A DNA stretch of 64,000 bases, taken from positions 2,701,529-2,765,528 of the forward strand of contig NADL03000699.1 of the NCBI GenBank assembly GCA_002205965.3. Direction: 5' to 3'. The notes beneath the pieces are model-generated. The model did not search any database and was not told the DNA's origin. It saw only the letters and a program-made list of their open reading frames with translations. Shown piece by piece: positions 1 to 64,000 of the stretch. The position numbers and the translations under genes are program-made. Source of the stretch: Kappaphycus alvarezii. Taxonomy: Eukaryota; Rhodophyta; Florideophyceae; Gigartinales; Solieriaceae. Each line of letters opens with the position of its first letter. Position 1 is the stretch's first letter.

Positions 1-3000
1 GTCCCTACACCCCTGAAAAAGGACAACTCAATTCAAAAGAAATACTAGAAATGCATCCAACATCCAACGCCTTCTCTACCTGATCGTCGATCGCCAAAGG
101 AAGATTGAGCGACATAATTGATTATTTATACAGCAAGTGGGCCTTGACCGAGAAACTGCCCATTGTTGTCAGTATCAAGATGCTTAAGACTAGTTTCAGT
201 TTCACCGTATTCGATAACACCATTGCTCGCAAGGGTCACATGAGCACGCCACTACGAAACCTATTGCTTTCAAGATCATGCCTTTGAAATGTGTGTCAAC
301 TCCAACGACGTGTCATACTATGTCCAGTATCTAATTTCTGGCTTCCATGACAAAGCGCTTGATATCACACGCTGGTGTTAAAAAGTTTAGGTAAGCGAGT
401 TGTGGATTGAAACTACTGAATGATGCCAAAAGGAGCCTAGGCCCATTGCTACGCAATTATTATTATAATCAAACTGTTCACCATTGCTGAGCTACTGCAC
501 TTTATCACCCAGCAATTCGACTTTGAAAAAGACAAAGATATAGTCGCGTATCGTCCCGAGCACTTTCAAATCAACATCATGACAAATGTGATGCCATCCA
601 GCTTTATAGAGAAGATGAACCGCAACCTCATACAATTCTACAAACCACCTAAATTGCTCCGTTGTTTTATAAAAATTAACATGTCAGTCTAACAGAATAG
701 GTTCTTCCACAAAAAGAAAGCAATACAAAAACTCATCCTCGTTGTTCAGGGAGACAACTCGAAACTCTAAATGATTGCTGTTTCTCTCAAACTGCCCCCC
801 TGCTCCATCAACAGGCTACCGCTTGTATTCAATGTGTGCGTTTGCTCCAACTCTAAGAACTACTCATTCCGCGCAGACGCTCTCAAAGCCCTGAGTAATT
901 GGACATGTTTGGACCTTTTGTCCATTCTCATTTTGCCTTTCATAATATTCCAAACGGCGACTTACTCCAAGTTGAACATTCTCAATCCTCTTTAGTAGCA
1001 CCCCACTAGATGCTCCCTATTCAAACCGTAGTTGTCTACAACCTGAAGGTTATTGATAATTCCCTCCATGCCTTCCCTCACCATTCGACGGCACAAACCA
1101 ACTTGTCTTAATTGCGCCAACACTGCACGCACCGCTGCAACCCATCCAAGGCTGTTTCTTCAACCTACTTTGTGGTAAGGGTGTCAAGGTTTTCATTGCT
1201 GTGTCATTAAACATGCGCATGAGTTTAAGCGCATTCAAATGTACCGCTGCAAAGTATCTAGAGTGAAATAAAATATGATTGATAGATTAATAGGGAGGGC
1301 TTCCATTTCCAAAACGTGCAGTGAGTCTGCAACGCCATGGGACAGTTGAGCAAAGACATGAAACTCTCAATGACGGCTGTCACAATGTCCATGTGATTGA
1401 TGATCAATCCATAGAAGGGTTTCTGCATGGCTTCAAATTTCCAGCAATATGTTAGTTTGCAGATTAGGAGCATAAAAGCAGCACAAATCGGTAGAGAGTG
1501 AAGCAGGCATTAACTTTTGCCCTTGATAAGTCACTCTGGAACCATTCGAAATCATTGTGAACGACAAGAAGCCGACTAAATGTTCCTCAACTGAGGCTCC
1601 TTCCCTTCTCTGAACCGTGATATTTCATTTTAAAAATAACAGATCACTTCTTCCCCTTACGAGGGCTGCTAAAAATGATTTTGACCGATGAATCATGACT
1701 GGAGATACGAAGGTCTCTACCACGGGAAAATGAATACCGGCGAAGAATGTTGTACTTGTCAAAGTCAAAGAAATGGAAACCGTGATGAATCCTTTGCTGT
1801 GTAAGAATGATTGACGCAAAGTGGAACCATTGTTTGCGTTCACGACGAAACGTATGAATCACAAAATTGCAAAGCAACGCAGTTGATGAGGCATGTGTAG
1901 CCGATATAAACTACTAATTTAACGAATAAACGACATCTCCGGGAGAAAGACTGCCAAGGATCATAAAACGTTCTTTGGATACAGTTGTTGCGCGATTGAT
2001 TCAAAGCGTGTTCAAATCTACCCCCATATGTCCTTCAACGATTATGAAAAAAATCTCGCATTTCGGTCAGCGCGCCGATTCAACCGTACCAAGGGCAAAT
2101 TCCGCAGCGCCTCAGCTAGACTATGTGGTGCAGTGTTACCACGGCCTCCTTGCTCGCATGGCGTGTCATGGCGAGGGTCTCTCTCTCAGCCCGAGTAACC
2201 TGGAATGCCTCGTATGGCATGGTGTGACGACCACCGCGTCCTGAAATAAAAGAAGACGTGTCTTTACAAGTTGTTGCAAACTAGTGCAGCGGGCTACAAT
2301 TCTGGGTCCCTGGAACGACAAGTAGACGGAATATACAGATCATAGAAATATGTAGTAAGGGAGGGTAGGAGTCTTAGATCGGTAGGAGCCATGGTTTGAG
2401 ATTGCCGTACAGATCTGTTTGTAAAAGCACTGTCCGATACTTTCTGATTTTGAGCACAAGCGGTCCAGAGTCCAGAGCATCAGGTCGCACTAATTCCAAG
2501 TTTGCCCTCTGCCGAATGTCTTATTTGTATTGTCATGAGGGAAGAACCACCTGCAAAACGCATTTTTTTTCATCCTCAAAACCACAAAAATATCTAATGA
2601 CCATGCAATGATCATGATTTCTTGCTAACCGAGTTGACTTGTATAGCCCTTTAGGCGACTTTTCGTCAGGCGTCAAATACACGTTCACCACACCTATTGA
2701 GTACACAGCGGCTGCATTGTTCCAACACAACTCAGCTTTGTCCAACATGGATGGAAATACAGTTACAATTGATCCCTGATATCCTAAGGTAGCCAGCACT
2801 GAGGTCATATGGCATTGCACACTCCGAGTCGCTCTAGCGGGTTATTCAAAATTGGCACCACCCCCAGGGTATGCCACATAACTGTGGAACCAAAACGTTC
2901 TGACGTCTCTAGGTTTAGACAACCACTGTAAACCAATCCTTTGCTTCCAATCCGCATCTATGTAAACATCAGCAGAGGCTCGCCCAGCAGAAGTTTGCCC

Positions 3001-3025
3001 ATCGTTTGCACAGCTTCCCATTCTT
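1..3025. other. No recognisable gene; AT-rich, decayed intergenic DNA
   Basis: Only short open stretches occur, on both strands. One, at about 480-690 on the plus strand, runs roughly 70 codons before a stop and then continues open to about 995; another on the minus strand lies at 1644-1877. None shows a motif I recognise. The density of stops and lack of codon signal suggest old, decayed repeat DNA, perhaps retroelement remnants, but no RT, integrase or LTR pair can be seen. Confidence 0.5.
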
Positions 3026-3043
3026 TTGTCAAACGCAAAAGGC

Positions 3044-3553
3044 ATGCAAACAAGTGAGCAAGCAGTAATGGGTTTCAAAACGCTCTACGTACTCAGCTTA
3101 GCTCACTCTTGCAAGTTTGTCGGCGTCACCTCAAACTTGCACAAACGATGGCAACGTCATCTCGAAGGCCGTGTCTCAGAGTGGACAAGGCGGTACAAGC
3201 CACGTTGCGTCGAGTCCACGCGTCAAGTTGAATGTCAAGTTGCCGATGAAGAGGCGGCGCAATTGACAATGCAACTTATGCTGCAGTATGGCGTCAACAA
3301 AGTTCGAGGCAGCTGTCTCATCACTGGGACAGATTATGAAGAATCGGACATGCCGACCATAGCTGGTTGCTTCAAGCACATGTTGAACTTGTCGGATCGG
3401 GCGGCCTGGGATATTGTGGCACATCTGTTTGGCATGAGCTGCTCTGACACCCTTTCTCCTGTTGTTGAGCATGAGTTTTCAGTGAATGAGAGTGGGGGCA
3501 CGGTGAGGCCGAGTATTTCGAAGAAGAGAGTAGGGCGTGTGGATGTCAAGTGA
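3044..3553 (+). CDS. GIY-YIG nuclease-domain protein (N-terminal part)
   Basis: The product begins with a GIY-YIG-type endonuclease domain. In order one sees LYVLSL (the GIY strand, degenerate), KFVGVT (the YIG strand, with F for Y), the conserved Arg in KRWQRH, then WTRRYKP and a helix with the catalytic-type Glu in DEEAAQLTMQLM ending in GVNKVRGS. The WT..YKP and VRG signatures match the GIY-YIG family common in algae and large DNA viruses rather than SLX1. ATG 3044 is the first in frame; ATG 3068 is an alternative just before the domain. The ORF stops at 3551, but an acidic Ser/Asp/Glu-rich sequence continues in the next frames to 4301, so the gene probably extends past this stop. Role unknown: DNA repair, recombination or a mobile-element nuclease are all possible. 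The family call is firm, the catalytic competence less so because the Tyr residues are changed. Confidence 0.75.
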   Translation: MQTSEQAVMGFKTLYVLSLAHSCKFVGVTSNLHKRWQRHLEGRVSEWTRRYKPRCVESTRQVECQVADEEAAQLTMQLMLQYGVNKVRGSCLITGTDYEESDMPTIAGCFKHMLNLSDRAAWDIVAHLFGMSCSDTLSPVVEHEFSVNESGGTVRPSISKKRVGRVDVK

Positions 3554-4301
3554 GGAACGAGCGGAGAAACGCTAGTAGTGATGATGCTCGTCGTTCAGGG
3601 GATGAAACGGGAGATAGCAGTGAGATAAGTGAGGAACTATCTCTAGAGGACGAGACATCCAGTGGAGACGCTGTCTCATACACGTATGATGAAGAACAGG
3701 GGAGGCCAGCTGCGAAATCAGCGGCACTTGTGACGAAAGTGGAGAGAATGGATATGGCAGCGAGGATATCAAGTATGACAGCGATGACGATGAATACGGA
3801 CACTTTCAAGACCTTTCTCGAGATTCTAACGCAGAGGAGGGTTATGAGGTTGATGGGGAAGAAGGCTCCACTGGAGAGAGTGAGAGTGACTCTGGAGAAG
3901 AGCACGGATATTATGGGGAGGAGGACGGCGTTTCAAGGGAGACCACAAATTTGGAATCTGAGAAAATTTCGGTTGATCATTGTTATGCACAAGACGGGTC
4001 GAATGTGGAGTTGAGTGTCCTGAGTGAGGGTTCCTTGAATGACTCGTGGAGTGATCGACGGAAAAGTAAACATGCAAAGAGCGGTCGGCGTTGTCATAGA
4101 GATGAAAGTTGTCAGAAAGAGGCCAGCAGTCATGCCAAGTATATCAACTGTCCTGTGGAGCATGACGGGGCTGAAATCTCTCAGTCACTAGCGCACGAAT
4201 TAACAGAGGACTGTGATGTGTCTGTGATTTACTACCACGAGGAGGTGACCATCAAGAAAAATAAGGTCGTTAGGAGGCACCACTATCGGCGCTACTGTTA
4301 G
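3554..4301 (+). CDS. Acidic low-complexity tail, probably the C-terminus of the GIY-YIG gene
   Basis: Two overlapping open frames follow directly on the GIY-YIG ORF. The first (3550 to about 3760) is rich in Ser, Asp and Glu (for example SSEISEELSLEDE); the second (open from 3693 to 4301) continues the same composition (KYDSDDDEYG, GESESDSGEE) and ends in a basic stretch with KKNKVVRRHHYRRYC before TAG. Each step is the shift expected from one missing base, and from ATG 3044 to 4301 the length plus two bases is an exact 420 codons. I therefore read it as a disordered acidic tail of about 250 residues with two frame breaks. A separate small gene cannot be excluded. No domain is recognisable. 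Confidence 0.5.
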
Positions 4302-4902
4302 CTCTCCTGTGATTCTCTGTTTGGTGCCGAGACCCACATCTCACCATTTGAATTCTGGTGCTGGACATATTGGGAGTAATATCCAGTGCACGCATGTATT
4401 CAAGAGTATGCAACTCGGTGATGGGCTGCGCTCAAGGGCCGGCAGCTGTCAAGACGTGCATGGTCCGCTCCAAACAGAGTTGCGCACCTCGACGCCAAGG
4501 TTAGCGAGGAGGGTCACTTGGATGAGATGCGGCACGACTCAGGACGCAGTTTGTAGAGAGAATCTTGTCAGAAAAGCCGATGCACGTACCAAAAAAACGG
4601 AGAAACAAAGGTAAACATCCTCAGCACAATACAGTACAGTACAAAACCGCAAGGAGATGGGCTGCGACAGCATCGGAAAGGGAATATCCTCAATTCCCGC
4701 TCCAGATGCCTTTCCATCTCATTCTAGTCGTTTGGCAGACGGAACAAACAGCCATTACTGGTGAGTCGACATTGACTCGTCTTCATTTCTTCAGAGCATT
4801 GCGCCGAGATTCCAAACCATCAGCAAATATCAAGTCCTCTTTTGTAGCCCAATTCCCCTTTCAACAAACCTTGCCCAACGTTTCAACCTCGGCATTTCCA
4901 CC
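4302..4902 (+). other. Intergenic; likely promoter/5' leader of the ANTH gene
   Basis: No conserved ORF. A short (ACAGT)n run lies at 4630-4643, one of the GTAC-type arrays seen elsewhere in the window. A GTGAGT...TTTCTTCAG pair at 4761-4794 resembles a splice pair, but would give a 34-nt intron, which is too short to call. Confidence 0.4.
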
Positions 4903-5858
4903 ATGTCCGACACCGCGCCAATTGTTCAAATGGAGCTTGCACACTTCCCCCCGCTCCCCCGCTCCCAGTACACACCCCCGACCCTCCGCGTCCTCCCCTC
5001 GTCACAATTGAAAAGCCCCATTTCAAGTTGCGTCGTGCAGAGTACAAGCCTCTCGTGTATAAAGCAACATCCCGCTCTCGACAATGCGCACCTGCAAACT
5101 ACGTCAACGCTCTCACTGACCTCCTCAGTGTGCAGGATGCCTCTGACGAAGAGTGTCAAATCACTGCCATCGCAGTTGCCAGTCATCTTCAAATTCGCCT
5201 CTCCTCGTCACTTTGGACCGTTCAACTCAAAACCCAAATCCTTGTCCACCATTTGCTCCGTCGCTCCCCTCTTCCTATAGCCCGTTACTTGTCCCAAACC
5301 ATGCATTACACATTTAGAAGTCGCCCACTTCAAACCCCAACTACACCGAATCGCCAGTTTATCTCAACCTACTGCACATATCTTCAGCACCGCACAGCCC
5401 TCACCGCATCTTTCGACTTTCCCCCTGAAAACGCCAGCGAATCAAACCCTCAACTCTCCAACATGTTCCAAAGCGCTTCCCTTGCAGACCTCTTCAAAAT
5501 TCTCCCCCCCGCATTTCGCGTCATTGACGCCCTCGTCACCATCGATATGCATGCCGCCGTCGATATGTCCCTTGCCGTTCCCGCATTCACAATGTTGAAG
5601 CGTGATCTTGCTATACTGTGCGTCACAATCGCGCCTGCCACATTTCGAGTTGCAGAGCTTTTCGACTTTGTCGATAACCAGGACAAAATTACGGCTTGTC
5701 GCCTTGTTAGGGTTTACACGGCGCTCGTGTGGAAAGTGAAGCGATTCGCTCTTGATAGTGTGGATATCCCTACTCGATGGCCCGGGGCATGGGCAGAGCT
5801 CCAAGCAGTTCATGGTGATGTTGCGCGGAAAGTGCGCCTTGAGGCGGGGAGGAGGTGA
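4903..5858 (+). CDS. ANTH-domain clathrin-assembly protein (AP180/CALM-like), one frame break
   Basis: Nearly the whole product is an ANTH domain, which binds PtdIns(4,5)P2 and helps assemble clathrin coats at membranes. Seen in order: YKPLVYKATS (the K-A-T of helix 2, lipid-binding region), the long helix with TVQLKTQILVHHLLRRSPLP (matching the family's V-LK-L--HRLLREG), FISTYCTYLQHRTA (matching R-YA-YL--R), then helices with LFKILPPAFRVIDALV. The ANTH frame has no ATG of its own; the only good start is ATG 4903 in the preceding frame, and joining them needs one base between 4903 and 5028, a C-homopolymer-rich stretch. With that base the length is exactly 319 codons. The protein stops right after ANTH, so the long clathrin/AP2-binding tail of animal AP180 is absent. 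A short intron is a less likely alternative. Confidence 0.82.
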
Positions 5859-6559
5859 CCGTGCGTGGGATGCGACAATGTCGCAATCCAAGATGAACCT
5901 CTACTTGTACAGTTCATCGAGGCGTGGTTCAGGGAAGGATGTTGAGATTACCAGAATAAGAGGCGGCATAACTTTCATGAGCGTTGCAAGGACGCCCACG
6001 CCGGTTACAAGTTCATCGTGACTGATAGCAATTTCGTTCTCTACCAGCTGAACACTGCGTATCGGATTCTGCTGCACGCAAGCTCTTACCGCTGCGAATA
6101 GGGACGCTAGAGTTGTGTGCTTGCTGCTCTCGCGGGAATACTTGGGTGAGTCTCTCGCCGAACACTCGAAGTAAGTGATCCTGTGCATGGACATGGAATG
6201 AATTCAGATGACCCACAGCGCTTTGTTTCCGATGCATTGCTACTGCCCCTCGCTCCAGCGCTCGCTGTGAAACCAGACCTTTACACTCGTCCTGACCGTA
6301 CCGCATGGCTTTTCGAAAGAAACTGCAATTGGACCTCAGGGTCACGTCATGCTCACGACAGCAGGATGAACCATACAGGCGCCCTGTCGGTTCAGTTTGC
6401 ATGGTTTAAATGGACTGCTCGCAACATAGCCCCCCCGTAGGAGACTCGGTTTGCGCCGTGTCATGCAAGCGCGATTGCTCATTGACGATATCCAGCAAAA
6501 CTGCTCTATAAACAATAGGCCCATATGCGCTCGGGTATAACTCAATTACACAAACGGCA
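5859..6559. other. Convergent intergenic region
   Basis: Lies between the 3' ends of the plus-strand ANTH gene and the minus-strand transporter gene. Open frames of up to 129 codons occur on both strands, but none resembles a known protein, so I see only 3' UTRs and spacer. Confidence 0.4.
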
Positions 6560-7824
6560 TCACGTATCTTTATCCTCCTTGTTACCCGTGCGATTCGCAA
6601 TGAGTGTAGCGGCAATAATCATAGCGCCGCCCGCAATACCCGTTGCCCCAAAACTTTCGCCCAAAACCAGAGCGGCTAGGGCACTTGCCCAAAGCGGCTG
6701 GGTTGCAAAGATGACGACAGCCTCACTCGGCGGGACACCCTGCTGACCCTTTGTCTGGGCCCAACCAGAGGCGGCGGATGAAAACAAACCAGTCCACAAC
6801 ACTACAGCGGCACTGACAGCGATATCGGAAACTGTCCACGCACTCTGATCGGCTGCCGAAACAGCAGACGGAACACGGTGTTGCCAGTTGGTAAACTCGG
6901 TAGCAACAGCCCAGCCAATGGAAAGAAAAGCCTGTGCAGCGATCTTGGTAGCAACCAGCGGGGTTGCAGGAAGGTCGTTGCAAAATTTGCTAAGGCGAAT
7001 AATATAGGTAGAAAAGATGATTGCGGAAAGGACCTCGAGACCATCGCCAGTCAAAGACGAGACGGTTCCATGACCCTTATCCGAGCTAAGCAAGGCGACG
7101 CCAGCAACTGCGACAAGCGAAGAGAGCCAAGTACGGGGCGAGATTTTGTCGAGACCGAAAAGACCGGAGAGGACTGGAACGATGACGGTTTGTAGCTGAT
7201 TGAGAAAGGCGGCCCTACTGGCGGAGGTGTGCTGCAGACCGAGAACCTGTGCGACATTGGCGAGGAATACAAAGAGGCCCAATTCGAGGCCGGCACGGAA
7301 AAAGGCAAAGGATTTGGGGGGTTGTGTGGAGGGGGAGTTGCGATTCAAAAAGGCGGAGAATTCGGCGTATAGGACGGGTACGTAGAATAGGGTGGAGAGT
7401 AATAGACGCTCGGTGTTGAAGACGGATGGGGCGGGGTGTGTTGGTTGGGCAAAGAGTAGACGTACCGCAGGAGCGAAGGAACCCCAACAGAAAGGCACGG
7501 TGTATAAGAGCCAGCGGGTGGGAATGGTGGTGGAGAATGGACCTAGGGGAAGAGTGAGGAGGTGGGTTTGGGTGGTGGTTTGAGGGTGGGAGGTTTGCCG
7601 TTGGAGGGGGTGGTGGCGGTGGAGGTGGAGGTGGAGGTGGGTGGTGGGGAGGGTATGGATTGTGGGGGTGAGGTGGGGATGGATGGCTTGTTTGTGGTGC
7701 GAGTGCGGGGAGGTGGGGGAGGATTGGAGGGATTTGAGCAGAGTTGAATGGGATAGTTGCGTGGTCGCTTGTGCAGGGTGGGGAGCGGGGAGAGTTTTGT
7801 GATAAAGAGTGGGTTGAGATTCAT
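6560..7824 (-). CDS. DMT-superfamily (EamA-type) membrane transporter with S/T/P-rich N-terminus, one frame break
   Basis: The 312-codon frame 7498-6560 carries two EamA repeats of about five helices each. Recognisable segments are TVPFCWGSFAPAVRLLF at the start, LGLQHTSASRAAFLNQLQTV with the following VPVLSGLFGL (the hallmark loop of repeat 1), and SEAVVIFATQPLWASALAAL plus LGESFGATGIAGGAMII (repeat 2). It ends with a basic/acidic tail. Upstream, in another frame, lies ATG 7824 followed by about 90 residues rich in Ser, Thr and Pro that resemble a transit peptide. The two frames join if one base is restored in the CCCC run near 7549, giving exactly 422 codons. No GT donor exists in the upstream segment, so an intron cannot explain the shift. 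The substrate is unknown; relatives include plastid and ER exporters of metabolites. Plastid targeting is inference. Confidence 0.85.
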
Positions 7825-8170
7825 TTGGAGGTGGGGTGGGGTTGGGTGGGGTGGAGGGAGAAGAAAATGAGACGACGGGTGGGCTTGTGAGTGTCCAGCT
7901 CTAAAAAGGTAAAAAAGGTTGACTCGTTATAGCTCCAACCGCATGCGATTGCTCATGGCCGTAACAGGGTGTCGTGGTCAATTATGGGAAAAAATGGCGA
8001 CGATTGGTGATGGGTATCGGCGATGTGAAATAAATAAACGCTTGAGGATTGTCGTCGCAGCCGCTCATTTTTCAATTAGCGCCGCCCAAAAATATCTTTT
8101 TACATTCCCAATGTTTTCACGCTGGCAAATCATGTTTACCCACCAGAGAGCTACCGCGGGAGCTACGCAG
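7825..8170. other. Short intergenic region
   Basis: Upstream of the transporter start and downstream of the beta-propeller gene, both on the minus strand. Nothing beyond probable promoter and 3' UTR sequence can be identified. Confidence 0.4.
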
Positions 8171-9747
8171 TCATACTTGAGGGCCATCATTGACCCGACC
8201 CGCTCTCCGTCTTGAAATAATAATCGCACCAACAATCCCCACCAACGCCACTGCACCAGCACCACCAGCCGCCCCGGCAATCAGCCCAACATTCACTCTC
8301 CCATCTTCCAAACTCGCACTATTCTCCCTATCCTCACCTGTACTATTGTCCCCCCACTTTCTTGTCTCACATACTCGTCTCCATTCTTCATATACACATC
8401 TCCAACATCCACCCCACTCATCCAAGCCTTGTTCAACAATGTCCCCTCATCCAGCTGCCACCCCACCACAATCACCCGCCCCTTTCCAATCACCATCTTC
8501 ATCCCGCTTGTAGGCGTCGTCATCTCTCCCTGCACCCTCTTCACCTCCCTACCATCCGCCCCATACACCACAACCACCGGTCGTTTATTCCCCAACTCCC
8601 CCTGTCCCTCCACAACTGTCCCCGTCGCCTCAACCAACACATAAACATTCCAAACTCATCCACCCCGACATCACGTCCCACCTCCGTAGCCCCTCCCTCC
8701 ACAATACTAGCCTGATCCGCAAACCCCTCCGACCCCACACTCCCGTTCCACCCAACCCCAAGCCCCTCCCTGTAAATCTGTCTCACCCTCGCATCCCTCT
8801 CCTTGTAAATACTCACATAATCCGTCTCCGCCACATAAAAACTCTCCCCATTCCTCGCCACTCCCACCCAACAAACTCATCCTCCGTCTGTGTCCGAACC
8901 TCCACCCTCCCCAACCGCTCCAAACTCGGGTACCCAAACCGATACACCACCCCATTATACATCCTCGTCACCCCACTCACCTCCTCCGACCGTCCCACCA
9001 CAACCACCTCCCCACTCCCATTCCCCCTCCCCATCTCAATCCCCATCCCCCTCACCCCCACCCCCTCCCCAAACACCTCCCCACCACACTGCCAACCACC
9101 TCACCATCCACCCCTCTCACCCTTACCACCACCGCCCCCGTCCCAGCCCCCACCCCACCCCCCCTCATACAAACTCGAACCATCACCCACCGTCCCCACA
9201 ACCACAACCTCCATTCCATCCTCACTCATCCTCACCCCTGTAAACCGATCCCCAGACACTCCACTCCCATACGTCCTCACCCAAACACGCACCCCATCCC
9301 CATCATACTTTGCAATTATCGCCCCACCCACCATCTCCCCCACCACATACAGATTCCCCTCCACATCCGCAATCATCCCACCAAACTCATCCCTGCCTCT
9401 TGACCCGAACCGTCGCGTCCACATCACATCCCCCGCCGCATCCACCTTGACAACAAACAAATCCTGCTCCCAAGACGGTCCACCTCCTCATCCACCGCAA
9501 ACGTCTGCACGTTGTCTTCAACATCCAAAGCTTCAATCACTCCACCCAGATATAAACTACCATCCGCCGCTTGCGCCACATCACGAATTTCACTGATGCT
9601 GTCAGAGGTGGACAATACGGGCAGTAGATTCCTAGTGAATGGTGTGGTGTCGTCGAGTCGGTCAAACAGGCCGGATTGTACAGCCGTGGAGGCGGAGATT
9701 ATGCACAAGGAGAGGAGGGTGTGGAGGGCGCGATGCTGTGGGTACAT
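8171..9747 (-). CDS. SBBP-repeat beta-propeller type I membrane protein, several frame breaks
   Basis: The N-terminus (ATG 9747) is a signal peptide: a basic start, then LHTLLSLCIISASTAVQS. Next come SBBP-type blades such as DVAQAADGSLYLGGVIE, FVVKVDAAGDVMWTRRFG and FGGMIADVEGNLYVVGE, then GEVVVVGRSEEV and NGESFYVAETDYVSIY. The end of the reading is a membrane helix, VGLIAGAAGGAGAVALVGIV, followed by ISRRR, which fits a single-pass protein with the propeller outside the cell. The blades are spread over changing frames: breaks lie near 9455, in the G-rich stretch 9190-9060, near 8850, 8640 and 8400. Most equal one missing base at G runs of the coding strand. The ligand and role are unknown. 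Confidence in family is high; exact boundaries between blades are not. Confidence 0.75.
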
Positions 9748-10959
9748 GGTGCGGTGGGAAACGTGGTGTCGGGTTGGACGGGTGCTTGAACACGTTGGGT
9801 AATGATGCGGTTAGTAGTGGGAAGGGAGTGGGTTGGATTTGTGAGGTGGGTTGTTTGTTTGAAAGGAATGAGGGGGGGAAGTTTGAATGGGAGTGGGTGG
9901 TTTTGAAGTGGTGGGTTACGGCCATTCGGAGGGGCGGGTGGGGGTTGAACGGTGTTGTGGTTGGAAGGGCTGCGTGCGAGGTGGTAATTTGGTTACGTGG
10001 AGGAAGGAGGGTTAATAAGGGATGCGGGGGATATGGGCGGGATGGTTATCCACGAAAGCAAGGGGTGCAGGGTTGGGGAGACGGGTGGTGGAAAGTGGTG
10101 TGGGCATTGTGTGGGGTGGTTAAGTGGGGTGAAAGGAGAGGGAGGGAGGGTGTTGTGAGGCGTGGTTTGCGCAAGGTGGGACGGGGAAGATGCGGAGTGT
10201 GGTGTTGTGTGGAGGTGGAGAGCGGTGGAGTGGATGACTTGCGTGCGGATGGATTGGTGGATTTCATGGATTGACGGGGGTGTGATTGGGGACGGTGCAA
10301 CGAGTCATGGACAGACGGTTGCGATGGGAGTGTTGTGAGAGGGTTTGGGGCGCGATGGGGCTTTTGATTGTCCAGGTGATGATGTTTGACAGATTTGTGA
10401 TGATATTGGCGCGGAGTACGGGAGTTGGGTGCGGTACGAGAGAGGAGAGGCGCCAAGATAAATTTGAAACCTGTTTGCTCGAGTTGTATTTCAAAATCAA
10501 TTGCGAGCGGACTCTGCGGCTGGGTCTGGACTGCGACACTAAGGCACTGCGGCGCGTGTTGGCGGCGTTGGTATTGAGTCTGTGCGCGCTCGATGAACCT
10601 CAGAGATGAATGCCGACTCGGTCAACGCATGTAAAACTCGGTCTAGAACGGTACTGTAAGCATGTCGGATTTGAGCATAATCTCCTACAGTACGGTTGGA
10701 CCGGTTTGACGTTGCATTTCTCTCCGACATGTCGCTGCAACCCATCTGTGCTCCCTCAACTTGCAACTGCACTGGCCATTTGAACATCGCACGCCACAAA
10801 TGCAATGATAGGCACAACGCGTACCCCTGCGTGCTGCTTTCTTCCCACAGCCCTTCCAACCGCATGGCGACGCGGGCATTTCACCCCACGACGACTCTGG
10901 CAAGCAAAAGGGACGGCCTGATTCACCAATGCAGACCGACGTTTCGATGCATTGTAAAC
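9748..10959. other. Divergent intergenic region with strong strand asymmetry
   Basis: Lies between the divergently transcribed beta-propeller and FKBP genes. From about 9780 to 10450 the plus strand is very G-rich and C-poor, which creates long but unconvincing frames (a G/W/R/V-rich one at 9639-10274 plus, and a P/S/T/H-rich one at 10046-10456 minus). Neither resembles a protein. The FKBP frame itself is open back to 10696, so part of this may be its N-terminus (see that gene). Confidence 0.4.
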
Positions 10960-11921
10960 ATGGCAGAAACGGCGAGGGTGGAGCGTGCACTGGTGGACAA
11001 GTACGCCAAAGATATATCGCGTGCAGAGGGGTTGGTGAGGGAGTGGGAGTTTACGATTCCAAAGGGCACGGCGGCAATGGCTAGGGAGCGTGGTGTTGAT
11101 ATGGGGCTGTTGTCAGAGGCGTATGGAAAGGTTATTGCGGAGAGTGTGAGGGAGAATGTGGGCGGGAATTTGGATGATGAGGCCTTTTTCAGGGAATTTC
11201 AAGCGGCTGGGGATGGGAATGAGAAATTTGGGGTGGCGGGATTGGTGTTTGAGATGTGGATGGGGGAGATGAAGGGGGAACGGGAGGGGGGATGAAGGAG
11301 GGAGAATTGGAGGTGATGTCGGGGATGTATGGGGCGGTGTTGGGGAGGAGTGTTCGCATGATGGGGTTTGAGTGGGAGTTTGGAAGGTTGGTAGAGGGGA
11401 TGAGGAGGTGGATGAGAGGGGAAGGGGGGTCGGTTGTGATGGATCAGGAGGAGTATGGTAGGATGTTTGATGTTGTGGGGGATTGCGCGGCGACAGTGAT
11501 GGGGACGGGGAATTTGGAGAATGCAGAGAGGTTTTTTGAAATGTTGAGGGCAGAGAGGGATGTTGAGGATGTGCAAAAGGATGGATATGTATTGGCTGTG
11601 AGGGGCAAGTATCGGAATCAAGAGGGGAATGTGGTGGGGTTGGGGAGTGTGGTAAGGTTTTGGCTCAGAGTTTGGTTGTTTGATGGAAGAGTTTTGCTGG
11701 TGCCTCGGTTTGGGGAGGAGGATGGCGATGTGGAGAGTCCCATGGATCAACTGCCGGTCAGTCTGATGTGCGTCATGGAGGGCATGCGGCAGGGCGAGTC
11801 AAAGACGGCATTTTTTCACCCCTATGCCGCTGGAGAAATTCTCGAAATGTTGATGACTGTGGATCAATTTCCACCCCAAGCGGCTGTTATTGTCGACATT
11901 TTTTTAAATTCTACAACCTGA
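10960..11921 (+). CDS. Mip-like FKBP (peptidyl-prolyl isomerase) with divergent active site, one frame break
   Basis: The second half has the layout of Mip-type FKBPs. First comes the N-terminal dimerisation helix region (MYGAVLGRSVRMMGFEWEFG, like the family's YALG-QIG--L---G-E-D), then a linker helix (NAERFFEMLRAERDVEDV), then the FKBP core: VVRFWLRVWLFDGRVLL, LPVSLMCVMEGMRQGE and FPPQAAVIVDIFL, the last matching IPPNATLIF-VEL. The residues that line the isomerase pocket are poorly kept (LL where FD is usual, HPYAAGE for the AYGE loop), so activity is doubtful. The first half (from ATG 10960, MAETARVERAL) is helical and less clear. The frame changes once in the G runs at 11262-11293; one added base gives exactly 321 codons. 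In-frame ATGs at 10864 and 10729 would add a possible targeting peptide. Confidence 0.72.
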
Positions 11922-12175
11922 ACAAATTACACCAATGCTTGTGGAATGCTGTACATTTTACTGTAAGCATAATTTCATTGCTGGTTGTTTTATGCACAAC
12001 AATGTCACGTCAACGGCTCTTTGCTTCACGCAGTCGTTTCGTACACTATTAAACCTACATCTACCACATCGACCACTTCAGCTTTGTGCCGCCATCCCCG
12101 TCTCGCTTTTGTCATTTGCTTCTTGTTCCAAACCCTTCAACCCCCGCCTTGCCCTCTATTTTCTTCTAGTTAGTC

Positions 12176-12967
12176 ATGATGAATTGGATGTTTGGAAAAA
12201 AGGATGTTCCCACAGGTCCTCCTCCCCCCCCTCCTCCCCCGCCGGAGACCCTTCAGCAACAAATTAAGAAGAACCAACGGTATGGCCATCCACATCCCCA
12301 TCACACCACACCCATCCCTCTCTCCTTTTCTTCCCCCATCCTTTGCCACTAACACTTGAATTGCAAACTTGCTCAACAACCCACCAAACACCACAGCTCC
12401 ATCGACAAAGCATGTCGCGAACTTGAACGTGAGAGGATGAAGATGGAGCAGCAAGAACAAAAGCTAAAGACCCAAATCAAAAAGACCGCAAAATCCGGCC
12501 AAGTCGAAGCCGCCCGTATTCTAGCAAAGGATCTTGTGCGTACGCGCCACAACATCACTCGCATGTACCAGATGCGCACCCAGATGCAAAGCGTGTCCAT
12601 GCAACTCACCACCATGCGCACCAACGAGTCCATGGCCAATGCAATGGGTAATGTTGTCAAAATTATGGGCCGTATGAATCAGACCATGAATCTGCCGGCC
12701 ATGCAGAATGTTATGATGCAGTTTGAAATGGAGCATGGAAAGATGGAAATGACTCAGGAGATGATGGATGATGCCATGGGCGATATGCTCGGTGGTGCCG
12801 ATGAGGAGGCTCAGACCGATGATGTCATTAATCAGGTCATGGACGAACTGGGCTTGGAGCAAGGCTCAAAGCTTGGAGCTGTGTCTGCTGCCACTGGCAC
12901 CCCAGGTGAGGTGGATAGTGTCGCTGATAGCGAGCTTGAGAAGCGTATGGAAGAGCTTCGTCGTTAG
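12176..12967 (+). CDS. VPS2: ESCRT-III subunit VPS2/CHMP2
   Basis: The product (224 residues after splicing) is a charged helical ESCRT-III protein, which polymerises on membranes for multivesicular-body sorting, cytokinesis and membrane repair. Exon 1 (12176-12279) begins MMNWMFGKKD, carries a poly-Pro insert, and ends in the alpha-1 helix IKKNQR; exon 2 (12397-12967) continues SIDKACRELERER, then IKKTAKSGQVEAARILAKDL and VRTRHNITRMYQMR, all close to CHMP2A. The tail has the acidic helix EEAQTDDVINQVMDELGL and ends in a type 1 MIT-interacting motif (SELEKRMEELRR) for Vps4. The poly-Pro run in the N-terminus is unusual for the family. No frame break is needed, in contrast to its neighbours. 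Same strand as FKBP and NAT10, 254 bp after the former. Confidence 0.95.
12280..12396 (+). other. Spliceosomal intron in VPS2 (117 nt)
   Basis: The donor CG|GTATGG follows the codon series for NQR and the acceptor CACCACAG precedes TCCATCGAC. Splicing is in phase 2, rebuilds one Arg codon, and restores the conserved family sequence across the junction. It is the only intron in the window with protein-level support. Confidence 0.9.
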
Positions 12968-13879
12968 TTGGCCTATGCGTTGCCCGTTTTGACCTTTTTT
13001 TTCTGTATAGATGTTGTGGGCATAAATGGGCCTCGACTTTTGTGGACGGTCACCGCTTGGCCGTTTATGTGCGCTTTTGTGCTCTAACTTTGTAAATCGA
13101 CGTGTCGCGCGCTGTTGTGGTGCTGCAGGTGTGAGTACCACAGGACGCTGGCCGGATGGATTGATGTAGAATGCCAGTTTGTGCGACATTGCAAGAGGTT
13201 TTGTTGGACTAGGTGAATGGCAGTCTGTTGATGGAGAGCACTCTATTGCATCACAGGCTCAGGTATGTCACTTGTAGAGTTCAACGAAAGAGTATGTTGG
13301 GGTTGTTTACGCGTTGGTAAATGAAACGCAGCGGTGCAAAGTGATCGCCTCTGTCGAGTTACACATGATCGCGCAAGTAGTTTGCCCTTACCGTGCTGCG
13401 TCATCTCGACCTTTTACTACTGCCAGTAGTGTTGCTCGTTTTCAGACACGCATAGCAATCTGAAACCCCATGTTGTGTCTCCATGATCAGAGATTCCCCT
13501 GATCGGAGGCTCTTGCGGCGAGCGCTGTGTCTTCTCGGAACACCTGTCCACACGTGAGCAAGACGGGCAAGGGAATGGGTTGCCGAATCGACAAAGTACG
13601 CAAGTTGGACCGGAAAAGCACAATACGAAAAAAGTAAAAATATTCATATTCCATCAAAGGTTTGTCATATCGCCTCCAACTGTGCGTTGATTTGTCTTGA
13701 CATCATGACACTTCATTGATCCCATCCCCGCTGTCCTCCCAAATTCTCTCCTCGTCGCCGTCGACCTCCCACGACGACCTCAATAAACATCACAAGCTGC
13801 TGAATCACGATTCATGCAGTAGCGTCCTTTTCTCAAACATACACTCATCCAAATTTCGCAACACCCACTCAACCACCTG
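12968..13879. other. Intergenic region between VPS2 and NAT10
   Basis: About 0.9 kb holding the VPS2 3' end and the NAT10 upstream region. Short frames occur on the minus strand (12866-13189, 13417-13647), but none resembles a known protein. No repeats or RNA genes are evident. Confidence 0.4.
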
Positions 13880-16800
13880 ATGAAGAAAAAGGTCGACTCA
13901 CGCATACGCCAGGTTTTGCAAAATGCAGTAACCAACAACCACAGAGCCCTTATCGTCCTTGTCGGCGATAAGGGTCGCGACCAGGTCGTCAACATACACT
14001 ACATGTTGTCCAAAATGGCCATGCAAGCAAGACCCTCCGTTCTCTGGTGCTACAAGAAAGAGCTGGGCTTCAGTTCCAATAAGAAGAAGCGCATGAAAAT
14101 CATCAAGAAGCGTATCAAACAAGGGCTCATCGATCCTGACCGCGATGATCCCTTCGAGCTCTTCATCTCCTCCACGTCCATCCGCTTTGCATACTATTCA
14201 GAGTCTCACAAGATTCTTGGTAATACCTACGGCATGTGCGTCTTGCAGGATTTCGAGGCCCTCACCCCGAACCTCTTGGCTCGTACCCTTGAAACTGTGC
14301 AAGGCGGCGGTGTCACAATTCTTCTCATCAACAAGATGGCGTCCCTCAAACAGCTCTACTCTCTCACCATGGATGTGCACGCACGTCTTCGAACAGAGTC
14401 GCACACAAAAGTTGTCGGCCGCTTCAACGAGCGCTTCATACTCTCCCTTGCAGACTGCCCCGCCGCAATTGTCGCCGATGATGAGCTCAACGTTCTTCCG
14501 ATTTCGTCGCATGTGCGTTCGATGTCCGGAGATTCCGATTCTGTAAGCCACCGTCCAGTAAGCACAGAGAATGCACCAGAGCTCAAGCAGCTGAAGGAGT
14601 CGTTGGAGGATACTCCACCGATTGGAGCCCTCATTGCAAAGACAAAGACTATTGATCAGGCAAAGGCACTGCTGCGTTTTGAGGAAGCCATTTCGGAGAA
14701 AACCCTCCGCAGTACGGTCGCTTTGACTGCTTCTAGGGGAAGAGGAAAGTCCGCCGCCCTCGGCCTTGCCGTGGCCGCTGCAGTCGCGCATGAGTACTCA
14801 AATATTTTCGTTACGTCACCATCGCCCGAAAATCTCAAAACGTTCTTTGCATTTCTTTTCATTGGATTTGATGCAATGGAGTACAAGGAGCACACTGATT
14901 ATGAAATTATTCAAAGTACAGACCCTTCTCTCAGCAAGGCAGTAGTTAGGGTCAACGTCTTTCGGAATCATCGTCAGACGGTCCAGTATATTACCCCGTC
15001 AGATGCACCCAGATTACTCACCCAGGCAGAGCTACTTGTCATAGATGAGGCTGCGGCAATTCCATTACCTCTCATCGAGGCTATGTTGGGTCCCTATCTC
15101 GTCTTTATGTGCAGCACTATCACCGGTTACGAGGGAACCGGACGCAGTTTGTCATTGAAGCTCATGCGAAAGCTACGGGAGGGAGCTCTGTCCCAAAGCC
15201 CAGTGCTGCCACCTCTGTCAACGGCCATGCTAATCGCCAGACAGACAGGGATGCATCGGCAGTAGCAGCACATAGCGGAGCAGGGCGGGTATTTAGGGAA
15301 GTTCAAATGGAGGCACCGATTCGATATGGCGAGAAGGACCCCATCGAGGCTTGGCTGTACGATTTGCTGTGTCTCGAAGCAGGTGGCAAGAGGCAGATCC
15401 TTGGCGGCGGAGCTCCACACCCCAGTGAGTGCGAATTGTACTATGTGGAGCGCGATGCTCTATTTTCAAGGCATCGAGCCTCGGAGGCCTTTTTGCATCG
15501 AATCATGTCCCTGTTTGTCTCTTCGCACTACAAGAATTCCCCAAACGACCTGCAAATGTTGTCGGATGCTCCAGCCCACGCGCTCTTCGTTCTGCTCGCC
15601 CCCACTCGGCCTAACACAGACAAACTGCCGGATGTCCTCTGCGCTATTCAGGTGTGTCTGGAGGGCCGAATTTCTTCACGCAGCTCCCACATGCAGCTGT
15701 CCAGGGGGCAAAGGGCCTCGGGCGATTTAATCCCGTGGACGATTAGTCAGCAGTTTCAGGAGCCAGACTTTGCAACCCTGTCCGGTGCACGAATAGTGCG
15801 TGTTGCAACACATTCCGATGTGCAGAAAATGGGTTATGGAACTCGCGCCATGAAACTCTTACTCGAGTACTACAGCGGCAAGCACGACGTTTCACTCGAC
15901 GATGACAACAAAAAGGAGCCTGGAACGGGCTCGCAGGGCGAACTTGAAGAGAATGGTACCCAGGAGCTTCTCATGAAGGCAGACAACACCTTGTTGAGTG
16001 AGATTATCGGACCTCGAAAGAACATCCCTCCTCTTCTGAGACGACTCCATGAACGGCGATGTGAGAAGCTAGATTACCTCGGCGTGTCATTTGGACTTAC
16101 GCAAGGTCTATTCAATTTCTGGAAGAGACTCGGATTTGTTCCCTTGTACATGAGACAGACGGCTAATGAATTAACAGGAGAACATACATGCATTATGGTG
16201 ACATCAAGCCCCTTTAGCAACGAAGGCAGCATCTCAGAATGGCTGCCAGCCTTTGGTGCCGATTTCCGGCGTCGGTTCGTTCAATTGTTGGGCTTGAGTT
16301 TCGCTCGTTACCTCCAGGCTTGGCTCTTGCCGTTTTGGATGCGGGGCCTGAGGAGGCTGACACCTCAACAGGTGATAGCGCACCGAACATGATTGAAAAA
16401 ATCAAGGCGACTTTCACTCCGTACGACAGAAGACGTCTTGAATCCTACGCTCGGAGCTTGGTAGACTATCACGTTGTTGTAGATTTGCTTCCAAAGCTGG
16501 CGGAAATGTACATCTTGGGTGAGCTGAAGGGTTCGGAATCGTGAGGTTGTCTACTGCGCAAGGGGCCATTCTGATGGCTCTTGGTTTGCAAAAATGCACG
16601 GTGGATGACCTTGAGAAGCGACTCGGGATTCAGGCTTCCCAGGTGTTGGCATTGTTTAACAAGGTGATCAGGAAAATTGCAGGATTTCTTCGTGATTTGG
16701 AGGAGTCGGACATTGCAGCTCGAATAGGCCCGGTCAACGCTGACGCCGCAGCCACTGCTGCCCTACCAAAAGCATCTTTGAAGAAAACGTTGGACGACGA

Positions 16801-17113
16801 ACTGGAAGAGAAGGCATCGCGTGATGGAGGAAGACTACCAGGACTGGATGTCGACGGGTTGGAAGTAACTGAGCTAGAGGGAGCCGAGAATGCCGAGAAA
16901 GGCGGTAAAAAAGAATCGCGAGGCATAGAGAAGTTCAAGGTAGTTGGAACAGAGGAAGATTGGACAACTGCGATACCAGAAAGCGGTGAGAACGGAGTTC
17001 CAGGCGTTGTGAGTATTAAGACTGTGAAAAAGAAAAGGAAGCACACAGAAACAATTGTTGAGAAAGCCAAAGTTTCCTCGCGGAGGAAGAAAAAGAAACA
17101 CGCTTCAACGTAA
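13880..17113 (+). CDS. NAT10: RNA cytidine acetyltransferase NAT10/KRE33, three frame breaks
   Basis: This enzyme makes N4-acetylcytidine in 18S rRNA and in tRNA-Ser/Leu, using acetyl-CoA and ATP, in the nucleolus. The match runs end to end: the N-terminal DUF1726 region (VGDKGRDQVVNIHYMLSKM), the helicase domain with Walker A SRGRGKSAALG (residue about 285) and VIDEAAAIPLPLI, STITGYEGTGRSLSLKLM, then the GNAT domain (ASEAFLHRIMSLFVSSHYKN, SGDLIPWTISQQFQ, VQKMGYGTRAMKLL, LDYLGVSFGLT) and the tRNA-binding tail ending in Lys/Arg clusters. Frame changes occur near 15180 (GGGAGGGA), 16288 (GGG) and 16540 (GGG); each equals one missing base. With three bases added the gene is exactly 1,079 codons, a normal length for the family. 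ATG 13880 aligns with the family start. I consider the gene functional and the breaks probably artefactual. Confidence 0.96.
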
Positions 17114-17680
17114 TTAATGTCTATATGGGGAACAGGGCTGGGATCTATGAATGGGTGGAAGGTCAGAGGTGTATTGCCAACTGCAGACTCAATCAGTGAT
17201 TGTGAATATGTTGAGTTCTAGCTCTACGAAGCTGTAAAGGCACTGTCTATACGGCCGTTGGGGGAGATTGAATGTTCCCTAAAAGAACTATGTACTCAAG
17301 TTTTGTGACTAAAAGATTGCCATGATCTTGTACCTGTGCACTGCCTTCACGAGCCGACTCTGACATCTCAAGGACGTTGTCGGCAAAGTGTGAGACGCGA
17401 ATTACCAAGAAAACGTTGCTCTCCTGAACCCCACAGGACTCTGGTCCAAAACGGTATTTGAGGGAAAAATTCCCTTTTTCACACTGGCGGGCAGTAGGAG
17501 CCCCCAAAACTAGGGACGAGCCAGTCATTCTTCCCCTGCACAGGCGATGCCACAATTTGAAATTCCATCAGATTCGCAAGCTGAAAACGGGAAGAGCGGC
17601 GTGACGAGTTTGACTCGCATCGCGAACGTATCCAAAATGGAGCAAACAGAAGGACAAAGTATGGAGGACGACGAAGACGG
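17114..17680. other. Convergent intergenic region
   Basis: Separates the 3' ends of NAT10 and the PI-PLC gene. A 64-codon acidic plus-strand frame at 17547-17741 overlaps the end of the PI-PLC gene and is probably a shadow. Nothing else is seen. Confidence 0.4.
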
Positions 17681-18591
17681 CTATGACACTGTTGAGTCGT
17701 CGTTGTCGGAAGACGGAACAGAGATATTGTTAACTTGCTGAGCAAGCTTTGCAGAGAAACAGTCGAAGAAGACGACATTGACTCTGTTTTTCATAGATTG
17801 TTGGTGGTCCTTCAAAAATTGATCAAATCTTGTGTTCATCTTAACTGCCTCTGCTCTGACCGAGGGACGCATGGTGCCTAGTGATAAAATGCGTAGGGTT
17901 ACATCCATGACGCTTGGGGTGACAGTCCAGCCAAGGACAAACAAGTCGTTTCTAAACTGTCGATTTTTTGTGGCTGCAATCGTATCCTTTAGAAAGCAAA
18001 TCTTGCGGTCTGGGGAATTGGTATTGAGCCAGGCGTCTCGTCCCCAGCCGACAGTTAGTCGAGAGCCGGTCAAACCGGCAACGACATTACGATTCAGAAG
18101 ACGTAATGGAATAGTGCGAAGGTCATCTCCATCGCCATCAAAGCAGGGGTGTAAGAAAGAGTTGAACACAAAATTGGAAAGTTGATCGCGTTCGTCGTTA
18201 TCCAAGAGACTGGGACGGAAAACAGTGACGACAACCTGGGGTCATCGTCAGTCTCCATATGAAACTGATTGATCTGATCAATCACGTCTGCGAGTGGAAC
18301 ACAGAGAACCATACCGTGAACGGTCCAAAAGGAAGAGTCTGCCGAGGTGGAGGGGCGCTTGGAAACGCGAATGTCGAGAAAGCGGGCACCGGCTCGAAGC
18401 TGATCGAGAATGGAAAGGTTTTGAGTGAGGGCAAAGTCTGTTTGAACAGAGGCGCATGCGCGACGGATGGGGCGGAATGAAAGAGGAAGGAGAGAGGCAC
18501 GGGAGGTGAGGTCTGGACGGGTTGCATAGGCGGCGGAATCGTGGGTACCGGGAAGGATTATGTCGTAGAGGGTTGGGAAGGTTGCGGTCAT
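17681..18591 (-). CDS. PI-PLC X-domain (PLCXD-like) phosphodiesterase, one frame break
   Basis: The product has the fold signature of PI-PLC X domains. It starts MTATFPTLYDIILPG and contains the first catalytic His in LPGTHDSAAY (residue 17), the NLSILDQLRAGARFLDIRV segment (residues 59-76, with the metal/active-site D-x-R) and the second catalytic His in WTVHG (residue 92). The middle and C-terminal parts (IDQINQF, FVLGWTVTPS) fit the small PLCXD type without PH, EF-hand or C2 domains. Substrate is probably a phosphoinositide or glycosyl-PI, but this is inferred. The frame changes once at the CCCC of the coding strand near 18240; adding one base gives exactly 304 codons. The frame stays open to 18912, but that stretch is Pro/His/Ser-rich and looks non-coding, so I chose ATG 18591. 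Confidence 0.85.
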
Positions 18592-19650
18592 TCTGAATGG
18601 GAGGGGGGTGGTGTGGGACGATTGGTGGGGGGGAGGTGGGGGTCTTGGGAGGGAAGGGTAATGTGGGTGGGGTTGGGGTGGGTATGAAGGTTTGGCGCAT
18701 GTGAGGTTTGGGGTGGGGAAGCGGTGTAAGGGGTGGGGTGAGGGACGGTGAATGATTGCGGTTATGGTCGGGGGGGGTTTGGTATTTGGGGTGGGTAATG
18801 AGTGACAAGAGTTGCATAGATTATGTGGGAGCATGAGCAATGTCGGCAAGTGCAACATACATGGTACGTGGCTGTAGGAAACCATGTCTATGTACTTGAA
18901 AGTGAACACCAATAAAGGGCCGGAATAGTCTTGTGCTTGTATAATACTTTATCGACCCGCTGATTACAGCAACCATTCGAGTCATCGTTAGTGCGACCTA
19001 GTGGTATGCAGGAAAATGTGCACTAAACTGAAATACGTATTAACTTGCTTTCAGGGAATGACGGACACAAATGTAATGATTCAACAATGCAGTAATGGAA
19101 TTCGCACTATATGCAGAGCACGCTCCCTGTGCGAATGTTTTCGAATTAGCCACTAAAAAAGATTCATGGTGGCCTCGTGTGCGCAATTTGTGGTTCGAAC
19201 ATTTGGCATATTTTGAGAGGGTACCTTGTAATAAATTTAAAGTATTGAACAGTTTCTGAGACTTTTCTTCCACGGATGCACCGTAGGTATTTGTACTGTA
19301 CTGATGTCTGCAGTACAGAGGTTCTGTACCTGTTGTCAGCAACAGGTACAAAGCCTCTACAGTTCTGTATGTATTTGACTTCAATTTGGAATGATGAGGT
19401 AAATCCGTTGCCCCTCATCTTCTCAATTATGTGGCCGACAAATTTCCCAACTACACCGTAGTATGATACATCTACTGTACAGTACGGCACAGTACTGTAC
19501 CCTCTTACTCTAAACAACAAACTAATCAAGCCTCGAGACCTCTGGCTTTCTCTACCCTCTGTGCTCTTCTGGGCATTGATCTGTGCTGTACTGTACTGTA
19601 CTATACTGTACTATACGAAAAAGTTTACATCAAATGGTTTCTACGGTGCC
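18592..19650. repeat. Intergenic region with TGTAC-type short tandem arrays
   Basis: No gene is seen. Pentamer-like TGTAC/GTACA arrays occur at 19291-19302, 19474-19502 and 19586-19616 (the last alternates TGTAC and TATAC). Because GTAC is self-complementary, the arrays can form hairpins. The region marks the border between the gene island and the transposon-rich stretch. Confidence 0.6.
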
Positions 19651-20440
19651 CACTGCATGATCCGACTATACGTCTAGGAAATCACCGGACGGTTCACGTC
19701 GGTCACATGCAGCGGCGTGCGCGAGCAGATAGCCATAGCTATAGACGACCAGCTGATGCAACTAAGGCGCTGATACACACGCCGTCCATCACTCCTGCAG
19801 TCGTACTATACTTCCGCGCTATTCGCGGGATCAACTCTTCAAGCAATACAAATAGTTTGGGAGGCAGGCGCACTAAGAGAATCAAACGCAATCGGTTGAA
19901 ACGTAAAGTTCGGTGCACGGGTCCGGGTGTCGGACAGTGCAGGGACGCGGCACGACAGCTTGCATTCCAGACCCTGTACCTTGTCATGATGCGCCAATGC
20001 GGCACCCCCGCCAGCGGCCGAGGTGGCCTTGATGCGGACGGCGGCTTTGAACGGGGAGACGACGGTCATGTCACACGCGACAGGCCGTGTCTCTTCGTTG
20101 TTCGGATCGGCCGGGGGGGGGGGGGTTGAGAGGTGAACCAGGATGTCCGTGGGCTGAAACTCTGTGCCCGGGACGAGGAGCGGCACTTGGTACTGACTGT
20201 CGAGCCAGGTGGCACGGAAGGCATGGTACGCGGCCGCGTTGCGGAGGGCGTTGTGGCGGTGTGTGCGGCCTAATCGGGGGCAGAGGTCGGCCGCGTGATC
20301 GCCAAGGGGGTCCTTGCTTCGCTTGCAATGCTGACAGGTTATCGGGAGCGAGTCGGTGTAGACCCGGTAATCCGAGGTGGTGGGATACCGTACTACGGTA
20401 TGACGGTTTAGTGGGCTCGCGTAACCTTGGTAGCATTGAA
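19651..20440 (-). mobile_element. 5'-truncated non-LTR-like retroelement fragment, copy 1
   Basis: On the minus strand, frames covering about 20400-19840 read LGDHAADLCPR, RHNALRN, PLLVPGTEFQPTDILVHLS and VACDMTVVSPFK. This Cys/His motif followed by a RPADI-type and DVTVVSP-type motif is the tail found C-terminal to reverse transcriptases in many non-LTR-type elements. The RT itself is absent. The copy is frameshifted and carries a long G run near 20110. Its 3' end matches that of copy 2 at nucleotide level, starting at about 19651. Confidence 0.6.
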
Positions 20441-20483
20441 CAGGAGAGTAACTTTATGGCATCAGTAAAAGGGGGTGTCCGCT

Positions 20484-21480
20484 GCAGGATCCGACTATAT
20501 TGCTAGCTAGGTGCTAACCGGGTGGTCCACGTCGGCCACGTGCAGCGACATGCGCGACATAATAGATTGTGCACTCGACGACCAGATTGTGCTACTAATG
20601 CGCCTAAAAATCCGAGTACGGATAACTCCTGTTGACGTGTGGAATTATTCGGCAATGCGAGGCAACAGTCCCTCTATGAAGCGGACTGTGTCGGGGGACG
20701 GGGAACCCAAGGAATCAAAGGCCAGCGGTTGAAAATCGAAATCGGGGGCCTGGGTAGGGTTATCGGAGGGCGGGGGAGTCGACGCGACAATTTTCTCTCC
20801 AGGTCCGTCACTTTGTTGCGGTGTGCAACTGCAGCAGCACCTCCCATTTCCCTTATAGCTCTTGTTCTGACATCGTCCTTGAATGGAGAGACTACGGTAA
20901 CATCGCAGGCGATCGGGCGGGCTACAGTGCCGTCAGGGGCTGCTGGTGGGTGAACGAGAATGTCAGCAGGTCGCAGGTCAGTGCTGGGCACAAGGAGTGG
21001 GACCTCGAGCTGGCAATCCAGGCCGGCGGCACGGGCAATACGGCCAGCGATGACGTTGCGAAGTGAGTTATGCCGGTGTTTGCGACCGAACCCAGACGGG
21101 CACAAGTCCACAGCGTGGTCTCCTAATCTGTCCATTTGGCGTTTACAATGCTCGCAGTTCCGAGGGAGCGAGTCATCATAAACGGGCAGTCCCAAGTAGC
21201 GGCGAAGCATTATTTTCCAGTGTACCGCGGATATCTCCGTGTCAGCCGAGGGATGTGCGTAAAGAAAGGCAGCACCGGGGCCTTTGCGGAGCGCTAGGCC
21301 GCGTATGCGTTGCCGTACTTCTGCATTCATGTGTCGGTCCGGGTTCGGAGATCTAGCCCAATGGTCGTCGCGCCAGTGAACCTTGGCCAGCGCCTCCTGC
21401 TGCACACGTTTTAGGTAGGTTTGGACGTGTGTGTGTGCAGCAGCGATTGAACGGGGGAAGAGGTGTTGACCTTTTATTCA
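20484..21480 (-). mobile_element. 5'-truncated non-LTR-like retroelement fragment, copy 2
   Basis: A 243-codon minus-strand frame (21405-20674, no ATG at its start) reads HWARSPNPDRHMNAEVRQRI, CEHCKRQMDRLGDHAVDLCP, RHNSLRNVIAGRIARAAGL, DLRPADILVH and ACDVTVVSPFK. It resembles the C-terminal region that follows RT in non-LTR-type retroelements: a Cys-x2-Cys...His...Cys knuckle and an RPADI motif. No RT domain is present upstream. It lies in tandem with copy 1, in the same orientation, with related 3' flanks. This might instead be a domesticated remnant, but the stop-free part is limited to one copy. Confidence 0.6.
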
Positions 21481-22020
21481 AATGCAGTATGAGGGGACCT
21501 TGCTGCCCCTACTGGACCTAGTGGGGCTCAACAACGCTGAATTTGCGCTATACTGTACAACACAGTACATGTTCTGTACAATACAGTACTGCCCTGCCCC
21601 AGAGAGATTACCGTACGCCAGCAAAAGATTGCCGCACACTTCATAATTCTACTACTGTACAATGAACATTCCCACTGACCTAATTGCTATCAGCGCCGCG
21701 ATGGCACCTACCTGTCCACCCCCCCCCCAGCGTGTGCCTTGTATTCTTCAATCTATCGAGCAGTCCATCCACCACCCTCTTGGCTCACTTGCGACATCCT
21801 TCCCTGCAAACGTCGCATAATGCCTCGACGCAATCAAGTTAACAAATTGTCGTTGCAGCGGAGTACACGGTACCAGATAGACGACCTCGTATACTCTGCC
21901 CAAAAGATTGCAAGGGCTTGAAGAAAAACTACTCAGACCTCCCCAATTCGCAAGGGAGCGTGAAAATCGAAATAGTCTCGCCGCGCGGAGCCGTAAACTA
22001 GTCTGGGCTGGCCGCAGGCC
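21481..22020. other. Spacer before the tyrosine-recombinase element
   Basis: No gene. A GTAC-type cluster lies at 21549-21590 (TACTGTACAACACAGTACAT and neighbours). A C run sits at 21719-21728. Confidence 0.4.
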
Positions 22021-22064
22021 AAACCGTCGCCGCCGTTGGGGCTGCTCTGGTCGTTGGAACGTAT

Positions 22065-22215
22065 GTACCAGTGTACACGTGTGTATACGTGTGAGATCTG
22101 AGGGGAGCAGCGAGCAAGAGGGGATGAGCTGTCGCAGGGCCGAGCGTACCGGCGGGCGTATTTAGGCGCGCGCATGTTGTGCCGGCAAGTCGATCGCTTT
22201 CCCTCATGTCTATTT
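22065..22215 (+). repeat. Left terminal direct repeat of the YR element
   Basis: Begins GTACCAGTGTACACGTGTGT and runs through GAGGGGAGCAGCGAGCA and CGTACCGGCGGGCGTATTTA to TCCCTCATGTCTATTTC. The right copy at 26138-26290 is about 90% identical by eye. Confidence 0.85.
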
Positions 22216-22289
22216 CCTTTTCAGAAATTCCCCACTACGGGTCAGGGCGGCGATATCTTCAATCAAGCACATCACAGGGTGCTTCGGAG

Positions 22290-22970
22290 CATGGCTGACA
22301 GTAGCATCAACCAGGGCGACGGTATCGCTAGGTCGAGTTCGGCGGGCGGGGTCGGAGACAGTTTCGCGCGTGTGCATGCGGCATGGTCGACACTCAAGCC
22401 CGGACGTAGGGGCCTTCGGCAAGGTGGTGACGGAGCTCAACGCTTCGAGGTTATTTGGGGAAGAAAGCATGTTCGAGCGAGGTCCGTATGTGCCTATAAC
22501 GCACATGAAGTATTTCAAGCCTCCGGCGGACCCGTTTTTTTCCGAACTTCGAGCCAAAGATCGACGGTCCGCGAAAGAATGGGAATATGTGAATGCGGCG
22601 GGAGTCTGGGCGGATTATGACGGCGATGGCATTGGAAGTGGCGAGAACGGAGGCGGTTTCGGCGGAAGAGATGGGTCGCTTCTTAGCACTGGCTGAGTTG
22701 TCCGACAAAGCAACGTTGGAGGTGTTGAGTATGCGGGCGCAGTACTTTCGATAAATTACTGAACAAGGATTGGAGACGGCGCGTCAGATGTCGTTTCTTG
22801 TGGAGCAAGGGCACGATGCTGTCTTCTTGGAGTCGTACAGGACAGCGAGAGAGACGCTTACATCGAAGATGGAGGTTGAGGCCGCGAAGCATCTGGCCAA
22901 GCTTCGCCTTGAGAGGGCATCTGCGCACAAGGGTAGCGGCGCCGGCGGGACCGGTGCCGAGGATCAGTGA
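22290..22970 (+). pseudogene. Gag-like region of the YR element
   Basis: Open frames at 22370-22696 and 22770-22970 precede the RT. They read PYVPITHMKYFKPPADPFFS and then MSFLVEQGHDAVFLESYRTA with a basic helical end. The position and the helical, charged character fit the first ORF of DIRS/Ngaro elements, but no zinc knuckle is visible. The frames are not continuous, so I treat it as broken. Confidence 0.5.
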
Positions 22971-24429
22971 TAGGGGACGAGATGGCGGATGCCGTGGGAG
23001 CTCAGAAACATGAGCTGCTGTGGCGTGGGACGGCGCGGAGAGCGAGCGCTTGGCGCTTAATCTTGGGAGCATCCGAGCTTGTGGAGCGGGCGGTGCGGTA
23101 TGCGGTGCGAGGCCTGCCAACTGTGCCTTTCACGAGTGGTATTGTGATGGGGGAAGTACCGCAGGGAGAGGAGGACAAACGGTTTGCGAGCAAGGAACTC
23201 GGGAAGATGGTGCGGTTGCGACTGGTCGAACGGGTCAGGGAGGGAACGGCAAAGAGGTTGGTGAGGGGTGGTGTGATGGTCTCGTCGTCGTTCGTGGCAT
23301 GGCAAGAGGAGGGACGGGAACGAAAGGGGAAGTTTGTGCTAAATCTGAAGCGTCAAAGAAAACATTGACCGAAAGAGAGGGTGGGGATGGAGACGATTCA
23401 GTCGTTTGCGACGCAGGTTTGGCAAGGGGACGTTTTGATGTCCTGTGACTTCAAGGGGGGTATCGGGACTTCTACCTTCATCTGGACATGCGGAAATACT
23501 TTCTGTTTCGCTACACGGGGGAGTTCTTTCGCTTTATAGCCCTTCCGTTTGGGTGGGGGCGATCCGGGCTGGGGTTCGTGAAGTTGCTTCGCCCGCTGGT
23601 CCGCTACATTCAGGAGGATTTGGGGTATGGCTTGTTGCCATATATCGACAATTTCCTGTTGGCACCGTCACCTGCAGGAAGGGCGGCGACGGAGGAGGAC
23701 TGGGGGACTGCGAGGGAGAAGTTGGAGTGGGTGTTCCGGGAGTTGGGGCTGGCAAGGCATGCGGAGAAAGGAGATTGGGTAGGGAGTCGGCTAATCGACC
23801 ACCTAGGGGTTCAAATTCACACGGAGAGGTTTAAAGTGTTCGTGACGGATGGGAAGGTGCGGCAGGTGAGAAAGATGGCGATGAAGATGTTGGGGGTGGC
23901 GCAAAGGAATCGGAGGCTGGTTCCAGTGGACTACGTGCGCCGGTTCTGTGGTGTGTGCGTGTCGCTTGGATTGGCGCTGCCGTTAGCTCGCTTCTATACT
24001 CGTTCCCTCTACTTCGACTTGTCGCTACACGAGGAAAGAGAGAGGGAATGGAGAGGGGGAGAAGAGGAGAGAGAGGGAAGGGAAGAAGAAAAGGAGAAGA
24101 AGGAAGGTTGCGGTTGGTTGGAGTGCGGCGCTGGCCGGAAGCGAAGCCGGGGGCCAGAGCGCCGCTCACACGAGGCCGGAGCCAACGCATCCAACCTGCC
24201 CAAGGATCGTGTGGACAGGGTGCGGCTGAGTCGGCAGAGCTTGAGGGATCTCGCGTACTGGCGTTCGTTGACTCGCGGAGAGGGGAGGGACGTCGTGCGG
24301 TTACTGCCAGACCTGACGATGAACAGCGATGCAGCAGACGTCGGTTATGGTAGGACACTGCGGTTAGACGAGCGAGGAGGGTCGTCGGGTTTGTGGAAGG
24401 GGCGCGAGCGATGGCGCACAGTCGATTAA
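22967..24429 (+). pseudogene. Reverse transcriptase of the YR element (frameshifted)
   Basis: The first frame (22967-23368) holds the RT N-terminus, ending SSSFVAWQEEGRERKGKFVL, the family's K--GK-R-V-NL segment. The second (about 23400-24429) continues with DFKGGYRDFYLHLDM, FRFIALPFGWGRSGLGFVKL and the catalytic box YIDNF (usual YxDD changed to YIDN), then DHLGVQIHTERF, typical of the RT thumb. It ends in an RNase H start, NSDAADVGYG. A frameshift lies near 23368-23440, and a long Glu/Arg/Lys low-complexity insert at about 24020-24120 interrupts the connection region. The YIDN change suggests an inactive enzyme. Confidence 0.85.
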
Positions 24430-24430
24430 T

Positions 24431-25074
24431 TTGAGGGAGTTACGCGAAGTACGGTTGTTGCTTCATCATCACTTCGCGGTCTACGTTTCGGGCCCGGAGG
24501 TGAAGAGGGTATTGCTACACGAGGACAATCAGGCGGTAGTTTACGTGCTCAACGCGATGGTTTCGGCCTCGAAGGAGATGATGGCAGAACTACGCCTGTT
24601 GGAGGTGCTTCTTCGGGTGCTGGGGGTTCGATTAGAAGCGCGATGGATACCCTCTGCGGTGAACGGGTTTGCAGACGCAGTGAGCCAGACGTGGGATCCG
24701 GAGGATATTGCGGCGACGGAGGGGATAGTGCAGTCGGTGCAGGAGGAGTACGAGTTGGACAGGGTGGCCTTTGGAGTGCGGCCCTTGGGGGAGACTTTGG
24801 TTGCGCGGGTGAAGTACCTGGAAAGCCAGATGCAGGAGTACTGGGGGACGGGGTGTCACGGTTGTACAACCCGCCAGCGGATATGCTTCCATTAATGGTG
24901 CGCAAACTGGAGGCCGAGCAAGGGAAAGGGGTTCTATTGGCGCCGAGATGGCCGGCACAGCCATGGTTCGTGCGCTTGTGCGGCTTGGCGTCCAAGATGG
25001 TGGAGCTGGAAGCGGGCGGCGGGAAACTGTGGGACGGACGCGAGCGCAAGGCAGGGGGTGGGGGATGGTCGTAG
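24431..25074 (+). pseudogene. RNase H and linker region of the YR element
   Basis: The frame 24431-24895 reads LLHEDNQAVVYVLNAMVSAS and RLEARWIPSAVNGFADAVSQ, the D-N-x-A and WIPS--N--AD-LS motifs of DIRS-type RNase H. A following frame (to 25074) gives NPPADMLPLMVRKLEAEQGK and APRWPAQPWFVRL, the linker (P-WP-QPW) found between RNase H and recombinase in DIRS/Ngaro elements. The frames differ, so the ORF is broken. Confidence 0.8.
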
Positions 25075-25493
25075 CCGTCATGGACTGAAGGAGGTGTGGA
25101 TTGAAGGGCTGAGGTCGGTGGTGATGAGTCGGACAACTGAGGGGACGGGAGGAACTGTAACGGAAGGCAGGCCGAGGCTGCGTCGCTGCTGGCGGACTGT
25201 GGGTGGAGCGCGGGGATGTGGGGGAACAGGACGAGCCAGCTCCGCAAATGGCTCACGTTATGTGATGATGAGGGACGAGACCCATTGCCGGCCGCGGAAG
25301 GGGATGTGTTGCGTATATTGGATACCTGTCGAAGGAAGGGAAGGTGGGCCCGAGATCGGCCCCACAGAATATCACGGCTGTGTCACAGTGTCATGAGGAG
25401 GCAGGCTACGAATCCCCTACCAAGACGCGACTTGTCGCGAAGTGCTTGAAAACCTACCGGATGAAAGTGGATTAGGAGTCGGAGCAAGATGAA

Positions 25494-26137
25494 TTGGTAC
25501 GACTGGGGTTGCCGCCGGCGCACATGCGTAGGATCCTGGACCAAGGATTGAGTGGGAGGGCGAAAGCTACGGTTAGAGCGTGTGAAGCAGATGTGTTTGC
25601 CTATTTATTTCAGCTTCGGTCTGTGTCAGTGGCGCATGTGTCAGTGGGGGACAAGACGGTGGACCACGAAGGGGTTGTGAGAGCGCGGATCGAGCGGCGT
25701 AAGGCGAAGGTTTGGCGAGGCCTCTTGTTGGCCTATCCGCCTAGTCTGCGATGGAAAAACGAGAGGGCGTGTACCATTTGTTTCAGAAATGGCCGAGGAT
25801 TCGACCGAGAAGTGCTGGGTACTTTTGTCTGAATACGCAAGTAACGCTGGAATCCGCGAATTTGGGCGAGGCGATGGGGTTGGTGTTGGGAAATTTGGGA
25901 ATTCATGCGCCGCATGGTTGTTATTCTGGTCCACACAGCATGCGGATCGGAGGTTTTAACGAGCTGGTGAACCTCAAGTACTCCATCTCTTTCATTATGC
26001 ACCGCTTGGACTGGGGCGTCGGGAGGGAATGTTACATGTCTACCACGATAGCCGCATTGTGCGTACGCAAGACTCGAATTGGTTTTTCGCGCATCTGCAG
26101 TCGTCTTCTGGCGCGCCTCCGTCTTAGTTTGGTATTC
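25494..26137 (+). pseudogene. Tyrosine recombinase of the YR element (frameshifted)
   Basis: The first frame (25494-25832) looks like the core-binding helical part of a tyrosine recombinase (RRILDQGLSGRAKATVRACE, then DVFAYLFQLRSV). The next frame (25751 onward) carries the catalytic box: HSMRIGGFNELV (H-x-x-R), then MHRLDWGVGRECYMSTT, with a Tyr at the place of the nucleophile. This replaces the DDE integrase of LTR elements. It runs into the right terminal repeat. One frame change separates the halves. Confidence 0.8.
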
Positions 26138-26290
26138 GTACCAGTGTACACGTGTGTACATATGTGAAGATCTGAGGGGAGCAGCGAGCATGTGGGGATG
26201 AGCTGTCACATGGCCGAGCGTACCGGCGGGCGTATTTACGCGCGCGCATGTTGTGCCGGCGAGTCGATCGCTTTCCCTCATGTCTATTTC
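26138..26290 (+). repeat. Right terminal direct repeat of the YR element
   Basis: Second copy of the roughly 150-bp terminal repeat, in the same orientation as 22065-22215. Confidence 0.85.
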
Positions 26291-26724
26291 TTTGTCCCGG
26301 CACATCCCACCCGTAATAATTGTTCGCGTTGCACAGTCGAGCGAGTCGAAGGCGAATACTATGGAGTGTAGAACAAAGTACACGGAAGATGCGAAGTATC
26401 CAAGTCGCATACCATAGGTTTTACAGCAGAGTACTAAGTCAAGGTATAAGTACCAGTTCAGAACACAGTCATACTCACGATGGCAGACAGTTGCAAGTTT
26501 GCCACCAAACAGATTCCAATACGAATCATGATGCAATAACAAAAAACATAAAGAGCGGTCGCAATGTAATAGTCAAGACAACCCAGGCGACTATTGAGTT
26601 GGATACGGATTCAAATTCATAACCCGTGTAAACATCATTGTTATTTAGTACTGGTCTGCATTCAGCTATATAAGTACACAGTACGCGGATATCTGGGCTT
26701 GGAAGTAAACCAATGATTGATCTT
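26291..26724. other. Spacer between the YR element and Copia element 1
   Basis: No gene or clear repeat. A possible TG start for the Copia LTR lies near 26638, but the right LTR copy does not share sequence upstream of 26725, so it cannot be confirmed. Confidence 0.35.
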
Positions 26725-26952
26725 CAGTATAAATACTGCGCAGCCGAGCCGCTTCGATCGTCCCGCGCTTGAAACACACAGAGGGTTTACTGTTCTAGAT
26801 CTACGAGTAAAGTAGTCGGAACTCACCGCCGTTCGTTCAGCTCGGCCCCAACTATCCCCATTCTTGTTCCCTACGCTCTACGACGCAGCGCTACCCGAAG
26901 AACTGATCGTACAGTTCGAGCTCCGCGTTTGCACAGAGGTGATCACGCGACA
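26725..26952 (+). repeat. Left LTR (recognisable part) of Copia element 1
   Basis: Starts CAGTATAAATACTGCGCAGC, which includes a TATAAATA box, and ends CACGCGACA. The next bases, ATCGGGATT, lie where the primer-binding site should be and resemble the ATCCGGATT found at the same place in Copia element 3. Confidence 0.75.
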
Positions 26953-27029
26953 ATCGGGATTCGTGTTCACTCTTCATGCAACTTTTCGAGATCTAACTCT
27001 TGATCTTCAGGACATCGAGTCAATTCAAG

Positions 27030-27578
27030 ATGCCGGCAAGTACTCGCGCACAACTGAAGGAGAAGGCCGATCGCATCATGAAAATGATCAAATCGTCAAC
27101 ATTTAATGATGTTCTCCCGCTAGGTCTACATCAAGCTGCCAAGACCAATTTGGAAACGTTCGCTTCTACTGATTCGAACAGTGAACGATCATTTGAGCTT
27201 CCACCTCAAGATCTCATCACGGACTTTCTCGAAGACCTGCTACCCCCTACCGTCGAAATTTTCTCAGAAGAATACTTCAAGATGCCGTTGTTTCTCACCC
27301 GCGCCTTGTATCAGCTTGCTGAGATGTTCTCATTTGCGTTGGTCCTCGATCACTATACGCGTTCCGGGGACGTTTCTGAGAGTGAAATTAAGGACAAACG
27401 GGTTTGCTCACACGTTTGGATGTGCTACCTGGTCGCAGCCAACAGTGAGACATGCAAGACGGTATTGGAAAACGTCACCACGACCCGCAACCCGCTCGGT
27501 CCTAAATCATTCATTCCTTTACCTTTCACGACTGAAAAAATGCCGAGGAAAACTTCAGGCCAAGGAATGAAAACATAA
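27030..27578 (+). CDS. Unknown ORF between the LTR and gag of Copia element 1
   Basis: A 182-codon intact frame starting ATG 27030 (MPASTRAQLKEKADRIMKM) and ending TAA. It is helical and mildly acidic with a basic C-terminus (MPRKTSGQGMKT). No domain is recognised. Its place, directly after the LTR and before gag, parallels the zinc-finger ORF of Copia elements 2 and 3, but I see no sequence similarity. It could be the N-terminal half of gag split by a stop. Confidence 0.5.
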   Translation: MPASTRAQLKEKADRIMKMIKSSTFNDVLPLGLHQAAKTNLETFASTDSNSERSFELPPQDLITDFLEDLLPPTVEIFSEEYFKMPLFLTRALYQLAEMFSFALVLDHYTRSGDVSESEIKDKRVCSHVWMCYLVAANSETCKTVLENVTTTRNPLGPKSFIPLPFTTEKMPRKTSGQGMKT

Positions 27579-27614
27579 ACATAAGATAACAACGGAAACG
27601 ATTCTCAAAGGATT

Positions 27615-29020
27615 TTGGACCCCATCGCCAAGACGGAACTTGTAGCTCGCCCGACAGGGAATCAAAACCATGCCGGCGATGAGTGTCGTGTGGAACCTCA
27701 CGAACGGGGTCAAGCAACTCACGCCCCCATACAGCAAGAAGAGTATCGCTTCGGAGAACGTGATCTCCCCTCCAACTTCTATCGTGCCGATGTAGAAGTG
27801 GATGATCGTGGCCGCAGAAATACTTCACAACGCAGCATTGAAGATCCTCGCAAGGCTAATTACGTCCAGGCAACGTTCAATGACACTCGTTTCTCTGGCG
27901 ATTTATCGGAAGAAATTGAAGAGACACTCCGAATGTATGACATTTGTGGCCGTCAGTACCAACTTTCCCGAACTCAGAAGTTAGACTTCTTCGTGCATGT
28001 CTTCTCAGACCACGCTCGAAGATTCTTCCTTGACCACTTCTTCGATCATGATGTCCAATCCTTCGGTGACATGGCTCGCATCATTACCGAGGAGTATGTG
28101 AGCGATGCCAGCAGAATGCAGGTAAAAGGGACATTGGAAACCCTACGCCTTCGTTCGGTCATGAACGAGAACGATATTTCCGACGTCTACGTCGGTCTGA
28201 AGAAACTGGTTGAACAAATCAATTTCCTGGCTCTGCAGTGCCCCGGAGACTTTCGTTCGGACGCCCAAAAGACCGACTATCTGTGGAAAGCAGATCCTGA
28301 ATCCAATGAATGATCCCAGGTGCCTATTCAGAGCATCATTGCGTACAAGTACGCTTTCAAAAAGTTTGTTATTTCCCTGTATTAGTACATTCAACAGCTG
28401 ATGCAAATCAAGTTTGTGAATGGGGGGAGCTTTACTCTGGATACTCACAACGCCACAAATGAGCCTGCCGTCACAGCTCACATGCGTTACGGTCGCAATC
28501 CAAGGCAAATTGCACGGCAATATCGCCCTAGGCACCTGAATGCAAGTGGCAGAGCAGAAATCCACCAATACAGCTACGAAGAATTCCAAGGAGCCTGCGA
28601 TAAGGGCATTTGTGTGAAATGCAGTGTCGACCTTGGAAGCATGGCCACCGTTGTGCAAAATCGGATGTGATTCAAAATGCCCGCTCACGCATAGCGAACA
28701 AGGAAAAACCTTTCCATGTACTCACAGACTTCATAAGTGGCGAAGAGGATGCAAATGTTGGAACTGATCCCCATATCCAGGGCGAAGACCAAGACACATT
28801 AGCACTTCTGAACGAGTTCGACTCTCACCTCATGAGTGCTTCTCCTCCAATTGTTTCCACAAGCAATGAACATAATAACGCGGATTTCACTGGCCATGCC
28901 GCTTTTTCCAACACTTTCGACGACCTAGAGCAGGAAACTTATGCTCAGAGGATCTCCTCCGCTCTTGACTCCCCTGTGCAGCCTGCAGTACAAGATTTTC
29001 GATTCGGTCGCGGAATGTGA
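27615..29020 (+). pseudogene. Gag of Copia element 1
   Basis: A 232-codon frame (27615-28313) reads VQATFNDTRFSGDLSEEIEE, YQLSRTQKLDFFVHVFSDHA and RRFFLDHFFDH, the capsid-like (UBN2/gag) region. It ends early. Later frames (28401-28670, then 28610-29020) continue with a basic segment and an acidic linker before protease. A degenerate zinc knuckle (C-x2-C in GICVKC) is visible, but its His and last Cys are out of frame. Several stops separate the parts. Confidence 0.75.
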
Positions 29021-29056
29021 CCCACCTGCGTTTGCGTCGCCAAACACACGACCCAT

Positions 29057-29497
29057 TTGGTTTCTAGTTTCCAAGACTGCGACGTAATCGAAATGACAGA
29101 AATACGTCTCTCTCATCTTACCGAACAAACAAAGGACAGATCCATTGGAATTTTGTGTGACATCGGAGCTCTAACGTCGATCATCGGACGTAAGGAGATG
29201 GGAACGATATTCTCCAGTCTACGTCTCCAGAACCGCACTCTTCCTGCCTACCGTCACCGTTTTCGTTTTGCAGACGCTGTGTATTCATCTGTCGGCCAAA
29301 ATTCCCTGTTGTTCGACATACCAACTGGTATCAATACCGTCTACGTCCAGTTTGACATCGTTCAAGCTGACATGCCGGCCTTATTGGGAATGGATGCATT
29401 GGACAGGGAATCATTGAAACCCTCTACAATTTCCATCAGGCTTTTTAAGAGAGTCCCAGTGCCCATCAATCATTCGAAAGTAGTCCACTTCGACTAA
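29057..29497 (+). pseudogene. Aspartic protease of Copia element 1
   Basis: Contains GILCDIGALTSIIGR where the active-site D-T/S-G-A is changed to DIGA, followed by the flap-like region and LLGMDALDRESL, the second conserved loop. The Thr to Ile change in the catalytic triplet suggests loss of activity. Confidence 0.78.
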
Positions 29498-29566
29498 CGG
29501 TATATACCGATTACACGGTCCCTCAGTAACCACCTTTACATCCCCATCAAGAAACAAGTTCATGAC

Positions 29567-30469
29567 ATGTTCTTCACTCGGCGTGAGCTGGTCCGATTGC
29601 ACAAGCACTTCTTCCACCCCTCGGCGCAGAAACTCTTTGAACTTCTTAAGCGCTCCAACTCAGAGGATAAAACACCGAAAAAACTGCGCACGTTGCAAGA
29701 TATCACCAAAAGGTGTGACCCTTGCCAACGCATTCAATCACCGCCTATTCGCTTCCGCGGCACAATCGGCGCTGAGAACTGCCGCTTTGACGAACGAATT
29801 CTCGTGGATATTATGTACATTGGATCTGATCCAGTGCTTCACATCGTCGGCGACTGGACGCGTTTCAGCGCTGCCCTATTCCTCCCTGATGTGAGCACCA
29901 AGAATATCTGGATAACCATCAATACATGCTGGAGCCTCATCTACACCGGCTTACCAAACCGCATCTTAACCGATCAAGGCACACAGTTTAGGGAGCGGTT
30001 CATCCGTATGGCGGCGGACTCTAATTTTGAGGTTTCAATGACAGGTGTCGAAGCTCATAGCAGCCTCGATCTCTCCGATCGCTACCACGCTCCTCTCCTG
30101 AATACCTTCCGGAAGTTGACCAAAGAGCACCCAAACATCGACAAGCATCTGGTACTGGCTTGCTCATTCAAAGCCATGAACGATACGATTTGCCCAGACA
30201 GACTAGTTCATTCGGTACTATTGTTTGCCGAATATCCCCAGCTTCCGACCCTCACCCAGTCTCTACGCCGTACACTTCAAGAAATATCAAGTATCGCCGA
30301 GCTCGCTCGTAAGGAAATGGCCTCTCAAATGGCGTCTGTGCGAATCAAAAGAGCCCTTCGACACAAGGTACCTTCAGCAATTAATCGTACCTATCAAGCC
30401 GGTGACAAGGTCTTGGTATGGGGAGAAAGAGAGGTCAGTAGCCGTACCTGCGAATGGACTGGACCGTAA
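29567..30469 (+). pseudogene. Integrase of Copia element 1
   Basis: Carries the HHCC zinc domain (LHKHFFHPSAQKLF and CDPCQR) and the catalytic core: VDIMYIGSD (first Asp), ILTDQGTQF (second Asp). In the third position GVEAHSSLDLSDRYH has Asp where the sister element has Glu. A C-terminal basic region with KVLVWGERE follows. The frame is long and stop-free (300 codons), but the third catalytic residue is altered. Confidence 0.85.
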
Positions 30470-30699
30470 GTTGCGGATTCCGAGGACGTAGACAAGAAGC
30501 TAGCATTCATCCGAATGTAGGACTCTGAGCCTGGCACTACACTTCCGTTCAATTTGGCTCAAATAATGCCTTACCTGGCCCCATCAATGCATACCACTCT
30601 TTCATATGTAATTTGACATCTGCTCTGCAAAATCTTCTGCCGAAGCAGAGCAACAGGTCCTCCTCACGGAGGTCCTTGACCCCCATGATGGACGAGCTA

Positions 30700-32199
30700 A
30701 ATCACCAGAAATGACAGAAACGAACCGAAAAGAACTCTAGGGACTCATCCCAAGCGGGGTTTTAAAGGTTATTCTTCGCGAAGACATCCCTCCAGATGGT
30801 AATGTTCTCCCTGGTCGTTTCGTTCTCGCAATCAAGTCCAACGTCGATGGAGCCATCAAATACAAAGCGCGTTATGTCATAGACGGTCACAGGGACCGTA
30901 TGAATAACTTCCTCGTTCATACTTCTATCACCCTGCAACCTCAGTCTGTGCGCCTGCTTCTCGCACTTGCTTTCTGATTAGATTTCGATGTCTGGACTGC
31001 AGATTTTCCCCAGACCTACTTGTAATCCACAGAACCCTTCCTTCGAGAAGTTTAAATCAAGAACCGAGCCCCGGAATTTGAGCTGGAGCCGCACCAGTGC
31101 CTAGAGCTCCTGAAACTACTCTACGCCTTGTGTGGTGCTAGGGACTTCTGGCATGGCACTACCGACAATCATCATCTTTCCGAACTTGGTATGCAGCCAA
31201 GCAGGATCGATAAGGCTTCTACTAAATGCTCAAAAACGAGACACTCAAAGGCCTCAGCGCTGCATATGTCGACGACCTTCTTCGAGCAGGTGACTGTGAC
31301 TTCCGCAATGTCTCCAACCGAACCAGCAAGCGCTTTAAGATGTCAGACGACTTCTCTTTCCCGGACGAACTCATGGGCTTTCGCTTAGATCGTACGAAGG
31401 CTGGAGAGCTCGTTTTGAACCAAAAACATTACTTAACGAAGTTGGAGCGCTTGCCACAGACTGCCAATCTCTCCCAGTTCCGTTCAGCCGGCATGAAACT
31501 CGCATGGCTTTCTAATTCTCGCCCTGACTGCTGTCTCTAGATCACACATCTTGCGCAAGTTACGGAGGAAATGTGGAATGCGAAGCAGTCTGAAATCAAT
31601 CGTCGATTGAACAAAGCAATTCAGTACGCTGTTGAAAACCCTATATGCATCATAATACCTCGATCGGACAAGGATTCATTTCGATTTCTTGTGTTTTCCG
31701 ACTAGAGCTTTACCAAAACCCCGAAATGTCTAGCCAGCTTGGTTTCATCATTTTTCTTGCGGATAGGCGTAATATCTCCGTTCCGTTGGCTTTAAAATCA
31801 CACAGAAGTCGAAGCATTAACCGCTCTGCGAAGTAGAGCGAAGTCATAGCCTTCGCGGAAATGTTTGACAACGCCATTGCAATATCTCAAGACCAATAGT
31901 AAATCACCTCTAACCCCGTTTTAGTGCAACTGCTAACATACAACAAGAGCCTTTTCGATGTCATATCCAAAGAGTCTAGAACATCGGAAAAGCGAACGAT
32001 GTTGGACATTTCCGCCGCCCAAGACGCCCTCAAGGATTCCATTATCTCCGACATAGGATTAGTGCGCAGTCAGAGTAATCTCGCAGACGGGTTGACCAAA
32101 CCAATGTCGCAAGGAGCCATTAGGGATGCCTTATCATCCAGTTACATCAATCCGAATATCGAGCAATGGTTTTTACGAGACAAACTAAGCAACAGGTGA
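30700..32199 (+). pseudogene. Reverse transcriptase/RNase H of Copia element 1
   Basis: Fragments in changing frames: LPGRFVLAIKSN, YKARYVIDGHRDRMNNFLVH, AAYVDDLLRAGD with the YVDD catalytic box, GFRLDRTKAGELVLNQKHYL, and an RNase H end (YNKSLFDVISKESRTSEKRT, then SQSNLADGLTK). At least four in-frame stops and several frameshifts break it, so it is a dead copy. Confidence 0.88.
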
Positions 32200-32998
32200 A
32201 CTTTGTTGACTATGGCCTAATGAAGGTAGCGTTCCTAACGGAATGCATACGTACACTCCCTCCCATCCAGCTATCAATCCCTTCCTCAAGATGGCCTCTA
32301 TTACGCAGATTTCCCAAGCTTCTTCCACTTCCACAGATTTCCCCGATGATCCCTTTCCGGCACCGCAAAACCGCAGGCTTTCCTCCGTAGACTTGATGAA
32401 CTTTTCCTCTGCCGAGTCCACAATCATTCCCTTTATGGCGTCCACAATCACACAATGGTCTACCACCTTCCCATTACCTTCTTTTTTAGCAAAACGCACT
32501 ACCACACTACTTTTTCTATCCCTGGCAACTTGGATTCTGACCCGCTCCCGCCACCCAATTTCTTCCTTTCTGGATGCGCTCTGAGATCCAGCCTCATTTT
32601 CATTCCCCTCAAGAATCTCTGGGTACTACGTACATTCCTGACCTTGACCTTGCTCCATACCCACTCATCCATGATGATCGTCGCAGCTTCTTTTCCAAGC
32701 ATCAAGAAAACCGCGTTAATCATGCTTGCATGTAAACAATACAGCTTTTCGTTCCCAGGCACAAGGAAACTACTGTACCCAGTCCGGTACGAAGACGGCA
32801 GCGGATTTGGTTCCCTCGCACCAGGCACCCCGTCAAGACCGCCACACCTGGATATCGCTCTAGGAAGCTCAGCATGTCCTTAAGGGTACATGCTCCCACC
32901 TCTTCTTCCCTAGCATCGTTCCTCGGCGCCTTCACTAATGACTTCTCTGGATGCGTCCTTCCAGGCTTGACTGCGATGGATCGAGTACGGAACTCCAA
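32185..32998 (-). pseudogene. Unknown gene fragment inside Copia element 1, antisense
   Basis: Three minus-strand frames follow each other from 32998 to 32185, each shifted as if by one missing base. They read LERYPGVAVLTGCLVRGNQI, then HASMINAVFLMLGKEAATII and ERKKLGGGSGSESKLPGIEK, then GKVVDHCVIVDAIKGMIVDS and SLRFCGAGKGSS. The order and consistent shifts suggest one former coding region, perhaps a host gene fragment or a second transposon. No family is recognised. Confidence 0.4.
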
Positions 32999-33774
32999 CT
33001 TCCTTCCCCCACAAGGTGGCGCAGTGAGCGTTGCTACGTCAATTTCGTAGTACGACTTCGCGTCGCCGATACTACTTTTGCAAGCATAGTACTTCCCATA
33101 TTAGAAGTACTTACCGTCCACAGTTACTTGGCTACTGAACATCACCGCGTACACAAACCAAGGAGATTACTCTTTTTCCGACAGCTGTTACTCTCACCTG
33201 TCGTCCCCAACCGCTCCTTGGAGACTTGTGGGAGGCGTCTTGGTACCTTCAACCCAACTATGGGCCTCTTTTTGCTCGCTTTTGCATCTTCGTATTAATT
33301 ACTGCTGGTCGACGTCCACACTCTGGTCCAGTTGGGGCCACTTAGGACCACCACTGCAAAGCACGGGGTCCCTCTGCAAGCGATTTAGGTGTGGGTTTTA
33401 GTTGTGGCGCTGGATGACACTCAGAGGACCAGTTTTTTTGGACACCAACCAACTTGAGGTTGCCGAGGCCGGGCAGTGGTTTCAATCGACACAAAAAAGC
33501 TTGTACACTGTCTGATCGCTCGGCAACACTGTGCACCGAATATCCCGTGTGTGATAATATTTCTGGCAAGTTGTGATTTTCCCAGCAATTTTACCGACGA
33601 CATGCTGGACGAAAATTTGAAAAAAAGCAAAACAAACTTCTCGCACGCACACAACTGACATCTCATATGCTTTTTTTCTTGCACTGCACAGTACGCACAA
33701 AGAATTTGGACGAGTGGGGGGAGTTTCATTACAGTAGCTAGGTTATACTACCTACTTACAGTGTTAACTCGCCC
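32999..33774. other. Non-coding part of Copia element 1 upstream of the right LTR
   Basis: Contains only short frames. It lies between RNase H and the right LTR where normally a short polypurine tract would be found, so it is probably inserted DNA. Confidence 0.35.
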
Positions 33775-33817
33775 AAACCGTCGCCGCCGTTGGGGCTGCC
33801 CCGGTTGTTGGAACGTA

Positions 33818-34078
33818 CAGTATAAATACTGCGCAGCCGAGCCGCTTCGAGCGGACCCCGGTTGAAACACACAGAGAGTTTACTGTTCTAGATCTACGAG
33901 TAAAGTAGTCGGAACTCAACGCCATTCGTTCAGCCCGGACCCCTTTATCATCCACCGTTCGTTCAGCTCGGCCCCAACTATCCCCATCCTTGTTCCCTAC
34001 GCTCTACAACGCGGCGCTACCCGACGAACCGATCGTACAGTTCGAGCTCCGCGTTTGCAGAGAGGTGATCACGCGACA
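33818..34078 (+). repeat. Right LTR (recognisable part) of Copia element 1
   Basis: Matches 26725-26952, with an internal extra segment of about 30 bp around 33935-33965 that looks like a local duplication of the CGTTCGTTCAGC motif. Divergence from the left copy shows an old insertion. Confidence 0.75.
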
Positions 34079-34626
34079 CCACAGTTCTACAGCCAACAAG
34101 GGGGTGGGTAATACTTGTCATTTAGAAAAATCTCAGCAAGCAGCAATCGACAAAAGAAATCAAGATGATTTGTTCGAGGATGGAAAACCGAATACAGTAG
34201 TCTCGGGATAATTGAAACTGCCTGGTTACCGGGTCTGGGTTTCAATTATCCAGATTGTTTCAATGAAAAGATTTTGACAGCGAAACGTGTCAAACGTCTT
34301 TGCTCTACAGTTTGGGAGTAAAGAAAGGGCTGAGGCATCCCTGGTAAGGAGGTTTACACAATAGACTGTACACGCTAGCAAAATCCTGCAACTTTTTTGC
34401 AGATTTCTGCAATATGTGTACCACGCATGCCAGCAGTTACATAATTTCTGTAAAATAGTTCCGAAATGATACTGAAATATGAGCAGTTACAGAGACGAAC
34501 TCTGCAAGTACTTATTGGCGCGAACGTAGTAAACACAGTAAATCCTACATTAGACGTACCAAAAATAACCCTATTTCTCCACCTTTCACTACCCATCCTT
34601 TTTATGAAACAACATGAGCACCATCT

Positions 34627-35540
34627 ATGCCCAGAATCATCAATATACCATCGCCATCCAGCATGAATCCCTCTACTCTATCTCCTTCCTTGTCCCCTCC
34701 CTCTCCTCCCCAGCCCGGCACTTCCGACAGACCCGCGCCTGAAGTATCTGTTGCGACCTCATCCTCGCCCGCGCCACCGAAGAAGACTGAGCGTAAGTCC
34801 AATTTTACCTCAAGTGATGACCTTATTCTGGTTCAAGAGGTTTCCTCTGCGAAAGCGCACATCTCGCCCATGGTGAGACAGTGGGGCGATACAGCCGGGT
34901 TGCTGAGCGCTGTAATTCTAACCCCAATTTTGAAACTTTGATTTCTTAAAAAAGCGCGCAAGACCATTTCAAAAGAGTTTTACAAGACTTTGACGTTACG
35001 GATAAGAATGATAGAGGTCTTTCGGGGACAGGAAGTGAAATAGGGGAGCTGTAACATCTGTTGGGTGACTTGTCGCAGGCAAATAAGGATTTCCTGGGAG
35101 AAAAGTTGGCAGGCAGCAAGGCATTGAAAAAGGATGAAGAAGAGAACCTGGAAGCTGGACGGGATATAATTAACAAGGCATTGAAGAATAAGAATAAAAG
35201 GAGAGCGCCCGATACTCTGGAATCAGATAAGAGCTCTCAAGGAATACGAAAATCTGGAAGTAAGAGCAGATACGAGCGACGGAATGATTGCGCTGAGCGA
35301 GATGGTGAAAGGTTTGGATAGTGCGAGGTTTGAGATTGAGCACGAGAGGATTAAACTGGAAAGGGAGCGCTTTGAGCAAGATATACTTGATCGGGAAGCT
35401 GAACGGAAGATCCGCCAAGAAGAGCGCGAGAACCGCCGTATTGAATGAAAAGCGATGCACGAATTCATGTTGATGCAAAACGACACGCGGGCGCAAATGC
35501 AGAGTATGCCTAGTCTTGTAGACAAACTTCTCGGTACCAA
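34627..35540 (+). pseudogene. Harbinger-type Myb/SANT-like DNA-binding protein with coiled-coil tail
   Basis: After a Ser/Pro-rich start, the sequence reads KSNFTSSDDLILVQEVSSAK and MVRQWGDTAGLL, the Myb/SANT-like helix set of PIF/Harbinger accessory proteins. It continues in the next frame with a DxxDR-type segment and LSGTGSEIGEL, then LGDLSQANKDFLGEKLAG, then in a third frame a long charged coiled coil (EIEHERIKLERERFEQDILD) with one TGA stop near 35448. This is the partner that directs Harbinger transposase to DNA. Two frame changes and a stop make it a pseudogene. Confidence 0.7.
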
Positions 35541-35587
35541 AAATGATAGCTCGTAGTAAACTTGCTTTTTCCTGAAATTCTGCCTTT

Positions 35588-35695
35588 CAGCCTCTCACTT
35601 GTGCTCTGAAATTGCAGAAAGTGTAGTTATAATGCGCTTGGCAGCCTCTCAATTGTGCTATGAAAATGAACAACGGGTAGTTATAATGCGCTTGG
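35588..35695 (+). repeat. Two-copy tandem repeat (54-bp unit)
   Basis: Two adjacent units begin AGCCTCTCA(A/C)TTGTGCT and end GTAGTTATAATGCGCTTGG. It lies just downstream of the Myb-like gene and upstream of a perfect hairpin. Confidence 0.85.
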
Positions 35696-35703
35696 CGTCC
35701 CGC

Positions 35704-35770
35704 CTGAGTGTGAGGAACAAAGTCCGCCCCTACGGCCCTACGGGACTGTGACTTTGTTCCTCACACTCAG
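35704..35770. repeat. Perfect 21-bp inverted repeat (hairpin)
   Basis: The arm CTGAGTGTGAGGAACAAAGT+C at 35704-35724 is the exact reverse complement of 35750-35770, with a GC-rich 25-nt loop. It sits between the convergent Harbinger Myb-like and transposase genes. It could be a two-sided terminator, a fold-back remnant or a small-RNA source. Confidence 0.85.
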
Positions 35771-35871
35771 CCTCCCCCTGCTCGTGGCTTTAATCAATCT
35801 GCGCCACCGTTTCTAACATATTGCTCTAACTGCGGCGGATCTGCTGAAAAGTACTGAGCAATACTATTAGG

Positions 35872-36945
35872 TTAAACGCAGTTGCGAAGGTTCCTTAGCA
35901 AGGCCGCGTCGATGTACAGTTTTCTATTAGCTGATTCCCCTAATGGAAGCTTCCTCTTCAAATCAACATTCCAGTATACCTTGACCTCTTTAAAGAACCA
36001 TTCAACTGTTGCAAGCCCCTTTGACATCGCCCAATTGAATAGCTTCTGTCCTTCGCTGAGATTTGACCCTGAATATGGAACCTCGAGATGAACTCTCTGG
36101 CTGTATCTGGAATCACCGTAGATGCTGTAATGAATGTCTTCCACTCGCAACAATCCAGGTAGGGTACCATCCAGTCCGCTATGAACGTATAGAGTCCAGT
36201 CATGGCGCCTTCCTTCTATAGGTCCTGAAAGGTGCATCGCCATACCACACGGTATAGTTATTGCGTGGTACTTGATCGCACGTTGTGCTTTTGTCCGTTT
36301 TATACTACTCGTTGATTGATGTTACTCCCTCCTGGTCGACTAATAGCTATGACCGTCTCATCAATAAAGCCCACAATGTTTTCCATTCCCTCTGTCTTAT
36401 TCTGTACCGCATCAGCATTGACAGCGAATCGATCCCTCCAAAATCCTCGAGTCAACCCAGGTACTATCAATCCAGCCCTTTTTGCTAAGAATTCGCCCAG
36501 CGCTTCCCAGAACATTTCTGACAGCTGCGGTAAATGTCTTCCGAATAACAGTTCTACATCTGCCCAACGGGCTGGAGATCCCATACGACGCAGTACTGCG
36601 CAAGTAGGGGCTAGTTGCATATCTGGTGGTTTCAGTGTGTCTTTTTGTCGCAGGCCACCCAATGACTGGCACCATCCGCATTATGTCCGCATGATTGAAC
36701 CGAAATAGGGACAGGCAGGCATGATCCGTTAGCTACTGAAAGAAAATAGTAAAGGGACGTCGTACTGCCTCCTCGCGCTGTTCAACAGAGTGAGCCCAAA
36801 GGATGGTGAGGAGATGGTTGCTGGCTCCAAGAGTCGTCCCTGAGGATACATGTCTCCTGGCGATAATGGGGTAAAGGGATAACCAGCTCTGGCGTCGCTC
36901 GTTGACAGTCCCAGCTGTGTAATCGCATAGTCTGCCCAGGGTCAT
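35872..36945 (-). pseudogene. PIF/Harbinger transposase (DDE_4 type)
   Basis: From 36945 down, frames read ERRQSWLSLYPIIARRHVSS, then LFRFNHADIMRMVPVIGW, CAVLRRMGSPARWADVELLF with GRHLPQLSEMFWEAL, NIVGFIDETVIAISRPGG, then HLSGPIEGRRHDWTLYVHSG, YSIYGDSRYSQRVHLEVPY and ATVEWFFKEVKVYW. These are the H-x-x-R--W, F-x-G-R--S-x-x-F, GF-D-T, GP--G-RHD and GD--Y motifs of the family. Stops and at least two frame changes make it inactive. It faces the Myb-like gene, the usual Harbinger arrangement. Confidence 0.8.
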
Positions 36946-37369
36946 GGTGGTTTGGATGCTTTCGGACTGTGCATTGGTGTTGCTGAAATTTAGAGGTAAA
37001 GTAGTCGGCGTATGTAAATTTCATAAATTGGATATTACAGAAATAAAGTATCCAAGGTTCTATTGCTGGCGATCCATGCAGAAACTAATTGCAGAAATAT
37101 TTCAGCGTATAAACTGTAATATAAATCGTTCAACTTTGAAAGAACTGGGGCAACTTGGTCTGGAGCATTAATAAGGCCATATCGGCGCGTAGCTTGTCCT
37201 GATTCCTTTTGATACTGTCCAAAACCGTAGTGGAACTCCCATATCTATCTAAAATCCACTTGAGCAGCGTCAAAACTCTCATTTGCTCTCTCAGCGGAGG
37301 TATGGGTTCCTCAGAACCATCATTCTTAGTCTCTCCTTCATCCTCAACGCAGTCATCTGTATGCAGCTA

Positions 37370-38260
37370 GTCACTCAAAATACCTTCCGATAGCGAGTCT
37401 TCGGCTACTTGCTCGGTACAATGTCCCTCACCAGAGGGGTTTAAAAGCGAGTTAATTTCAACACGCCAACCAGTTGGCAATAATAGTTGGGTTGTGAAAC
37501 TTAAATCTGAGGTTTCTTTGTTAATAAAATTGGCAATATCCATACTTGATCCTGTTTTCCTGTTAACATCAACGAGGCCAGTAGTATCCCAGCAGTTCTG
37601 AATAACACTCGAAGGTAGTTCGGTCTAGATTCTCTTAAATGTAATCATAGCTGTCAAAACGTCCATCTTGTAAACGGAATCCCGTCTCATCTGCATTAGA
37701 GATATCTTTTACGCAAAATGTTCTTAATTTCCCAAGCAGGTTCGGGGCTCTTGCTGAACCGCGGATATATCTACATCCCCAAATTCTCCGTTCGACCTGG
37801 AAAATCTCAACCCCAACGTCGCTTAAAGCCATCGAGCCAGCCATCCGAAAATTTCATGGAAAGTTTTTTGGTGGTAGGGAGCTCATCATTTGCCATCTCC
37901 AAAAGGTCTTTTCTCTTCTTCTTGATAATCAATCCATTGATATTTCGACTTGCCTTGCTTTGGTCACAGATATAACTAGATAACGCTGGTTATATTGCAG
38001 GGCAGCGTATTTTTCTAGTTCTCGTTATCTTCTGCATTTCTTTTTCGGGCTTGGCCAATAAATCGGACGACTGCTTTAATATTCGCCACACAGTTTTTCG
38101 AATGGGTGTCTCTCTGAGCTTCCATTTTTTCTTGGCCCATCCGGCCATTATCAAAGGTGTTGCTGGTTGGCACTGTTATCTCAACCGCCGCTCTTCCTCA
38201 CATATTTTCTTTTTCTGGAAGACCGTTAGCGATTGATGGCCCATGCTGCGACCTAGCAGT
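37370..38260 (-). pseudogene. Pogo-like transposase remnant (deleted)
   Basis: Minus-strand pieces in order: LTVFQKKKICEEERR and TPIRKTVWRILKQS (helix-turn-helix of pogo/CENP-B type), MKFSDGWLDGFKRRWG (the FS-GWL--FK-R motif of the second DNA-binding fold, about 37857-37812), ISNADETGFRL (the N-x-DETG start of the DDE core, near 37690), and then NCWDTTGLVDVNRK, the C-terminal end of such proteins. The middle of the DDE domain is missing, so this is an internally deleted copy. Its position inside pogo-like ends supports the element call. Confidence 0.65.
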
Positions 38261-38723
38261 CGCATCATAGACGCGGTTGATTTTGATGGGTACCTTTGGT
38301 CACTGCGGCCAACCTCAAAGATCTAATAGACGAGCAACATCCGCACATTAGTTTTACTTCACTTTAACCAAAATGCTTTGGTAAGTTTGACGTGTACACA
38401 ATATGAAGAGGGTCTAGTTGACTACTGCAGAACTGTGCTCTACAGTATTTTCATATACCGTCAGGAGTTCTAGAACAGTTTTGTAAGGGCCAGAGCCTCT
38501 TGTCTCCTATTTTTTCAAAAAAATGAGGAAAAATAGGATTTGGAGGTGTATGATAACTTGACAGCTTCTACGAAGCCCCTTAGACGATGTCTAAAGCATC
38601 CAGGTTGAGATAAATCTTTAATTTTACTTAATGTTGGCGTTCTCCCGTAGCTCTTCCTTGGATACGGTTCCAATTAAAGCGAGGTTTCAAATAAGGCGCG
38701 TTTCAATTATCCCGAGACCACTG

Positions 38724-39652
38724 CAATGCATAAAATCTCCGCAAAATCATGGCGATACAGTTTGAGAATAGAAGATACTGAAAAAGCGATGATCTCTGGC
38801 AAAAAAAAGTAACAGAGGATTGAGGTGAAATACCGCAGGTTGTGTCACCGGGTGGTGAAAATGATTGGGGCGTTGAGTACTGAATATCTATGGTGGCTAT
38901 GCCACCAAGATGTAGTGGATGAAAGACATACACTAGAGCGATGAGCTAGCAACACGCAGGACATATGCAGCCACTTCCGGCTGCATAGCACACTACAGCT
39001 GAAGTGGAGGGAAATCATCAACTAGTGATGTTAGAGGGAAACACACAGGACCGCTGCAGCCAACACAGCTTGTAAATCATTAGAAAGCGAACTGTAGACT
39101 GTGTTCCAATCGCAAATTCCTCACTCTTTGCTGCACACCATTTTCTATTTAATACGCCAGCGTACGTCTGTTTAGTAAACCATGGGGGGATCGAACTAGA
39201 CTTCGATCTCGACATCCCATTTTCATTCTGATCAGCGCTTACGAACAAAAGCGCCCAATATCGCACGGTTATATGTCATTTAGTTTAGGCCACACTTCCG
39301 ATACTGTAGGCTAATCAGGGCCGTTATATGAGTTTTTGAAATTTTGAAACATTGAAACATTGAAAACGACTATCATAATATTTTTCAATGTTTCAGTTCA
39401 GGGATCCATTCTATGAGTCCGAAAAAAATGATGTAAAAGTGGTGGAACACGGGGTAATCGTATCCGGACACTATTTAATCCCGGGAGAGCTATTCGTATC
39501 ATAAAGCAGTTGATAAAGAATAGAAGTACATATATACCAAAGCGCCCCTCATACTGCTAAGCGTCTGCGTATTGCTCGGCTCTTTCCTTGAGAAAGATTT
39601 TTCGAATACTTTTCAATAAGTAGCCTCTGTCTGGAAAAAAGATTTTTCAATC
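38724..39652. other. Spacer between transposons, with an AT-rich inverted repeat
   Basis: No gene. At 39346-39395 a TGAAACATTGAAA-type stretch faces TTTTCAATGTTTCA in inverted orientation, which might be the end of another small element. Confidence 0.4.
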
Positions 39653-40229
39653 TATGGTGCTCGTCAGAAGTATCGAATCAGGGGTATCCTCCCGACCACA
39701 ACAGACTGCACCTTGAACAGCATATCCCCAATGCTCATTTTTTATGTGCGATAAATCGCTCATTATGATGTGAGCCTCGTATTTCAGCAAATAGGAAAGT
39801 AAATACAAAAGGAACTTGACAGGCGTGTTCCAAGAGCTTATGGTAGCTTTTTCTTAGTGAAAGTTTCAGGATAATCGGCCAAAAATTGACGGAGATATAT
39901 ATCGTTGAAAAGGAGGCCTTTGGAATCTTTCGGGGGTGTCATAATAGTTGTAATGAGCGAAGAAATTTACGTCAGCGGTTCTTTTCTGTGAGCCAATGTA
40001 GTTTTTGAAAGCTGGATACCTAAATTTTTCGCCGCTTCTTCACTGCCTGAGCACCTTCTGTGTTCCCACCAGTGGAGCCACGTCGAGAGGACCTTGTTGA
40101 ACCCGTACTAGACCTCTCTCTCCAACAGTCCGACCGCCACATCCCCACTGCCCACGACTTCCGCACTGATATCTCCTCCTCTCGACCTCGCTCCATTACC
40201 CGAGCAATGCACAGAACCAGAAGCGCTCA

Positions 40230-41760
40230 TGCCTTATTTGCTACTTAAGGGCAACCTGGCAGGCACTTTGCGTTGCTCTTACTTCTTCGCATTGCGCCAA
40301 ATGTGCGAACAGCTCTTCCTAAACCCCTGGGGCACTTTCATGCAAAGATGCACACCACATGTGTTGCACTTGTACGTAGTACGTTGACCTCGGTATCCTG
40401 TGGTGTGCTAACCATAAAGGGTACAATACTTCTGCGATCCCTGTCCAGTGTAGTTCCCTTTACCGTCAAGACGACGTTTAACTACATCAGCTCTATTGAG
40501 AGAGTCAAGCCTGTAGCGTTGCTTACCATGTGCCAACCGAATAAGTCTCCTAGATTCATTGTCATCAGGAGCCTCTTGCTTCTCAGTATACTCCTCCTTA
40601 ACCTCGTGGTGCTGTAGTTGCTTCGTAGCTGGGTAGGAAACGAGCTCCTGGGTGGCATCAAAAATAAAGTCAGACATGGGTTGGATCTTGTTCAGACAAT
40701 TCCTGTAATTGTGGAGTAATCCAAAGTCTCATTTTATTGAAGCAGGTTTTGACGCTGATAGACCCTCCATGCAATAAACGCGTTCACAGCGAGTGTCTGG
40801 AGAACTTGTGATACCAACCTCTGTTCCCACTTGAAGTGCGACAACGAAAAACGCATGATTGCACGATAATGGGTAGCGCCATTAACACCAGCTTTAGTCT
40901 TGGAGTAGAAACTCCGCGCCTCATTCTTGAATAGCTTGAGAGGAACAAGGCAAGCATTATTCATCACATGATTGTCTACAATGATCCAAAAAGTGTTAGG
41001 AGTAAGCAAGAGGTTCTTTCCAGTGTTAACGAAGCTTGGGATTGTCAATTCATTGCCATAAGCCCATTCAACGAGTGGTCTGGCAACCTCAACTAGGCAG
41101 GGCTACAATTTATGACGTACTGCAGGTGGAATCCTAATCAGTACTGCATAGAGAACACTTGTGTCACCAGCAGCTAAATAGAGACAATAATCAACCTTCA
41201 TAGCAGTTGATTGAAGCATAAGCTGCCCCATTTCTTCGCTTGGGATGTAGTTCTTAAATTCGGCATCCCCTGTTTCGCACGGTATCAGATCGGAAGTCGA
41301 GCAACTTGCAGTAGGGCCAAGAGTGGACCCTGCCAATTTTGTCTTGATCTCCAAGGATGCCGACACCGACAGTTCTTGATCGGGACCTTTTGAATCAGGG
41401 CTAATCCTAGCCATGGACTTCCACTCCTCAAACTTGGAGGTGTCGATAAAAACCATACTATCTGGAGAGCAAGCCATGTAGCGTGTTTCCTTCATAGTTA
41501 ACATTCCAACTTCAAAAACAGTTTTGACCTCTGCCCGAGCTCTAATGGTACTAGCCACAAATGATTCGTTAGCAGTACCTTATTTCATTGCCTCAGTCGA
41601 GATCTTGGAGCTAAACCACCAATTCTGTAGAGAATCAAAACATTCTCAAAGAGTCTTATCCGCAACTTGACGTCCCGTTAGACCAAAAACTTCAATAAAT
41701 TCGGTGCATGACATCATTAAAGAGCTGACGTTAGTTCCAATGACATGAAACTGAAGCAAA
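40230..41760 (-). pseudogene. YqaJ-nuclease plus PiggyBac-like transposase-tail protein
   Basis: Reading down from 41760: TEFIEVFGLTGRQVADKTL, then ANESFVASTIRARAEV, VGMLTMKETRYMACSPDSMV (the G...SPD motif of YqaJ/lambda-exonuclease-like nucleases), SASLEIKTKL (the E-x-K of PD-(D/E)xK), MGQLMLQSTAMKVDYCLYLA (the Q--QQ-like helix). After one stop the same frame reads LTPNTFWIIVDNHVMNNACL, then SKTKAGVNGATHYRAIMRFS, KWEQRLVSQVLQTLAVNAFI, like the GVD--D--...KW-----L----NA end of PiggyBac/IS4-like transposases. The next part has Cys/His pairs (YCTLYG, YKCNTCGVHLC) like the PiggyBac C-terminal ring. Four or more stops make it a pseudogene. Confidence 0.6.
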
Positions 41761-42089
41761 AAGAACCAATACGCACATCGCTGTCCCAGTGTCAACACTT
41801 TACAAACAGACCCATCTTGGCCTCTGCTGCCAACTTCAACTTCTGAATGGTATCATCTTTGTCTTCAGTTCCACTGAACAGTATGTTCTGGAGCGAGAAA
41901 CTTGGTTGGGGGACTGAAATCAAAGTGTGTAGACTTTCTTTCATTGTTTGGAGAATCACGTACATAAACGTCAGAATCTTGCTAAACTTTTCAGTGCTAT
42001 GTTAACGTACTGCCACAGCCGTCGCTCTATTATGATTAGCACTGGTGTACTCAGCTCAGCCAGCACTTTCGGGTGATATGTATAGAAAA

Positions 42090-42493
42090 ATATACGCATA
42101 TGCTTCTTGCGCGCATGTTATACCATACTGTAGTCCTCGCCTTTGCACCCTTTTATGAGGGTGTAATTCCACTCTCTCTATACAGTAGGTATTCCATTGA
42201 TATTTATATCTATTTAAAGCCTATATAGGCCACAGAATCTTTAGATATTTGCTACTGTAGATATTTATGGATACTCTGGAAAGACATTTATACGAGTAGA
42301 CACAGCTTCCCGCACATACTAGCGCTAGTCGACGGTGCCGGGATTGTGTATAAGTAGTGCAACTGCCGCAATCCGGTGAGTAAAGGGAGCAAACAAATTC
42401 ATGGACCTTCAACTCAGACTCTGCTAGAAAAATAACTCTGCTATTTTCAGAGTCTCCCGCACGCGCCACTCTGCTTTTTACCTTGTAATTCAC
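42090..42493 (+). repeat. 5' LTR of Copia element 2
   Basis: Starts ATATACGCATATGCTTCTTG and ends CCTTGTAATTCAC. Directly afterwards comes AACAAACCGGATTTA; CCGGATTTA is also found just after the 5' LTR of Copia element 3, a candidate primer-binding site. Confidence 0.88.
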
Positions 42494-43054
42494 AACAAAC
42501 CGGATTTAGTCGTGGTTTGAGGTTTTTCAAAAATGAGTTCCTGCACAATCCAGTAAGACTAATCCTACCGGTTACGGTTTACAGCGTTGTTTAGAGCTAC
42601 GCGTAAGTGTGCAAATTCTAACCATGCGATTACCTCTTTTATTCCCTGAACACTTGGTAGTGCCCGAATACCAACCGGAAAGCCCCGTAATGCCCCGCCC
42701 TGTGCCAGACCCTGGGCTAGTTGCGTCTAGATCCAGACCGGACATAGTGATTTTCGTTCAACTGTCCCATAGCTCCCTTTGTGTGGTTACGAGCCGCCAA
42801 CAGCAGCAATTGCGCCAAGTTGACCGTCACGCTCCCAGACCGCTCCCGAATCTCTACTATCTCTCTTCTGCTACAACTTTTCATCAATCTGGCCAATCAG
42901 ACTGAGTTGAAAGCAATCCAAAATTGCCAAGCAGAACCAAGAAAACCCCCACTTCCAATAATATTTTGACTCTTGTGATATCTTAGACCAATAAGAACGC
43001 ATATTTGTAGCAATTAACAATCAGGTCTCAGCGGATAAGGGAAGAGCCACTGAA

Positions 43055-43438
43055 ATGGTGACAAGTGGAATTCGAAAAAACCCTATTTTGAATCAAGTTC
43101 CAGACCACAATCAGAAGCTACCTCGTGTTGTACGTATGCCGCGTACGCCACCAAACGGATTCAATGGATTGTTGGCCGGAAAAGAAGGTCTTCCGCCGAT
43201 TCAAGAGCGCCGTAAGCAAGAGCCACGCCTCGCCTACCGAGCGGGGGTTACTAAGAAGAATTCATTGCAAATGTCTAAGGCGAAGAAGCACTGTAAGCTG
43301 TGCGACTTCACCTGCAACAGCCAGAAGACATTTCTGGACCACTGTCTTAGCCTTAAGCGCTTGAATAGCCGTGCTATCAAAAAGGACCCACCTTACTATA
43401 AGACTTGCTCCAAGAGCTTCGAAAGACGCTCTCACTAA
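43055..43438 (+). pseudogene. C2H2 (JAZ/zf-met type) ORF of Copia element 2
   Basis: A 127-codon frame from ATG 43055. A basic region precedes CKLCDFTCNSQKTFLDH, the C-x2-C-x12-H part of a JAZ-type zinc finger, but the last His is lost (SLKRLNS). The second finger (YYKTCSKSFERRSH) has lost its first Cys and is cut by a stop. It is the decayed counterpart of the intact ORF at 62688-63437. Confidence 0.8.
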
Positions 43439-43790
43439 GAGCGCCACCTTAGTGGAAAGGCCCAAGAGGCCCTACTGGCAGATAGCCTTTAGTACAAGTC
43501 TACCTGCGCGACTGAATCTAGTGCAATAAATTTGGAATTTATTTCAAAAAAATCCTTTGCAGATAAAAAACTGAAAAAAATTTGAAAAATTGAAAAAATC
43601 TCAGAGAACAGCACGCTGCACTTGAAGGGACAAAAATCCCCCCTAAAAGTTATTTTAAGCCTGAATGTACACGTGTAATAAGAACTAGATAAAGGCACTC
43701 AAAAATGAAGAAAACAAAAAATAAAAAAATAACGAAAGAAAATACGTAAAGTGGAGGAATTAAGTAGACTCTTTCCACATACGGAACAGA

Positions 43791-45340
43791 ATGCCGTTTG
43801 GTCAAGGAATCGACCAGTATAACGACGTCCAGCGCGGGTTCGCGGAGCGTGTTCGTGACTATGAAGCATCTACCACTCTGAACGGTTCAGCCCTCATGGA
43901 TCTCATCTCGGCCGACTATCCCCCTACACTACTCTTTGGTCCGTTCATGCTCTCTAATACGACATTATTAGGCAAGCTTTTGGACTTTATTAAGAAAAAG
44001 GGAATAAACCCAGTGTCACATGAGTTGGGTATATTCTTCGAAACAGTTGCGTCACATATATATTCCAATGGTGATCTCTTGACCGCCCTGAGAAGCATTG
44101 ATTCCCATTTATCTATAGGTAATCTGCAGCCTGCGGGAAGTAAATCGGATCAAAGAGTGTCCAGCGGCAGTTTTACTGGCTAAGGTCACCTATCTGAGAA
44201 CAAAATATATAATTATATGTCTCAGAGATTCAGAGAAGAAAGCAAAACATTCTCTGGGGCCCTAGGCGAATGTTGGAATAATTATCTCTCGGAGTACGTC
44301 TAAGCTTGTCAGGGCAATTCTTTTACGCCACCTCAACACCTTAAATGTCTACACCACCTGCTTACCGGCAACGCAAAACGTTTCTACAATCAGCACATGA
44401 AGGGAAACTTCCACGACTTCCGTCAGGCCATCAAAGTTTTACACGAAGAATATTACCCGGCATCTCGCCAGAACCGCATAACCCTGTACCTTCAAAGCCT
44501 GAGAGTTAGCCAGTTCCTTACGCCTGACTGCAATGTAAGTGAAGACATTGAAAAGGTTCATGAAGAGATATCGAGACTTACACCCCAAGCCCCAGAACAC
44601 GCGAGATCTGAGAGACAAAAAGCGAAGTACTTTCAATCCTCTAATATTAGATAATCCTGGACTCAGGATGCTTGCAGTCGGGCAAACACAGGTGATCTTC
44701 ATTACCAAGGCCTCTACAGCCAGCTGATCGCCGCCGTGCAGTCCGAACAGGAAGATAAATTGGGACGAATGGGGGTTCAAAAAAGTCTTCCTTTTTCTTC
44801 TGTAAATGAGATAGATCCAGTGCTGCGCGGTAGATTTTCTGAGACTCTCTATAATGGACAGGGACGCTATGGTCGAGATCCCAACAATGTCCGTAGGAGC
44901 CATAGATATGAAACGCATGGTAAGTCACCGACGCTGTAAAAGCAAATGCTGAACTTCGATAGGAGTTCTAGGGAGGAATCAGTGGCAATCTAGCAAAATT
45001 CGCTGCTGGGGATGTGGTCGTCCCGGGAACAAAGTCTCTGATCGCCCCAAATCCCTCTTCCAGAATTTTGCTCCTAAGTTACAATATTACCAAAAGAAGT
45101 TCTCGAAGGATCCTGCGAAGGCCTCGAAACGGGTTCTCTTTGGGCTTTGCGCCGAGTTAGAGAAACAAAATATTGATGACGATAGTACTGATAATGATGA
45201 CTCGGAAAGTAATGAGTCCCAGTCCGCTGAAGATTTCTTTATGACATCATGGATAGCGATACTGACTCAAACGACCTCGGCGGGCACATGTCACAAGATA
45301 GTTTACATGAAGAGTCCGATAACGTGCAGGAGTAATTTTT
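43791..45340 (+). pseudogene. Gag of Copia element 2
   Basis: Frames read MPFGQGIDQYNDVQRGFAER (ATG 43791), then LHHLLTGNAKRFYNQHMKGN and EDIEKVHEEISRLTPQAPEH, and a zinc knuckle start CWGCGR near 45003. All match gag of Copia element 3 piece by piece. Stops occur at about 44183, 44300, 44654 and later. Confidence 0.88.
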
Positions 45341-45358
45341 TTTCACGATTCTCCCGTT

Positions 45359-46000
45359 TTGGATCACCAGATCCCTCCTTATCGAATGTACTGGGGTATT
45401 TTTGGAGAGGAATACTCAGATAAGCCGATGTACCCCTACGAAACGGCAAACTGTGAAAAATTCGGAATAAACGCTCCAAATGGAGTTATCTTGCGCCCCT
45501 TGACTCGAAAAATGAAGAGAGATCAGAAAAATCAGGACATCTTCCGCTCAGATCCAAACGTATTCGAGACACTAAATTCCACCACCGAAGGGATCAGAAT
45601 GGGGAGCGGCGCGGAGGGATTTCACGGAATGTGTCTCCATATTGGGGCTCAAAATCCGTCATTGGGAAAGCTCAAGCTAATGCTTACTGTAGATCTGTGG
45701 GAATCATATTCAAAAGACGACGCAGAACACCCATTTCAAATTTGAGGATGGCGTTTTCACGAGTATCGGTAAAATACCCATAAGGATGCCGACCCCAGAT
45801 GGCGGAATCATATGCATCAAAGTAGCCGCGGTCGGTGCAAACATACCGTTACTGATCGGACTAGAGATACTCTACTCACAAAAACTGATTGTCGATAACG
45901 TCTATAACGTACTTGTACCGAAGTCAGCAAATTGGAAAATGCCAATTGCACGAAAGAGAAGGCACCTGTACGTCGAGTGGGATTTTAGTAAAATACTGTT
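45359..46000 (+). pseudogene. Protease of Copia element 2
   Basis: Reads EGFHGMCLHIGAQNPSLGKL, where the active-site DTGA of the sister element is HIGA, then IPLLIGLEILYSQKLIVDNV. The catalytic Asp is lost. Confidence 0.8.
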
Positions 46001-46009
46001 GATAAGGAC

Positions 46010-46500
46010 TCAGCTGAAGCGTCTCCACCTTCACTTCTTCCATCCGTCGGCAAGTAAATTATTTAATATGATATCAGGAGCCCAGCCTTAGCAGGCAACG
46101 CCTGAGAACCGTAAAATAATTAAGGAGATCAGCGAGTCTTGCAAAACATGTAAGCGCTTTAAACCAAGGGCTAGATAGTTCAAGGTTACTATACCAAGCG
46201 TCATAGTTTTCAATCAGGAGATTTTCTCGGATATAATGTATCTCGATAATTTACCTTTACCACATGTAGTCGACACACAAATGCACTTCTCGAACTCAAT
46301 GTTCCTGCACATTCTGTCAAAAAAGGAAGTATGGAACGCCTTTCTTGAGTGCTGGTCAACGATATACACAGGTGCAACTCTCGAGCCTTTATGGAAGCCA
46401 AAGATAAAGAGCTACAGAGGTCAATTCAAAAGGTCACTTGAAAGAGCAATTGAAGAAGAATGTACCCGACGAGTCTTCCATTCAACATATTGACTGAAAG
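46010..46500 (+). pseudogene. Integrase of Copia element 2 (truncated)
   Basis: Carries LKRLHLHFFHPSASKLFNMI of the zinc domain and PHVVDTQMHFSNSMFLHILS plus AFLECWSTIYTG of the core. The part with the second Asp and the Glu is missing or scrambled after 46400. Confidence 0.82.
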
Positions 46501-46529
46501 ATTCGTGCTTTCTATGAGAAATGTCGGTA

Positions 46530-47687
46530 CCGAGGAGGAATACCCGAAAGCTAAGTTTGTGGTTCAGGGCTACAAGGACAAAGCAAAGAAGTTCCTAGTC
46601 CACAAATTATGAGGCAACGTTCACCGAGAAATCTAGTAGCCGTAGAAGCGATATTTTGATTCGACATATGGTCGCAAGACGTCAAGCAAGCGTACTTTCA
46701 GTCCAAGGGAAACCTTTTGAGAAATATTTACTTGACACCTCCTAAGGTGCTCGAGTATCTGACGGATATCTGCTTGAGCTGATAAAGCCCCTGTAAGGAC
46801 TTACAAACTCTGGAGACTACTGGAACAGGACTGCGAGTCCCCACTTAAGGCAGGACTTGGGAATGAAATCTACCAAAGGTGATCTTTCTGTGTTTACCAA
46901 ACATGAAAATTCTAAACTGATAGGGATGATCGGTACTTACGTGGATGACTCATTGGCATGCTGGAATGATCAGGTTAAGAAACTGACCGAGAAAACACTT
47001 CATAAATTTATATCGAGAGGGAGGGAGTACGATAGTACCATATTTGCGGGTTTGAGAGTCTAAAAAACCGAGTTTGGCTTCGAGCTCAGCCAACACCAGT
47101 ATTCAAAGAGTCTCAAGATACTTCCATCTGATGGAAACTTCTCGGTTTTTAGTTTATTAAGACATAAAATGGCTTTGATTACGCACATAATGCCGGAGAT
47201 ATGTTGCGTAGTCAACATGGCCGCTCAAGTAACTGAGAGTACGTTCTCTAAAACAACATCAATCGCATTAACAAAATTGTCCGGCACGTGAAGAAGGAAC
47301 CACTTATACCTTTCAAGTACTATAAACTTGACTTCAAAATGTTGAGTTTAAAAGTCCACGCTAACTTCCTTTGCCAATACTAATGGAAAAACATCACAAA
47401 TAGGATACATCGTGCTCCTTACGGACGAATCTGTAAGGTGCAATGTGCTGACGTAATCGAGTCACAAAAGCCGAAGAGGCACGCTTTCTGTCCTGGGTGC
47501 GGAATTTTACGCCTTTGCTGACGCTTTTGATGCAGCTTACATAATCAAGCACGATCTAGGGTCAATCCTGGGAACAAGGATATTCTTATCAATTTTCGTG
47601 GATTCTAAAAGCTTACTTGATGTGATCAAAAAGTGCTCTTCAACCCTGGAGAAACGACTGATGATAGACGTAGACGTTGAACGCCAT
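46530..47687 (+). pseudogene. Reverse transcriptase/RNase H of Copia element 2, 5' part
   Basis: Pieces include AKFVVQGYKDKAKKFLVHKL, TYVDDSLACWND with the YVDD box, KFISRGREYDSTIFAGLRV and SLLDVIKKCSSTLEKRLMID. It is cut at 47687 by the inserted solo LTR and resumes at 48682 with AYHRNEICHFGFARTSKNPA. Many stops. Confidence 0.87.
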
Positions 47688-48681
47688 TGTAGTCACACTG
47701 TACCGCCATCGGCAGAGCTGATTTTGGTGATCTTTTTTTGATCTGATTCACTGCTAACCAGCACGCACTGTACTGTACTGTAAGGACAATTTTCGATTGT
47801 CGCCCACTATTACTATTGGTACCGTATAACCACCGAGAGGGTTTGAGGGCTTGCAATCTGGACCACTCGGTCCCAAATTGGACCTGATATTTTCGCAGAT
47901 GATAGGCACCTATTGAACCTATTGAACCAAGTGTCGACTTTATTTATCTCTAACTTGGATCTCCATTACTTGGCGGACCTTAACTTTACTCACCCCGCCG
48001 TTGTTGATAACCCTAACCTATCTAACTAGTCTTTATACTCACCTGGCTACTAGGGTACCAGATTAAAGAGCTACCCCGGTGTTGGCTCTGAACTTGACTC
48101 ACAACTTCCGTCTTTGCGGAAACCTTGCCAACGGCAACTTTGGCTACAGCCACGTTTATCCGCCCGGGTCCCCCTTTTAATTACCCCTCTCTATCAAATA
48201 TTATACTAACCCGTTTGCTGTTTTTTGTGATATTTATTCACACTTGGCGCCCTGGACCCCAGCGTCTAAATACAAATAGGAACTTCAAGGTTGTCGTTGG
48301 TGACAACATCCTTATCTCCAAAGGAGATATTCAGCACTGCTGACCCATTACTACATCTTCTTTGTCCATTACTACACCCCTGGTGTCTACGGTTCTTTGT
48401 CATCAATCCTTTTCAAGGGTCTAGTATTCCGCCGACCGCGGTCCGGCCTTAAAACCTGGAGGACAAGTATACCGTCCAGCCGTCCAAGTAATTACCCCCG
48501 CTCTTCCAGCCCCACCTTTCCTCGCCGTCGGCGAGCTGTGCTACTGCATAGATGCGTGCTTAAATAGAAAGAGGGCCAGCGAAAACCCTGTGGGTCTTGA
48601 AGTGTGTGTGTTGGTTCTCCCATTGTCTGACTGGGTTCCGTTCATAGACGAGAGGAACTGCGCACCACGCACTGCACTACA
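47688..48681. mobile_element. Solo LTR (about 994 bp) inserted in Copia element 2
   Basis: Begins TGTAGTCACACTGTACC and ends GCACTGCACTACA, so the ends are TG...CA with inverted TGTAGT/ACTACA. It is flanked by GCCAT on the left and GCCAG on the right, a 5-bp duplication with one change. Removing it rejoins the RNase H reading of Copia element 2. There is no internal coding region. It is unlike any other LTR in the window. Confidence 0.75.
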
Positions 48682-48820
48682 GCCAGGCGTACCATAGGAA
48701 TGAAATATGTCATTTCGGCTTCGCCCGAACTTCGAAAAATCCTGCTGATTGGTTTACGAAGGTTGGGAGATGCAAAGCTCTGATCAGAGTCCTTTTTCAA
48801 AACAGATGTGATTTACCATT
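48682..48820 (+). pseudogene. RNase H end of Copia element 2, 3' part
   Basis: Continues the RNase H after the solo LTR: HFGFARTSKNPAD, FTKVGRCKALIRVLFQNRCD and LPFEQWP, matching the end of the Copia element 3 polyprotein. A purine-rich tract (GACGAGAGAGAGGGAG, about 48868-48883) follows just before the 3' LTR and is the likely polypurine tract. Confidence 0.8.
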
Positions 48821-48890
48821 TGAACAATGGCCCCTACGATCGGATGTATAATAGAGGAAGAATAGTGACGAGAGAGAGGGAGCATAAAAA

Positions 48891-49294
48891 ATCTACGCAT
48901 ATGCTTCTTGCGCGCATCTTACACTATTTTGTAGTCCTCGCCCTTGCAACCTTTTATGAGGGTGCCACTCTAATCTATCTATAGAGTAGGTATTCTATTG
49001 ATATTCATATCTATTTCAAGTCTATAAAGGCCAAAGAATCTTTAGATATTTGCTACAGTAGATATTTATGGATACTCTAGAAAGACTCGTACGAGTAGAC
49101 ACAACTTCCCGCGCATGCTAGGGCTAGTAGACGGTGCCGGGATTGTGTATAAGTAGTGCAACTGCCGCACTCCAGTGAGTAAAGGGAGCAAACTAATTCA
49201 TCGATCTTCAACTCAGAGCCTGCTAACAAAAACACTTCTGTTATTTTCAGAGTTTCATGCAAGCGCCACTCTGTTTTTTTACCTTGTAATTCAC
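48891..49294 (+). repeat. 3' LTR of Copia element 2
   Basis: Starts ATCTACGCATATGCTTCTTG, ends TTGTAATTCAC, and is followed by GAAAA, the target duplication. It differs from the 5' LTR at many positions, so the insertion is old. Confidence 0.88.
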
Positions 49295-49371
49295 GAAAAT
49301 ATGCTGTTCAAGGTGCAGTATTTTGTGGTCGGGAAGATACACCTGATTCTATAAGTCTGACGCGCACTGTA

Positions 49372-50620
49372 CTTAAATACTTTGCTTATACCAGAATAAT
49401 ACATCCCAAACACTAGGTCAAACTCTACTTAACGACATGGAGCCGAAATTCTTCGTAAAGCAATGCAAGTTGCTGTAATAGAGTCACCAGTGTAACTACA
49501 GTGTATGCTTTGTAAATTACAGTGTTAATATAGCAACAACGCTTGCAGTGTAGATACGAGTAGGACTAAAGCGAAATTCGAACAACGCCGCCTCGTTTGA
49601 GTTTATGATCAAGTTTAAGTAATAAAGTTAATTTGCATCGAGCATGCTCGAACATCGGATAGACATTCTTGGTACTTTTAGTACTAGAAGGGTGTTGAGG
49701 CGTAATAGAATTGGATTGTTACTGAAGAGAGCGATACTGTCGACAGATAATGTCAACAGCCTGAGAATCCATAATATTTCCATTGAATATTCATTAGATA
49801 TGCTCTGAACCAATCTACACTTTTTGGAGTATTTTACTTGATAAACTGCGAAATTCAAGATACTTTCACCTGAATTGTATTGAGTAGCGACAAAAGAGTA
49901 CACTTCAATGTCAGCAAGCTTATGTCATCTTTTAGTAGCAAATGACATCAACAAATTAGTCCACGGCGGTAAAGCAATAAAAAAACTTCACAAAGTTATG
50001 TGAAAGGTAAATCACTACCTCAAGAAAAAAATCCCCAAGCTCTCCAAACTATGCTGGTGCCACTTGTGTCATCTCTTTACACAAGGAATCTGGCACTCGG
50101 ATGCTTACTCTGTGCTTACCTATATCGCCCAGGGTGTCGCTGTTAGGGCGATGGAGACCTACGGACAGTTCCGAGTCGTGCTCTCTCAAAGGCACGCTGC
50201 AACTGCTGTAATGTCCAACACAGCATGCTTGATGGCTGGTCCTCAGCCGCTACTTTAGAGAAGGTTATAATGTAGATATCATAATAGTAATATTAGCTAT
50301 CTGACGGAATATACTGGGACACAGCCGCCCACATCTTTCAAATATTAAAAAAACCCAACCTTATACCCAAAAAACCCAGAAGACAACGAAGGCAAGAGAC
50401 AATCAAACATGGGATCTCCAATACTAATACATTCCACGAAATCAACTTAGAAACAAAGAAAGTTTCACTACTTCAATCCATACCAGTGACATAGCTCAGG
50501 CAATAATAAATGGAAGTATCGTAAATTCTTTCAGTGAGGACAGCAAAACTCACAGTTTTACCTTAAAAGGTCTTCTGGTAAAGAAATCTAAAGAGACGTT
50601 TGCAGCACTGCAAATGGGAC
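49372..50620. other. Spacer before the Tc1 elements
   Basis: AT-rich, with only short frames (for example 50064-50258 plus and 49628-49903 minus) that I cannot assign. Confidence 0.35.
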
Positions 50621-50621
50621 A

Positions 50622-51811
50622 CGAAATGTACTAGAATACACTCCGCTAAACAAAACAAAAAAGCAAAAACTAATACTTTGTATGCTCTTCCTTGCCATCA
50701 ATAACAGCAAGTAGCCTCTTGGGAATGCTTTTGTAGAGACAAAACAGGTAATCAGTGGCGACAGAGCACCATGCCTCACGCACAGCATCCTTCAGCTCAA
50801 AGACATTGCGGTACTGAAGACCCCAATAATACACCCCTCTAGCCATAAATCACCATACATTTTCGATAATACTCAAGTGGGAGACCTCGCATGCCATGGA
50901 AAAGTACGTATCGACTTGCTGGATAGCCACAGGCGGGTATGCTGGGAAGTGTGGATGGGTGCATTTTCTTGTTGAAAGAGCCAAGTCTGCTGTTCGCCAG
51001 AAATTTCAGCCGCAAAAGGCATCAATCCATGCTCAAGAGTCTCGCAGTACTTGACCGATTCTTGTTTTCCTTCACAAACGATGAGGGAAGACGTTCCATA
51101 GAAGGAAATAGCACCCCATAACATCAATTAGTCACCCTCCATTTGACGAGTTGGAAACGACGAGTTTCCTTCCTCAAATCATGCCAGTAGCATGACAGGC
51201 CATCTGGCCCGTCCAAGTTGAACTTCTTGCCGTCTGAAAAAATTACCTTCATCCAAAACGCGTCCCCTCTGCTGATGTGACGGCGGGCCCAGGACAGTCG
51301 CTTTTCTTTGCGCTTCAGCTTGAGCAAGGGCATCTTACTCATCCTCCTGTACTGAAACTGCTGAACTCAGCGAACTGTCACGTTGATATTGAGGCTTTTG
51401 CGGAGTTTGCGTGGATTTTTCTCTCCTTTGGAAGCTTCTTTTATCAACGAGCGACGCGCGGTGTCGTAAACCTTGCGAACAACCTTGCGACTTACGGGTG
51501 CTTTCTTTTTCTTGTTCTGTTGCGAGAAGTACCAGACTGCCCTTTTTGCGCGATTTAGAGTTGCGGCTATTTCCCGAATTGAGTGTAGTTCGTTGTTATA
51601 TGCGAAGATCTGGCCTTTTTCGAAATATGACAAGCCGCGCTGCTTTCCCATCTTGTGTGGGATTGACTGGAAGAATGCCGCAGAAGGTATCGCGTTGTCG
51701 TCCCCTCCATGTTTGGTGCCAAATAATGCTTTAGGCTCGTAGTTCTGTGTCGGTTGGGCTTCTTTATTTGGCGGGTAATGTAGTGTTTTAGTCGTATTCT
51801 AATATATTTCG
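50622..51811 (-). mobile_element. Tc1/mariner element A (decayed)
   Basis: Inverted sequences CGAAATGTACTAGAATACAC (50622) and GTATTCTAATATATTTCG (51794-51811) bracket a minus-strand transposase. By comparison with element B these could be inner repeats, so the true ends may lie further out. It is a different subfamily from element B. Confidence 0.7.
50650..51651 (-). pseudogene. Tc1-type transposase A
   Basis: The N-terminal DNA-binding part (MGKQRGLSYFEKGQIFAYNN, IREIAATLNRAKRAVWYF) is followed by [16 protein letters not shown] and [17 protein letters not shown] with the first catalytic Asp, then WLFQQENAPIHTSQHT, where the usual Q-DNA-PH-S has Glu for the second Asp. The part after WHARSP is heavily decayed. 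Frame changes near 51124 and later. Not active. Confidence 0.85.
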
Positions 51812-52023
51812 TAACCTGCAAGAGAGGGAAAGCGGATTTTCTTGAAGGGATCTAGGCCAGTGCTTAAAATTCAAAAAGCATTTATATAGTTCGAAAGAGT
51901 GCACAAAACTGTTTTAGATCCGAGTCTTTAAACGCAAATTAAATAAAACATTGAGCTGCTTTAAAGATAAATCGAGGCGTTTCTAAGTGCATTTCGTTGA
52001 CTGTAAACTTGTACTCACAAATA

Positions 52024-52229
52024 CAGTGCGCCTAATGAATATAGAAACCGTAAAATCTAAGGCATAATTATACAATACGGAATGAGGATAGAACGCAAAC
52101 AACCCTTACTTACCTACAGAGACTGAGATAGTACTATAGAGGCCAGAGAACTAGTATCTACTCTCCTATTTCCAAAGGAAAGAAAAAATTTAGTGGCGTA
52201 GTGGATAATAAATATAGAAACTATAAACA
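52024..52229 (+). repeat. Left IR/DR of Tc1 element B
   Basis: Two direct repeats sharing the core TAATxAATATAGAAAC, outer at 52024-52050 and inner at 52202-52229. Confidence 0.85.
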
Positions 52230-52271
52230 GAAATACACAAAAAGTAACTAAGAAGAAAACTAGAAAACAGC

Positions 52272-53270
52272 CTAGTAGTTTATTTTGCCTCCATTAGCCT
52301 TAAGAACTTCGACGCACCTTTTATGCATCGACTTAACTAGCTTCTGAAGCACAGTTTCCTCGATCTTGGCCCATTCTTGGTCAATTGCCACTTTTAAAGA
52401 AGAAACTGAGTCAAACTGCCTTCCGTTATTGTAAACAGCCCGCGCCAGGATACCCCATAAGTTTTCGATTGGGTTTAGGTCCGGGACCGTGCAGGCCAAT
52501 CCATTACAGTAACGTCCTTCTCAGAAAACCATGCCTTCGTATGGTGAGATACATGGATAGGGGCATTATCCTGCTGAAACACCCAATCAAATCCATGGTT
52601 GATGGCCGCAAAATCTAATAAATTATTCTCCAATGTCGTACAGTAACTTGCAGACACCTTCCTTCCATTCAAATAAACAATTGGACACTTGTAAAAGTAA
52701 GAGAAGCAAGCCCAAATCATAACTGAACCAGCGCCATTTTGGCGCTTGGCCAATAGCCTCTCATCCTTACGCATATCATGCCAGTAATGCTTAAAACCGT
52801 CTAGCCCATCCAAATTAAACTTTTTTTCATCTGAAAAGATTACTTTCTTCCAATCATTTAGTCCTTTGCCAACCATCTCTGTAGCCCAATCAAGTCTTGC
52901 TTTTTTGTGGGCTGCGGTAAGCAGCGGAACCTGTTTAATCTTCTTGTACGTAAGAGTACTCGTTGCACGTAATATCTGCTACACTCTCTTCTTGCCTATT
53001 GGCAAATACAAAGCGGTACAGAGCTGTCCCGCCGATTTCTCACCCTTGTGTGCCTCTCTTAGTAGATGCCTTCTTTTGGCGGGAGATATTTTTGGCGGGC
53101 GTCCGCTTCGTTTCCCTTTGCCATACTTCTCCGGGGCTTGGATAAATGTCCACACCACCTTTTTAGAGCGATTGATTTTCAATGCGATGGAATCAATGCT
53201 CTCCCCGGCACACCTCATCCTCATAATTTCTCCTTTTTATTGCTCCGTGAGTGACTTTCCGCGAGGCATT
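52272..53270 (-). pseudogene. Tc1-type transposase B (nearly intact)
   Basis: From ATG 53270 (MPRGKSLTEQ, then a stop) it reads SIDSIALKINRSKKVVWTFI (helix-turn-helix), GKGKRSGRPPKISPAKRRHL (GRPP-type linker), KKVIFSDEKKFNLDGLDG (first Asp), DWVFQQDNAPIHVSHHTK (second Asp) and DLNPIENLWGILARAVY (third catalytic residue, Glu of the DDE triad). Only two stops and one missing base, in the CCC run near 52487, separate it from a continuous frame. All three catalytic residues are present. It may be the youngest DNA transposon here. Confidence 0.93.
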
Positions 53271-53397
53271 TTTTTGATGGGTAGTCGTCGTTCTCTGCCG
53301 TGAAGATACTAGTTGCAGTCGGTATTGTTCATTTAAAGTGTATAGCAAAGTACTTTATTGGTTTTACGATGTCGTAAATTCTACTTTTTGTAAACCG

Positions 53398-53606
53398 TTT
53401 TTATAGTTTCTATATTTATTATCCGTTTACAAACTGGAATAACGCATTTACGTCGCTACGATACCATTTTGTTGTAAATCTTTCTTGCTGTTATTTCTCT
53501 ATCTGACTGAGAAGCCTTTCTAGGGTATTCTTTTAAGGCGGGGGCTGTAGCAAGTGTGCAGAACTCAGAAATCGGGGACGTTTCTATATTTATTAGGCGC
53601 ACTGTA
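53398..53606 (-). repeat. Right IR/DR of Tc1 element B
   Basis: Mirror image of the left end: inner repeat at 53398-53425 and outer repeat at 53579-53606. Confidence 0.85.
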
Positions 53607-53737
53607 CAGTACTTACAATTTTTTAATAAGGTACAAGATTTTGTTCCAGCTTTCGAGCATTGCTCTCAATTAAATTTCACGAGATTTTAGCGAAATTTCT
53701 CTTTGCTTGGAACTCTCTACTGGTGGAAGTCCTTGTC

Positions 53738-53772
53738 GTACTGTACTGTACTGTACTGTACAGTACTGTACC
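53738..53772. repeat. TGTAC pentamer array upstream of MnmG
   Basis: Four and a half GTACT units followed by an inverted GTACAGTAC step, ending 92 bp before the MnmG start codon. The array is self-complementary. Similar arrays lie at 4630, 19474, 19586, 21549, 47768, 56843, 57080 and 57205. Confidence 0.85.
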
Positions 53773-53863
53773 ATATCAACAATTTCGCCTCAATCTTCAA
53801 ATTGCAATATTGCGAAAGGCGACGCCGTAGGATCAACGATCTTCGATTCCTTGCCGAAATCGC

Positions 53864-55891
53864 ATGCGTCGCCGTATCACCCATGCTGCAACTCCTCTCT
53901 ACGACGTCGCCGTCATCGGCGCCGGCCATGCTGGATGCGAGGCTGCCGCCGCCGCATCTCGTGCCGGCGCTCGAGTTGCTCTTCTTACCCATCGTTTTTC
54001 CTCCATTGGAGCCATGAGCTGCAATCCAAGCATCGGTGGTATTGGCAAAGGCCATCTTGTACGGGAGATCGATGCGCTGGATGGATTGATGGGTCGTGTT
54101 GCAGATCATGCAGCCATTCAATTTCGCACTCTGAACGCCTCGAGGGGAATGGCTGTGAGAGGCCCTCGTGCACAGTGTGATCGTAATCTTTATCGTGATG
54201 CAATGTGGGATTTATTGCATTCAGAGGAATGTAGCGGTGTTTCTTTGCTGGAGGGTTCTGCGGAGAGCTTTCTCATGGAGGACGGTCGTGTCTCTGGCGT
54301 GCGATTTGCGAAAGATGGAGGCGTTGCGGACTGCGAGTTACTCGCTGGGGCAGTCGTGTTGACTACTGGCACATTTTTGAACGGCAAGATGTTTGTAGGG
54401 TCAGCTACTACAGCGGGAGGACGTAAAGGGGATATCGCGGCGGTTGGAATAGCACAAGCACTACGTGGTAACGGTTTGAAGCTGGGGCGCATGAAGACAG
54501 GGACCCCGCCACGAATCTATGCGGATTCAATCGATTTTCGGGGAATGCAGGAGGAACCGTCCGACAAAGATCCGCTCTGCTTTTCGTTCCTGACCGACCC
54601 CGCAGGTGTTTTGCATGGCCGCGCTACAATCAGCTGCTTTCAGACGAAAACAACGGTTGCTACGCACAACATCATCCGAGAGGCGGTGGCTGCTGGTATG
54701 ACCCCCAGATACGACTCTGGTAATGGTCCCCGTTACTGCCCTAGCCTTGAAACAAAGGTCGAACGCTTTGGAGACCGCGATGGCCATATTGTATGGCTTG
54801 AACCAGAAGGACTCAACTCTGACTTAATATACCCCGCGGGAATATCCATGTCCCTCCCTGAGGATGTGCAGAGACGAGTGGTCAATTCCATTCCCGGCAT
54901 GGAGCGAGCTAGAATTGCAATCTCGGGTTATGCCGTCGAGTACGATTACGTTAATCCAACAGAGCTGCGTCCCAATCTCGAATGCGGGCAGCTGCCTGGT
55001 CTGTTCCTCGCGGGCCAGATCAATGGGACCACCGGGTACGAGGAAGCCGCTGCGCAAGGCCTTTTGGCTGGTCTAAATGCTGCCGTGAGCGTTTCATCTG
55101 AAATGCAGTCAAGAGAGCAGTGGAAAGAGTGTGGTCCCTTACAAGACGGGTACTTGCGACTCGGTCGTGGTGATGCGTACATCGGCGTGCTTCTGGATGA
55201 CCTGACAAGACTTGGAACGACGGAGCCGTACCGAATGTTGACCTCACGGGCGGAATTCCGAATTTGCCTACGACCTGACAACGCTGACGCGCGACTCACA
55301 CCGATTGGATGGAAATTAGGCTGCGTTTCGCGCAATCGATGGAATGAATTTGTGCGCAAACGGGAGGCGGTCACACGCTGTCTGCGGGCAATGCATGGAA
55401 CGCGGTTGACCAGAGCGCAGTGGTGCGAGCGAGGATTTGAGAGGCTTTTTGCTGGTGTGAAAAGAAGCGGGGGAAGACAGTTGAGCTTAAGTGACGGTTT
55501 GTCGCGGACAGATGTAACGTTTCAGGATATTGCAGCAGCATTTGGGGATGATATTGAGGTGTTGAAAGATATTTGTAGAAACGTTGAGTGGGGTCGACAT
55601 GTTGAGTCGGAGTGCAAGTACCGCGCACATATTGAACGACAGCAATTGGAAGTGGAGCGCGTTCGACGGGATGAGGGATTGCGCATTGGGGAGGGGTTTG
55701 ATTACGGGTCTGTGAAGGGTTTGTCAAATGAAGACTTGGAGAAGCTATGCAAAGAGAGGCCGGAAAGCCTTGGGGAGGCCGGACGAATTCCTGGTGTGTC
55801 TGCGTCGGGGATGGTACTTTTACGATCGTATGTTCGGCGGGGAATGTGCAACGGACAGGCTAGAGACCAGCTGCATGGGACAGGGAGCTGA
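53864..55891 (+). CDS. MTO1: tRNA uridine 5-carboxymethylaminomethyl modification enzyme MnmG/MTO1
   Basis: This FAD enzyme works with the GTPase MnmE/GTPBP3 and a folate to modify the wobble U34 of several tRNAs, in mitochondria in most eukaryotes. The 675-residue frame is intact. Near the start is the FAD-binding DVAVIGAGHAGCEAAAAASR (residues 14-33), then MSCNPSIGGIGKGHLVREID, MAVRGPRAQCDRNLYRDAM, TTGTFLNGKMFVG, GRMKTGTPPRI, the FAD C-terminal site GYEEAAAQGLLAGLNAA, DDLTRLGTTEPYRMLTSRAE and the C-terminal GLSNEDLEKL. The start is firm: an in-frame TAG at 53828 has no other ATG after it. The N-terminal extension is short but basic (MRRRITHAA), compatible with an organelle signal. Unlike genes at 3-18 kb it needs no frame repair. 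Confidence 0.97.
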   Translation: MRRRITHAATPLYDVAVIGAGHAGCEAAAAASRAGARVALLTHRFSSIGAMSCNPSIGGIGKGHLVREIDALDGLMGRVADHAAIQFRTLNASRGMAVRGPRAQCDRNLYRDAMWDLLHSEECSGVSLLEGSAESFLMEDGRVSGVRFAKDGGVADCELLAGAVVLTTGTFLNGKMFVGSATTAGGRKGDIAAVGIAQALRGNGLKLGRMKTGTPPRIYADSIDFRGMQEEPSDKDPLCFSFLTDPAGVLHGRATISCFQTKTTVATHNIIREAVAAGMTPRYDSGNGPRYCPSLETKVERFGDRDGHIVWLEPEGLNSDLIYPAGISMSLPEDVQRRVVNSIPGMERARIAISGYAVEYDYVNPTELRPNLECGQLPGLFLAGQINGTTGYEEAAAQGLLAGLNAAVSVSSEMQSREQWKECGPLQDGYLRLGRGDAYIGVLLDDLTRLGTTEPYRMLTSRAEFRICLRPDNADARLTPIGWKLGCVSRNRWNEFVRKREAVTRCLRAMHGTRLTRAQWCERGFERLFAGVKRSGGRQLSLSDGLSRTDVTFQDIAAAFGDDIEVLKDICRNVEWGRHVESECKYRAHIERQQLEVERVRRDEGLRIGEGFDYGSVKGLSNEDLEKLCKERPESLGEAGRIPGVSASGMVLLRSYVRRGMCNGQARDQLHGTGS

Positions 55892-55907
55892 AATTATGGA
55901 GATGCGG

Positions 55908-56556
55908 TTATGGCTGAGCAAGACTTGGGCTTTGGTTTTCGGGAGAAATTGTGTCGGAAGCAGGATCGGCGGACATGGATATACTGTCTAGGTTGAGTAA
56001 AGGCTTTTCGGGATTCGGAAATTTGAAGGGATGGATCTCATGTTGTCTGCCAACCCAGTACCGCATGCGTTCATCGTAGTCAAAGTCGATGTTATCGAGG
56101 CCGAGGAGAGTTGAGTCGACGCCAAGAATTTTCTCAAGGTCGACGAGAAGATCTGCGTATTGGATTTTTGCGTACTCTCCGTGTTGCATTCCGAAAGAAG
56201 ACATGTAGATATGTGCACGTGTGAGGGCCGAGATGTGAAGAGGGATGATTAGTTGGAGGCGGGATCGGATGTCACGAGGTACAACATTGTCGTTTTCATA
56301 GAGGTATCGAAAAGCGCGAACCGAGAGCAGGGAGGTTGCGGCATCCGTTGAAGCGAAGGCGCCGTGGCAAATCACTAACACTAATGGACCGGTGGTGGGG
56401 AGATGAGAAAGGGTGGGGATATAAGCGCAGCTATTTCTTGGGGAGAGGAAGAAACAGAGGGGAGTCCAGCGGAGTGGAGAAGCAGGATGGGTCGGGAGTT
56501 TCTGTCGCGGATGGGGAGAGGCTGAGGAAACGTGGGGTGCTCGGACCTGCCGCCAT
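55908..56556 (-). CDS. Unknown protein, convergent with MnmG
   Basis: The main frame (56381-55908) reads SLLSVRAFRYLYENDNVVPR, RSRLQLIIPLHISALTRAHI, YADLLVDLEKILGVDSTLLG, DYDERMRYWVGRQHEIHPFK. It has coding character but no domain that I recognise. It has no ATG; a good ATG at 56556 (MAAGPSTPRFLSLSPSATET) lies in another frame and could be the start of a Ser/Thr/Pro-rich targeting peptide, joined by an intron or a frame break near 56430. Its end lies 17 bp from the MnmG stop, tail to tail. Confidence 0.5.
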
Positions 56557-57247
56557 GTCGAATGTGGGTGTTGTTTGTTTGGTAGAATTTTGGTATGGGG
56601 GAGACGAATAGGCGATTACAACAGCTGCCGTAGGTGCGCTGCCATCAATGGTTTAATTTATATATAGCCGAGAAAGTGTGGCATCGAGGTACTAGAAGCG
56701 AATTGATTCGGGAGCGGTTGCGCAATGGAATAGATGCGAATTGAAAAGCTGAATTAGACCCAACCTACGATATATTGAGAGAAATGCGCTGTGCAGCCTA
56801 GGAGAGGCACGAAAAACTTCACGTACAACAGTTTGAGCAGTGGTACCTACTGTACATTCTGTTGTACAGTACAGTACAGTACAAGGTACAATATGTACAG
56901 TAGGTTTAGGCCGGTCCATACCGCACTTCAGGCAAGCTTCTCCGAGTCGGCTACGTTTTTGTAAACCTGTCCTAGAAGTCCCTCTGCGACACTGAGAGAG
57001 AAACTCTACTTCAATGAGTATCTATTGATTAAACTGCACGTCTCTACGCACTGTAAGTGCTAAATGCACACCATCATATACAGTACAGTAAGTTCACTGG
57101 GAATCACTTGCCTCTTACAGTACCTGCCGCAGTTCTGTAAAGTAAGTGATCCCCCGTGTTCCCCTTATCAGTGTTGGAATGCTGAATGTACATTTGAAGT
57201 TAAGTGTACTGTACTGTACTGTACAAAAGTGCGGTACGGTGCTTGTC
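56557..57247. repeat. Intergenic region with TGTAC arrays
   Basis: No gene. GTAC-type arrays occur at 56843-56903 (on both sides of GTTGTACAGTACAGTACAGT), 57080-57090 and 57205-57225. The last ends only 23 bp from the left LTR of Copia element 3. Confidence 0.6.
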
Positions 57248-57662
57248 TGTCGCGAAAATTCAAGGGTTAGAGTAAAAAGCAGACGGGCGGCGTTAGCGGC
57301 GAGTCTGAAAAAAACGATACACGTTTTTGCTAGTGTAGAACAGTTGAGTAGGTTGAGAATAAAATTGTGGTTACTCTTTTTTACTTCAGTGACCAAGGCG
57401 GTGAGGCCTTTTATAGGCAGTAGATGCCGTCGACTATCTCTAGCACATCTACTTACTACTAGCTACATTCCCTAGCGGATAGTCCTGCGGACGGTCCTAG
57501 TGACCCTTACACTATAGAAGTCCTAACAGGCATCGCTAACAGTACAATAGGATAGAGAAAATATAGACTACGTAGGATAGAAATAGTAGTAAGGGCAAAA
57601 TAGTTATCCTAAAGGACTGTAAATAGTACATAAATAAACTATATGTGCACTGTATTTTAACA
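57248..57662 (-). repeat. 3' LTR of Copia element 3
   Basis: On the minus strand it starts TGTTAAAATACAGTG and ends TTTTCGCGACA (TG...CA). It is 415 bp. Confidence 0.95.
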
Positions 57663-57711
57663 CTCCCTCTCTTTGCCCTGACCTATTGTTTTCTCCATCC
57701 TTAGTCACGAA

Positions 57712-59205
57712 TTACCCATTGCTGAACGGTAGATCACACTTACTTGTTGTCAGTACGTAAGTTCGTGCCTGGCACTTTGCGATCTTCGTGAAGGCATCAG
57801 CGGAATTTTCCGCAGTCCGTACAAATCCAACATTGGATATTTCCTCCTTTGCATATGCATCTCTTACAGAACTAATATCAATCATGAGGCGTTTTTCCAA
57901 GGTGTAGGAACACTTGGTGATAACATCAAATAAACTTTTGGAGTCTGTAAACATCGAGAGTGGAATTTTGATTCCAAGCAAGGATTCAAGGTCGTGCTTG
58001 ATCATGTATCCAATATCGAAGGCATCAGCGAAAGCGTAAACTTCGGCGCCTAGTACTGATCTAGTTACTCTGCGACTCTTATGACTAGAATAACTCAGCA
58101 CATTACAAGTTCCAATCTTGTCAGTGAGCAAGACAATGTAACCAAGTTGAGAATTGTTGTCGTCGTTGTTTGCGAATGACGAGTCAGAGTATACTTTCAA
58201 CTTTAGAGAATCTTTGTCCAACTTGTAATACTTAAGCGAAGAACTAGGGTTGTTCTGCACATGCTTTACAACTTTGTTCAATTGCTTGATTGCTTCCACT
58301 GAGAATTTCGTATCAGTTACTTGCGCGGCCATATTCACGGCACAACATATTTCAGGCTTTGTATGTTTTAACCAAGCCAATCTATGCCTTAAAGATCTGA
58401 ACTCAGAAAAACAGGCATCCATTGGCAGAATGCGTAATTTCTTAACATACTGTTCCTGACTTAACTCAAATCCATAATCAGTTCTCTTTACTCTGACACC
58501 TGCAAATATAGTGTCATCGAACTCCCTCTCTCTCGATTCAAACTTATCAAGAGTCTTTTGGGACAATTTAACGAAGTCATTGTTGCCACAGAGTAGAGAA
58601 TCGTCCACATATTTTCCGACCAATCCCTGAAGTTCTGCGTCTGTACGCTTTGCGAAGAGTGCAAGATCTCCATTGGTTGGCATCATACCGAGATCATTCT
58701 TCAGGTGGGAATTCGTAGTGCGATTCCAATAGTCTCCTGAATCGGATAATACATAAAGAGGTTTCAGTAACTCAAGTAAGTGGTTCTCAGGTAATCCAAA
58801 GTCTTTGGTTGGCCTAAGGTAAACTTTGCGCATCAAACTCTGAGCTGACTGTAAGTACGCTTGTTTAGCGTCTTGAGACCAAATCCTAAAGTCGAGCATT
58901 GCGGCAATTGCAACTAACAAGCGGGTGGAACGCTGGCGTATAGTCGTAGTGCCGTGTACGAGATAGTTCTTTTCTTTGTCCCTATGACCTTGTACTACAA
59001 ATCGTGCTTTATACATCTCTTTGTCAGTATTCTTATTTTTGATTGACAGAACGAATCTTCCAGAGAGGATATTAGCATTCTTTGGTATGTCGTCTTTAGC
59101 GATGATTTTCCAGGTATTTCTCTCAACGAGTCCTTCCATTTCTTTCTGTTTCGCTTTCAGAAACTCAGCAGAATTGGATCTAGGATCTCGTGGGTGTGAA
59201 ACTTA
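57712..59205 (-). CDS. Reverse transcriptase/RNase H of Copia element 3
   Basis: An open frame of about 490 codons. It reads FLKAKQKEMEGLVERNTWKI, GRFVLSIKNKNTDKEMYKAR, WSQDAKQAYLQSAQSLMRKV (first RT Asp), VGKYVDDSLL (the YVDD box), SREREFDDTIFAGVRV, then RNase H: KVYSDSSFANNDDNNSQLGY, SVLGAEVYAFADAFDIGYMI, SMFTDSKSLFDVI and VGFVRTAENSADAFTK. The catalytic Asp and Glu residues of both enzymes are in place. A stop (near 59206) separates it from integrase, so translation as one polyprotein would need readthrough or this is a mutation. Confidence 0.93.
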
Positions 59206-60250
59206 ATTTATATTGACGTCAATGAGTTGGAGATTTTTAGAATATACCCCTTTAAATGTTGAATATAAAGCTTCGACTAGTGTTTCAAATACATCTTCGA
59301 AATAAGGTTTTACTTGAGAGCGTGAGTGTTGCACTTCCTCGCCATTTCTGTCAATAAAGACTTGTCTGTCATTAATTTTCGTGATTTTGTAAGGTCCTGT
59401 CCACTTAGGTTTGGACTTCTCACGATAGACTAGAACTTTACTTCCAACATTAAGTTCATGTTGAGCAGTGTTTGGAAGCTGCGAGTTCAGAGCGGTTCTG
59501 AGTCTGTTTCTGAGGTGATAGTTTCCATCTCAGCTCTTGCCATTTGGAGCGCTCTCATTCGTTCCATTTGATTTGGAAGTTCGCTATTCATGGCCGGAAA
59601 CCTCGGCAAAACTCCAAAGACGAGTAACGATGGAACCAGTCCTTCTGGGTTCATAGTATCGTTCATAGCCTTAACGGCGAGACGTAGAGCGAGTTTTATT
59701 TCAACTTCAGGCTCTGAATGGCGAATCTTGTGGTAAATAAGGCGTAACGGATCATGGTAACGTTCACCAGAACCAATAGAATTGTGGCTTTCAACTCCAG
59801 ATAGGCTGAGTTTGATTCCATTCGATTTTATCAAATCTTTCCACGCTTTGGAAACAAATTGGCTGCCTTGGTCCACTTTCATTTTGTCAGGAAATCCAGT
59901 GTATATTGTAGCCCAGCACTCAAGAAAAGAGTTCCAAATAGATTCCGTACTTTGACTGTGTAGGAATACAGCATTTCCAAAATGAGTTTGCGTATCCACG
60001 ATATGAAGTACAGGATTTTTGTCAAGAAACATAATATCAAGAGCTAACTCTTGGTTGAATATGATTCCATTGGGCGTGCTAACCTGAAATGATCTGGGTT
60101 TCGGTTCAAAACGTTGACATGTGCGGCATTGTTTGGATATTTCTGTAATCAAGTCTCGTGTCTCGGGCGTTGCTTCCTCTGGTCTAGCTCTGCTAATCAG
60201 ATTGTACAGCTTCGAGGCAGACGGATGAAAAAAATGTAAATGAAGGCGCT
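59206..60250 (-). CDS. Integrase of Copia element 3
   Basis: The zinc domain (LHLHFFHPSASKLYNLISRA, CRTCQRF) is followed by the DDE core: LALDIMFLDKNPVLHIVDTQ, KMKVDQGSQFVSKAW, GVESHNSIGSGERYHDPLRL, with Asp, Asp and Glu all present, then a C-terminal part with HELNVGSKVLVYREKSKPKW (GKGY-like). The frame changes once near 60250 (from protease) and once near 59490, each like one missing base. Confidence 0.9.
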
Positions 60251-60766
60251 TTACTGAGATTTTGTGAAAAGTATTTCAGAAAAATCCCACACGACGTAAA
60301 GATGACCGTGTTTGCGTATGATAGGTATAGTCCATCCATGTATTTTGGAGACAAGTAGGTTGTCAACGTTGTCGGCAACAAGTCCAAATTTGTCTAAAGC
60401 TTCTAATCCAATCAAAAATGGAATATTGGCATCAACTACATCGACATGTAGCGGGATAAAAGCGCCATCAGGCGTTGGAATACGAATTGGAATCTGCGCA
60501 ATACTTGGAAAGATTCCATCACCAAACTTGTAAGCAGTTGTCACGTGCTTACGTTTTATCTTAATCCCAGCTAGGTTACAATATGCCTTTGCTTGTGATT
60601 TTCCGATCACAGATTTTTGGGCACCAGTGTCGAGACACATTCCGTGGAATTTCTCAGAGTTGGAGTGTCTTGGTAATTTACTGCCTTTGGCAGTTAAAAT
60701 TTCATGGATCTGTACGTGTTCATTCGCCATATTTCTTTGTTTCCGTGGAAAAGATACGTGTCTCAC
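60251..60766 (-). CDS. Aspartic protease of Copia element 3
   Basis: A 171-codon frame with the active-site HGMCLDTGAQKSVIG, then IPFLIGLEALDKFGL, the second conserved loop. It ends WDFSEILFTKSQ at the junction to integrase, where one base is missing relative to the next frame. Confidence 0.9.
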   Translation of the reverse strand: MRHVSFPRKQRNMANEHVQIHEILTAKGSKLPRHSNSEKFHGMCLDTGAQKSVIGKSQAKAYCNLAGIKIKRKHVTTAYKFGDGIFPSIAQIPIRIPTPDGAFIPLHVDVVDANIPFLIGLEALDKFGLVADNVDNLLVSKIHGWTIPIIRKHGHLYVVWDFSEILFTKSQ

Positions 60767-60846
60767 GTTATAGATGGGAGGCTTGTCACGTTCCCTTACA
60801 GTTTGCCCGTGGTTAGGAGCACTTCGGCTTGTTTGAGTACCCCTAA

Positions 60847-62379
60847 TTAAAAATCCTCGTCATCCAACAACGGTTGATCCTTAACTGTAATTTTTGAAAA
60901 TAATTGTTCAGGGACATACGTTGAGTCATCGTCATTCATTTCGTTTTCGTTTTCTTCAATGTCATCATCATTGTTGACGTCTCCGAAGAAATCCTGAGCA
61001 GAGAATATTTCTTCTTCAATTGATTGATCATCATGATCCAATTCTTGACAGAGCTCAAAAAGTACACGCTTGGTGGCCTTTGCCGGATCTTTAAAAGAGT
61101 TTCTCTGGTAGTGTTGTACCTTCCTAGCAACATTCTCAGCCATTGACTGGCGACATTGAGAAAGAATGTGGCCCTTTTACCACAACCCCAACAAATCCTA
61201 TCATCACTAAGTTTGTTCTTCCTCAAGCTGTAATCGCTGTTGCTACGTGAGTTACCATCGTGACGATTGACTTTGATATAACGCGGGTCACGGCCGTATT
61301 GAGGTTGTCCGGTATACAATGTGTCAGCAAGACGGCTACGTAGTGCAGGGTCTGCATCTGAGATTGATGTCATACGTAGGTTCCTCTGATCTCTCATTCG
61401 TCCAACTTTCTCCTCTTGCTCGAATTGAGCGGCAGAAATGAGCTGACTGTAGAATGATTGATAACTTAAGTCCCCCGAATTTGCCCTACTGCAAGGATCA
61501 CGAGCCCAAGAGAATCCAATAACGGCGGACTGAAGATACTCAATCTTGTGCCTTTCTGAGCGGCAGTGAGGCGGTGCTTGGGGAGTCAGCTTAGAGATCT
61601 CCTCGTGGACTTTCTCGATAGCATCATTTACAGTGCAAGTGGGAGAAATATACTGACTGACACGAATGTTGCGAAGGTACGCAGCAATTCTGTTTTGCCT
61701 TGAGACTGAGTTATACTCACTTTCCAGAGCTTTTAGAGCTTGAGAGTAATGCTCATACACACCTTCAATATTCGTTATGTAGAATCTTTTCGCATTTCCT
61801 GTAAGGAGATGGTGGAGATACTTGAGCTTTTTCGTCATTAAGCATATAATCTTGGCAAGCATACTTGTACTCAGCTATGAACTCGTTCCAACATTCGGCT
61901 AGGCTTCCAGAAAATTTCTTATTTTCTTCTCTGAAGCGCATAGACATGTAGTGTGAGACCTTGTCTTCAGATGGTGCAGGGGGGGTGGACATTGGAGTGG
62001 AACGTATCGGGTTTGGGGCGAGTCTAATCGGTGATCCGGTCGGTGAAGCAAGAGAGTTGAAATATGCATCAATTTGGTTTAAAGCTTTGTTGAGGTCACC
62101 ATTGCGAAGAATAGTTGACGCAAAAGTCTTCGAAAGGACAGCAGATTCATGGCGGACAGTTGGCACATTGCGTTCCGCGAGAAACAAAATCACCTTGCGG
62201 ATAATGGAGGGATTACTCAGAATTTGTCCCGAGAAAAGCATTGGTATAGGGAATTCCTCAAGTAACCGAGCCCTTAATTCATCACCAGCGAGGGAACTAT
62301 CCTCAACATAACCTTTGAAGCAGTCCACCAAAGATTGTTGCAACTCTGTGGTTTGTCTAATACCTTGACCGAAAACCAT
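60847..62379 (-). CDS. Gag of Copia element 3, two frame changes
   Basis: Starts MVFGQGIRQTTELQQSLVDC at ATG 62379. It continues ECWNEFIAEYKYACQDYMLN, changes frame once (an extra A in the A5 run near 61830), and reads LHHLLTGNAKRFYI, NAIEKVHEEISKLTPQAP-like helices and the zinc knuckle C-W-G-C-G-K-x-G-H-x4-C near 61190. The knuckle itself spans a second change near 61170 (one base missing by AAAA). It ends acidic (DDDSTYVPEQ). The two changes cancel, so the ends are in the same frame. Programmed shifting within gag is unlikely because one of them splits the knuckle. Confidence 0.9.
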
Positions 62380-62687
62380 ATCAATATACCCTCTTGCAAG
62401 TACAAATTAATAGTGATTTAATGCTTCGAAAATTTGGCCCCTTTTTGGTTCACTTTTTCTTTCTTTTTTTAGCACTATATGCCCTTTTTGGATGGCCTAT
62501 TATTATTTCGCTTTTTGCTTTTCCTTTCACTGTAAACTTTTTGATTTTTCAATTTGTTTTTTTTCAATTTGTTTTTTCTGTTTTCAACTTGTGTTTTTTT
62601 TTCAATTTTCAAGCAAGAATCACGATTAATTTGATAATTCAATTTACTCAGAACAAGATCGAATATCCAGATTGGATCTAATTAAAT

Positions 62688-63437
62688 CTAATTGCAAACT
62701 ACCTTAAGATGATTTTTTCCTGCCTTGTGGCGCTGTAAATGCGAATGGCTATCGAAGCTGCGCTTGCACTCCTGACAGTACGGCGGATTTTTCTTGTTCT
62801 GTAAGCGATTCTTGTGCTTACGGCTCTGTAAATGATCAAAGTAGGTTTTAGAACCGTTGCAAGTGACCTTGCAGAGCTTACAGGTCCTCTTCTTTACAGC
62901 TACACGTGTAGAAGTAGCCTTAGTAACCCCAGCGCGATCAGCCAATCGACGGTCAGCTTTGCGGCGTAGGCGTAGCGGAGCCCTAGAGGTAGGTCTGTAA
63001 ACACTGTCAGCGGTAGGACGATCTGTAAGGTCGACTACTGTAATGGGACGACGTGGCACACGTGGTAGATCTGAGACCTGAACTCCCCCTGAATCTGAAT
63101 TCACCACTGGACTGCCTGAACTTGAACCTGAATCTGTACGGACACCTGTCGATATTTGATTGGTTGCAGAAAGTGACCTTTGATTGGTCTGGGTCGGCGA
63201 TTTTTGAGTGCCAAGTGGAGGGTTCTGATTGGTCGAAGAGACAGGGACACTTGGCAAACAGGAGTGACGGTGGTATTTTGGGTGCTTACAGTCGGGTTCC
63301 TGGTGATGCTGACAGAAGTGGCAGCTTACACAAAGTCGATCGGGATTCCGATCTTGTTCTTGATTCGGTCGGGCCAGGTTGGCTACGTGGCACCGCGAGC
63401 GAATCGTTGCCCTTATTGGCCACTGGATAGTGTTCAA
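62688..63437 (-). CDS. C2H2 (JAZ/zf-met type) zinc-finger ORF of Copia element 3
   Basis: A 249-codon stop-free frame between the 5' LTR and gag. The N-terminal half is Ser/Pro/Asn-rich with a C-x2-C-like SCHFCQHH; then come basic regions and two fingers: CKLCKVTCNGSKTYFDH followed by LQSRKH, and CQECKRSFDSHSHLQRH followed by KAGKNH. Both are C-x2-C-x12-H-x5-H, the spacing of JAZ/zf-met/U1-like fingers that often bind dsRNA. The frame has no ATG at all. A GTAAGT donor in the leader (63500-63560, minus) and a pyrimidine-rich ...TATCCAG acceptor near 63425 suggest that an upstream exon, perhaps in the LTR, supplies the start. A related, decayed ORF is at 43055-43438. Confidence 0.8.
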   Translation of the reverse strand: MNTIQWPIRATIRSRCHVANLARPNQEQDRNPDRLCVSCHFCQHHQEPDCKHPKYHRHSCLPSVPVSSTNQNPPLGTQKSPTQTNQRSLSATNQISTGVRTDSGSSSGSPVVNSDSGGVQVSDLPRVPRRPITVVDLTDRPTADSVYRPTSRAPLRLRRKADRRLADRAGVTKATSTRVAVKKRTCKLCKVTCNGSKTYFDHLQSRKHKNRLQNKKNPPYCQECKRSFDSHSHLQRHKAGKNHLKVVCN

Positions 63438-63586
63438 AAAGAATCAAAAATAAACGTAAGTGTCAGTATTTACCGGCTTACACGTGGCTTGAAACAACGC
63501 GGAAATAGGACAAATAGGTATATTTTCACTATCGAATAGCGAATAGACTTACTTCTTAAATTCCCCGAAAAACGGTAAATCCGGAT

Positions 63587-64000
63587 TGTCGCGAAAATTC
63601 AAGGGTTAGAGTAAAAAGCAGACGGGCGGCGTTAGCGGCGAGTCTGAAAAAAACGATACACGTTTTTGCTAGTGTAGAACAGTTGAGTAGGTTGAGAATA
63701 AAATTGTGGTTACTCTTTTTACTTCAGTGCCCAAGGCGGTGAGGCCTTTTATAGGCAGTAGATGCCGTCGACTATCTCTAGCACATCTACTTACTACTAG
63801 CTACATTCCCTAGCGGATAGTCCTGCGGACGGTCCTAGTGACCCTTACACTATAGAAGTCCTAACAGGCATCGCTAACAGTACAATAGGATAGAGAAAAT
63901 ATAGACTACGTAGGATAGAAATAGTAGTAAGGGCAAAATAGTTATCCTAAAGGACTGTAAATAGTACATAAGTAAACTATATGTACACTGTATTTTAACA
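63587..64000 (-). repeat. 5' LTR of Copia element 3
   Basis: 414 bp, ends CGCGACA on the minus strand, followed by ATCCGGATTTACCG where the primer-binding site should be. It reaches the window edge exactly at its outer TG. Confidence 0.95.

Follow-up and report, generated by a model that had tools for sequence, protein, structure and literature searches.

In many retroviruses the packaging signal lies downstream of the splice donor, and retroviral accessory genes lie downstream, with start codons that normally pre-exist in an exon. The programme of Tat, Rev and Rex, in which unspliced RNA serves as genome and as Gag-Pol message and spliced RNA yields the regulator, is, as presented in the accessible part of one account (PMC9143442), similar to the switch proposed below. 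Among LTR retrotransposons, accessory ORFs located between the 5' LTR and gag have been described in the MDG1 group of Drosophila (412, mdg1; Gypsy), where sORF1 and sORF2 show low dN/dS, the sORF1 protein is nuclear and long-read RNA gave no evidence of splicing; these ORFs are short and are predicted to encode helix-turn-helix and membrane proteins, zinc fingers being unmentioned in the accessible part of the article (PMC11952523). In the Copia element BARE1, a single transcript gives rise through splicing to a further mRNA, 104 nt being removed after gag, which creates a stop codon, and few cases of splicing in Copia had been shown by 2013, according to the accessible text (PMC3735527). Plant LTR elements carry additional ORFs, conserved extra genes of which some have spliced mRNAs; they are found mostly between pol and the 3' LTR, and the text of the source does not contain the term zinc finger (PMC7264820).

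The stretch of Kappaphycus alvarezii DNA analysed here (64,000 nucleotides, hereafter the window) contains an element with a zinc-finger (ZF) ORF placed before gag, unlike most of the plant additional ORFs. This ORF resembles the sORFs of the MDG1 group, as described in the accessible part of PMC11952523, in being an accessory ORF before gag with low dN/dS; by contrast, the Gypsy-type pol and the short ATG-started ORFs of that group have as their counterparts here a Copia reverse transcriptase and a leader without ATG. BARE1 differs in that no start codon is made and no accessory ORF is present, as far as the accessible text of PMC3735527 goes. A literature search, with most subscription journals outside it and some sources seen in part, found neither a splice-made retrotransposon start codon nor a ZF ORF before a Copia gag. 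What appears to be new, as read from sequence, is the way in which the ZF accessory gene would be switched on, by a splice-made start codon behind an AUG-free leader; both features were missed by the original prediction.

The zinc-finger ORF and the element that carries it

The ORF belongs to an element of the Ty1/Copia order on the minus strand (Table 1), whose LTRs read TG...CA and whose gag is followed, in transcription order, by a protease (below the Pfam cut-off), an integrase and an RVT_2-type reverse transcriptase (RT), these three being recognised by Pfam. The two LTRs differ at four of 415 aligned columns, one of the differences being a gap, and the gag region is weakly similar to that of other Copia families. 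Inspection by eye of 50 aligned genomic loci revealed a TATAAA-like site at the corresponding place in most of them, and a CCGGATTTA-like stretch after the LTR, also noted by eye, is kept in lineages A, C and D. A host gene adjoining the element was ruled out, the ORF being inside the LTRs and repeated across the genome.

Table 1. Positions in the window of the element, its ORFs, the predicted splice features and the counterpart in element 2.
Feature	Position	Strand	Details or basis
5' LTR	63587..64000	-	414 bp, TG...CA; outer edge is the contig end
Predicted TATA box of 5' LTR, TATAAAAG	63746..63753	-	sequence reading
Likely primer-binding site, directly 3' of LTR	63573..63586	-	by eye
Predicted 130-nt GT-AG intron	63423..63552	-	donor GTAAGT 63552-63547, branch site CTGAC 63466-63462, acceptor TATCCAG ending 63423
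Start codon that splicing would create	63421..63553	-	A 63553 (end of exon 1) + TG 63422-63421
ZF ORF as first reported, 249 codons	62688..63437	-	family frame from about 63257 down
Finger 1, C-x2-C-x12-H-x5-H	62814..62882	-	Pfam and pattern scan
Finger 2, C-x2-C-x12-H-x5-H	62709..62777	-	Pfam and pattern scan
A-rich spacer without ATG, ZF stop to gag ATG	62380..62687	-	sequence
gag region, two overlapping frames in window copy (61765-62379 and 60936-61862)	60936..62379	-	
Aspartic protease frame	60251..60766	-	Pfam Asp_protease 3e-4, 21.3 bits, below cut-off 26
Integrase frame	59487..60152	-	Pfam rve 1.1e-9
Reverse transcriptase frame, Copia type	57712..59139	-	Pfam RVT_2 5.7e-22
3' LTR	57248..57662	-	415 bp
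Decayed counterpart, element 2	42661..43440	+	acceptor GGTAG then TG at 42661; degenerate fingers from 43292

In agreement with the original prediction, a frame of 249 codons is open between the LTR and gag and carries two fingers of the pattern C-x2-C-x12-H-x5-H, whose assignment to the JAZ/zf-met type is confirmed by Pfam (zf-met, 44 bits for a cut-off of 21.2; zf-C2H2_jaz, 29.1 bits for a cut-off of 22.6). The finger pattern matches three times in the window for 0.24 expected matches, the third match (63264-63332) being within the out-of-frame N-terminal part of the ORF. The frame as predicted is thus correct for the two fingers but not for its first ~60 codons, which are out of the family frame because of small indels, as seen by comparison with the young relatives L003, L005, L006, L008 and L009. 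It starts with TTG and contains no ATG. The family frame begins at the predicted acceptor, and the window copy read from the predicted junction runs for 45 codons before the small indels lead to a stop. In the five young relatives a frame of 258 codons is open from stop to stop, and Met is absent from it save for one codon in L009. A chance ORF was ruled out by copy number and by the pN/pS ratios reported below.

The finger spacing is common to JAZ/ZNF346, ZFa and U1-like fingers and, both Pfam scores being above cut-off, the protein falls among the U1/JAZ-like ZF proteins. Comparison with the Pfam and PDB libraries gave, in the PDB, a weak match of finger 1 to ZFa, which binds RNA (1zu1, E 0.012), whereas finger 2 is better matched by classical DNA-binding fingers (PRDM9, a sum of 2e-14 over repeats that individually score less than 16.1 bits), so that RNA and DNA binding are both possible. 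An AlphaFold model of the protein was of poor confidence (mean pLDDT 42.8). Our best guess is that the protein would be a nucleic-acid-binding regulator made from spliced RNA; whether it would bind structured RNA is evenly poised.

The ORF had also been proposed to be a regular part of its family, with a decayed relative in a second Copia element of the window. A search of the genome (336 Mb, 884 contigs) gave at least 166 matches to the ZF protein, 150 of 2442 candidates having been scored, and, as judged by eye, a same-strand ZF match lies no more than 6 kb upstream of 17 among the 22 best RT matches (the remaining five may have theirs among the unscored candidates), in support of the first proposal. 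The second was borne out as well: the counterpart in element 2, which reads MPEYQPESPVMPRPVPDPG from the predicted junction, has a finger 1 without its last His and a finger 2 without its first Cys, followed by a stop. The main donor of element 2 is altered, a donor-like CCA/GTAAGA being left at 42550-42559; its leader contains 10 ATGs and its LTRs differ at 51 of 409 columns. Phage records gave no match, and among the 32 pattern matches obtained in GTDB genomes with the RT protein as query there was no relative, so that there was no copy from outside this genome to compare.

Other features were noted in the window. A third LTR element lies on the plus strand (26725-34078, repeats 26725-26952 and 33818-34078) and has no room for a leader ORF of the size of the ZF ORF because its long frame starts at 27000, close to the LTR. 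A reverse-transcriptase-like frame at 23488-24895 looks to us like that of a DIRS-type element, and a gene split over two overlapping frames by an intron or a frame error (13880-16392) is presumably NAT10-like, by resemblance.

The ATG-free leader and the predicted intron

From the TATA box to the gag ATG, the window copy has no ATG in any frame over 1366 nt, whereas 1000 dinucleotide shuffles had 14.8 on average and never fewer than 5; nine are present on the opposite strand. Twelve of the 50 loci were tested, selected because they are young or represent a lineage, and each gave a P of 0.002 or less for ATG scarcity over the leader (L032 being measured to the ORF end only). Leader ATG counts ranged from 0 to 11 (median 3; 0 or 1 in 15) in the 45 loci with a located gag start, that is, omitting L004, L025, L032 and L049, where none was located, and L050, which repeats L026. 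As eleven copies close to L006 have only 0 to 2, the avoidance of ATG seems to characterise active elements and to erode once a copy has inserted.

In the aligned leaders a GTAAGT lies some 35 nt past the LTR and is followed by a branch site of the form CTRAC, then by a pyrimidine tract and an AG; the intron predicted from these signals is 127-142 nt long. Exon 1 ends with A and exon 2 starts with TG, and joining them makes an ATG in 42 of the 50 loci (41 of 49 distinct places), a sample of the 30 best ZF matches and 20 hand-picked loci (19 distinct) that leans to better-kept copies because the latter were mostly selected for having few stops. At the predicted junction the codon of the window copy has A at -3 and G at +4 and is in frame with the family ORF. 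The donor, acceptor or exon end is changed or misaligned in the eight loci that lack a junction ATG (L012, L018, L027, L031, L039, L040, L043 and L049); L027 has an open frame of 245 codons, yet TTG at the junction. Read from the junction, L003, L005, L006, L008 and L009 are open for 245 codons from the ATG, finger 1 being damaged in L005, and the frame breaks earlier in most other loci of the 50. GT-AG signals thus place a start codon before the ORF, as in a splice-expressed accessory gene. The ATG-free leader, the splice signals and the frame that they open are observed directly in the DNA, and we infer that the leader intron is spliced.

The leader of L006 contains 231 possible donor/AG pairs (GTAAG, GTGAG or GTATG donors, spacing at least 50 nt), of which four would make an ATG and a single one would do so in the ORF frame; this sole pair is the one with GTAAGT, the branch site and the pyrimidine tract. 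The intron pattern has 41 exact matches in the genome and none in the reversed control. Conservation of the splice sites alone was dropped as proof of the intron. In 26 diverged rows, from which L012, L031, L039, L040 and L043 (all without junction ATG) had been removed beforehand, conservation is 0.88 for the exon-end A, 0.92/0.92 for GT, 1.00/0.96 for AG and 1.00/1.00 for TG; these values are not decisive because the intron interior is similarly conserved (mean 0.88) and five junction-less loci were excluded.

The intron is kept better than the ORF, with 91% against about 67% between lineages A and B and 68% against about 53% between A and C. It should be noted that this stretch and its counterparts in B and C are more conserved than the coding exon behind them, which is what one would expect of a signal for packaging or export; folding of two introns as RNA gave nothing unusual (z -1.03 and 0.03). 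The lineage C leaders of L033, L065, L067 and L068 have a second donor-like site, CCA/GTGAG, 20 nt downstream of the first, and either donor would make an ATG because the second also follows A. Junction searches for intron-less genomic copies, as proof of splicing, found none in lineages A/B, C and D: with up to two mismatches, A/B gave three matches, all in the unspliced acceptor contexts CCAATGG or ACAGTGG, lineage C gave none, and with up to one mismatch 43 of 43 lineage D matches read GTGGG. The missing intron-less copies fit spliced RNA being kept out of particles, but fit no splicing as well.

Lineages that carry the ORF and selection on it

The proteins read from the junction begin alike in lineages A (MANKGNDSLAVPRSQPGP), B (MANKNRDTLEVPRSQPGP) and C (MPEREPESAVVPRPVPGP), the predicted proteins of B and C having the common start M..VPR..PGP, and the frame of L032, a lineage C copy, runs open over 284 codons and includes both fingers. 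The layout of A-C recurs in lineage D (RT identity to the window element about 50-52%), where the five copies read have an ATG-free run of 1491-1518 nt from 12 nt after a TATA-like site to the gag ATG. Its frame opens exactly at ACTGACCAG/TGGG and a GTAAGT donor follows an A 56-57 nt upstream; the lineage D intron is uncertain because donors inside the LTR, one after A and one after C, are also possible. The frame is open to the end in two of the five copies, L070 and L071 (240 codons, no Met), and broken in the other three (L054, L057 and L069). Both fingers are intact in L071 and the last His of one finger is lost in L070. Since the first finger of lineage D aligns with the second of A, the order of the fingers differs between the two lineages.

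In L054 (G000:C1:176000-182500, lineage D) the RT, which is open, comes nearly directly after gag, with no protease or integrase match between them; L057 (C27:286400-288150) was read at the same offset from RT, and the two possibly form a non-autonomous group. The sequence preceding six RT matches, of 56-66%, was also read (L063-L068): an acceptor and a junction reading are present in L063 and L067, one finger in L067 and two in L068, L065 has the donor only, and no part of the layout was recognised in L064 and L066. The stretches of L058-L062 fell in gag instead of the leader.

The stretches fetched for the Copia lineages E (L051, L072), F (L052, L073), G (L053) and H (L055, L056, L074) contain no finger pattern, and the ATG-free stretch before gag is shorter there, at most 556 nt. 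In an RT tree of eight rows with midpoint root, a weakly supported branch (77/80) sets the four ZF lineages apart, 18 of 500 shuffles being as low. As four of the eight Copia lineages in the tree have no such ORF in what was read of them, it is best taken as the mark of one Copia clade rather than of Copia at large.

The selection test called for by the original prediction was carried out pairwise against L006 in hand-chosen groups, codon columns with gaps or stops being omitted. In the junction frame, pN/pS was 0.52 (95%, 0.41-0.65) for A2 (16 copies), 0.48 (0.40-0.59) for B (6 copies) and 0.58 (0.50-0.68) for C (4 copies), synonymous sites being near saturation in the comparison with C, compared to 0.97-1.19 in the other two frames. 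The ratio decreased to 0.19 (A2), 0.25 (B) and 0.42 (C) over the fingers (codons 166-245) and was 0.62-0.83 outside them, a weak constraint; for codons 61-165 of A2 it was 0.83, hardly different from the 0.79 and 0.97 of the other frames, so that the selection signal is carried by the fingers. The diverged loci L043, L048 and L049, the repeats L040 and L050 and close copies were kept outside the group means; Ka/Ks was 0.58, 0.86 and 0.58 for the three diverged loci, and several ratios of the youngest copies, which have few changes, were near or above 1 (L003 1.67, L005 1.66). The ratio between lineages is thus well below 1 in the coding frame only, and mostly over the fingers, in line with the original expectation. 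Comparison between lineages shows purifying selection on the junction frame, strongest on the fingers; this selection and the conservation in diverged lineages are direct observations.

Proposed expression of the accessory gene

Taken together, these results make it probable that one Copia clade keeps the ZF ORF as a conserved accessory gene under the control of the predicted splicing. Transcripts would start in the 5' LTR. In the unspliced RNA, about 1.35 kb without AUG would precede gag, allowing scanning ribosomes to get to the gag AUG, and the ZF frame would be silent, with GUG where its start would be. Removal of the 130-nt leader intron would join A to TG and create the first AUG of the RNA, from which would start a protein of 245 codons (284 in the open lineage C copy) in which an N-terminal part of low complexity precedes two U1/JAZ-like fingers. 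Unspliced RNA would give Gag-Pol and spliced RNA an accessory nucleic-acid-binding protein, which may act early, as a nuclear regulator of the element RNA or against silencing. The strongly conserved intron may hold a packaging or export signal, such that only unspliced RNA would be packaged; this would account for spliced RNA leaving no copies. We lean, with less assurance, towards a fuller scheme in which the start codon of the ZF gene would be absent from the DNA and from the genomic RNA and made only at the exon junction. Splicing of the AUG-free leader would then decide, all or none, between Gag-Pol and an accessory regulator, the packaging signal would lie in the intron, and the programme of this Copia element would resemble that of a retrovirus.

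Three other explanations can be set beside this one. Translation of unspliced RNA could start without AUG, at the GUG of the acceptor or at some other near-cognate codon, with leaky scanning to gag, the intron-like signals being incidental. The AUG-free leader permits such a start and lineages A, B, C and D all have GTG at this position, but a GTG there arises by itself from AG/TG, and the donor, the branch site, the pyrimidine tract and the final A of exon 1 are left unexplained; we regard this explanation as unlikely. It is less probable still that splicing occurs as predicted with the intron serving packaging or transcription and the ZF frame being a fading relic of little present function: purifying selection acts on the fingers in three lineage comparisons, and copies of lineages A, C and D have frames open to the end, even though the better conservation of the intron between A and B and the frames broken in most sampled copies are what a relic would leave.

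Expression of the ORF from another transcript, through its own promoter, internal ribosome entry or fusion to gag by readthrough or frameshift, seems to us very improbable. In its favour, about 310 nt of A-rich spacer follow the ZF stop before gag begins; against it, a stop and 308 nt separate the ZF ORF from gag, and neither a promoter nor an entry site would do away with the need for a start codon, because the family frame is without Met in L003, L005, L006 and L008.

How one LTR-element transcript is shared by the genome, the Gag-Pol mRNA and an accessory mRNA is an old question. With the splice-made start codon proposed here, the switch would be readable in the DNA: without splicing there would be no AUG, and with splicing there would be the AUG of the ORF. 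This further suggests that ORF finders that require an ATG miss such genes, and that accessory genes of other elements may hide likewise.
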